Shown here piece by piece: positions 1 to 35,551 of a stretch of 35,551 nucleotides of DNA. Origin of the DNA: Armatimonadota bacterium (GTDB lineage: Bacteria; Bacillota; Desulfotomaculia; Desulfotomaculales; Nap2-2B); contig JAIMBK010000032.1 of assembly GCA_023511535.1 (NCBI GenBank), positions 1 through 35,551 on the forward strand, given 5' to 3'. Position numbers and translations under genes: made by a program. The first letter of the stretch is position 1, and each line of letters opens with the position of its first letter. The notes below the pieces were generated by a model. That model saw nothing but the letters and a program-made list of their open reading frames with translations. It did not search any database and was not told the origin of the DNA.

Positions 1-45
1 CTTGGTTATAAAGTGACTCTGGAAGAAGTTAATTCTGCTGCATGA
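1..45 (+). CDS. sucC: C-terminal end of a gene, probably succinyl-CoA ligase beta subunit (partial)
   Basis: The first 14 codons of the window read in frame as LGYKVTLEEVNSAA followed by TGA at 43-45. The gene starts upstream of the window. The call as sucC rests only on position: sucD starts 41 bases later behind its own strong ribosome binding site, and sucC-sucD order is almost universal. The visible residues are too few to identify the family directly. Confidence 0.45.
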   Translation, partial: LGYKVTLEEVNSAA

Positions 46-86
46 TAATGGTAATTAGATTCTATTTTCTGAGGAGTTGAGGAAGG

Positions 87-968
87 ATGGCCATCATTAT
101 CGATGAAAACACCCACGTTCTGGTTCAGGGAATCACCGGCAACCAGGGTCTTTTTCACACCCGCCAGATGCTCGCCTACGGCACCAAAATTGTCGCCGGC
201 GTGTCCCCGGGGAAGGGCGGCACAAAAGCGGTGGGTGTGCCCGTATACGACAGCGTGAATGCGGCCCTGGAAGAACACCGGATTGATGCCTCGGTGCTTT
301 TTATCCCCGCCGCTTTTGCCAAAGACGCCGCCTTTGAGGCCATCGATGCCGGCATCAAGGTGCTGGTGATCATTACCGAACATATTCCCGTGCACGATGA
401 GCTGGAGATTATGGCGCTGGCCCGCCAGCGCGGCACCACCGTCATCGGGCCGAATACCTTCGGAATAGTTTCCTCCGGGAAATGCAAGATCGGTATCCCG
501 CCCAATCAATTTTTCGTGCCCGGCCACGTGGGCGTGGTTGCCCGCAGCGGCACCCTGACCTACGAAATAGTCGCCAACCTGACGGCCAACGGCCTCGGCC
601 AGTCCACGGTAGTCGGCCTGGGCGGCGACCGGGTGGTCGGCCTTTCCTTTGTTGACGTGCTGGAAAAATTCGAAAAGGACCCGGAAACCAATTCGGTGGT
701 GCTGGTCGGCGAGATCGGCGGAAACGCCGAAGAGGATGCGGCGCGCTTTATCCGCAAAATGAAGAAGCCGGTCGTGGCCTACATTGCCGGCAAAAGCGCC
801 CCGCCCGGCAAGCGCATGGGCCACGCCGGAGCCATTATCGAAAGGGGCAAAGGCACCTTCGCGGGAAAAGTGCAGGCGTTAACCGGGGCCGGAGCGGCAG
901 TGGCTACACTGCCCTTTGAAGTGCCCGCCTTGATTAAAGCAGCGCTTAGGAACCAGGGTATTTTTTGA
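87..968 (+). CDS. sucD: Succinyl-CoA ligase (ADP/GDP-forming) alpha subunit
   Basis: This is the 293-residue alpha subunit of cytoplasmic succinyl-CoA synthetase, which makes succinate, CoA and NTP from succinyl-CoA. The length is normal for the family. The N-terminal CoA-binding Rossmann domain opens with GITGNQG (residues 15-21). A GPNTFG loop lies at 121-126, where GPNCPG is more usual. The phospho-histidine loop GHAGAI places the catalytic His at about 246. ATG 87 follows a GAGGAGTTGAGGAAGG-type ribosome binding site. In this operon it supplies the substrate-level phosphorylation step between methylmalonyl-CoA mutase and fumarate/malate. Identification is by family motifs. Confidence 0.95.
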
Positions 969-1016
969 GGAGTTCCCCATGAGAATATTCGTTCTCGCCA
1001 TTAATAATGAAAGTGA

Positions 1017-1068
1017 GGGCTGGAATTTGTCCGGGCGAGCATCGGAGCGAGCCGGACAATTCCAGCCC
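1017..1068. repeat. Intergenic hairpin element, copy 1
   Basis: The spacer between sucD and the mutase holds a long inverted repeat. The left arm is GGGCTGGAATTTGTCCGG (1017-1034) and the right arm CCGGACAATTCCAGCCC (1052-1068), perfect apart from one extra T. The 17-base loop contains CGGAGCGAGC. The same loop motif sits in the loop of the hairpin at 5371-5419, whose stem sequence is different. There is no T-tract, so it is not a typical terminator. It may act as an mRNA processing or stability element inside the operon. Confidence 0.7.
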
Positions 1069-1112
1069 GGTGGGAAATAACGGTAGATGATATTTCTGGG
1101 GAGGGATCCGGG

Positions 1113-2783
1113 ATGTTTGATCAGGATAAGCTGGCCGAACTCCAAAAGCAAAATCAAGCGTATGAAGAAAAACTGGCTGCCCATACCAAAAAGCGCCCGG
1201 AGAGGCAGGAGCAGTTTACGACCGACGCGGGCATCGCGATTAAACCCCTTTATACGCCCTGCGATTTAAGCGATTTCGATTACGGGCGCGACCTGGGCTT
1301 CCCGGGAGATTACCCGTTTATCCGGGGCGTGCAAAACAATATGTACCGCGGCCGGCTGTGGACCATGCGCCAGTACGCCGGCTTCGGGAGCGCCGAGGAA
1401 ACCAATAAGCGTTTCCGTTACCTGCTGGAACAGGGACAGACGGGCTTAAGCGTGGCCTTTGATCTTCCCACGCAAATCGGGTACGATTCCGACCACCCGC
1501 TGGCCAAAGGGGAAGTGGGCAAGGTCGGGGTGGCCATTGATTCTTTGCTGGATATGGAAACTTTGTTTGCCGGAATTCCCCTGGATAAGGTCAGCACCTC
1601 CATGACCATCAACGCCCCGGCGGCCATTCTGCTGGCCATGTACATCGTCCTGGCCGAAAAGCAGGGGGTGCCGCAGGAGAAACTAAACGGGACCATCCAG
1701 AACGATATCCTCAAAGAATACGTGGCGAGAGGCACCTACATTTTTCCGCCTGGCCCGTCCATGCGCCTGATTACCGACATCTTTGCCTACTGCTCCAAAA
1801 ACGTGCCCAACTGGAACACAATCAGCATCAGCGGCTACCACATCCGGGAAGCCGGCTCCACCGCCGTGCAGGAGGTGGCCTTCACCCTGGCCGACGGGAT
1901 CGCCTACGTCCAGGCCGCCGTTAACGCCGGGTTGGACGTTGACGAGTTCGCCCCCCGGCTGTCGTTTTTCTTTAACGCCCACCTGAATTTCTTTGAGGAG
2001 ATCGCCAAGTTCCGCGCCGCCCGGCGCCTGTGGGCGAGAATCATGAAGGAGCGGTTCGGCGCCCAAAACCCGCGCTCCCAGATGCTGCGCTTCCATACCC
2101 AGACGGCCGGGTGCACTTTGACGGCCCAGCAACCCCAGGTGAATATCATGCGGGTGGCTTTCCAGGCGTTGAGCGCCGTTTTAGGCGGCACGCAATCTTT
2201 GCACACCAATTCCTGGGACGAGGCCCTGGCCCTGCCCAGCGAGCAATCCGTCCTGCTGGCCCTGCGCACCCAGCAGGTCATCGGGTACGAAATAGGGGTG
2301 GCCGATACCGTCGATCCCCTGGGCGGCTCCTATTTTATCGAAAAACTAACCAGTGAAATTGAAGAGCAGGCCATGGCTTACATTGAAAAAATCGACCAGC
2401 TGGGCGGAGCCCCGGAAGCAATCGAGTACATGCAGAAGGAGATCCAGAACAGCGCCTACACTTACCAAAAGGAAGTGGAAAGCGGAAGGAAAGTAGTCAT
2501 CGGGGTCAATAAATTCCAAATGCCCGAGCAGCGGCCGGGCGGCCTGTTGAAGGTGGATCCCGCCGTGGCCGAGAGGCAAATCGCCAGGTTGAACAGGCTA
2601 AAGAGCGAAAGGGACAACGCCCGGGTGGAAAAAATCCTGGCGGAACTGCGCCGGGCCGCCGCTACGGACGAGAATTTGCTGCCCCTGATCATCGCCGCCG
2701 TCAGGGAATACGCCACCCTGGGCGAAATCTGCGACGTGCTGCGGGAAGTTTTCGGCGAATATAAACAAAACATCGTTTTTTAA
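1113..2783 (+). CDS. mutB: Methylmalonyl-CoA mutase, large (catalytic) subunit
   Basis: This 556-residue protein is the TIM-barrel part of adenosylcobalamin-dependent methylmalonyl-CoA mutase, interconverting succinyl-CoA and (R)-methylmalonyl-CoA. The substrate region reads [16 protein letters not shown] (77-92). Tyr88 and Arg206 align with Tyr89 and Arg207 of the Propionibacterium enzyme, which contact the substrate carboxylate. Isobutyryl-CoA mutases carry Phe and Gln there, so this is a true methylmalonyl-CoA mutase. [10 protein letters not shown] lies at 194-203 and the cofactor-region His in SGYHIREAG is H243. The B12-binding domain is absent and is encoded by the next gene, as in other split clostridial and archaeal mutases. 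ATG 1113 follows GGGGAGGG. Confidence 0.95.
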
Positions 2784-2802
2784 AGCGGGAGGTGGGCAAG
2801 TG

Positions 2803-3237
2803 ATGAGCGAACAAAGCGAACGCCCGATCCGGGTGCTGGTGGCCAAACCGGGCCTCGACGGCCACGACCGGGGAGCGAAGGTAATCGCCCAGGCCCTGCG
2901 CGACGCGGGGATGGAAGTAATTTATACCGGGTTGCGGCAGACTCCCGAGCAGATCGTGCAGGCGGCCCTCCAGGAAGATGTACGGGTGGTTGCTTTAAGC
3001 AGCCTTTCGGGTGCCCATTTGCATCTTTTCCCGGCGGTGGTGGAGGGTTTGCGCCGGGAAGGGGCAGCGGACATTTTGGTCCTGGGGGGAGGCATTATCC
3101 CCGATGAGGACATCCCGGTTTTAAAAGAGGCTGGCATTGCTGAGATTTTCGGCCCGGGCACGCTTACTTCCACCGTAGTTGATTTTATCCGGGAGAAAGT
3201 TTCCCAAAGCAATTTGAATTCAGGCAGCAAAACATAA
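2803..3237 (+). CDS. mutA: Methylmalonyl-CoA mutase, small B12-binding subunit
   Basis: This protein of about 144 residues is the flavodoxin-like cobalamin-binding domain of methylmalonyl-CoA mutase. The base-off/His-on signature DGHDRG (D-x-H-x-x-G) is near residues 19-24 and supplies the lower axial His to cobalt. SSLSGAH and VLGGGIIP are the other cofactor-cradling loops. It starts 16-19 bases after the large subunit, and the two should form one holoenzyme. GTG 2800 and ATG 2803 are adjacent in-frame starts. ATG 2803 is preferred because it is better spaced from GGGAGGTGGG. The bacterial symbol for this split subunit varies between annotations (mcmA2, mutB C-terminal). Confidence 0.93.
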
Positions 3238-3265
3238 GTAATTTATTATAAGGCAGGTGAGATGG

Positions 3266-3667
3266 ATGGTTAAAAAAATAGACCATATCGGGATTGCCGT
3301 CAAGGACCTGGCGGCGGCAATTAAATTTTACGAAGAGATGCTCGGCTTGAAAGCAACCGGCACGGAAGTGGTGGAGGAGCAAAAGGTGCGGGTGGCCTTT
3401 TTGCCTACGGGGGACAGCGAAGTAGAATTGCTGGAATCCACTTCCCCGGACGGTCCCATCGCTAAATTTATTGAAAAAAACGGGGAAGGAATTCAGCACA
3501 TCGCCTTCCGGGTGGATAACCTGGAAGAAAAGCTGGCGGAACTGAAAAACAAGGGTATTCGGTTAATCGACGAGAAACCGCGCTACGGGGCGGGCGGGGC
3601 CAGGATCGCCTTTTTGCACCCGAAAGCTACCTTTGGAACCTTGATTGAGCTTTGCGAACGGAAGTAA
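3266..3667 (+). CDS. mce: Methylmalonyl-CoA epimerase
   Basis: This 133-residue protein of the vicinal-oxygen-chelate fold interconverts (R)- and (S)-methylmalonyl-CoA, linking the mutase to the carboxyltransferase. Two beta-alpha-beta-beta-beta modules are visible. The metal ligands fit His7 in IDHIGIAV, His78 in IQHIAFRV and Glu128 in TLIELCE. ATG 3266 is chosen over GTG 3257 because the AGGCAGGTGAG ribosome binding site ends about five bases before it and overlaps the GTG. The length and position in the cluster fit the family. Confidence 0.93.
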
Positions 3668-3674
3668 AGGGAAA

Positions 3675-3755
3675 GGCACAGAGGGACAGAGGTTTAGAGG
3701 AAGAAAGTAGATATATTTAACTTTTTGCCTGCTTTTTTCTGTGTCCTCTGTGGCT
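3675..3755. repeat. CACAGAGG-type intergenic inverted repeat, copy 1
   Basis: The left arm GGCACAGAGGGACAGAGG (3675-3692) and right arm CTGTGTCCTCTGTGGCT (3739-3755) are imperfect reverse complements enclosing an AT-rich centre with GAAGAAAGT. Related sequence recurs at 8096-8124 and 9441-9565, always outside genes. The right arm lies just before the carboxyltransferase start, so an upstream GTG at 3741 lies in repeat DNA and is not a credible start. Confidence 0.65.
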
Positions 3756-3785
3756 AAGCTATACTATTTTCTGGGGGGTTTTTCC

Positions 3786-5315
3786 GTGGAAGATAAACTG
3801 GCGCAACTTGCCCGGTACCGGGAGCAAATTCTGGCCGGCGGCGGACCCAAAAGAATCGCCAGGCAGCACGAAGCCGGAAAAAAGACGGCCAGGGAACGCA
3901 TCGCCCTGCTTTTTGATCCGGATTCCTTCGTCGAAGTAAATACTTTTGCCGGCACTCCTGATCTCGAAAACCTGCAGTATCCCGGCGAAGGGGTGGTCAC
4001 CGGCTACGGCACCATCGACGGCCGCCTGGTTTACGTTTTTGCCCAGGACTTTACCGTGGCCGGCGGCTCTTTGGGAAAAATCCACGCCGACAAGATCTGC
4101 AAGGTGCTGGATCTGGCCATGAAAAACGGCGCGCCGGTCATCGGCCTGAACGACTCCGGGGGTGCCCGTATTCAGGAAGGCGTGGACGCCCTGGACGGCT
4201 ACGGAAATATTTTCTTTCGGAACACCCTGGCCTCCGGGGTTATCCCGCAGATCTCGGTCATTATGGGTCCGTGCGCGGGCGGGGCGGTCTATTCGCCAGC
4301 CTTGACGGACTTTATTTTTATGGTCGATGGAATCAGCCAGATGTTCATCACCGGTCCGCAGGTAATTAAGGCCGTCACCGGCGAAGAGGTGAGCATGGAA
4401 GAACTGGGTGGAGCATCCACGCACAACCAGCGCAGCGGGGTGGCTCATTTTATCGCCAGGGACGAAGACGAGTGCCTGGTCATGATTAAAAAGCTCCTTT
4501 CGTACCTGCCCTCCAATTATCTCGAAAAGCCTCCTTCGGCCGCCCCCCGGGAGGCGCCCGGCGACCCGCGGGAACTGCGCAAGATCGTGCCCCCGGAATC
4601 GTTTTTGTCCTACGACGTGAAGGACGTTATCCGGCTGGTCGTCGACGGCGGGGATTTCTTCGAAGTCCAGCCCCTTTACGCCGTTAACGCGGTGGTCGGT
4701 TTTGCCCGTTTTGCCGGCCAGGCCGCAGGGATTATCGCCAACCAGCCCAATTATCTGGCCGGCTGTCTGGATATCAACGCTTCCGATAAAATTGCCCGTT
4801 TTGTCCGCTTTTGCGATTGTTTCAATCTCCCGCTGGTTACTTTTACCGACGTACCCGGTTATCTCCCGGGAACAGAGCAGGAATACGGGGGGATTATCCG
4901 CCACGGGGCCAAAATACTTTACGCCTATTCCGAGGCGACCGTTCCGAAGGTCACCATTATTCTCCGGAAGGCGTACGGGGGCGCCTATATAGCCATGTGC
5001 GGCAGTTCCCTGCGGGCGGACGTTTCCTATGCCTGGCCCACCGCGGAAGTGGCCGTGATGGGACCTGAAGGGGCGGTTAACATAATCTACCGGAACGAAA
5101 TAGCCAAAGCGGAAAACCCCGAGGAAACCCGGCAGCAATTGATTGCGGAATACCGGGCGAAATTTGCCAATCCTTATATTTCCTGCGCCCGGGGATACGT
5201 GGACGACGTCATTGATCCCGCGGACACCCGGAAAAAGATTATCGAAGCCTTAAAAGCGCTGGCCGGAAAAAGGGAAACCAGGCCCGCCAAAAAACACGGG
5301 AACTTTCCGGTATAA
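3786..5315 (+). CDS. mmdA: Biotin-dependent acyl-CoA carboxyltransferase (methylmalonyl-CoA decarboxylase alpha / transcarboxylase 12S type)
   Basis: The 509-residue protein has the two crotonase-like carboxyltransferase domains of the propionyl-CoA carboxylase beta / MmdA / 12S family. The N-half motifs are GKKTARERI, GGSLGKIHADK and GPCAGGAVYSPA. The C-half motifs are DVPGYLPGTEQEYGGIIRHGAK and RKAYGGAYIAMCGS. It should move CO2 between methylmalonyl-CoA and a biotinyl carrier. With the 5S-type protein at 6629-7975 it could form a transcarboxylase that bypasses free CO2. No biotin carrier or membrane beta subunit is seen in the window, so decarboxylase and transcarboxylase roles cannot be separated. 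GTG 3786 follows CTGGGGGG. Confidence 0.9.
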   Translation: MEDKLAQLARYREQILAGGGPKRIARQHEAGKKTARERIALLFDPDSFVEVNTFAGTPDLENLQYPGEGVVTGYGTIDGRLVYVFAQDFTVAGGSLGKIHADKICKVLDLAMKNGAPVIGLNDSGGARIQEGVDALDGYGNIFFRNTLASGVIPQISVIMGPCAGGAVYSPALTDFIFMVDGISQMFITGPQVIKAVTGEEVSMEELGGASTHNQRSGVAHFIARDEDECLVMIKKLLSYLPSNYLEKPPSAAPREAPGDPRELRKIVPPESFLSYDVKDVIRLVVDGGDFFEVQPLYAVNAVVGFARFAGQAAGIIANQPNYLAGCLDINASDKIARFVRFCDCFNLPLVTFTDVPGYLPGTEQEYGGIIRHGAKILYAYSEATVPKVTIILRKAYGGAYIAMCGSSLRADVSYAWPTAEVAVMGPEGAVNIIYRNEIAKAENPEETRQQLIAEYRAKFANPYISCARGYVDDVIDPADTRKKIIEALKALAGKRETRPAKKHGNFPV

Positions 5316-5370
5316 CGGGGGAGCTGCCAAAAATTTTTCCAGGGGATACCGTAAAGATAAAATTACCGGT

Positions 5371-5419
5371 CGGCCGTTCATTTTGCACAAGCAGCGGAGC
5401 GAGCGGAAACGAACGGCCG
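5371..5419. repeat. Intergenic hairpin element, copy 2
   Basis: The arms CGGCCGTTC (5371-5379) and GAACGGCCG (5411-5419) are perfectly complementary and enclose a 31-base loop containing GCGGAGCGAGCGG. The loop core CGGAGCGAGC matches the loop of the hairpin at 1017-1068, while the stems are unrelated. The rest of the 232-base spacer (5316-5547) holds a polypurine tract at about 5435-5472 and an isolated strong ribosome binding site at about 5507-5516 with no normal start codon. Confidence 0.6.
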
Positions 5420-5532
5420 GCAGGATCTGTTTTTCGAGGGGAGGAGAGAGGGGGGGTCAGGAGAGGAGAGCGATTTGGGTTTGAGCGGTGGTTCATAAAA
5501 AAATCAGAAAGGAGGAGTCCCTGAATAATTAG

Positions 5533-6480
<948 letters not shown>

Positions 6481-6542
6481 CTTTCCTCCGGACTAAATTA
6501 CCAGGGGAAAGTAAAGATTAATGTATAAAGTCTGGGGTCAAG

Positions 6543-6612
6543 GTTAGGATATCCGGGGTAAAAGTAAATCAAGAATATTTACCCCTAATCCCTAACCCCT
6601 AATTCCTAATTT
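6543..6612. repeat. CCCTAACCCCTAAT intergenic repeat with nested inverted arms
   Basis: GGGGTAAA (6555-6562) pairs perfectly with TTTACCCC (6578-6585), and outside it GTTAGG (6543-6548) pairs with CCTAAC (6591-6596). The right flank is a run of CCCTAAT / CCCTAAC / CCCCTAATTCCTAAT units. A near copy in the opposite orientation is at 16005-16026. It is non-coding and ends shortly before the next gene's ribosome binding site. Confidence 0.5.
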
Positions 6613-6628
6613 TCTGGGAGGGGATTGA

Positions 6629-7975
6629 ATGAGCGCGACCAAAAAGCCCATTAAAATTACGGACACCACGCTTCGGGACGGTCACCAGTCGCTGCTGGCG
6701 ACCAGAATGAAAATCGAGCACATGCTGCCCATTTTAGAAAAAATCGATCAAGTTGGTTATCATTCCTTGGAGGTTTGGGGCGGGGCCACCTTCGACTCCT
6801 GCATCCGCTTTTTAAACGAAGATCCGTGGGAAAGGCTGCGCACCATCAAAAAGCACTGTAAAACCCCCCTGCAGATGCTTTTGAGGGGGCAGAACATCGT
6901 CGGCTACAAGAACTACCCGGACGACGTGCTCACCGAATTTATCAAGAAGACGGTTGCCAACGGGCTGGATATTTTCCGGATTTTTGACGCTTTAAACGAC
7001 GTGCGAAACATGCAGAAGGCCATGGAGATGGCAAAAAAGGAAGGCGCCCACGTCCAGGCCGTTGCCTGTTACACCATCAGCCCGGTGCACAACGTGGAAT
7101 ATTATGTTAACCTGGCCAAGACCCTGGAAGAGATGGGGGCGGACTCCATCTGCTTAAAAGATATGGCCGGCATCCTGGCGCCTCAGCCGGCGTACGAAAT
7201 TATCAAAGCGTGGAAGGAAAACCTGAAAATCCCCGTCCAGCTGCATTGCCACTACACCAGCGGGATGGGTTCGATGTGTTATTTGCGGGCCATTGACGCC
7301 GGCGTAGACATTATCGACTGCGCCATTTCTTCCATGGCCTTGCAGACTTCCCAGCCGGCGGTGGAGGCGATGGTGGGCGCTTTGAAGGATACGCCTGCCG
7401 ACCCCGGCTTCGATCTCAAGCTGCTCTCGGAAATAGCCGAATATTTTGCAGCGGTGCGCAAAGAACATTATGCCGAATTCGACCTGTCCCCCAAGAGCGT
7501 CGATGTAAACGTGCTGATTTACCAGATCCCCGGCGGGATGATGTCGAATTTCATGTCCCAGCTCCGGGAGCAGGGCGCCCTGGACCGGCTGCCGGAAGTG
7601 CTGGAGGAACTGCCCCGGACGCGGGCGGACCTCGGCTACCCGCCGCTGGTTACCCCCACCAGCCAGATCGTCGGCATCCAGGCCGTTTTCAACGTCCTGT
7701 TCGGCCGCTGGGTAATCAACAGCAACGAAACAATCAACTACGTCCGCGGTTATTACGGCCGGCCGCCGGCGTCCATCAACGAGGAAGCGAAGAAAATGAT
7801 TATCGGCGACGAAGAGCCGATTACCTGCCGGCCGGCCGACATGCTGCCGCCGGGCCTGGAAGAAGCCCGGAAACTGGCGGAGCCTTACCTGGAGAAGGAA
7901 GAAGACGTGATTACCGTGGCCCTCTTCCCGGAAGTGGGGCTGGAATTTCTGAAAAAGCGAAAGGGCGGGCAATAA
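6629..7975 (+). CDS. Pyruvate/oxaloacetate carboxyltransferase (transcarboxylase 5S type)
   Basis: The 448-residue HMGL-like TIM-barrel protein carries the biotin-dependent carboxyl transfer between oxaloacetate and pyruvate. Metal ligands are Asp12 in ITDTTLRDGHQS and His206/His208 in LHCHYTSG. Lys177 in CLKDMAG is the carbamylated lysine of the family. A PYC/OadA conserved C-terminal domain follows from about residue 300. It stops at 448 without the biotinyl AMKM domain of OadA, which fits a separate 5S subunit working with a separate biotin carrier. ATG 6629 follows CTGGGAGGGG. It is the last gene of the operon. Confidence 0.92.
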   Translation: MSATKKPIKITDTTLRDGHQSLLATRMKIEHMLPILEKIDQVGYHSLEVWGGATFDSCIRFLNEDPWERLRTIKKHCKTPLQMLLRGQNIVGYKNYPDDVLTEFIKKTVANGLDIFRIFDALNDVRNMQKAMEMAKKEGAHVQAVACYTISPVHNVEYYVNLAKTLEEMGADSICLKDMAGILAPQPAYEIIKAWKENLKIPVQLHCHYTSGMGSMCYLRAIDAGVDIIDCAISSMALQTSQPAVEAMVGALKDTPADPGFDLKLLSEIAEYFAAVRKEHYAEFDLSPKSVDVNVLIYQIPGGMMSNFMSQLREQGALDRLPEVLEELPRTRADLGYPPLVTPTSQIVGIQAVFNVLFGRWVINSNETINYVRGYYGRPPASINEEAKKMIIGDEEPITCRPADMLPPGLEEARKLAEPYLEKEEDVITVALFPEVGLEFLKKRKGGQ

Positions 7976-8095
7976 CTAAACGGCCGGAAGCCGCCCTTTT
8001 CGCGGCCTGTTAACGCCGTGTCGGTCCTGTTTGCAGGAACACGTCTAAAATATAAAATACAAGACAACTTGGCTGCTGGTTTCCGGCTACATAAA

Positions 8096-8124
8096 TTTAA
8101 CCACAGAGGACACAGAGAATACAG
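8096..8124. repeat. CACAGAGGACACAGAG intergenic repeat, copy 2
   Basis: TTTAACCACAGAGGACACAG, continuing to AGAATACAGG, is a single arm of the repeat family seen at 3675-3755 and 9441-9565. It lies in the 452-base spacer 7976-8427. That spacer otherwise holds a terminator candidate (8220-8244), a run of 12 G residues (8263-8274) and the Pho-box region (8282-8342). I see no gene in the spacer. Confidence 0.55.
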
Positions 8125-8219
8125 GTATCGGGAACCAGTAGCCAGGTTTCAGATCTTAAGCTATATTATTCCATATCTGGAAGGTAGGAAAAAGAAAATT
8201 CCTGTGGATTTAAATTACA

Positions 8220-8244
8220 GGCTTCTTTTCAAGAGGCCTTTTTT
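8220..8244 (+). terminator. Rho-independent terminator candidate after the methylmalonyl-CoA operon
   Basis: GGCTTC (8220-8225) and GAGGCC (8233-8238) form a six-pair stem with one G-U pair and a seven-base loop, followed directly by six T residues. The stem is short. It is the only structure with a T-tract between the last operon gene and pstS. A second hairpin overlaps the stop codon of the carboxyltransferase (GCGAAAGGGCGG pairing with CCGCCCTTTTCGC) but has only a short T run. Confidence 0.5.
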
Positions 8245-8281
8245 GCTGGGGAACCTTTTTGCGGGGGGGGGGGGTGGTGAT

Positions 8282-8342
8282 TTAACCAAAAGTTAACTTC
8301 CAGTTAACAGGATAATAACAACCAAATAAACTTTTTTTAACA
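8282..8342 (+). promoter_or_regulatory. PhoP-type Pho box array upstream of pstS
   Basis: TTAACC (8282), TTAACT (8293), TTAACA (8304) and ATAACA (8315) are spaced exactly 11 bases apart. Another TTAACA starts at 8337, two further turns along. Direct TTAACA-like repeats with 11-base period are the known PhoP operator pattern of Gram-positive bacteria. The array ends about 90 bases before the pstS start, which is a suitable distance for activation under phosphate starvation. The -10 element is uncertain; TAAAAT at 8352-8357 is one candidate. Confidence 0.75.
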
Positions 8343-8427
8343 TACCTCTTTTAAAATTGTGGTAAACAACGCAGCTTGATTTTCAGCTGCTTGAAATAAA
8401 ATTAAAAATTAAAGGGAGGATGAACAC

Positions 8428-9357
8428 TTGGTAAAAAAGGTCAAATGGTTGCTGGCGGCGGGTTGTATTTTAGCTCTTCTTGCAACCATGGTGGCGGGCT
8501 GCGGCGGACGGGGACAACCCCAGCCTCCTCAAGAAGGAGCGCAGAAGCCGGCCGGGCAGGAAAAAACCGGACTTTCCGGGAAGATTACGGCCGTCGGTTC
8601 AACGGCTCTCCTTCCTCTGGTGGAGGAGGCCGCCAAACAATTTATGAGCAAGCATCCGCAGGTTCAAATTGGCGTTCAGGGCGGGGGAAGCGGCACGGGT
8701 CTTTCCCAGGTGGCTGCCGGAGCGGCGGACATCGGTAATTCGGATATCTTTGCCGAGGAAAAAAGCGGGATCGATGCCTCTAAACTGGTCGACACAAAGG
8801 TTTGCGTGGTAGGAATGGCGGCGGTCGTGAATCCAAAGGTAACTGTGGACAGCCTGACAAAAAAGCAGCTGATCGATATTTTCACCGGAAAAGTAACCAA
8901 CTGGAAAGAAGTTGGCGGGCCCGATCAGAAAATCGTCCTGATCAACCGGGCAAAGGGATCCGGCACCAGGGCCACTTTTAAAGCCTTTGCCCTCGACGGA
9001 GCCGAAGAAACCGCCGGGGCGATGGAAATCGATTCTTCCGGCCAGGTGAAGAAAACAGTGGCGGAAACCCCGGGTGCTATTTCCTACCTGGCTTTGTCAT
9101 ACGTGGACAACACCGTCAAGGCAATCAAGATCGACGGCGTGGAGCCGACCGAGGAAAATATTTGCAATGGTAAATACCCCGTCTGGGCTTATGAGCACAT
9201 GTATACCCTGGGCGAGCCGACTGGTCTGAAAAAAGCCTTTTTGGATTATATGCTGTCTGACGAAGTACAGAATACCCTGGTGCCGGAGTTGGGTTATATT
9301 CCCGCGACGAAGATGAAGGTAGAAAGAGATGCCGGGGGCAAGGTAACCCAAAAGTAA
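8428..9357 (+). CDS. pstS: Phosphate ABC transporter, phosphate-binding lipoprotein
   Basis: The 309-residue extracellular phosphate-binding protein starts with TTG 8428, eight bases after GGGAGG. Residues 1-25 are a lipoprotein signal (basic MVKKVKW, hydrophobic core, lipobox VAGC with Cys25), so the mature protein is anchored outside the membrane. The PBP-like fold shows GSTALLPL, GGGSGTGL and RAKGSGTRATF, whose Ser/Thr/Arg side chains bind phosphate in this family, and TPGAISYL near the C-terminus. It precedes pstC and pstA and lies behind a Pho box array. Confidence 0.95.
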   Translation: MVKKVKWLLAAGCILALLATMVAGCGGRGQPQPPQEGAQKPAGQEKTGLSGKITAVGSTALLPLVEEAAKQFMSKHPQVQIGVQGGGSGTGLSQVAAGAADIGNSDIFAEEKSGIDASKLVDTKVCVVGMAAVVNPKVTVDSLTKKQLIDIFTGKVTNWKEVGGPDQKIVLINRAKGSGTRATFKAFALDGAEETAGAMEIDSSGQVKKTVAETPGAISYLALSYVDNTVKAIKIDGVEPTEENICNGKYPVWAYEHMYTLGEPTGLKKAFLDYMLSDEVQNTLVPELGYIPATKMKVERDAGGKVTQK

Positions 9358-9410
9358 GGTAGACCAAAGTAAGGTAGAGCCAAACGCAGGCTTAGGGTGC
9401 CTGGTGACGC

Positions 9411-9438
9411 AAAAAGCCGCCGGGCAGCCCTGCTTTTT
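9411..9438 (+). terminator. Hairpin / attenuator candidate between pstS and pstC
   Basis: AAAAAGC (9411-9417) pairs with GCTTTTT (9432-9438) around a GC-rich centre, giving a stem ending in a T run. A partial terminator here would let pstS be expressed above pstC and pstA, as is common for this operon. It merges into the larger inverted repeat at 9441-9565. Confidence 0.4.
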
Positions 9439-9440
9439 AA

Positions 9441-9565
9441 AAGGCACTAAGGCACAGAGGCACAAAGAAGAAAGTCTAAACGGGGAGTATTTTTACTTTG
9501 CACCTGGCAAGGCTATGTGCTTGCATATTTACTTTGTGCCGTAGTGCCTGCTGCCTTAGTGCCTT
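9441..9565. repeat. Long intergenic inverted repeat of the CACAGAGG family, copy 3
   Basis: AAGGCACTAAGGCA (9441-9454) is the exact reverse complement of TGCCTTAGTGCCTT (9552-9565). Inside it GGCACAAAG (9459-9467) matches CTTTGTGCC (9532-9540). The element shares GGCACAGAGG and GAAGAAAGT with the repeat at 3675-3755. It occupies most of the 239-base pstS-pstC spacer and would form a long hairpin in the transcript. Confidence 0.7.
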
Positions 9566-9596
9566 CTATTTTTGAGAGGAGGAGTGGGTCGGCGGA

Positions 9597-10481
9597 ATGC
9601 ACAAATACAGTGAAATGGCAGGGAAAGCGCTCGCTTTTCTGTGCGCCGGGCTGGTCATTGTTTTGACCGGGGCGATTATTTATTTTCTCGGCTCAAAAGG
9701 TTTATCGACCTTTTTTATCAACGGGGTAAGCATCAAAGAGTTTTTACTCGGTACGCAGTGGTGGCCTGACCGCCCCCCCGAACAGGGAGGACCGGTAGTC
9801 GGGTCATTTCCTTTTATTTTGGGTTCGGTGATTGTTTCTCTTTTGGCCGTGTGTTTAAGCGCCCCCTTGAGCATTATTGTGGCCGTTTTTATGGTAGAAA
9901 TTGCACCCGCCTGGGGCCAAAGGCTGATTCAGCCGGCCATTGAGCTGCTGGCCGGCATCCCTTCGGTTGTTTACGGGTACATTGGTTTAAGCGTGCTCGT
10001 TCCCTTTATTCGCAATGAGTTCGGGGGCCAGGGTTTTAGCATCCTGGCCGGGTTTCTGGTTCTTTCCGTGATGATTTTGCCGACCATTATCAGTGTATCC
10101 ACCGACAGCCTGCGCGCCCTTCCCGAACAATGGAAGCACGCTGCCGTAGCCCTGGGCTCCACCCGCTGGCAAACCATCCGGATGGTATTAGTGCCCGCTG
10201 CCCGGTCGGGGATTATTACCGGCGTCGTTTTGGGCCTGGCCCGGGCTTTTGGCGAAGCCCTGGCGGTGCAGATGGTGATCGGCAACGTCCGCCAGGTGCC
10301 TTCTTCCATCCTGGACCCGGTGATCACGCTAACCAGCGCCATTACCATGGACATGGGTTATACGATTATGGGCTCCCTCTGGAATAACGCCCTCTGGTCA
10401 ATGGCTCTCATTTTGCTGATCATGTCCTTTTTCTTCATCCTGGTTATTCGTCTGGTCAGTCGAAAGGGGGTCGTCCAGTGA
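9597..10481 (+). CDS. pstC: Phosphate ABC transporter permease PstC
   Basis: The 294-residue inner-membrane permease has about six hydrophobic segments, starting with residues 11-31. A large external loop follows (FINGVSIKEFLLGTQWWP, typical of PstC), and the ABC-coupling EAA-like loop reads HAAVALGSTRWQTIRMVLVPAARSGI. It forms the channel with PstA. ATG 9597 follows GAGAGGAGGAG. It overlaps pstA by four bases (GTGA), so the two are translationally coupled. Confidence 0.95.
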   Translation: MHKYSEMAGKALAFLCAGLVIVLTGAIIYFLGSKGLSTFFINGVSIKEFLLGTQWWPDRPPEQGGPVVGSFPFILGSVIVSLLAVCLSAPLSIIVAVFMVEIAPAWGQRLIQPAIELLAGIPSVVYGYIGLSVLVPFIRNEFGGQGFSILAGFLVLSVMILPTIISVSTDSLRALPEQWKHAAVALGSTRWQTIRMVLVPAARSGIITGVVLGLARAFGEALAVQMVIGNVRQVPSSILDPVITLTSAITMDMGYTIMGSLWNNALWSMALILLIMSFFFILVIRLVSRKGVVQ

Positions 10482-11362
10482 ACGCCCGCCTGGCCGACCG
10501 GTTAGCCACTGTGATGTTCTGGCTCGGCGCCGGAACCGTCTTGCTCATTTTAATTTTATTGCTGGTGTATATTTTACTGCACGGTTTTAAGTCCATTGAC
10601 TGGCATTTCTTGACTGCCCCGCCGGAAACAATCAGGGTGGGAGGAGGAATCGGGCCGCAGATTTTTAATTCCTTTTACCTGCTCTTTTTGACCATGTTGA
10701 TTACTGCTCCCATTGGTTTGCTGGCCGGCATTTACCTGGCCGAATATGCCGGCCGGAACAGGATTACCGAAACGATCCGCCTCTGTATTGAAGCCCTGAC
10801 TTCTTTGCCTTCCATTGTCGTAGGTTTGTTCGGCCTGCTGCTTTTTGTGAACAAAACCGGCTGGGGTTACTCCCTGCTGGCCGGAGCGCTGGCCCTTTCG
10901 GTAATCAATCTGCCATTAATGGTGCGGATTTCGGAAGAGTCGATCCGGAGCGTCTCCGACGAGTTGCGAGAGGCCAGTTTGGCTTTGGGCGCCACCCGCT
11001 GGCAGACAATCTGGAGGGTGGTTTTGCCTTCGGCGCTTCCCGGCCTGATTACCGGTGGAATTATTGCCTCCGGCCGGGTTTTCGGGGAAGCCGCCGCACT
11101 TTTGTACACGGCCGGCATGAGCAGCCCAAACGTTAATTTTCACAACTGGGATATTGGCAGCCCCACTTCTCCTTTAAATCCTTTCCGGCCCGCAGAAACC
11201 CTCGCGGTGCACATCTGGAAAATCAATTCGGAAAGTTTAATTCCGGACGTCCGGCGGGTGGCCGACGGCGCTTCGGCCGTTTTAGTGCTGGTCGTTTTGC
11301 TGTTTAATCTTTCCGCCCGCTGGTTTGGCCGGTACATCTACCGGCGCTTAACAGCGAGCTGA
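10478..11362 (+). CDS. pstA: Phosphate ABC transporter permease PstA
   Basis: The 294-residue partner of PstC has six predicted membrane segments and the EAA loop REASLALGATRWQTIWRVVLPSALPGL. The GTG start at 10478 overlaps the pstC stop. A typical operon would continue with the ATPase gene pstB and the regulator phoU. Here the next genes are a STAS protein and a phospholipase-like protein, so the ATPase must be encoded elsewhere. Confidence 0.95.
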   Translation: MNARLADRLATVMFWLGAGTVLLILILLLVYILLHGFKSIDWHFLTAPPETIRVGGGIGPQIFNSFYLLFLTMLITAPIGLLAGIYLAEYAGRNRITETIRLCIEALTSLPSIVVGLFGLLLFVNKTGWGYSLLAGALALSVINLPLMVRISEESIRSVSDELREASLALGATRWQTIWRVVLPSALPGLITGGIIASGRVFGEAAALLYTAGMSSPNVNFHNWDIGSPTSPLNPFRPAETLAVHIWKINSESLIPDVRRVADGASAVLVLVVLLFNLSARWFGRYIYRRLTAS

Positions 11363-11369
11363 CCCAAGA

Positions 11370-11428
11370 TTAACATAAATTAACCTTAATTAATGAGAAA
11401 TTAAAGCTGGAATAATTTTAAGTTAACA
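11370..11428 (+). promoter_or_regulatory. Possible Pho-like box array upstream of the STAS gene
   Basis: TTAATG (11390), TTAAAG (11401), ATAATT (11412) and TTAACA (11423) lie exactly 11 bases apart. Two further TTAAC boxes stand at 11370 and 11380. The consensus is weaker than before pstS and the region is AT-rich, so chance matches are possible. The phasing and the pst neighbourhood make PhoP control plausible. Confidence 0.4.
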
Positions 11429-11495
11429 TAACTATGATAATATCCAGTTGGAGTGGGAAAGGGTGAGCGCAAAACACGGAAGAAGGTGAGTACAG

Positions 11496-11798
11496 GTGGT
11501 CAAAATAAAGAAACAGGGCGCAGTTCTGTTTGTGCAGGGAATCGTTTTAAACCATCACGCCGAAAAGGTATTGCAGTCCCTGGAAGATGCTGCCCGGGAG
11601 CAGCAAGCAATTGTTCTTGATTTGGAAGATCTGGAGTTCATTGACGACCACGGCGCTCAACGGTTGTTCCAAACAATGGATAGTCTGCAAAAGCGGGGAT
11701 GCAGGATCGAGGTATGGCACGCCCGGGAAAAAGTGCTCACCCGGTTGTTGAAGGCAGGCATTTTGCCGCATAAAATGAGCCGGCAAAGAGCAGGATAA
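11496..11798 (+). CDS. STAS-domain protein (anti-sigma factor antagonist-like)
   Basis: The 100-residue cytoplasmic protein is a single STAS domain: an early beta strand (GAVLFVQG), the VLDLEDLEFIDDHGAQRL segment, and a C-terminal helix. In SpoIIAA-type antagonists the loop reads D-S-S-G and its Ser is phosphorylated by the partner kinase. Here it is D-D-H-G, so no phosphorylatable Ser is present at that place. The protein could be permanently in one state or act as a non-signalling partner. GTG 11496 follows GAAGGTGAG by about five bases. It lies between pstA and the phospholipase gene. Confidence 0.75.
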   Translation: MVKIKKQGAVLFVQGIVLNHHAEKVLQSLEDAAREQQAIVLDLEDLEFIDDHGAQRLFQTMDSLQKRGCRIEVWHAREKVLTRLLKAGILPHKMSRQRAG

Positions 11799-11823
11799 AA
11801 AGGTAAATGGGGACAATTCCCAA

Positions 11824-11851
11824 ATAAAGTTAACATAACATCGGCATAACA
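11824..11851 (+). promoter_or_regulatory. Possible Pho-like boxes upstream of the phospholipase gene
   Basis: ATAAAG (11824), ATAACA (11835) and ATAACA (11846) are 11 bases apart, with TTAACA also at 11830. They sit 16-43 bases before the start of the next gene. The match to the TTAACA consensus is partial. It is listed because the same phased pattern precedes the pstS and STAS genes. Confidence 0.3.
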
Positions 11852-11866
11852 GGGGATAAAAGACTG

Positions 11867-12544
11867 GTGATCGGTAAGCGTTCCTGGGCGGTGGCCAAGA
11901 AAATACTGGTCCTGGGCGACCCAATTTACGGCCTGGTCGATAGTAAAGGAATTACCCATCTTTTTTGCAATGAACAGGCCATCGTGATTCTCAGCGAGGA
12001 CGGTTTTTGTCAAGAGGCCGATCTTTTGCGAAAAAACCTGGAGGCGATTAATCAAGGAACGTGCTGGGCCGACCGGGGCTGGAAATGCCTTGCCCATTAC
12101 CTGGATCCGGATACGCAAAAGGGGCTCGGTCCCTGGCCGAGCGCCGCCCGGGAAGGCAACAGCTATTTTGAGCAGGCGCTGATGCTGTGGAAGCAGGGCA
12201 GGCAAACCGGTGCGTTCTTTTATCTGGGGGCGGTGCTGCACCTGATCCAGGATCTCTGCGTGCCCCATCACGCAAACGGCGTGGCTTTTGACGGGCATCA
12301 AAATCTGGAAAAATGGGCCCGGGAGAACCGGCACGCCTTCCAGGTGAAATCAAATGGCTTATACGGTCTTGCCGGAGAGCCGGAGCAGTGGATCTATAAC
12401 AACGCCCGGGTAGCGAAAAGGTTTTACCGGCCGGACTTGATGGGTAACAGGGAGTTTCTCCATTACGCAGTAGGGCTTCTTTTGCCTTTGGCGCAAAGAA
12501 CAACTGCCGGGTTTATGCAGTACTTTATCACCCGGTTAAGCTAG
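11867..12544 (+). CDS. Zinc-dependent phospholipase C-like protein
   Basis: The 225-residue protein matches the zinc-dependent phospholipase C / S1-P1 nuclease fold. The likely zinc ligands are all visible: His31 (GITHLF), Asp69 (CWADRG), His77 (LAHYLDP), His125 and Asp129 (LHLIQD), His134/135 (VPHH), and His144 and Glu148 (GHQNLEKW). The H-x3-D-x5-H and H-x3-E spacings agree with the Bacillus enzyme. No signal peptide is present, although known members are secreted and use the amino group of Trp1 as a zinc ligand. Here a Trp is at residue 7. Near the pst genes it could release phosphate-containing head groups from lipids. GTG 11867 is the best start. Confidence 0.75.
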   Translation: MIGKRSWAVAKKILVLGDPIYGLVDSKGITHLFCNEQAIVILSEDGFCQEADLLRKNLEAINQGTCWADRGWKCLAHYLDPDTQKGLGPWPSAAREGNSYFEQALMLWKQGRQTGAFFYLGAVLHLIQDLCVPHHANGVAFDGHQNLEKWARENRHAFQVKSNGLYGLAGEPEQWIYNNARVAKRFYRPDLMGNREFLHYAVGLLLPLAQRTTAGFMQYFITRLS

Positions 12545-12786
12545 CCCACTACCTCCTTCTTTATATATAATGCATGCGGGTTGGCGGGAAAAACCGTCGA
12601 CCCTCTCTCTTTCTCTTTCCCAATTACTTGCTAACCGACAGGCGCTTGACCCGCTCATTTTTTCCTTTCACCCGTCAATTTAGCCGTTTAAGAGTAAAAC
12701 TAATGAAATTTAAAAAGTGATTGATTAAAATTATCCTTAAGGGCTTTAACCAGGCATTTATAAAGAGTATTAAAGAAGGTTTTAAA

Positions 12787-12987
12787 ATGGTGAAAGTCAA
12801 CAAGGAGAAATTAAAGCAGATTTCCAAAATGTGTATTTTGGAAGATAATAAAATCTGTGACAACTGCTGTGAATGTTTTGTCTGTGATGTAGATCCCGGA
12901 AAAATTTGCGACAATTGCGGAAAGTGTCTGGAGGTGGCTGATTTTAACGAAATCTCGATTGACGATCTTCTCCTGGAAGATTTGTAA
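12787..12987 (+). CDS. Small cysteine-rich protein of unknown function
   Basis: The 66-residue protein has a dense Cys block in which CDNCCECFVCD and CDNCGKC form two CxxC-type clusters, followed by an acidic tail ending LLLEDL. The layout suggests a metal- or cluster-binding miniprotein. No family is recognised with confidence. ATG 12787 is chosen because GAAGG lies seven bases upstream; an in-frame TTG at 12721 would add a Lys/Ile-rich stretch with no ribosome binding site. The gene is more AT-rich than its surroundings. The preceding 242 bases (12545-12786) hold no gene that I can see, only pyrimidine-rich tracts. Confidence 0.7.
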   Translation: MVKVNKEKLKQISKMCILEDNKICDNCCECFVCDVDPGKICDNCGKCLEVADFNEISIDDLLLEDL

Positions 12988-13114
12988 GTTGCCGGATAAA
13001 GTTATATTTGTTATTACGCATAATAGATATTATGTAAACTAATAAATTTAAAACTCATGTTTGCAAACTGTTATCTATCCGTGATAAAATTTCTTAAAAG
13101 GAAGTGAACTGAAA

Positions 13115-13363
13115 ATGTCCGAACCCGCAAAGGAAAAACCCCATATCGACATACCACCCGGTTTTTATTACCTTATGGAACGGATAGACAAAGTTGAAAC
13201 AAACTTAAGAGACAAAATAGAAAAGCTTGACGACAAAATTTCAGCCTTAGAAAACCGGATGGACGATAAAATTGACTCGCTAAAGTTATGGTCCATAGGA
13301 ACCGTGATCACCGTAGTAATCGGCGCTATCGCCACAATTGCAACCATAATTTCAGCTAAATAA
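13115..13363 (+). CDS. Small coiled-coil protein with C-terminal membrane helix
   Basis: The 82-residue protein has a short N-terminal tail (residues 1-20), a charged heptad-rich helix with KLDDKISALENRMDDKIDSL (about 21-56), and one transmembrane segment IGTVITVVIGAIATIATII (about 61-79). The architecture resembles XhlA/Bdr-type membrane-tethered coiled coils. No function can be assigned. ATG 13115 follows AAAGGAAGTGAAC. The upstream 127 bases contain the palindromes CATAATAGATATTATG (about 13019-13034) and GTTTGCAAAC. The gene is AT-rich. Confidence 0.7.
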   Translation: MSEPAKEKPHIDIPPGFYYLMERIDKVETNLRDKIEKLDDKISALENRMDDKIDSLKLWSIGTVITVVIGAIATIATIISAK

Positions 13364-13409
13364 TCATGCAAACCGGCTGTTAGGGGATCCTTAAAGGCTT
13401 AAAGGGTCC

Positions 13410-14579
13410 TTATCTCTTCTTGCTTTTATTTCCCGGGGGAGCTTTTTCAAGCAGAGCCTGGTAACTTTCTAATAAGCTCAGGGCGCAGTTTCGGGCGGAC
13501 AATTTACCGGCGTTTAACCGGGCTTGCAAGGCAAATTTTTCTCTTAACCGTTCATTATTAAGCAAAACCAAAATTTTTTCCACGAACTCGTCCTGGTTTA
13601 ATTCCGTTAAAAAGCCGTCCTGGCCGTCGGCGACCATTTCCCTCGCGCCGAAAGCTTTTACCGCCACCACCGGCAGCCCCGCCGCCTTAGCCTCGGCAAT
13701 CACCAGGCCCTGCGTTTCCGTAACCGAGGCAAAAACGAATAAATCGGCCCCCGCGTAATATTTGGCCACTTCTTCTTTGGGTATTTTGCCGGTGAAAATC
13801 ACCTGACCGGCGAGCCCTTCCTGACCAACCCGGTTCTTCAGCGACTTTTCTTCCGGGCCCCCGCCGACAAGGATCAACCGGGTGCGTGGAAATTCCTTGT
13901 GTACTTTTAAATACGCCTCCAGTAAAAATCCAATATTTTTCTCCTGGCCCAGGCGTCCAACGAAAAGAAGAATTTTATCCCCATCCGGGATTCGGTAGTG
14001 ATTTCTTAACCAGGTCCGGTCCGCGCAGGAAAATTCGTCCAGCTTGATGCCGGTCGGAATGCTCTTCACCGGCACCCGCACCCCGATGCTTTTTAAATAT
14101 TCTTGAATAACCGCCGTAGGTGCAATCACCAGATCGCAGCGGTTGCAAAAATTCCGGGCAATCAACCGGGTGGCCTTTTTGGCAATCAACCGGGCAAAAG
14201 GAAAGTAATGGACATATTCCTCGTATAAGGTATGGAAGGTAAAAACGAGGGGTTTTTTCAGCACGCGCGCCTGCCTGGCTCCCAGGTGACCCAAAAGGAA
14301 CGGCGAATGAACGTGAACGAGATCCGGCTGCCAGGTCTGCAGGATAGTTTTCAGGCGCCCGTGAAAAGGAATGGCCAGAGTGAAGTCTTTGTTAGTCGGG
14401 GCCGGCAAGGAGAAAAAACGGAAGATTCTTTCTTCCGGTTCCCGGTGGTTTGGGTAGGCAGGTGCAAAAATGTAGATTTCGTGGCCTAAAGCTTCCAGCT
14501 CTGCTTTGAATGTTTCGATGGAATGGACCACGCCGCTTGTGTAAGGACGATAGCTGTCGGTAAAGACGGCGATTTTCAC
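13410..14579 (-). CDS. GT4-family glycosyltransferase (diacylglycerol/phosphatidylinositol glycosyltransferase type)
   Basis: The 389-residue GT-B enzyme has an N-terminal acceptor domain opening MKIAVFTDSYRPYTSGVV, typical of enzymes glycosylating membrane lipids. The C-terminal nucleotide-sugar domain has VGRLGQEKN (Arg209, Lys214) and the retaining E-x7-E motif in ETQGLVIAEAKAAG (Glu288, Glu296). It probably transfers a sugar from a nucleotide donor to diacylglycerol or a phospholipid at the cytoplasmic face. The exact acceptor is not determinable. It converges with the small coiled-coil gene across a 46-base gap. Confidence 0.85.
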   Translation of the reverse strand: MKIAVFTDSYRPYTSGVVHSIETFKAELEALGHEIYIFAPAYPNHREPEERIFRFFSLPAPTNKDFTLAIPFHGRLKTILQTWQPDLVHVHSPFLLGHLGARQARVLKKPLVFTFHTLYEEYVHYFPFARLIAKKATRLIARNFCNRCDLVIAPTAVIQEYLKSIGVRVPVKSIPTGIKLDEFSCADRTWLRNHYRIPDGDKILLFVGRLGQEKNIGFLLEAYLKVHKEFPRTRLILVGGGPEEKSLKNRVGQEGLAGQVIFTGKIPKEEVAKYYAGADLFVFASVTETQGLVIAEAKAAGLPVVAVKAFGAREMVADGQDGFLTELNQDEFVEKILVLLNNERLREKFALQARLNAGKLSARNCALSLLESYQALLEKAPPGNKSKKR

Positions 14580-14599
14580 TTTTGCTCAACTCCCTGGCG

Positions 14600-15100
14600 T
14601 TAATCGGGCCACCGGTAACGGGCAGAAAATATGCGCCACCCTTCCCTGGTTTTTTTCAGGAAAAAATCAGCTTTTCCCTGGTCTTTCCGGCTGGTAATTA
14701 AATCGATCAGTTCTAATTCCGCCGCTACGGAAACAGTGTCTTTCCCCTGCCTGCGCGCATCCATTTGCTTTACGCGCGCCTGCCAGTACCAGTCAGTCGG
14801 CTCACAGATAAACGCCCAGGATTCTGCACATATTTTCCCCAGCAAAGGTTCTGTATAGTACCGGGCTAAAATTTGCTCGAGTTCTTCCTTGCTTTTTGCC
14901 TCCCACCAGGCGTTATCCTCCACCCCGCCCCTGACCACGGCCCGGATTTCTTCGAGGTCTTTTCCGGTTAAGGAGCCTTGCGCCGGTTCCCCTTTTTCGC
15001 CCGCAAAAAGCAAAGCAAGCAACAGACCCGCGCAAAGAATACCCATCAGGACGGCAAATACTTTTTTTGTTCCGGGTTTTCTTCCGGACCGGCTGTTCAT
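14600..15100 (-). CDS. Membrane-anchored protein of unknown function
   Basis: The 166-residue protein has a basic N-terminus, one hydrophobic segment (about 13-33, KVFAVLMGILCAGLLLALLF) and an extracytoplasmic domain of about 130 residues. The C-terminal part (ELELIDLITSRK..ADFFLKKTREGWRIFSARYRW) resembles an NTF2-like / lumazine-binding fold, but I do not recognise a family. It ends 21 bases before the glycosyltransferase start and may be co-transcribed with it. The ribosome binding site is weak. Confidence 0.7.
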   Translation of the reverse strand: MNSRSGRKPGTKKVFAVLMGILCAGLLLALLFAGEKGEPAQGSLTGKDLEEIRAVVRGGVEDNAWWEAKSKEELEQILARYYTEPLLGKICAESWAFICEPTDWYWQARVKQMDARRQGKDTVSVAAELELIDLITSRKDQGKADFFLKKTREGWRIFSARYRWPD

Positions 15101-15208
15101 CTTGATCTACCCTGCCCTCGCCTATCTTTGGTAATAAATAAAATATACGAGGGAGAGGCAGATTTTACCTTGATAAAATATGGTAACTTTATCGGAAATA
15201 ATGGTGAA

Positions 15209-15484
15209 TTATTTGTGGCGCGGTTTTTGTGCTACCTGGGCGATGGCCCAGGTGATGGCCGCCACCACCTGGGCTTTACCGCCGACCCGCTCAAAACTGA
15301 CACTGGTAAAAATGGTTCCCTCTTCCGAAGCCACGTAATGCGGGGGTAGTTGATTTAAGGCCAGCGCCATGATATCGTCCCGGCACAAATCACAGGTGCA
15401 CGTTTGGGGGTGGGTTTTCAGGTAGTCTTTCAATACTTCGGGGAGCATTCGGCGCACGGCGTCTTCGGTATAATTAAACACCAT
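15209..15484 (-). CDS. comFB: ComFB-family late competence protein
   Basis: The 91-residue protein fits the ComFB family: an N-terminal helix, the Cys motif TCTCDLCRDDIMALALNQLPPHYV, and a C-terminal helical tail. The Cys residues probably bind zinc. Its role in competence is poorly defined; the cyanobacterial relatives bind cyclic dinucleotides. Here it lies alone, with no comFA or comFC beside it. Start ATG 15484 follows AAAGGAGGG. Confidence 0.85.
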   Translation of the reverse strand: MVFNYTEDAVRRMLPEVLKDYLKTHPQTCTCDLCRDDIMALALNQLPPHYVASEEGTIFTSVSFERVGGKAQVVAAITWAIAQVAQKPRHK

Positions 15485-15511
15485 TTGGCATTTGGCCCTC
15501 CTTTTTGGGGG

Positions 15512-15985
15512 TTACGCCCTTAAGGTAGCCACCAGACGTTTCGGGTTAAGGAGCATATCCAGCCCGTGATTAATATCCGTCACAATTACGTCGGCGGCCG
15601 CCAGAGCCTTTCCCGACGCTCCTTCCGGTCCTAACACCATTATTCCCAGGGCGGCCGCTTTCAGCATGAGCGTATCGTTTGTCCCGTTGCCGACGGCAAC
15701 TGTTTTGTCTTTTCCCAGGGTTTCAATGAACTCCTTTTTCAATTCGGCCCCTGCCCTGCCCTGCTCCAAAATATGCACCCGTCCCTTGATTTCGCGGCAG
15801 GCCGCTTTCCCGGTGCCGAAAGTGTCGGCGGTAAGAATATGCACCTGGAGCTTTTCCGCCAGCAGATTCAGCCTTTCTTTAACCCCCGGGAGAAGAACCC
15901 CGTCTAAAGCCATCGTCCCGTTAAAATCAAGCACAATGTGTTCTAAATTAAGCACTCCCTGGCCGGGAATATCGACCGTAAGCAT
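15512..15985 (-). CDS. HAD-superfamily phosphatase (soluble P-type ATPase-like)
   Basis: The 157-residue protein has the HAD core. Motif I is VLDFNGTMA (Asp20 nucleophile, with Asn22 where phosphatases usually have a second Asp), motif II TAD, a Lys in the middle, and motif IV VGNGTNDTLML. There is no cap domain. This short DFNGT type resembles the cytoplasmic phosphorylation domain of P-type ATPases. The substrate is unknown, and Asn in place of the acid/base Asp implies slow phosphoenzyme turnover. ATG 15985 follows GGAGG. Confidence 0.8.
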   Translation of the reverse strand: MLTVDIPGQGVLNLEHIVLDFNGTMALDGVLLPGVKERLNLLAEKLQVHILTADTFGTGKAACREIKGRVHILEQGRAGAELKKEFIETLGKDKTVAVGNGTNDTLMLKAAALGIMVLGPEGASGKALAAADVIVTDINHGLDMLLNPKRLVATLRA

Positions 15986-16004
15986 GGGAAAACCTCCAAA
16001 AAAC

Positions 16005-16026
16005 AGGAATTAGGGTTCAGGGTTAG
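16005..16026. repeat. TAGGGTT-type intergenic repeat
   Basis: AGGAATTAGGGTTCAGGGTT plus AG is close to the reverse complement of the repeat at 6585-6607. It lies between the HAD and phosphofructokinase genes. It is a dispersed intergenic sequence with no visible coding role. Confidence 0.4.
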
Positions 16027-16106
16027 ATTTTTGTAATACGGTTGCTAATCTACATGTATAGCGGGGACGTTATTCCTCATGAGCAGCCCCCCGGAGAAGA
16101 AATTAT

Positions 16107-17198
16107 TTAGTCGCCGAGGCTGATTCCCAGCTGGCGGGCGGAACGGATTAAGTCGCTGTCTACGGGCACCTGGCGCATTTTCCCGGCCCCATCCCGTAAA
16201 GGAACGGAAGTAATCTTTGTGCCGGAGAGACAAACCATTTCGCCAAAACGGCCTTCGACAATTAAGTTGACGGCCATCGTCCCGTAACGGGTGGCCAGAA
16301 TCCGGTCAAAGGCGGTGGGCGAACCCCCCCGCTGCAGGTGGCCCAGGATAGTTACCCGCGTTTCCTTTCCGGTTAATTCTTCCACCTGTTGGGCCACAAC
16401 GTGCCCCACACCGCCCAGCCGGATCGGGTCGTAGCTGTCCTCGACGGTTTTCTGCACGACCATATCCCCTCCTAATGGCCTCGCCCCTTCTGCTACAACC
16501 ACGATGCTGAACTTTTTTTCCTGCTGCCCCCGCTCGTTGATTTTTTCCACCACTTTGTTAATCTGGTAGGGTATTTCGGGAATTAAAATGACGTCCGCCC
16601 CGCCGGCGATCCCGGCGGTTAAGGCGATCCACCCCGCATAACGGCCCATTACTTCCAGGACCATCACGCGGTGGTGGGATTCGGCGGTGGTGTGCAGCTT
16701 GTCCAGGGCTTCCGTGGCGGTGGTCAATGCGGTGTCGAAGCCAAAAGTCTGGTCGGTCGCCGCCAGGTCGTTGTCAATGGTTTTGGGCACACCCACAACC
16801 GGCAGGCCTTTTTCGTACAATTCTCTGGCGATGGCCAAGCTGCCGTCGCCGCCAATGACGATTAAAGCGTCCACTTCCTGGATGCTGATGTTTTCAAACA
16901 CGCGGTCGGAAACATCTTTAAAAACTTTTTTTCCTTCGATCGTAACCGGGTAATGAAAGGGGTTGTCGCGGTTCGTCGTACCCAGGATGGTTCCCCCCCG
17001 CGGCAAGATCCCGACCACGTCTTTTTCCGTTAATTCCCGGGCCTGGTTTTTGATCAGGCCGCCGAAACCATTCAGAAAACCTACCACGCCCAGGCCGTAC
17101 TGTTTGATGGCAGTTTTCACCACCGCCCTGATCACCGCGTTTAAGCCGGGGGCGTCCCCGCCGCCGGTCAGTACCCCAATCCGTTTAATCCTGCCCAT
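16107..17198 (-). CDS. pfkA: 6-phosphofructokinase
   Basis: The 363-residue PfkA-family enzyme makes fructose 1,6-bisphosphate. Motifs are GVLTGGGDAPGLNAVIR (N-terminal), GGDGS, VPKTIDNDL (catalytic Asp), MGRYAGW and LGHLQRGGSPTAFDR. The phosphate-donor positions are mixed: Gly in GGDGS is ATP-like, whereas Lys in PKTIDND is the residue seen in PPi-dependent and group III enzymes. It is longer than the 320-residue classical enzyme. ATG 17198 is chosen over a start ten codons upstream because AGGAGG lies six bases before it. Confidence 0.95.
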   Translation of the reverse strand: MGRIKRIGVLTGGGDAPGLNAVIRAVVKTAIKQYGLGVVGFLNGFGGLIKNQARELTEKDVVGILPRGGTILGTTNRDNPFHYPVTIEGKKVFKDVSDRVFENISIQEVDALIVIGGDGSLAIARELYEKGLPVVGVPKTIDNDLAATDQTFGFDTALTTATEALDKLHTTAESHHRVMVLEVMGRYAGWIALTAGIAGGADVILIPEIPYQINKVVEKINERGQQEKKFSIVVVAEGARPLGGDMVVQKTVEDSYDPIRLGGVGHVVAQQVEELTGKETRVTILGHLQRGGSPTAFDRILATRYGTMAVNLIVEGRFGEMVCLSGTKITSVPLRDGAGKMRQVPVDSDLIRSARQLGISLGD

Positions 17199-17262
17199 CG
17201 CCAACCTCCTCTGCCGGCCGAAAGCCAAATTTCAGCCTGCTTACTTAATAATGGCCGCTTCC

Positions 17263-17415
17263 TTAATGATGGTGGTCATCATGACAGACGGGCTTTTTTT
17301 CCGGCACGTCCTCGTATTTTTTCCACATGACGGTGAAAGCGTGGGCAATCACGAGCATCGCTACGGTAGTAAAGAAACCGAAAACAATTCCCTGCCACCA
17401 GCTTTCGAAAAACAT
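17263..17415 (-). CDS. Small membrane protein with His-rich C-terminus
   Basis: A 50-residue protein opening MFFESWWQG has one hydrophobic segment (about residues 7-30) and ends KPVCHDDHHH, a possible metal-binding tail facing the cytoplasm or outside. ATG 17415 is eight bases after GGGAGAG; an in-frame ATG at 17436 lacks a ribosome binding site. No family is recognised. It lies between pfkA and the UPF0182 gene on the same strand. Confidence 0.6.
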   Translation of the reverse strand: MFFESWWQGIVFGFFTTVAMLVIAHAFTVMWKKYEDVPEKKPVCHDDHHH

Positions 17416-17513
17416 TCTGAACTTCTCTCCCTTCATAGAAATCAGTGATTTGGTTATTAAAAAATTATAGCACATTGTTTCCGGCAACAGAAGATTTAAC
17501 TTAGAGGGATTCC

Positions 17514-20270
17514 TTACTGTGCTTCCGCGGCCAGTTTTTCCAGGGTGGCTTTTAACTTTTCCAGGGTGCTGCCGTACCCGGCCCAGTCCCCCTGCTTGAG
17601 CTTGTTTTGCGCTTCGTCGTACAGCCGGTTGGCCTCCCGCGCCAGTTCGGGGATTGTCTTCGGTGCCGTTGTCCGTTCTTGTTCCGGTCGCGGAGCCGCC
17701 GGCTGCGCCGGGGAAATGGCCGCCCGTTCCCCGAAGATTTTTTGCAGGGCCAGCTCTAAAGTAGGTTCCATGACCACCTTATCCCCGTGCGCCACAATTA
17801 CGCGGCGCAGCTCGGGCAACTTACTCTGTTCCGCCTGCAGGTACAACGGCTCAACGTAAATCAGGGCGTCTTTAATGGGAATCACCAGGAGGTTGCCCCG
17901 GATCACCTGGGAGCCCCTTTGGTCCCAGAGCGAGATCTGCTGGGAAATCAAGGTATCCTGATTGATCCGCGCCTCGATTTGCATCGGGCCGTAGACCAGC
18001 TCTTGCTTCGGAAATTCGTAAACCAGCAGTTTGCCGTAGGCTTCGCCGTCCGAACGCCCCGCCAGCCAGGCAATCATATTCTTTTTGTTTTGGGGCGTAA
18101 AGGGCATGATTTGAATAAACTCCGGCTTCTCTTCTCCCGGCAGCCGGACAATGGTGTAATAAGGTTCCATGGCCTCTTCCTTGGTGCCGAAAAGCTCCGT
18201 CGGCAGGTTCCATTTATCTTCTTTGTTATAAAAGACCCGGTAGTCTTGCATATGATAAACGGTATACTTCCTGGCCTGGATGGCAAAAAGATCCTCCGGG
18301 TAGCGGATGTGGCTCTTTAGATCGGCGGGCATTTTATCCAGGGGCACAAACAGGCCGGGAAAGATCTTCTGGAAGGTTTGCAGCACCGGCTCCATCGGTT
18401 CCGCGGCGTAAAAGGTTACTTCTCCCGTATAGGCGTCGATGACCACCTTCACCGCGTTCCGGATATAGTTTAGGCGGCCCTGGAAAGGCTCGCTGTAGGG
18501 AAACATGTCGCTCACCGTGTAAGCGTCCCACAGCCAGTAGAGCTTACCGCCGCTCAAGACGATGTAGGGGTCCCGGTCATACAAAAGAAAGGGGGCGATT
18601 TTCCGCACCCGCTCTTTGATGTTGCGGTAATAAAGAACCTGACTTTCGTTCGTAATTTCTCCCGCCAGAAGCAGCTTGTAATCCCGGAAGCTGACGGCAA
18701 ACAGCAGGCGGCGAAGGAAAGATTTGACCGGTACGCCGTTTTTTCCCTGGTAGGTGCACCAGGCGTTGTCGTCGCCGACGGGGTAATCAAACTCCTGGTC
18801 GCGGGTATTGACAATAATATATTTATCGGTCGATTCACCGAAGTAGATCTCCGGCCGCTCCACCTTCAGGCTGGTTTGGGAGGCCGGCGGAATATCTTTG
18901 ATGAAAAACTGGGGCAGGCCCTCGCCGGTAACTTCGTTTACCGGGCTCATGGCAATCCCGTAACCGTGGGTGTATTTCAGGTGCTGGTTGACCCAGGTCT
19001 TGGCCTGTTCCGGCAGGGAATCCACATTTAATTCACGCGCCGCCAGCATCACCTGACGGTAACGCCCGTTAATCACGTAGCGGTCCACGTCGATATCTTT
19101 AAACTCGTAGTAGGTGCGCATCTCTTGCAGCTGGCTGTAAGTTTGCTGCAGGGGGCGGTAATCCCACAGCCGGATGTTTTTAATCGTGTCCTGGTTTTCC
19201 CGGACGTCCTGCGCGGTAATCGTCCGCCCGGCGGGAAAATCCTTTTTTTCTACTTTGTCCAGATCATAAGCCAGGCGCGTCATTTTAATGTTATTTTCAA
19301 TGTACGGTTTTTCCCGTTCCATTTCGTTAGGCAGGACAATCAGCTTTTGCATTAGGGCCGGGTAAATACCGTTTAAAACCACGGAAGCAACGACCAGAAA
19401 CCCGATCGCGTACAGGACCGGCCGGAAGCGTTTCAAAAAGGCGTTCACTATAATCACCACGCCGACGAGCAAGGCCAGGAGGAACATAATTTTATAGGCC
19501 AGCAGGTTGGCGTGGAGATCGGTGTAGCCGGGTCCGTAAACGACTCCCTGCTCGGAATACAGGAGGTTATACTGCTGCAGGCGGTAGCCGCCGGCCCGGA
19601 TCAGGAAAAAGACAGCCGCCAGAGCGGAAAGGTGATAGCGGGCCGCCATGGATTGGAATGGGTTCGCGGCCTGTCCGGCCATCATCCCGGCAACAAAGTA
19701 AACGAGCGCGACCACGAACGCAGTCAGCAGCACCCACCAGTTGCAGAGCTTGTAAAGAAACTGGTAAAAGGGCAAGGTGAAAAAGTAAAACCCGATGTCT
19801 TTTTGGAAAACGGGATCATCCGTCCCAAACGGGGTGGCGTGGAGGAATTTCTGGAGGATAACCCAGTCGCCGCTGACGCCCAGGCTCAGGAAAAGACCCA
19901 GGACAGCACTGACCAGGACAAAAAGAACCGTTAAAGTCCGGTAACTAAGTAACTGGCCCGCGGGCGGGGGATAAAGAGTGACCACTCCTTCTTCGTCTTG
20001 GAGCGGCCGGGAGAGCCTGGCCGCGTTCACCAGCGTCCGGCGGGTCAGGAACAGGTTGAGAAACAGGATAACAAAAGTGGCCACCCCAACCGCCAGGCGG
20101 AGCCCGAGTTCGGAAACCAGAATTGTTTTAAAAACTTGCTGGTAATTTAAGCTGTTAAACCATAACCAGTCCGTATACAGGTGTGCTGCCCAGCCGATCA
20201 GGCTAAAAAAAAGGATAACGGCGACAATTACGGCAAGCGAAAGAAAGCGTAATCCTTTTTGCAGTTTCAA
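17514..20270 (-). CDS. UPF0182-family membrane protein
   Basis: The 918-residue protein has the UPF0182 (COG1615) layout. About seven transmembrane helices lie in the first 320 residues, including WFNSLNYQQVFKTI and the loop VFQKDIGFYFFTLPFY. A long extracytoplasmic region follows (NVDSLPEQAKTWVNQHLKYTHGYG, YPVGDDN). The Pro/Ala-rich linker ends in a helix (about 855-918). The function of the family is unknown. The start is uncertain: TTG 20270 is only two bases after AGGAGG, while an in-frame CTG at 20264 is eight bases away, the usual distance. Confidence 0.9.
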   Translation of the reverse strand: MKLQKGLRFLSLAVIVAVILFFSLIGWAAHLYTDWLWFNSLNYQQVFKTILVSELGLRLAVGVATFVILFLNLFLTRRTLVNAARLSRPLQDEEGVVTLYPPPAGQLLSYRTLTVLFVLVSAVLGLFLSLGVSGDWVILQKFLHATPFGTDDPVFQKDIGFYFFTLPFYQFLYKLCNWWVLLTAFVVALVYFVAGMMAGQAANPFQSMAARYHLSALAAVFFLIRAGGYRLQQYNLLYSEQGVVYGPGYTDLHANLLAYKIMFLLALLVGVVIIVNAFLKRFRPVLYAIGFLVVASVVLNGIYPALMQKLIVLPNEMEREKPYIENNIKMTRLAYDLDKVEKKDFPAGRTITAQDVRENQDTIKNIRLWDYRPLQQTYSQLQEMRTYYEFKDIDVDRYVINGRYRQVMLAARELNVDSLPEQAKTWVNQHLKYTHGYGIAMSPVNEVTGEGLPQFFIKDIPPASQTSLKVERPEIYFGESTDKYIIVNTRDQEFDYPVGDDNAWCTYQGKNGVPVKSFLRRLLFAVSFRDYKLLLAGEITNESQVLYYRNIKERVRKIAPFLLYDRDPYIVLSGGKLYWLWDAYTVSDMFPYSEPFQGRLNYIRNAVKVVIDAYTGEVTFYAAEPMEPVLQTFQKIFPGLFVPLDKMPADLKSHIRYPEDLFAIQARKYTVYHMQDYRVFYNKEDKWNLPTELFGTKEEAMEPYYTIVRLPGEEKPEFIQIMPFTPQNKKNMIAWLAGRSDGEAYGKLLVYEFPKQELVYGPMQIEARINQDTLISQQISLWDQRGSQVIRGNLLVIPIKDALIYVEPLYLQAEQSKLPELRRVIVAHGDKVVMEPTLELALQKIFGERAAISPAQPAAPRPEQERTTAPKTIPELAREANRLYDEAQNKLKQGDWAGYGSTLEKLKATLEKLAAEAQ

Positions 20271-20326
20271 AACCTCCTGGACTAAATTTTTAAATTTGCA
20301 CTCAATTATATTACTTGATTACTTGA

Positions 20327-20503
20327 CTACATTGGCTTTGGCACCTTCTGGGACTCATCGGCCTCGTGCTTTAATTTCGCCTGGCAGAGCTGACATACCT
20401 GCAGGGAGCGTTTTTTCGGCAGGTCTTCCTCGTCTTCGTACGGATCGGCGGGAAATTCTTCGATTTCAATCACCCGCCCGCATAACATGCATCTGGTCTT
20501 CAC
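20327..20503 (-). CDS. YlaI-like (DUF2197) zinc-ribbon protein
   Basis: The short protein has two CxxC pairs, RCMLCG near the N-terminus and VCQLCQ about 30 residues later, the layout of Bacillus YlaI (DUF2197). It likely binds one zinc ion; its function is unknown. GTG 20503 is chosen because GGAGGG ends nine bases before it. The upstream ATG 20512 would abut the ribosome binding site with no spacing. The following spacer (20513-20686) has no gene that I can see. Confidence 0.7.
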   Translation of the reverse strand: MKTRCMLCGRVIEIEEFPADPYEDEEDLPKKRSLQVCQLCQAKLKHEADESQKVPKPM

Positions 20504-20686
20504 CGGGATCATCCCTCCGCTTTAAAATTGTTTGACCGCATTAATTTATCCTTGCTGAATAATACTTGCTGAACAGACAAGGGGAATAAAACATGGAAAA
20601 GTGATTGTGCCCTGCTCGCCTTGGGGTCAGTGAACTTGTGATATAATTATTAATTCGTGAGAGGAAGTCAAGAATCCTGCCGGAAC

Positions 20687-21721
20687 TTATTTTTCTTGAA
20701 AGTAAGGTTGAAGGTCCCGGGCAAGCTGTTCGGGCAGGTACATTGCCCACGCCTCATCGTGCAGAACCTGTAAGTGGCTGTAGTCGCTGCCCACCAGGGG
20801 AAAAATTGTGAAGCGGGCCACCAGACGGGCGGTCACCCAAAAGCCGGCGTCCTCTTTTTGGGCGAAGTACAGCCCGGCGTTGAAACTGGCCACATTGGCT
20901 TTTTGATAAAAAGTGATTACCTTGTTCAAACCTTCGGCCAGGTTCGCCAGATCTTCCCTGGTGAGATCATTGATGGTCACTTTGCCGGGGAGCACGGCGA
21001 TTACGTCAAACAGAGCCCGCGGAGCAAAGGCGGCCAGCCAGGAAACGTTGCCGGTCCGGCCCAGGTAGCGTTCATTTTGGTCCTTTTCGGAGGCCAGCAG
21101 ATCGGCCCAGTAAACGCTTTTGTTCTGCTCGTAGTATTGCGCGGCTTTGGTGAGCATCAGGGCCACCAGGCTGGTCGGCTGGGGGCCGGCGTGCACCTGG
21201 AGATGGGGGTGAATCAGGGAACCGCCTGAATAAGGCATGTAGTTCCAGTTTATGGAGCAGTATTTCGTTCCTTGCGAATCTTTGGCGGAAACCCTTTTTA
21301 AAAACTCCAGGCCTGCTTCAAAACTGTTTCTGATCACTTCAGGTGTTAATTCCGGCATAGATAAATAATGGCGGGGAGAAATCACTACCACTACCGAGTA
21401 TTGATCGTAAGGATTTAAATTGGGAACTACCGTGGCTTCCCCCCACCGGAAACGGCCGCCGGGGATCAGCTCTTCCGGAAACCGGGGGGTTGTCTGCTCT
21501 ATTTGATCCGGGCAGAACGGGCAAAACCGGCGGCGGGACTCCTCGACGAAGGGCGTCCAGTCGTGCTCAGGCAGGTTCGGCTTGCGAATCGAAATCAGCC
21601 GCGCCGCCTGCCCCGTTAAGGGATCATATCTGATCTCGCAGGGAATTTCGGTCAATTCGAAGTTTTGTAAAGGATTGTGAAAGGTTGTCTTGTAATGGGT
21701 AATTCGATATTCAATGGCCAT
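20687..21721 (-). CDS. Galactose-1-phosphate uridylyltransferase-like protein
   Basis: The 344-residue HIT-superfamily nucleotidyl transferase has CPFC (67-70), a zinc-binding pair of GalT, and the catalytic HPHLQ (His171-Pro-His173-Leu-Gln175). In GalT the central His carries the uridylyl group, usually in HPHxQ. Overall length and the NLNPYDQYSVVVV segment fit GalT-like enzymes acting on sugar phosphates or related nucleotides. No galK or galE lies nearby, so galactose metabolism is not implied. ATG 21721 follows GGAAAGGG by eight bases. An in-frame extension to 21769 lacks support. Confidence 0.8.
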   Translation of the reverse strand: MAIEYRITHYKTTFHNPLQNFELTEIPCEIRYDPLTGQAARLISIRKPNLPEHDWTPFVEESRRRFCPFCPDQIEQTTPRFPEELIPGGRFRWGEATVVPNLNPYDQYSVVVVISPRHYLSMPELTPEVIRNSFEAGLEFLKRVSAKDSQGTKYCSINWNYMPYSGGSLIHPHLQVHAGPQPTSLVALMLTKAAQYYEQNKSVYWADLLASEKDQNERYLGRTGNVSWLAAFAPRALFDVIAVLPGKVTINDLTREDLANLAEGLNKVITFYQKANVASFNAGLYFAQKEDAGFWVTARLVARFTIFPLVGSDYSHLQVLHDEAWAMYLPEQLARDLQPYFQEK

Positions 21722-21931
21722 CAGATCAACCCTTTCCACGAAGATTTTCCGTTTACATATACGTTCCATATTTACGGTGAAAATCCTTCCTGGACTGATT
21801 TATATTTTGATTAAATTGATTTTAAAGTTTTTTGTCCGGAAAATTAACTTTCGTTCCCTGCCGGGCCGCCAGGGGCGGCAAAAAAGCGAGCACAAAAAAT
21901 GAAATGGCACAAAAAAGCGAAGCAGCCGTTC

Positions 21932-21960
21932 TTGACAGATGCAAAAAGCTATTTTATAAT
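21932..21960 (+). promoter_or_regulatory. Consensus vegetative promoter of tRNA-Trp
   Basis: TTGACA (21932-21937) and TATAAT (21955-21960) are both perfect consensus hexamers with a 17-base spacer. Transcription would start near 21967, about 12 bases before the mature tRNA. Confidence 0.9.
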
Positions 21961-21978
21961 TTAATCGTTAGAAAATAA

Positions 21979-22054
<76 letters not shown>

Positions 22055-22067
22055 GGAAAAACTTAAG

Positions 22068-22098
22068 CCCCGCAAGGAATTGCGGGGTTGTTCTTTTT
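22068..22098 (+). terminator. Rho-independent terminator after tRNA-Trp
   Basis: CCCCGCAA (22068-22075) and TTGCGGGG (22080-22087) form a perfect eight-pair stem with a GGAA tetraloop, followed by a T-rich tract. On the opposite strand it could also stop transcripts from the integrase gene. Confidence 0.85.
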
Positions 22099-22124
22099 GG
22101 TGCAAAGTAAGCCGAAAAATTAAA

Positions 22125-22146
22125 TTGGGGATAGTTTGGGGATAGT
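22125..22146. repeat. Tandem 11-bp boxes next to the integrase (copy A)
   Basis: TTGGGGATAGT occurs twice in tandem at 22125-22135 and 22136-22146. Related inverted boxes follow (CGTTCCCCAAC and CAATCCCCTAC at about 22157-22177). The pair is repeated exactly at 27589-27610. Short direct repeats about 70 bases from a tRNA attachment site and beside int are typical of integrase arm-type binding sites. Confidence 0.65.
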
Positions 22147-22223
22147 CCCCGCCAAACGTTCCCCAACAATCCCCTACAAGTCAGGAAAATAGCCAATAAA
22201 GAGAAACGGCCTTTTCCGGCCGC

Positions 22224-23450
22224 CTAATTTGCTTTCGCTTTCCCGTTGAACAGCCCCTCCAGCTTGTCCGCCGCCTCCCTGTCGGCGCTCTTCAAAAGGT
22301 GGCCGTAAATGTCCATCGTGGTGGATATGTTGCTGTGCCCTGCCCTGGCGCTGATCGCCTTCGGGTGGACCCCCTCCAGGATGAGCAGGCTTATCGAGGT
22401 ATGGCGCAGGGCATGGAAATTTATGTGCGGCAGGCCGTTCTTCGCCAGGAACTTCGGGAACCACTTGGTAGCTGTATCCGGGTGCATCGGCTTGCCGTCC
22501 CAAGTGGTGAAAAGCCGGTCCGAGCCTTTCCAGAGGTCCCCCACTTTAAGCCTGTTTTCCAGCCAGTCTTTCCGGTACTCCTTCAGCAAGGCCATGACCG
22601 AGCCGGGAACGGCAATTGTCCTTTTGGACGTTTCGTTTTTCGGGTCCTTTTCAAAGGTCCCCTTCCCAGGCAGGTATTGGGCCGCCCGGCGCACGGTGAT
22701 GGTCCCCTTCTCAAAGTCCACATCCTTCCACTCCAGGCCCATCAGCTCCCCCCGCCGGACGGCTGTTGCAAGGTCCAGGGCGATCATCACCCGGTATTTC
22801 AGCGGGGCTTTTTCCAGCGCCTCCAAGAGTGCCGCCGTCTGCTGCTCGTCATAGCAGGGGACCTGCTTTTTCTTCACCTTCGGCGGCTTCACCCGGGCGG
22901 CGGGGTTGGAGGGTATTACCTGCCACTCCACGGCGTCGTTGAAAATTGTTGAAAGCAGCCGGTGGTGGTGCAGGATGGTCCTCTCCGAAAGTTTCCCCGG
23001 CTTGCCGTCTAAGCGGATGCCGTCCTCCTGGAGGTTCTTGTAGAACTCCAGCAGGTGGACCGGCCTGATCTGCTCGATCTTCAGGTGGCCCATGGCGGGG
23101 AAGATCCGGGAATCGAGCAGCTGCCTGTACCGGAACAAAGTTTTCGGCGCCAGGTTGGTTTCGGCATAGTCACGAATCCAGCGGTTGACAAAGTCCTTGA
23201 ACGTAAGCTTTGACGGCGCGACGAACGTCCCCTTCTCAATCTCCAGGACGAATTCCGCAAGAGCCTGCTCCGCTTCCTTCCTGACCCGGCAGCGGGTTAT
23301 TTTGGCGCACCCCTTGCATGACTTTTCCGGGCAGTCAGTGTTTACTGTGACGCTCTTGGTTTTCTTGATTTGGCTTCCCTCGCCGTCCAGCCCGCAGCTT
23401 ACCACCAGGCGCCAGGAGTTTTTACCTCTCTTTTCGATTGACCCAGGCAT
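22224..23450 (-). CDS. int: Tyrosine-family site-specific integrase
   Basis: The 408-residue phage-type integrase has an AP2-like N-terminal arm-binding domain (MPGSIEKRGKNSWRL), a core-binding SAM-like domain (about 80-180) and a catalytic domain with Arg232 (AVRRGEL), His346 and Arg349 (HALRH), His372 (AGHSN) and Tyr382 (IYGH). The N-terminal region carries an unusual four-Cys insertion, Cys40, 45, 48 and 54, which may bind metal. Its 3' end faces tRNA-Trp, consistent with insertion there. The start overlaps the stop of the upstream gene by one base (TAATG), so the two are coupled. Confidence 0.95.
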   Translation of the reverse strand: MPGSIEKRGKNSWRLVVSCGLDGEGSQIKKTKSVTVNTDCPEKSCKGCAKITRCRVRKEAEQALAEFVLEIEKGTFVAPSKLTFKDFVNRWIRDYAETNLAPKTLFRYRQLLDSRIFPAMGHLKIEQIRPVHLLEFYKNLQEDGIRLDGKPGKLSERTILHHHRLLSTIFNDAVEWQVIPSNPAARVKPPKVKKKQVPCYDEQQTAALLEALEKAPLKYRVMIALDLATAVRRGELMGLEWKDVDFEKGTITVRRAAQYLPGKGTFEKDPKNETSKRTIAVPGSVMALLKEYRKDWLENRLKVGDLWKGSDRLFTTWDGKPMHPDTATKWFPKFLAKNGLPHINFHALRHTSISLLILEGVHPKAISARAGHSNISTTMDIYGHLLKSADREAADKLEGLFNGKAKAN

Positions 23451-24313
23451 TAGTTACCACCCTCCTTTTTCTTATTTTCACGATATCTCTTAACCCTGCG
23501 TTTATTAGCCATTAATTGGCATTCAGGGCATAACTTTTGATTCCCATGAATCTCTTCAAAAACACTTCCACAATCGCGGCATTCACGGTATTGGCCTATC
23601 ACGATTTTATAAAAATGCAGCCATATATAGTCCAACAGGGTTAACCCAGCTCTTCCGGGAACGATTCTCCCTTCGTTGTTTATCTGCGGATATTCGCGAA
23701 TGCCGGCAAGATTAATCCTGAGTTTTCCTAAAAGATGGTCCCTATCTCCTTCTTTCCATAACTTGTAGCTTTGTTGAACGCCCGAAATGGCTGTCTGGAA
23801 ATCTAATAGATCCTCATCGCAAACCCCATAGTTTACTGGTGGCATTTGAGCGATATTCCTTTGGGGAGATTCTTTAAAACTGACTCCCAGAAGGCCGTAG
23901 CGGTTGACAAAACCAAGGATGCTATCATGGTCTTTTATGTTCAATTTTAAAACATCTTTTAACAATGACCTTTCATTTGCCGGGTTGATAAAATGAATCC
24001 CTTTGACATCTTGCTGCCAGGTTGGGCTACTTTGTTGCCAGACCCTCCAATATTGCTCCCGGTTGCCAGAAATAAGCCACTTACCGGTAGGTCTTTCGTA
24101 AATTTCTCCTTTTCGCTTTACTATAAACTTACCATCTTCTAAAACCTCCGTATCTTCTTTAAGCTGCTCCGATACTTTTTCCTTGTAGATCCTGTATGGT
24201 GCGTAAACTGGCCAGACAGAGAAAAAAAGGTCCATCTCATCGTTTTTCTTATGAACTCCATTTTTTACGCCATTTTCACTAGAATCCCACTGCGCAGGAA
24301 AAACTTTACTCAT
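23450..24313 (-). CDS. Unknown protein with C-terminal zinc ribbon, coupled to integrase
   Basis: The 287-residue protein has a unique N-terminal region of about 240 residues. The C-terminal block is ECRDCGSVFEE..CPEC followed by NKRRVKRYRENKKK, a four-Cys ribbon plus basic tail similar to CGNR-type and phage zinc fingers. It probably binds nucleic acid. It shares a TAATG junction with the integrase and lies divergent from the XRE regulator, the place where many elements keep their repressor or immunity gene. It is AT-rich compared with the host genes. I do not recognise the family. Confidence 0.75.
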   Translation of the reverse strand: MSKVFPAQWDSSENGVKNGVHKKNDEMDLFFSVWPVYAPYRIYKEKVSEQLKEDTEVLEDGKFIVKRKGEIYERPTGKWLISGNREQYWRVWQQSSPTWQQDVKGIHFINPANERSLLKDVLKLNIKDHDSILGFVNRYGLLGVSFKESPQRNIAQMPPVNYGVCDEDLLDFQTAISGVQQSYKLWKEGDRDHLLGKLRINLAGIREYPQINNEGRIVPGRAGLTLLDYIWLHFYKIVIGQYRECRDCGSVFEEIHGNQKLCPECQLMANKRRVKRYRENKKKEGGN

Positions 24314-24413
24314 TTAGTAACCCCCTTTAATGTAATGCTATTTTATATTTTATCATTACGTTTTTATCTTTACAATAGGGTTTAGATAATTTTTTTGCCA
24401 AGGAGGTTATATT

Positions 24414-24683
24414 GTGCCAAAAATCTCTCGCTTGGAGTTTTTCAGGCGATTGGCAGGCTTAAACCATCGGGAATTTGCTAAAAAATTAGGCGTTGCACCA
24501 ACGAATGTCAGCCTGATTGAGCGCGGATACCGCAAACCCTGGCCCGCTTTTAAGGAACGGGCGGCGGCAGTGTTGCGCGTTGACTATGAAACCTTATGGG
24601 GGGACAACCCCCTGCTTGATCAAATTTTGTCCGGGGAACTAATCCCCGGCGCGGGGGGCGGAAAAAATGAGCGGGCTTCATGA
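24414..24683 (+). CDS. XRE-family HTH regulator
   Basis: The 89-residue protein has a lambda-repressor-like HTH (about residues 5-60: FFRRLAGLNHREFAKKLGV, TNVSLIERGYRKP) and a short C-terminal tail. GTG 24414 follows AAGGAGG. It is the first gene of the rightward operon and diverges from the integrase operon across about 100 AT-rich bases, which must hold both promoters. It probably controls the switch between the two operons. It overlaps the next gene by 17 bases. Confidence 0.85.
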   Translation: MPKISRLEFFRRLAGLNHREFAKKLGVAPTNVSLIERGYRKPWPAFKERAAAVLRVDYETLWGDNPLLDQILSGELIPGAGGGKNERAS

Positions 24684-24906
24684 AAACCTGCGGGCAACGA
24701 TGACCGCAAAACCGGCAGCAAAGTACATCGGGATTAGTTATTGGAAACTCCTGGAACTGGCGAAAGCAGGGAGGGTGCCCCACGTCCGGATCGACGGCAG
24801 AATTTTATTTCGCCGGGAAAGCCTGGACCAGTGGCTTGCGGCCCAGGAGCAGGCAAGCTTAAAGAAAGTAGAACCGGCGGTCAGGGGAATCAGGCGCTTA
24901 AAATAA
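24667..24906 (+). CDS. xis: Excisionase-type MerR-like DNA-binding protein
   Basis: The 79-residue protein has the winged HTH of the excisionase/AlpA class: TAKPAAKYIGISYWKLLELAKAGRVPHVRIDGRILFRRESLDQWL. These proteins bend DNA at attachment sites to direct excision, and some also activate transcription. ATG 24667 follows a G-rich ribosome binding site inside the preceding gene. Its place after the regulator and before the primase fits an excision-replication module. Confidence 0.85.
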   Translation: MSGLHENLRATMTAKPAAKYIGISYWKLLELAKAGRVPHVRIDGRILFRRESLDQWLAAQEQASLKKVEPAVRGIRRLK

Positions 24907-24946
24907 AAACCGGCTGCAGCCGGCTGGTGGAAGAGAGTGTTTTAGA

Positions 24947-27292
24947 TTGAGTGCAACGCAAAAGCAACAGTATAAAAAGCCTCTGGACACCATTCATTCG
25001 TATGTTAAGCTGGGTTGGCCGGTAATTCCCCTCTGCCCTTGTAATCATTCAAGCGTAGGCGCTGCCCATAAAAACACCTGTAAGACTCCCGGCAAAGTTC
25101 CGCTTTTGAGCGGATGGCAAAAGCGTGGCGTGCCTACGGATATTGAAATTGCCCAATGGAAAAAGAACTGGCCCTGGGCGAACATCGGCCTGCTTACAGG
25201 TGAACCGTCCGGGCTGGTGGGCGTGGACGTTGACGGGGACGCCGGGGAGAGGCTTTTGGCTGAATGGTCTAAGGGCGACCTACCGGAAACCTGGGAATTT
25301 CGCCGGGGGGATAAAAGCCGTCGGCTGCTTTACCGGATTCCGCCGGGTATTAAACTGAAAAAATACTCCCAGGCCGAAAGGAAGAAAGAGCATGAAGAAC
25401 TGGCGCTTTTAGGGACCGGCCAGCAAACGGTAATCCCCCCTTCAATACACGCCAGCGGAGACGTTTACCAGTGGGCGCCGGGAAAGGACCCCTGGACATT
25501 TGGTGAACCGGCGCTGGCCCCCCAGTGGATTATCGAGCGCATGACCCGGCAGACGGGGACCAAGAAAACAGCCAGGGAAGAACTTTCCGGCGCCGATTTT
25601 ATGCTGGGTAAGCTGGCCGACAAGTGCGAACGATTCCAGCAGGATTGGGAGGTCCAGCAAAGGGACGGTCTGGATTACGACACGTGGTTCAACTGGGTGG
25701 CCCTGTTTATCGCAGCCGGCCGGGTTGAGGACGCATGGGTATTTTCGCGGGCGGCAAAGAAACATGACCAGCAGAGCGAGCAAATAATCCAGCGGCGCAT
25801 AGAGGACCCGGCCGAGCAGGAAATAGCCCCGACCCGGTGCCTGACGTTCGGCTGCGGCGTGGAGCAGATTGAGAAATGCTTTAAGAAAGTAAACACAAAC
25901 GAGGACGGGGAGATTACCAACAGCCCGGCGGCATTTCTCAAAGAAAAAAGCAGACCGGCCTGGCTGCGTTCAACCAGGATGGGGGTAAAATTCTTCCCCG
26001 GCGTCCTGGCCCGGCATTTGGTTAATAACGAGCGGGTATTCTACGCCGGGGAAACGTTTTTCGCGTACCGGGGGGGCGTCTACCGGGAAATCAGCGATGA
26101 CGAGGCGGCGGCGATGATAAAAAAGTATTTGCCGGATGACTGCTGCAAAAGCTCCTGGATCAATGATGCAATGAACCTCTGGAAGCTGGACGTTTTAAAA
26201 AGCACCGGGGACTTAAACAGGGATCCGTTTATTATCAACCTGAAAAACGGCCTTTTGGATGTAAAGAACGGTATTTTTAGACCGCACGACCCGGACTTTT
26301 TATCAATTGTTCAGCTGAACTGTAACTATGACGAAGGCGCGGGGTGCCCGTTGTTCTTGAAGTTTTTAGGCGAGATCCTGCCGCCGGAAAACGTTTTGTT
26401 GGTGCAGGAATTTTACGGTTACTGCCTGGTGCCCCTGACTTTGGCGCAGAAAGCATTTGTTTTACACGGGCCCGGACAAAGTGGAAAGTCTACAGTCCTA
26501 TCTGTCCTGGAATACATGCTGGGCAAGCAGAATGTATCAAACGTCGAATGGCAGGACCTGGGCGACCGGTTCAAGACGGCGCAGCTCTTTGGAAAGCTGG
26601 CAAATGTCGCGGCGGATTTGCCGGCGCGGGCGATTGAAGATACCGCGACTTTCAAGGCAATTGTCGGAGAAGATACCATCACGGCGGAGCGAAAATTCAA
26701 AAACCCCTTCTCTTTTAAGCCATTTGCGCGGCTGCTCTTCTCCTGCAACCGACTGCCCTACTCGAAAGACCAAACGGGCGCGTTTTACCGCCGGCTGATT
26801 ATTATCCCATTTGAAAACGTGATTCCCGATGACAAGGTAGACAAGCACTTGAAAGAAAAGCTCTTTCAGGAGGTTGACGGGATATTCGCCTGGGCGCTGG
26901 AAGGGCTGCGGCGGCTGATGACAAACAATTTTACTTTCAGCGAAAATGACACGACCCGGGCGCAAATAGAGCGGTACAAAGTAGAGAATTCAAACGTTCT
27001 GGCGTTTATCGCGGAAAACTGCGTGGTTAAACCGGACTGCTATGTTAACCGTGGAAAACTCTACCAGGAATATAAAAAGTTTTGTGAGGAAAACGGCTTT
27101 CGATTTGCGTCGCAAAGAGCTTTTAACCAAGAAATTGAGGCTAATTTTCCCGGAGTTTGGCGTGATCTTCACGGTCCAGAATATGCCCGCGAAAAAGTTT
27201 GGCGTGGAATTGGATTGCTTGATGAGCAAGTTGACGAAAACCCTCGAAGCCTTGAGAATACTGGAAAAGATGACTTTTGGGATAATTTGTAA
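24947..27292 (+). CDS. P4-type primase-polymerase / SF3 helicase
   Basis: The 781-residue replication protein has three parts. An archaeo-eukaryotic-type PrimPol domain comes first (WPVIPLCPC..KTPGKVPL, catalytic VDVDGD near 95). A D5/P4 linker region follows (about 330-470). The SF3 helicase has Walker A GPGQSGKST (about 508-516), ADLPARAIEDTATFKAI, and the arginine-finger region LLFSCNRLPYSKD. It should initiate and unwind DNA at the element's own origin. The C-terminal domain (from about 700) is a winged-helix type. TTG 24947 is the best available start; its ribosome binding site is weak. The repeat-rich spacer follows directly. Confidence 0.92.
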   Translation: MSATQKQQYKKPLDTIHSYVKLGWPVIPLCPCNHSSVGAAHKNTCKTPGKVPLLSGWQKRGVPTDIEIAQWKKNWPWANIGLLTGEPSGLVGVDVDGDAGERLLAEWSKGDLPETWEFRRGDKSRRLLYRIPPGIKLKKYSQAERKKEHEELALLGTGQQTVIPPSIHASGDVYQWAPGKDPWTFGEPALAPQWIIERMTRQTGTKKTAREELSGADFMLGKLADKCERFQQDWEVQQRDGLDYDTWFNWVALFIAAGRVEDAWVFSRAAKKHDQQSEQIIQRRIEDPAEQEIAPTRCLTFGCGVEQIEKCFKKVNTNEDGEITNSPAAFLKEKSRPAWLRSTRMGVKFFPGVLARHLVNNERVFYAGETFFAYRGGVYREISDDEAAAMIKKYLPDDCCKSSWINDAMNLWKLDVLKSTGDLNRDPFIINLKNGLLDVKNGIFRPHDPDFLSIVQLNCNYDEGAGCPLFLKFLGEILPPENVLLVQEFYGYCLVPLTLAQKAFVLHGPGQSGKSTVLSVLEYMLGKQNVSNVEWQDLGDRFKTAQLFGKLANVAADLPARAIEDTATFKAIVGEDTITAERKFKNPFSFKPFARLLFSCNRLPYSKDQTGAFYRRLIIIPFENVIPDDKVDKHLKEKLFQEVDGIFAWALEGLRRLMTNNFTFSENDTTRAQIERYKVENSNVLAFIAENCVVKPDCYVNRGKLYQEYKKFCEENGFRFASQRAFNQEIEANFPGVWRDLHGPEYAREKVWRGIGLLDEQVDENPRSLENTGKDDFWDNL

Positions 27293-27463
27293 CTGATCCA
27301 GCTGAACCGAATGAACCGGTTCAGCCCTATTTAAATATGCCGTACCACAAACTTCTTTGAATCCTTTTAAACCAAGAAGTGTATTACAGGAAGTTTAAAT
27401 AGAAAAAACCGGTTCATCCGGTACAGCCGGTTCATCCGGTACAGCAGCCAAAAACCCGTAAAG
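27293..27463 (+). other. Candidate replication origin of the element
   Basis: This non-coding stretch after the primase-helicase contains several structures: inverted repeat CTGAACCG/CGGTTCAG, inverted ACTTCTT/AAGAAGT around an AT-rich centre, TTTAAAT blocks, and a perfect 18-base tandem repeat at 27409-27444. Iterons beside an SF3 primase-helicase gene are the usual origin layout in phage satellites and P4-like plasmids. This is inference from layout only. Confidence 0.4.
27409..27444. repeat. 18-bp tandem direct repeat
   Basis: CCGGTTCATCCGGTACAG is repeated exactly twice, head to tail (27409-27426 and 27427-27444). Related CCGGTTCAG occurs near 27314-27323. These are possible iterons. Confidence 0.8.
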
Positions 27464-27584
27464 CCTTGAGAATACTGCATTTTGGGAAGATGTCGTTAAA
27501 TACGTTTACCAAGCTATGGCAGCACCCCTGCGGACAATTAATCCGCAGGCGTACCCGGAAGCTGCACGGCGCAAGGCTTTGTAA
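27464..27584 (+). pseudogene. Remnant related to the primase C-terminus
   Basis: One frame reads SLENTAFWEDVVKYVYQ, continuing AMAAPLRTINPQAYPEAARR and ending KAL before TAA at 27582-27584. It is preceded immediately by a stop codon. The start of this segment echoes the end of the primase (SLENTGKDDFWDNL), and at DNA level GCCTTGAGAATACTG is shared. It may be the tail of an older version of the gene separated by the repeat region. No start codon or ribosome binding site is visible. Confidence 0.3.
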
Positions 27585-27588
27585 GCCC

Positions 27589-27610
27589 TTGGGGATAGTT
27601 TGGGGATAGT
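27589..27610. repeat. Tandem 11-bp boxes (copy B)
   Basis: TTGGGGATAGT twice in tandem, identical over 22 bases to 22125-22146 and in the same orientation, 5,464 bases away. It lies between the primase remnant and the first small phage gene. Confidence 0.7.
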
Positions 27611-27696
27611 TGCAAGCCAGAATTCAGCAAGCAATAACCATTCTCTTAGACAGCAACCGGCGTTTGTCATCCGATAAAAGGACGGGAGCAAGACCC

Positions 27697-27873
27697 ATGG
27701 CAGAACAATTCATTACAATCAAATTAACAAAATGCCTGCTGTTCCTGACCGAAGATGAAGTGCTTTCCCTGCTCCGGGCAAACCCGCTCATCTGGGAGAG
27801 GGCGCTGCGGCGCGGGAAGTTTATCCGCCGGGCGGCAAAAGCCAGGGAGCCGAAAGGAAAGATCAGGGCATGA
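27697..27873 (+). CDS. Small phage protein of unknown function
   Basis: The 58-residue protein starts at ATG 27697 after GGGAG and reads MAEQFITIKL, continuing to WERALRRGKFIRRAAKARE. The basic helical C-terminus suggests nucleic acid contact. Similar short proteins occur before terminase genes in Firmicutes prophages. The longer frame from 27610 has no ribosome binding site. It overlaps the next gene by four bases (ATGA). Confidence 0.6.
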   Translation: MAEQFITIKLTKCLLFLTEDEVLSLLRANPLIWERALRRGKFIRRAAKAREPKGKIRA

Positions 27874-28298
27874 GGAAGCCGGGGGCGGAGACGGAGAACA
27901 TCGGCCGCCTTCTGGCCGAGGACAACCGGGAAAAGCGCCGGGCCCGGGGCGGCCAGTTCGTGGGCAAGAAATCTCCCAGGGTGCTGGTCCTTCCCTCGTT
28001 TATGGAGACCGGCCGCGGCCCCCCGTGGCGGGCGATAGCGCCTACCCTGGTCTGGGTGAACATTGTAACCGGTGAGGTATATGTCAACCGGTGGCCGAAT
28101 GACCGGCTAGCAGAAACCAGATTCGGAGTAAGTCATGACCAAGCACGAGCGCAGGCAGATGTAATCGCGCAAATGGAAACAGGAAGCAAGAAAGCGGCTA
28201 AAGCGCCGCAGCCGGAGGTTAAACCATGGCGAGAACAGGCAGAAGCCGTAAAGGCGTCGGCGGCCCCAGGACCCCCGAGGGACGGCAACGGGCGCTGA
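27870..28298 (+). CDS. Phage hypothetical protein
   Basis: The 142-residue protein has a charged N-terminus, a central beta-rich segment (PPWRAIAPTLVWVNIVTGEVYVNRWP) and a Pro/Ala/Lys-rich tail that overlaps the start of the terminase small subunit. I do not recognise it. Coupling to both neighbours supports that it is real. Confidence 0.6.
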   Translation: MRKPGAETENIGRLLAEDNREKRRARGGQFVGKKSPRVLVLPSFMETGRGPPWRAIAPTLVWVNIVTGEVYVNRWPNDRLAETRFGVSHDQARAQADVIAQMETGSKKAAKAPQPEVKPWREQAEAVKASAAPGPPRDGNGR

Positions 28299-28777
28299 TG
28301 AACCTGCGGCCTTTCCAGCAGCAAAAGCAGGAAGCGGAAATCGAGGCCGGGGAGCGGGAGCGCCGCTACCACGGCAGGGACAACCACGGGGTTTACGAAA
28401 TAACCTTGCTTCAGCCTCAAACCAGACAGGTGGCGGCCATGCTGAACGGCATCCTGGAGGGCGAGGCCAGCTCCTACATCCGGCCCGCCGACCAGGTGAC
28501 TGTCGGCCTGCTTGCCGTTGCCCTGCGCAGGATTCAGCAATGCGAACAATACCTGGATAAGGTTGGTTCCCTCACCAACGCCAAAGGACAACTGCGGCCG
28601 GTGACTGAATTACTGGTTAGGCTGCTGAAGGAAGCGCGGGAATACTGCCAGGCCCTGGGCCTTACCCCCGCCGCCCGGGTGAAGATGGGCCTCGACGTGG
28701 CCCGTACCTTCGACCTTGCGGAAGCTATGGCTGAAAAAGAGGTGGACAAGGTTGGCGAAACTGGAGAAGTTGATTGA
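28226..28777 (+). CDS. Phage terminase small subunit (P27-like)
   Basis: The 183-residue protein precedes the large terminase and ends with the LGLTPAARVKMGLDVARTFD segment common in P27-type small terminases. The N-terminus is basic (RTGRSRKGVGGPRTPEG). It should recognise the packaging site and load DNA onto the large subunit. ATG 28226 follows GGAGGTTAAACC, so the 73-base overlap with the previous gene is credible. Confidence 0.75.
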   Translation: MARTGRSRKGVGGPRTPEGRQRALMNLRPFQQQKQEAEIEAGERERRYHGRDNHGVYEITLLQPQTRQVAAMLNGILEGEASSYIRPADQVTVGLLAVALRRIQQCEQYLDKVGSLTNAKGQLRPVTELLVRLLKEAREYCQALGLTPAARVKMGLDVARTFDLAEAMAEKEVDKVGETGEVD

Positions 28778-30269
28778 TCTCTGGCGCCGGAATATTGTGG
28801 CCTGGGCGGAATCCCAATTTATCCTCCCGGAAACCGGCCGGCCGATCAAATTGGAGCCGCACCAAAAGAAAATCCTGCGCCTGGCCTTTACCCCGGACGA
28901 GGGCGGCCGGCTGCCCTACGAAACCGTGATTTATTCAGCGCCCAAAAAATCCGGCAAGACGACCATCGCGGCCCTGATCACCCTCTGGTATGCGCTCACC
29001 CAGGGGCGGTTTAACGAAATCTACATGCTAGCGAACGATGAGGAACAGGCCAAGTCCCGCGCCTTTCAGGACGTGGCCCGGGCGGTAGAGGCCAACCCCC
29101 TGCTGGCCGCCAGCGCGAAGGTGACCCAAAACCGGATTGAATTTTCCACGGGCACTTTCATTGCCGCCCTGGCCTCCGAATACGCGGGCGCCGCCGGCTC
29201 CCGGCACGGGCTGACCGTCTGGGACGAACTCTGGGCGTATACCAGCGAGCGCAGCCGGCGGCTCTGGGACGAGATGACCCCCATCCCTACCCGCAAGAAC
29301 TCTATCCGCCTGGTGGTAACCTACGCCGGCTTCGAGGGGGAATCCGAGCTGCTTTGGGACCTCTACAAGCAGGGGCTGGCTGGGGAGCGGATTGACGAAG
29401 ACCTCCCTATTTACGTCAACGGCCGGCTGTTTATGTACTGGGATCACCGGCCCCGGATGCCCTGGCAGACCCCGGAATATTATGCGGAGCAGCGCAAATC
29501 CCTGCGGACCAATGCCTATTTGCGCCTTCACGAAAACCGTTGGGTGTCCGGCGAGTCTGCTTTTGTGGACATGGACTGGTGGGATACCTGCGTTGACCCT
29601 ACCTGGCGCCCCCTGGTTGCCGATCAGAACCTGCCGGTTTACCTGGGGATCGACGCTTCGGTCAAGCGCGACAGCGCGGCGGTTGTGGCCTGCGCCTGGG
29701 ATAGTCACCTCAAGAAAGTGCGCCTGGTCTTCCACCGGGTGTTTCAACCCAGCCCGCAGGACCCCCTGGACCTGGAGGACACCCTGGAAGCGACAGTCCT
29801 GGAATTGAAGAACCGTTTCAGCATCCGGGAAGCCCGGTACGACCCGTACCAGTTTCATCGGTCCGCCACCACGCTGACCAAAGCCGGGGTGAACATGGTG
29901 GAATTCCCCCAGTCTACCCCGAACCTTACGGCGGCGAGTCAGAACCTTTACGAGCTGATCAAGGGCGGCAACCTGATCGCTTACCCCGACGACGGCCTAC
30001 GCCTGGCGGTGCAGCGGGCCGTTGCCCTGGAGACCCCCCGGGGCTGGAAGATAACCAAGGAGAAGTCGTCTCATAAGATCGACGTGGTGATCGCCCTTGC
30101 CCAGGCTGCCTTGGGTGCCGTGGAGAGCGGCCCGACCAACGAACCTCTGCCTCCAGCTGTCCGCAGGCTTTTTCATAGCGCCTCCCTGTTTGGCGCCGGC
30201 GGTCCGGGTTCCGACTGGTCATTGGAACAGGATAGAAAAATAATTGCCTCCTTCCGGAGGACACTTTAA
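28752..30269 (+). CDS. terL: Phage terminase large subunit
   Basis: This protein of about 505 residues has the packaging ATPase Walker A SAPKKSGKTT (about 62-71) and Walker B LTVWDELW. The RNase H-like nuclease starts at GIDASVKRDSAAVVACAWD (about 299) and continues with ARYDPYQF and DVVIALAQAALGA. It is of the P27/HK97-phage type. TTG 28752 follows AGAGGTGG; an in-frame TTG at 28716 is less well placed. It overlaps the small subunit gene by 26 bases. A portal gene would normally follow but does not. Confidence 0.93.
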   Translation: MAKLEKLIDLWRRNIVAWAESQFILPETGRPIKLEPHQKKILRLAFTPDEGGRLPYETVIYSAPKKSGKTTIAALITLWYALTQGRFNEIYMLANDEEQAKSRAFQDVARAVEANPLLAASAKVTQNRIEFSTGTFIAALASEYAGAAGSRHGLTVWDELWAYTSERSRRLWDEMTPIPTRKNSIRLVVTYAGFEGESELLWDLYKQGLAGERIDEDLPIYVNGRLFMYWDHRPRMPWQTPEYYAEQRKSLRTNAYLRLHENRWVSGESAFVDMDWWDTCVDPTWRPLVADQNLPVYLGIDASVKRDSAAVVACAWDSHLKKVRLVFHRVFQPSPQDPLDLEDTLEATVLELKNRFSIREARYDPYQFHRSATTLTKAGVNMVEFPQSTPNLTAASQNLYELIKGGNLIAYPDDGLRLAVQRAVALETPRGWKITKEKSSHKIDVVIALAQAALGAVESGPTNEPLPPAVRRLFHSASLFGAGGPGSDWSLEQDRKIIASFRRTL

Positions 30270-30284
30270 GAAAGGTGATGTGAC

Positions 30285-31100
30285 ATGCTCCAGTTAATCA
30301 AAAAGCAACAAACTACCTGGGAACTGTTGGAAGAGAGGATTAAAAATGCTCAGAAAGTCAAAGAGCAGCTTGAACGACTGAAAGAAGCAGCAGAAAAGCA
30401 TATCGAAGAAAATTTAATCCGGGGCAAGAGCACCCAGCAGGAAGAAACGCTGATCAGGCAGGTAAATGACCAAATCGCCGACATCGACCGGAGGATAGCC
30501 ATCCTGCGTAATCAGCAAGCTGCTGCTCTGCCCGAGCATTTGCAACTGCAAATTGACCAGTTGCAGGCGGAAATTGACCGGGTATGCGGGGAGCGGGACC
30601 GAGAACAAAAAAAGTACGAAGAGGCCAAAGCCAAATTCCTGGTAATCGAAAGAGCCTGGTTCGGAAAGGCCCAAGAATATAACGAAAAACTCCGCGTGTT
30701 AAATGGCAAGATAAGCGCCTTGCAGTCACAACTCGAAAGCGTGGCTTTTCCGGAAGAACCTGCACCGGCCGATGAGAAAGCAACTGCCGACTATCTGCAA
30801 CAACTTCGGGAAGGGACGGCAAATGTTATAGTCGAAGGCATAAACCCCGCTTTTGACGAGGCTTACAGAACCTATGAAAAAGAGAAAGAAGCCTTACGGC
30901 AATGGGCAAAGGACGCCCTGCGTACTTCTCGATCTACCGGGAAATACCCTGCCCTGCCGCTGGAAGCAAAACATTACAGTAAAGAGCGCCTGAAGGAAAT
31001 AATCTCCACTGTTAACGGCGCCCAAAGATTGTTCGGTGCTCTGTCTCTGGACTGGAGTAAAATCAAAGACCAGGAAATGAGACAGGAAATATCCGGCTAA
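30285..31100 (+). CDS. Long coiled-coil protein of unknown function
   Basis: The 271-residue protein is almost wholly helical and charged. Heptad repeats run from about 5 to 165 (VKEQLERLKEAAEKHIEENL, EIDRVCGERDREQKKYEEAK), then a short C-terminal domain YPALPLEAKHYSKERLKEII. ATG 30285 follows AGAAAGGTGATG. It occupies the usual place of the portal gene but shows no portal features. It is less GC-rich than terL. The following spacer (31101-31351) has no clear gene; one GC-rich frame ends at about 31224 and could be a gene remnant, and AAGCCCC/GGGGCTT forms a hairpin. Confidence 0.65.
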   Translation: MLQLIKKQQTTWELLEERIKNAQKVKEQLERLKEAAEKHIEENLIRGKSTQQEETLIRQVNDQIADIDRRIAILRNQQAAALPEHLQLQIDQLQAEIDRVCGERDREQKKYEEAKAKFLVIERAWFGKAQEYNEKLRVLNGKISALQSQLESVAFPEEPAPADEKATADYLQQLREGTANVIVEGINPAFDEAYRTYEKEKEALRQWAKDALRTSRSTGKYPALPLEAKHYSKERLKEIISTVNGAQRLFGALSLDWSKIKDQEMRQEISG

Positions 31101-31351
31101 TCTTATAGGGGTTGCCGCCGCCGTCCCCGAGCCGCGGTTTGCCTCCGTTTCCGGCGGTCTATCCAGCGGCGCCGGCGTAAAAGCCCCCTCTTGGGGTTTC
31201 CGGGGCTTCCCCCCTAATCTTTTATAAAAATCTTAAATGGGATCCAACCGGGTAGGAACCCCCCGCCCCCCTTTCCGGTACAGAATGGCAGCATCCCCGT
31301 GCAACGGTGAAATTATTCCACGTGAAATATTCTCCTGAAGCGAGGTGACCA

Positions 31352-31642
31352 ATGTTGGACGATACAAAGCTTCTAAAGAAAGAAATAAAAGAAATCATAA
31401 GGAAGGCCGACGAGGGGTACGCACAACTCAGGAAATTAGATATCGACAAACTCCTGGCGGAGGAACCCCCGTTCGGCCCGTCCCGCGCCCAGCGCCGGGA
31501 GTGGGAACGCTGGCGCAAAAAGGTAGACAGGCGCCAGGCGGAAGTTGACAGGTTAATAGCACTGGGCAAAACCCTGGAAAATCGCCTAAACAAACTGACC
31601 GCGTTATACGAGCAGCAAAAGAGGAGGTGTAAAAATGCCTGA
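31352..31642 (+). CDS. Small helical phage protein
   Basis: The 96-residue charged protein (MLDDTKLLKKEIKEIIRKAD..RREWERWRKKVDRRQAEVDRL) is predicted to be coiled coil. ATG 31352 follows GAGGTGAC. It overlaps the tape-measure gene by eight bases, so it may be a tail assembly factor. The family is not recognised. Confidence 0.6.
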   Translation: MLDDTKLLKKEIKEIIRKADEGYAQLRKLDIDKLLAEEPPFGPSRAQRREWERWRKKVDRRQAEVDRLIALGKTLENRLNKLTALYEQQKRRCKNA

Positions 31643-32585
31643 AAAAGAATTCTACCGGCTGGAAATAGGGATTGGGGTAACTGGCACCGAAAAAACCAAA
31701 AGTGAACTCAAAGCCATGGAGCGGTTTGTTGAGCAGACCCGTAAACGCGGGGAGATGCTTAACCGGATGCGGATCAGCCCCACCGTCCGCCTGATCGACC
31801 GCATATCCGGGCCGGCCAGGCGGATTGAAGCCAACCTGAACCGCCTTAGTGGTGTGCACAGAGTGACGATTGAAGCTATGGACCGAACTACCAATGTAGT
31901 TAGGCGAATCACCGGTACCCTAACCAGCCCTTTGACCATGTTGGGCGCCGGCGCCGGGATGGCCGGACTGATCGGATACCCGCTCAAATTAGCCGGGGAA
32001 ATGGACCGGGCTCAGAATTCCATTTTGAACTACTCTGCCTCTATAGAAGAAGGCAGGAAAAACTTTGAAGAGCTGGTTGCCTTCGCGCTGAAGTCCCCGG
32101 TCTATGACGTTCCGTTTGTGGCCCAGATGGGCGGCCGCCTGCTGGCTGTAACCAAGGACATAAACTTCACGAAGAGGGCCCTGGAAGCCTTCGGGAACTC
32201 GATGCTCTTTACCGGAGCTTCTTTGGACGACGTTAAATTTGCCTTCCGGGGATTCCAGCAGATCGCCTCCAAGGGCAAGCTGCAAATGGAGGAACTATAC
32301 CAGGTTACCGAAAACCTGAACATTCCTCTTCAGTGGGTGCAAGATCAGCTGGGCATTACAGGTGATCAGTTAAGTGACTTGGGCAGGCTGGGGATTCCAG
32401 CGCGGCGGGCGATGGAAGGCATCGTCCGGGTGCTTGAAACTCGCTTCCCGAAGGCTAACTTTAACGAGGACCTGTTGGCCCTGGCAACGAACATAAAAGA
32501 AACTTCCCGGACCATCCTCTGGTATTTCGGCCAGGGGATGAAGCCTGCGTTTCTGCGCATCCTGCAGTGTAGGTTCTCATTTTAG
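31635..32585 (+). CDS. Phage tail tape-measure protein, N-terminal fragment
   Basis: The 316-residue frame matches the N-terminal part of a tape-measure protein: beta-rich start, repeated helices, hydrophobic TSPLTMLGAGAGMAGLIGYPLKLAGEMD and AQMGGRLLAVTKD..GASLDDVKFAFRGFQQIASKGKLQMEELYQ. Such proteins usually have 600-2,000 residues. The natural frame ends at about 32567 in KPAFLRILQ and then runs six codons into foreign DNA (CRFSF and stop). The gene is therefore broken by the transposon on its right. ATG 31635 follows AAGAGGAGG. Confidence 0.85.
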   Translation: MPEKEFYRLEIGIGVTGTEKTKSELKAMERFVEQTRKRGEMLNRMRISPTVRLIDRISGPARRIEANLNRLSGVHRVTIEAMDRTTNVVRRITGTLTSPLTMLGAGAGMAGLIGYPLKLAGEMDRAQNSILNYSASIEEGRKNFEELVAFALKSPVYDVPFVAQMGGRLLAVTKDINFTKRALEAFGNSMLFTGASLDDVKFAFRGFQQIASKGKLQMEELYQVTENLNIPLQWVQDQLGITGDQLSDLGRLGIPARRAMEGIVRVLETRFPKANFNEDLLALATNIKETSRTILWYFGQGMKPAFLRILQCRFSF

Positions 32586-32730
32586 TTAGGACACGAGTCG
32601 CAAATTAAATTTTACTTAAAAAGCCCAAGAATGGCCAGGATTATCAAAATAAATTAGTGGGCATGGAAAAGAATATCATTTTACGGTAGTATTCAATTTT
32701 TCAGTCCGTCCGTCAGTCCGTCTTTTTCCT

Positions 32731-32763
32731 GGTTTAAAAGAAAGGCCAGGTACCATTTTGGCC
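32731..32763 (-). terminator. Terminator of the transposon operon
   Basis: On the minus strand GGCCA and TGGCC form a stem (32744-32763) followed by TTTCTTTT. It lies eight bases after the stop of the winged-helix gene. The adjacent DNA 32701-32723 is a short tandem of CAGTCCGTC units. Confidence 0.6.
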
Positions 32764-32770
32764 CTGACCG

Positions 32771-33304
32771 CTAAAGTTTCGCCGTTTTCGGCCTGTTTGC
32801 TCGAAAAGCTAATATTTCTGCCCTTGCTTCCCGTAATTTTTCCTGGTAAACTGTCCTAAACCAACCTAACCGGCTCCTCGTCGGCGGATCTGATTTTAGT
32901 TTATCAGCTACTTTGCAAATGGCCTCAATCATTTCCCCTGGGCCATAGCCCAGCTTCCTGGCTAAATCCAGGGCAACCGGCAGCAAATCAAGGAAACCTG
33001 TCCGGAGAAAGTATGACTTAAGCTCGGCTACCTCCTGCTCACCAGAATCTTTTTCCCGGACAGACGGACACAGCCTGTCCCAAAAAACTTTGTACTCGTC
33101 GCAATGCCTGAAAACATAGCCGCGCTTGGCCATTTCCTTTTGCCCCCGGACAATTGCCCCGGGGCTAAGACCAGTTAAGGAGGAGATTTCTCGAACGCTA
33201 ATTTTTACCCATTGTCTGCCATTTGACCGGGCCAGAACTGCCAGGGTAAGCTTTAACTCGGCCGGATCATTGATCTTTAGCAGGCATTCAAAAACGTTCT
33301 CCAC
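32771..33304 (-). CDS. Winged-helix transposon accessory protein
   Basis: The 177-residue protein has an N-terminal winged HTH (ELKLTLAVLARSNGRQWVKI, LSPGAIVRGQKEMAKRGYVF) and a helical C-terminal half with GYGPGEMIEAICKVADKL..WFRTVYQEKLREAR. It resembles DnaD/replication-initiator-like HTH proteins. It is the third gene of the cassette, 18 bases after the ATPase. Its role may be target or end recognition, or regulation; this is inference. Confidence 0.65.
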   Translation of the reverse strand: MENVFECLLKINDPAELKLTLAVLARSNGRQWVKISVREISSLTGLSPGAIVRGQKEMAKRGYVFRHCDEYKVFWDRLCPSVREKDSGEQEVAELKSYFLRTGFLDLLPVALDLARKLGYGPGEMIEAICKVADKLKSDPPTRSRLGWFRTVYQEKLREARAEILAFRANRPKTAKL

Positions 33305-33322
33305 CTGGTATATCCGCCCTTT

Positions 33323-34123
33323 TTAAAAATTTAACTCCTGCTGGGCCTGGTAGACCACTTCTTCGTCGATCTGTTTTTGTCTTTTCGCGCAAGCGCATAA
33401 AAGACAGGCCGTCATCAGATTGTTTACCAGCCGGGGCAACCCGTTGGTGATTGAATAAATCGCCGCATAGGCAGCCGGGGTGATTATCTCTTCGGACAAC
33501 CCGGCCAGCTTGAACCTGCTCTGGCAGTAAAAAGGCAACTCTTCTTCCTTTAACCCGTGCAAAAAGTAATGCACCGTCAGCCTCTGCCGCAAGGGGTTGT
33601 TGACGTTTAAGGAGAGTTTGTTTCTGATCAGCGGCTGCCCGGCGAGGATCAAAACAAAAGGGTTTTTGGAGTCCATCTGAAAATTAAAGAGCAATCTTAA
33701 GTCTTCCAGCACCTTGTTAGAAGCAAGCTGGATCTCGTCTAAGATAATCACCGGCGTAATCCGCCGGTCATAATAAAGGGAAGAAATAGCTTGCTGGATC
33801 TGGTGGAAGAGGGCCACCTTCTTGTACCTGGGTTCTTCCCCCAAAGTCAGCGCCAAACCCTGGTAGAATTCCAGCACCGTCACCGTGGACAGGGCGAAGT
33901 AGCAAACCTTAAACAGCGCCGGGTTCAAACTGGCGGCGTACCTGCCCAGGGCCGCCGACTTGCCCGCTCCGGACTCCCCGGCCAAAAGCCCGATCCCCCT
34001 TACCTCCTGCAGGTATTTGAGCCGGGAGTCCAACTCCTTTAAACAGGCGCTTAAAAACAGGTGCTCCGGAGGGATTTCTTTTGTAAAAGGATTATGCTTT
34101 AAGCCAAAAAACTGCTTAAACAT
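33323..34123 (-). CDS. ExeA/TniB-like AAA+ ATPase of transposon
   Basis: The 266-residue AAA+ ATPase opens MFKQFFGLKHNPF, the ExeA-type N-terminus. Walker A is GESGAGKS (49-56), Walker B VIILDEIQ (Asp129, Glu130), sensor region LILAGQP, and a C-terminal lid NGLPRLVNNLM. Such ATPases (TnsC, TniB, MuB-like) select targets and activate a DDE transposase. ATG 34123 shares its A with the transposase stop (TGATG), and GAAGGTGA precedes it. A TTG at 34126 is a less likely start. Confidence 0.88.
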   Translation of the reverse strand: MFKQFFGLKHNPFTKEIPPEHLFLSACLKELDSRLKYLQEVRGIGLLAGESGAGKSAALGRYAASLNPALFKVCYFALSTVTVLEFYQGLALTLGEEPRYKKVALFHQIQQAISSLYYDRRITPVIILDEIQLASNKVLEDLRLLFNFQMDSKNPFVLILAGQPLIRNKLSLNVNNPLRQRLTVHYFLHGLKEEELPFYCQSRFKLAGLSEEIITPAAYAAIYSITNGLPRLVNNLMTACLLCACAKRQKQIDEEVVYQAQQELNF

Positions 34124-34690
34124 CAATCTTCACCTTCTTCGGCAAGTAAGCTGGTAAAGGAAATACTCGCCACGGGAGCGCCTGGCGCAGGCGTCCGCTC
34201 TTCCGGATCTTTTGCCGGCCGCCCCCGCCCCTTTCTTTTTACGTGGGCGTTGTCGTGGAAATTCACCTGCCGGGCCTCCCCCACTTTTATCCCGTCCTGG
34301 TACAAAAACACTGGCCGGGCGGGGTTGGCCAGCCACTCGGGTTCGTACCTTACCTCCACCCGGGAGTTGGCCAGCTGGGGAGGAGCTTCATAAAGAATTT
34401 TTTCCAAAGAAAAGGTGCCGTCGTGGTTTACCTTCCGGCTGACCCGCAAAAGGAAATACTCCTCCAGGAGCGCCGGATCGGTAAGGACGTTTAAGCGGTG
34501 CGCCTGGGACATAAAGTAATCTAAGGGGCTCATGTTCAAAGTGCGGTGAATTTTCCGCTGGTAATCTTCATCTAACCATTGCCAGAAACGTAGATTGAGC
34601 TCCTCTAAAGTTTTGATTTTTTCCGGAACGAGGGCGCTTAAAAACCGAAGGCGAACGGTTTTAAAAAATCTTTCAATTTTTCCCTTTTTA
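34123..34690 (-). pseudogene. DDE (Mu/rve-type) transposase, C-terminal fragment
   Basis: The frame open to about 34690 reads GKIERFFKTVRLRFLSALVP, then EELNLRFWQWLDEDYQRKIH before the internal ATG at 34539. It ends with a Mu-C-like beta barrel (SRVEVRYEPEWL..VFLYQDGIKVGEARQVN) and a basic tail. GKIERFF contains the last catalytic Glu of the DDE triad. The two catalytic Asp residues and N-terminal HTH are missing because the gene is cut by the palindromic element at 34682-34713. Confidence 0.75.
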
Positions 34691-34713
34691 TGTAGAGCTC
34701 TACATAAAAAGGG
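34682..34713. repeat. 32-bp perfect palindrome at the junction
   Basis: The half-site CCCTTTTTATGTAGAG (34682-34697) is followed at once by its exact reverse complement (34698-34713). It contains TTATGTAGAGC, the same sequence as the 12-base inverted repeat at 34731/34784. It looks like two element ends joined back to back at the point where the transposase frame is lost. Confidence 0.85.
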
Positions 34714-34730
34714 TTATGGAGAGTAAAAGT

Positions 34731-34795
34731 TTATGTAGAGCCAACCCCTGAAACAGGTTAAGATATTGAATCAAAACCGGATCGGCTCTACATAA
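34731..34795. repeat. 12-bp inverted repeat flanking 41 bases
   Basis: TTATGTAGAGCC (34731-34742) and GGCTCTACATAA (34784-34795) are perfect reverse complements. They lie between the palindrome and the 3' end of the tyrosine recombinase gene, and are candidate recombinase binding sites at the element end. Confidence 0.75.
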
Positions 34796-34801
34796 CGATA
34801 T

Positions 34802-35545
34802 TTATTTCCCTAAATTCTGTAACCACTCCAACAAGTCCGCATTTTGCTGCCATACCGGCAACTCATCGGATACCACATCGGCATACGCTTTTTCCAGTGC
34901 CTTTCTCTTCATGCTACTATCGGCCTTGGCATAAATTTCAGTTGTTTGAACATTGACGTGGCCAAGCAGGTCACGGATGTAAATCAGATTAACGCCGGAC
35001 TGGAGCAAATGCATGGCTTTGCTGTGACGCAGGACATGGGGCGAAATTGCATCCGGGAAACATTCCGGAAACAGCTCTTTTGCCTTACTGAAATACTTTT
35101 TCAGGATGTATGCTATTCCCGATCGGGTCAACTTGTTGCCCCCGCTGTTGCGAAATAGCGGGTATTCGTTGCATTGAGGCAAATAAAGCTTGTTATCTTT
35201 CAGGTATTGTTCGAGTAATTTGACCATAGGCTCCATGAGGGGAACGATCCTGGTTTTATTGCCCTTTCCTGTAAGCTTGACGGTTGCCGGTGGATGAAGC
35301 CTTATGTCCGCCACTTTCACATCGGCAATTTCCTGCACCCTGGCGCCGCTGTCATAAATCAGGCTGAGCAGAACCAGATCCCGTCTCCCGTCTTTCGTAT
35401 TTCTATCCGGCATGTCCAGCAGATTTTTAATGGCGTCGAGGTTCAGATAGTTGATTGATTTCTTCCTGACCTTCTGTGAACGGTCAATAGTTTTGGATGA
35501 AAAATGGCCAATAATTTTGGACGATTTTTTCCAGTTAATTAACAA
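34802..35545 (-). CDS. Tyrosine recombinase of a transposable element, N-terminally truncated
   Basis: The 247-residue frame has a complete tyrosine recombinase catalytic domain: SGARVQEIADV (Arg), the HVLRHSKAMHLLQ box (His, Arg), LLGHVNVQTTEIYAKAD (His and Tyr). Relatives are about 330 residues with an N-terminal core-binding domain, often in groups of recombinases. Here the natural sequence seems to begin at KVRKKSINYLNLDAIKNLL (about 35474). The first 24 residues (MLINWKKSSKIIGHFSSKTI plus DRSQ) are translated from the adjacent IS-like end, so the gene is probably inactive. Confidence 0.75.
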   Translation of the reverse strand: MLINWKKSSKIIGHFSSKTIDRSQKVRKKSINYLNLDAIKNLLDMPDRNTKDGRRDLVLLSLIYDSGARVQEIADVKVADIRLHPPATVKLTGKGNKTRIVPLMEPMVKLLEQYLKDNKLYLPQCNEYPLFRNSGGNKLTRSGIAYILKKYFSKAKELFPECFPDAISPHVLRHSKAMHLLQSGVNLIYIRDLLGHVNVQTTEIYAKADSSMKRKALEKAYADVVSDELPVWQQNADLLEWLQNLGK

Positions 35546-35551
35546 AGAGAT
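35475..35551. mobile_element. Terminus of an IS21-like element (partial)
   Basis: From TGTGAACGG at 35475 the DNA contains two imperfect 24-base tandem units, GGTCAATAGTTTTGGATG... and GGCCAATAATTTTGGACG.... TG-starting ends with multiple internal repeats of TTTTGGAC type are characteristic of IS21-family insertion sequences. The transposase genes would lie beyond the window. Family assignment is from memory of end structure only. Confidence 0.4.

What the first reader, a model, noticed from the sequence alone, without database searches (positions are those of the whole stretch)
22125..27610. Identical paired 11-bp boxes bracket the int-xis-primase module
TTGGGGATAGT occurs as a tandem pair at 22125-22146 and again, identical over all 22 bases and in the same orientation, at 27589-27610. 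The first pair lies about 70 bases from the tRNA end and is followed by inverted relatives. They could be integrase arm sites at the two ends of a 5.5-kb element, which would then end before the phage packaging genes. Alternatively they could be replication or regulatory sites.
Basis: partly seen in the sequence, partly recalled or inferred. Interest (0 to 1): 0.65.

Follow-up and report, generated by a model that had tools for sequence, protein, structure and literature searches.

The report
Integrase arm sites, one pair stranded
The repeated 22-base motif next to the tRNA is very probably the docking site that a prophage's integrase uses to insert into the tRNA gene; the second copy 5.5 kb away looks like a misplaced copy of that docking site and does not mark the end of a small mobile element.

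Summary
In detail: TTGGGGATAGT is an identical tandem pair at 22125-22146 and 27589-27610, and the pair occurs nowhere else in the 3.18-Mb assembly. The left pair is very probably the integrase's P' arm-type site. Relatives using other tRNAs have a tandem 11-bp pair of their own sequence at the same place (11 of 13 distinct loci strictly, the other two more loosely). Nine of ten relatives with both ends found carry a co-oriented pair of the same unit 122-138 bp before the tRNA-half core at the far end. Box sequence tracks the integrase N-terminal domain (Mantel r=0.65, p=0.0002), not the tRNA used. The right pair looks like the partner P-arm pair, but it ends no element: no tRNA-Trp half follows it. 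In collinear relative G062:C18, int-xis-primase-small ORF-TerS-TerL runs on with no pair and no boundary, and complete relatives carry no internal pair. Best reading: an arm pair stranded at a mosaic joint in a degraded prophage in tRNA-Trp. 'Arm sites' holds; '5.5-kb element' fails. The architecture is of a known kind; binding itself was not tested.

The parts
21979..22054 (+). tRNA-Trp (cca), integration target; its 3' part (from the anticodon loop in relatives) is the att core
   Evidence: ARAGORN and Rfam; duplicated tRNA halves at the far ends of relatives
22066..22089 (+). terminator-like hairpin between tRNA and pair 1, also seen in many relatives
   Evidence: relatives read
22125..22146 (+). 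pair 1: two direct 11-bp P' arm-type boxes at attL
22156..22176 (-). two degenerate inverted boxes (9/11 each)
22224..23450 (-). tyrosine integrase, 408 aa, open reading frame intact
   Evidence: Pfam PF00589, PF14659; PHROG 1
23450..24313 (-). 287-aa ORF; positional counterpart of ORFs next to int in relatives
24414..24683 (+). HTH_3 regulator
24667..24906 (+). HTH_17 excisionase-like protein
24947..27292 (+). Prim-Pol / P4-D5-type primase-helicase
27293..27444 (+). iteron-like repeats in inverted arms around an AT-rich spacer; candidate replication origin (inferred)
   Evidence: fold z -6.0
27462..27584 (+). orphan ORF tail (SLENTAFWEDVV...ARRKAL*), sharing a 17-bp exact repeat with the primase 3' end
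27589..27610 (+). pair 2: stranded P-arm-like pair, no core beside it
27697..27873 (+). 58-aa ORF of a family common in mobile elements of the class; shows the element continues
27870..28298 (+). orf142, conserved after the small ORF in G062 and own contig C100
28226..28777 (+). small terminase
   Evidence: PF05119
28716..30269 (+). large terminase
31635..32585 (+). tape-measure fragment, cut off before a transposon-like segment

Best explanation
The window holds the left part of a degraded prophage integrated in tRNA-Trp. Pair 1 is the P' arm-type site: two direct 11-bp boxes bound by the N-terminal domain of the adjacent tyrosine integrase, placed about 70 bp from the tRNA 3' end so that integrase can bridge them to the strand-exchange site in the tRNA. 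In a complete element a co-oriented pair of the same unit (P arm) sits 122-138 bp inside the core at the other end. Pair 2 is a copy of that kind of site, but stranded: it lies in a mosaic joint between the replication module and the small ORF/terminase module, without a core, presumably left by recombination between related elements at this locus. It ends no element and is probably inert for integration. Shown by comparison: position, spacing, orientation, two pairs per complete element, covariation with the integrase N-terminus, collinearity through 27.6 kb in a relative. Inferred: DNA binding itself, and the route by which pair 2 came there.
For: Own-sequence tandem 11-bp pair at the int/tRNA junction in 11 of 13 distinct relatives, two more with looser pairs; background 70 of 3300 windows. 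Co-oriented same-unit pair before the far core in 9 of 10 relatives with both ends, no further internal pair in those scanned. Box similarity vs integrase N-terminus r 0.65, p 0.0002; partial given catalytic domain 0.63; tRNA 0.02. Pair 2: no tRNA half; no pair upstream of the small ORF in about 30 relatives; collinear G062:C18 without pair or break; DNA homology to other elements begins only at the small ORF; 17-bp repeat and orphan ORF tail in the joint.
Against: No binding data. The true right end is not in the assembly, so the element's own P arm was not seen. The origin of pair 2 is not identified: flanks do not convincingly match any known P arm and the ORF tail has no relative. Identity over all 22 bases could also reflect selection. 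Three of the nine two-ended relatives were found by searching with the box itself.
Confidence: 0.72

Rival explanations
1. Former 5.5-kb mini-element: a deletion derivative with int-xis-primase only once ended just right of pair 2; its attR core was later lost and packaging genes of a second, related element now abut it.
For: Pair 2 has P-arm sequence and orientation; small elements with this att layout exist (G106 3.1 kb, G109 8.7 kb); tandem att remnants occur in relatives (G015:C139, G106).
Against: No core; no inverted third box; the next gene is the one that follows the primase in G008 and G062.
Confidence: 0.13
2. Functional internal integrase-binding or regulatory site acting on replication or the late operon.
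For: Exact identity to pair 1; 86 bp upstream of the small ORF and terminase genes; next to the origin-like array.
Against: Absent there in about 30 relatives and internal in none of the complete elements scanned; no promoter-like match at the site.
Confidence: 0.08
3. Replication iterons or operators unrelated to integrase.
For: Primase gene is upstream of pair 2; repeats are common near origins.
Against: Pair 1 position is locked to the tRNA in relatives whatever their replication genes; box follows the integrase N-terminus; another repeat array fits an origin better.
Confidence: 0.04
4. Assembly misjoin at the repeat.
For: Draft genome in 136 contigs; small-ORF relatives exist on other contigs of it (C18, C53, C100).
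Against: 22 bp is short for a misjoin; the joint carries a further repeat and a remnant ORF, typical of real mosaicism.
Confidence: 0.03

Closest known systems
attP of Cluster K mycobacteriophages (CrimD, Pixie), and of Giles and L5 (PMC3203893)
   Same: pairs of 11-bp arm-type repeats on both sides of a tRNA/tmRNA core, hairpin between core and one pair; box sequence linked to the integrase N-terminus; direct orientation in Giles, L5 and mostly Pixie
   Different: CrimD pairs are inverted to each other; different box sequences and hosts; no stranded internal pair described in the passages read
attP doubled motif of helper-embedded PICIs (PMC10111431)
   Same: doubled motif in two co-oriented copies at fixed distances (81 and 132 bp) from the crossover
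   Different: other motif, Gram-negative satellites, targets in phage late genes instead of tRNA
Arm repeats of Oenococcus prophages IntF/IntB (PMC8074189)
   Same: direct repeats in attP arms that change with the integrase N-terminal domain
   Different: 10-bp units, distributed 2 + 4 around the core

Membership tests
Arm-type sites of a bivalent tyrosine integrase (pair 1) | short direct repeats at fixed spacing and distance beside the att core, next to int | tested here: met
Arm-type sites of a bivalent tyrosine integrase (pair 1) | matching sites on both sides of the core | tested here: inconclusive
   met in 9 of 10 relatives with both ends; the window's right end is missing
Arm-type sites of a bivalent tyrosine integrase (pair 1) | recognised by the integrase N-terminal domain | tested here: inconclusive
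   strong covariation but no binding assay
P arm of a functional attR (pair 2) | tRNA-half core 122-138 bp beyond the pair | tested here: not met
Self-contained 5.5-kb integrative element | attL and attR direct repeats at both ends | tested here: not met
Self-contained 5.5-kb integrative element | gene order breaks at 27.6 kb and host sequence resumes | tested here: not met
   collinear G062:C18; host flank of G005 not found in the window
Replication iterons (pair 2) | array tied to the replication gene in relatives | tested here: not met
   no such pair after primase or before the small ORF in relatives
Temperate phage (prophage) as a whole | int, replication, packaging and structural genes in one element | tested here: inconclusive
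   int, primase, TerS, TerL, tape-measure fragment found; portal and capsid not found in the window; right end outside it

The most novel reading that the evidence does not exclude
Pair 2 is a functional third integrase-binding locus inside the prophage, kept identical by selection, which tethers integrase near the replication origin or late operon and so couples excision to replication or packaging.
Probability: 0.08. Interest if true: 0.5.

Novelty: new member of a known kind. Interest (0 to 1): 0.3.

Why it matters
It gives a simple grammar for the attachment sites of a group of Firmicutes phages and small islands (3 to 45 kb): tRNA 3' half, often a hairpin, an 11-bp direct pair at about +70, and a co-oriented pair about 125 bp inside the other end. 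Box sequence follows the integrase N-terminus and not the tRNA used. This lets element ends be called from sequence, and it shows that an arm pair by itself is no proof of an element boundary.

Tried and rejected
attR search in window and genome with the tRNA-Trp 3' end and by local alignment near pair 2: nothing. Flanks of pair 2 against flanks of known P and P' arms: nothing convincing, best p 0.025 in 20 tests. Source of the ORF tail 27462-27584: no relative in loci, PHROGs or NCBIfam. Host flank of the empty G005 site in the own genome: orthologue on contig C44 among unrelated neighbours, no att seen. Viral contigs: primase no relative, TerL 26-31% identical only, small ORF one weak hit. 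The hit 'Mycolicibacterium phage J1' looks like an unreliable record and was not used. Promoter scan: no match at pair 2.

Full report
Observation. The two 22-bp pairs are exact and co-oriented at the stated coordinates and unique in the assembly. Four box matches against 0.54 expected, with no shuffle reaching four, exclude chance. The tRNA is tRNA-Trp, 21979-22054.

Surroundings. Left to right: integrase (-), a 287-aa ORF (-), HTH_3 regulator, HTH_17 excisionase-like protein, Prim-Pol/D5 primase, a 404-nt interval holding pair 2, a 58-aa ORF, orf142, small and large terminase, two coiled-coil-like ORFs, and a tape-measure fragment that stops at 32585 before a transposon-like segment running to the contig end. 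Portal and capsid genes were not found between large terminase and tape measure, so the prophage looks degraded; its right end is not in the window.

What pair 1 is. Relatives of the integrase were fetched and the DNA between int and tRNA was read. Of 13 distinct loci scored, 11 show a tandem period-11 pair with at most one mismatch (10 of them starting 62-73 nt past the tRNA 3' end, one at about 49); the other two (G020, G021) have pairs with two mismatches at the same place. Random 170-nt stretches meet a similar criterion in 70 of 3300 cases. The units differ between relatives, so this is a shared layout and not a shared sequence.

Both ends could be found for ten relatives through the duplicated tRNA half: G008 (13.7 kb), G014 (14.8), G019 (21.3), G020 (14.2), G021 (13.9), G023 (38.3), G026 (44.5), G106 (3.1), G109 (8.7), G115 (12.0). 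In nine of them a co-oriented pair of the same unit lies 122-138 bp before the core at the far end; agreement between the two pairs is 0-2 mismatches of 22 except in G020 and G021 (5). G023 has a tandem TTGACGCAAA-type repeat at its far end by eye, but no pair was scored at its tRNA side, so it is left out. G106, G109 and G115 were found by searching with the box, so only their second pair and att repeats are independent evidence. G016, which also uses tRNA-Trp and the same box, has the pair 138 bp before a tRNA-Trp half. In the elements scanned throughout there is no further internal pair.

Across 16 integrases, box similarity follows the N-terminal 68 residues (Mantel r 0.65, p 0.0002), also after removing the catalytic domain (0.63). 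The catalytic domain adds little once the N-terminus is removed (0.09), and tRNA identity does not matter (0.02). The register of the boxes was set by hand from their position relative to the tRNA. This is what a site bound by the arm-binding domain should show; binding was not tested.

What pair 2 is. It has the sequence and orientation of a P arm but not its setting. A tRNA-Trp half would be expected at about 27711-27727; that place lies in the 58-aa ORF, and alignment finds nothing better than shuffled sequence. The inverted third box seen beside several P arms is missing. The 58-aa ORF belongs to a family found in 31 of 113 genomes of the class, also in the elements of G008, G062, G109 and G115. 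About 30 members were inspected: the few period-11 repeats within 900 bp upstream have other sequences and positions.

The best comparison is G062:C18: tRNA-Thr, pair, int (61% identical), orf, HTH, xis, primase, the same small ORF, orf142, HNH, small terminase, large terminase, with no pair between primase and small ORF. In same-genus genome G005 the genes upstream of tRNA-Trp are conserved, the element is absent, and none of the host genes downstream matches the window.

How pair 2 arose is inferred. DNA homology to other elements starts only at the small ORF, so the interval is a module joint. It contains a 17-bp exact repeat (27247-27263, 27461-27477), an iteron-like inverted array (27293-27444), an orphan ORF tail ending 4 nt before pair 2, then pair 2. 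Recombination between two related elements at this locus, one contributing its right-end arm, would leave this picture. A working internal site is possible but has no support from relatives.

Literature. Paired 11-bp arm sites flanking a core, with a hairpin between core and one pair, are described for mycobacteriophage CrimD, and direct pairs for Giles and L5 (PMC3203893). Co-oriented doubled motifs at 81 and 132 bp from the crossover are described for helper-embedded PICIs (PMC10111431). Arm repeats that change with the integrase N-terminus are described for Oenococcus phages (PMC8074189). This is a new member of that kind; the stranded pair is a local oddity.

Noticed in passing
window 27293-27444: Iteron-like repeats (CCGGTTCATCCGGTACAG type) in inverted arms around an AT-rich spacer just after the primase gene, fold z-score -6; a candidate replication origin. 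The region after the primase in G062 also has inverted repeats.
   Followed up: partly
window 27247-27263 and 27461-27477: 17-bp exact direct repeat: the primase 3' end recurs 214 bp on, in frame with an orphan 40-codon ORF tail.
   Followed up: partly
window 32771-35551: Transposon-like segment (MarR-like protein, AAA ATPase, Mu-transposase C-terminal fragment, tyrosine recombinase) that follows the cut tape-measure gene and ends the contig.
   Followed up: partly
L167/L168 (G008:C30 65394-79207): 13.8-kb element with 61-bp att repeats carrying int, primase, P27-type small terminase and an HK97-type capsid gene; no large terminase, portal or tail gene was recognised among its listed ORFs. Candidate capsid-encoding satellite.
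   Followed up: partly
L219 7000-12000 (G106:C5): 3.1-kb element with both att repeats and arm pairs, an internally deleted integrase and an Abi_2 family gene.
   Followed up: partly
L172 about 12600-12740 (G015:C139): A tRNA-Gly 3' remnant followed by a hairpin and an arm pair with no integrase beside it: another stranded attachment-site piece.
   Followed up: partly
L220, L174: In G109 and G016 the integrase gene lies beside the P arm (far end), not beside the tRNA as in most relatives.
   Followed up: no
window 27697-27873: 58-aa ORF family without a match in Pfam, PHROGs or NCBIfam, yet found in 31 of 113 genomes of the class, up to four copies in one genome.
   Followed up: partly
MZ417522.1 (L184): 'Mycolicibacterium phage J1' (marked UNVERIFIED) combines phiX174-type genes with an integrase 46% identical to this one; possibly a chimeric record.
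   Followed up: no
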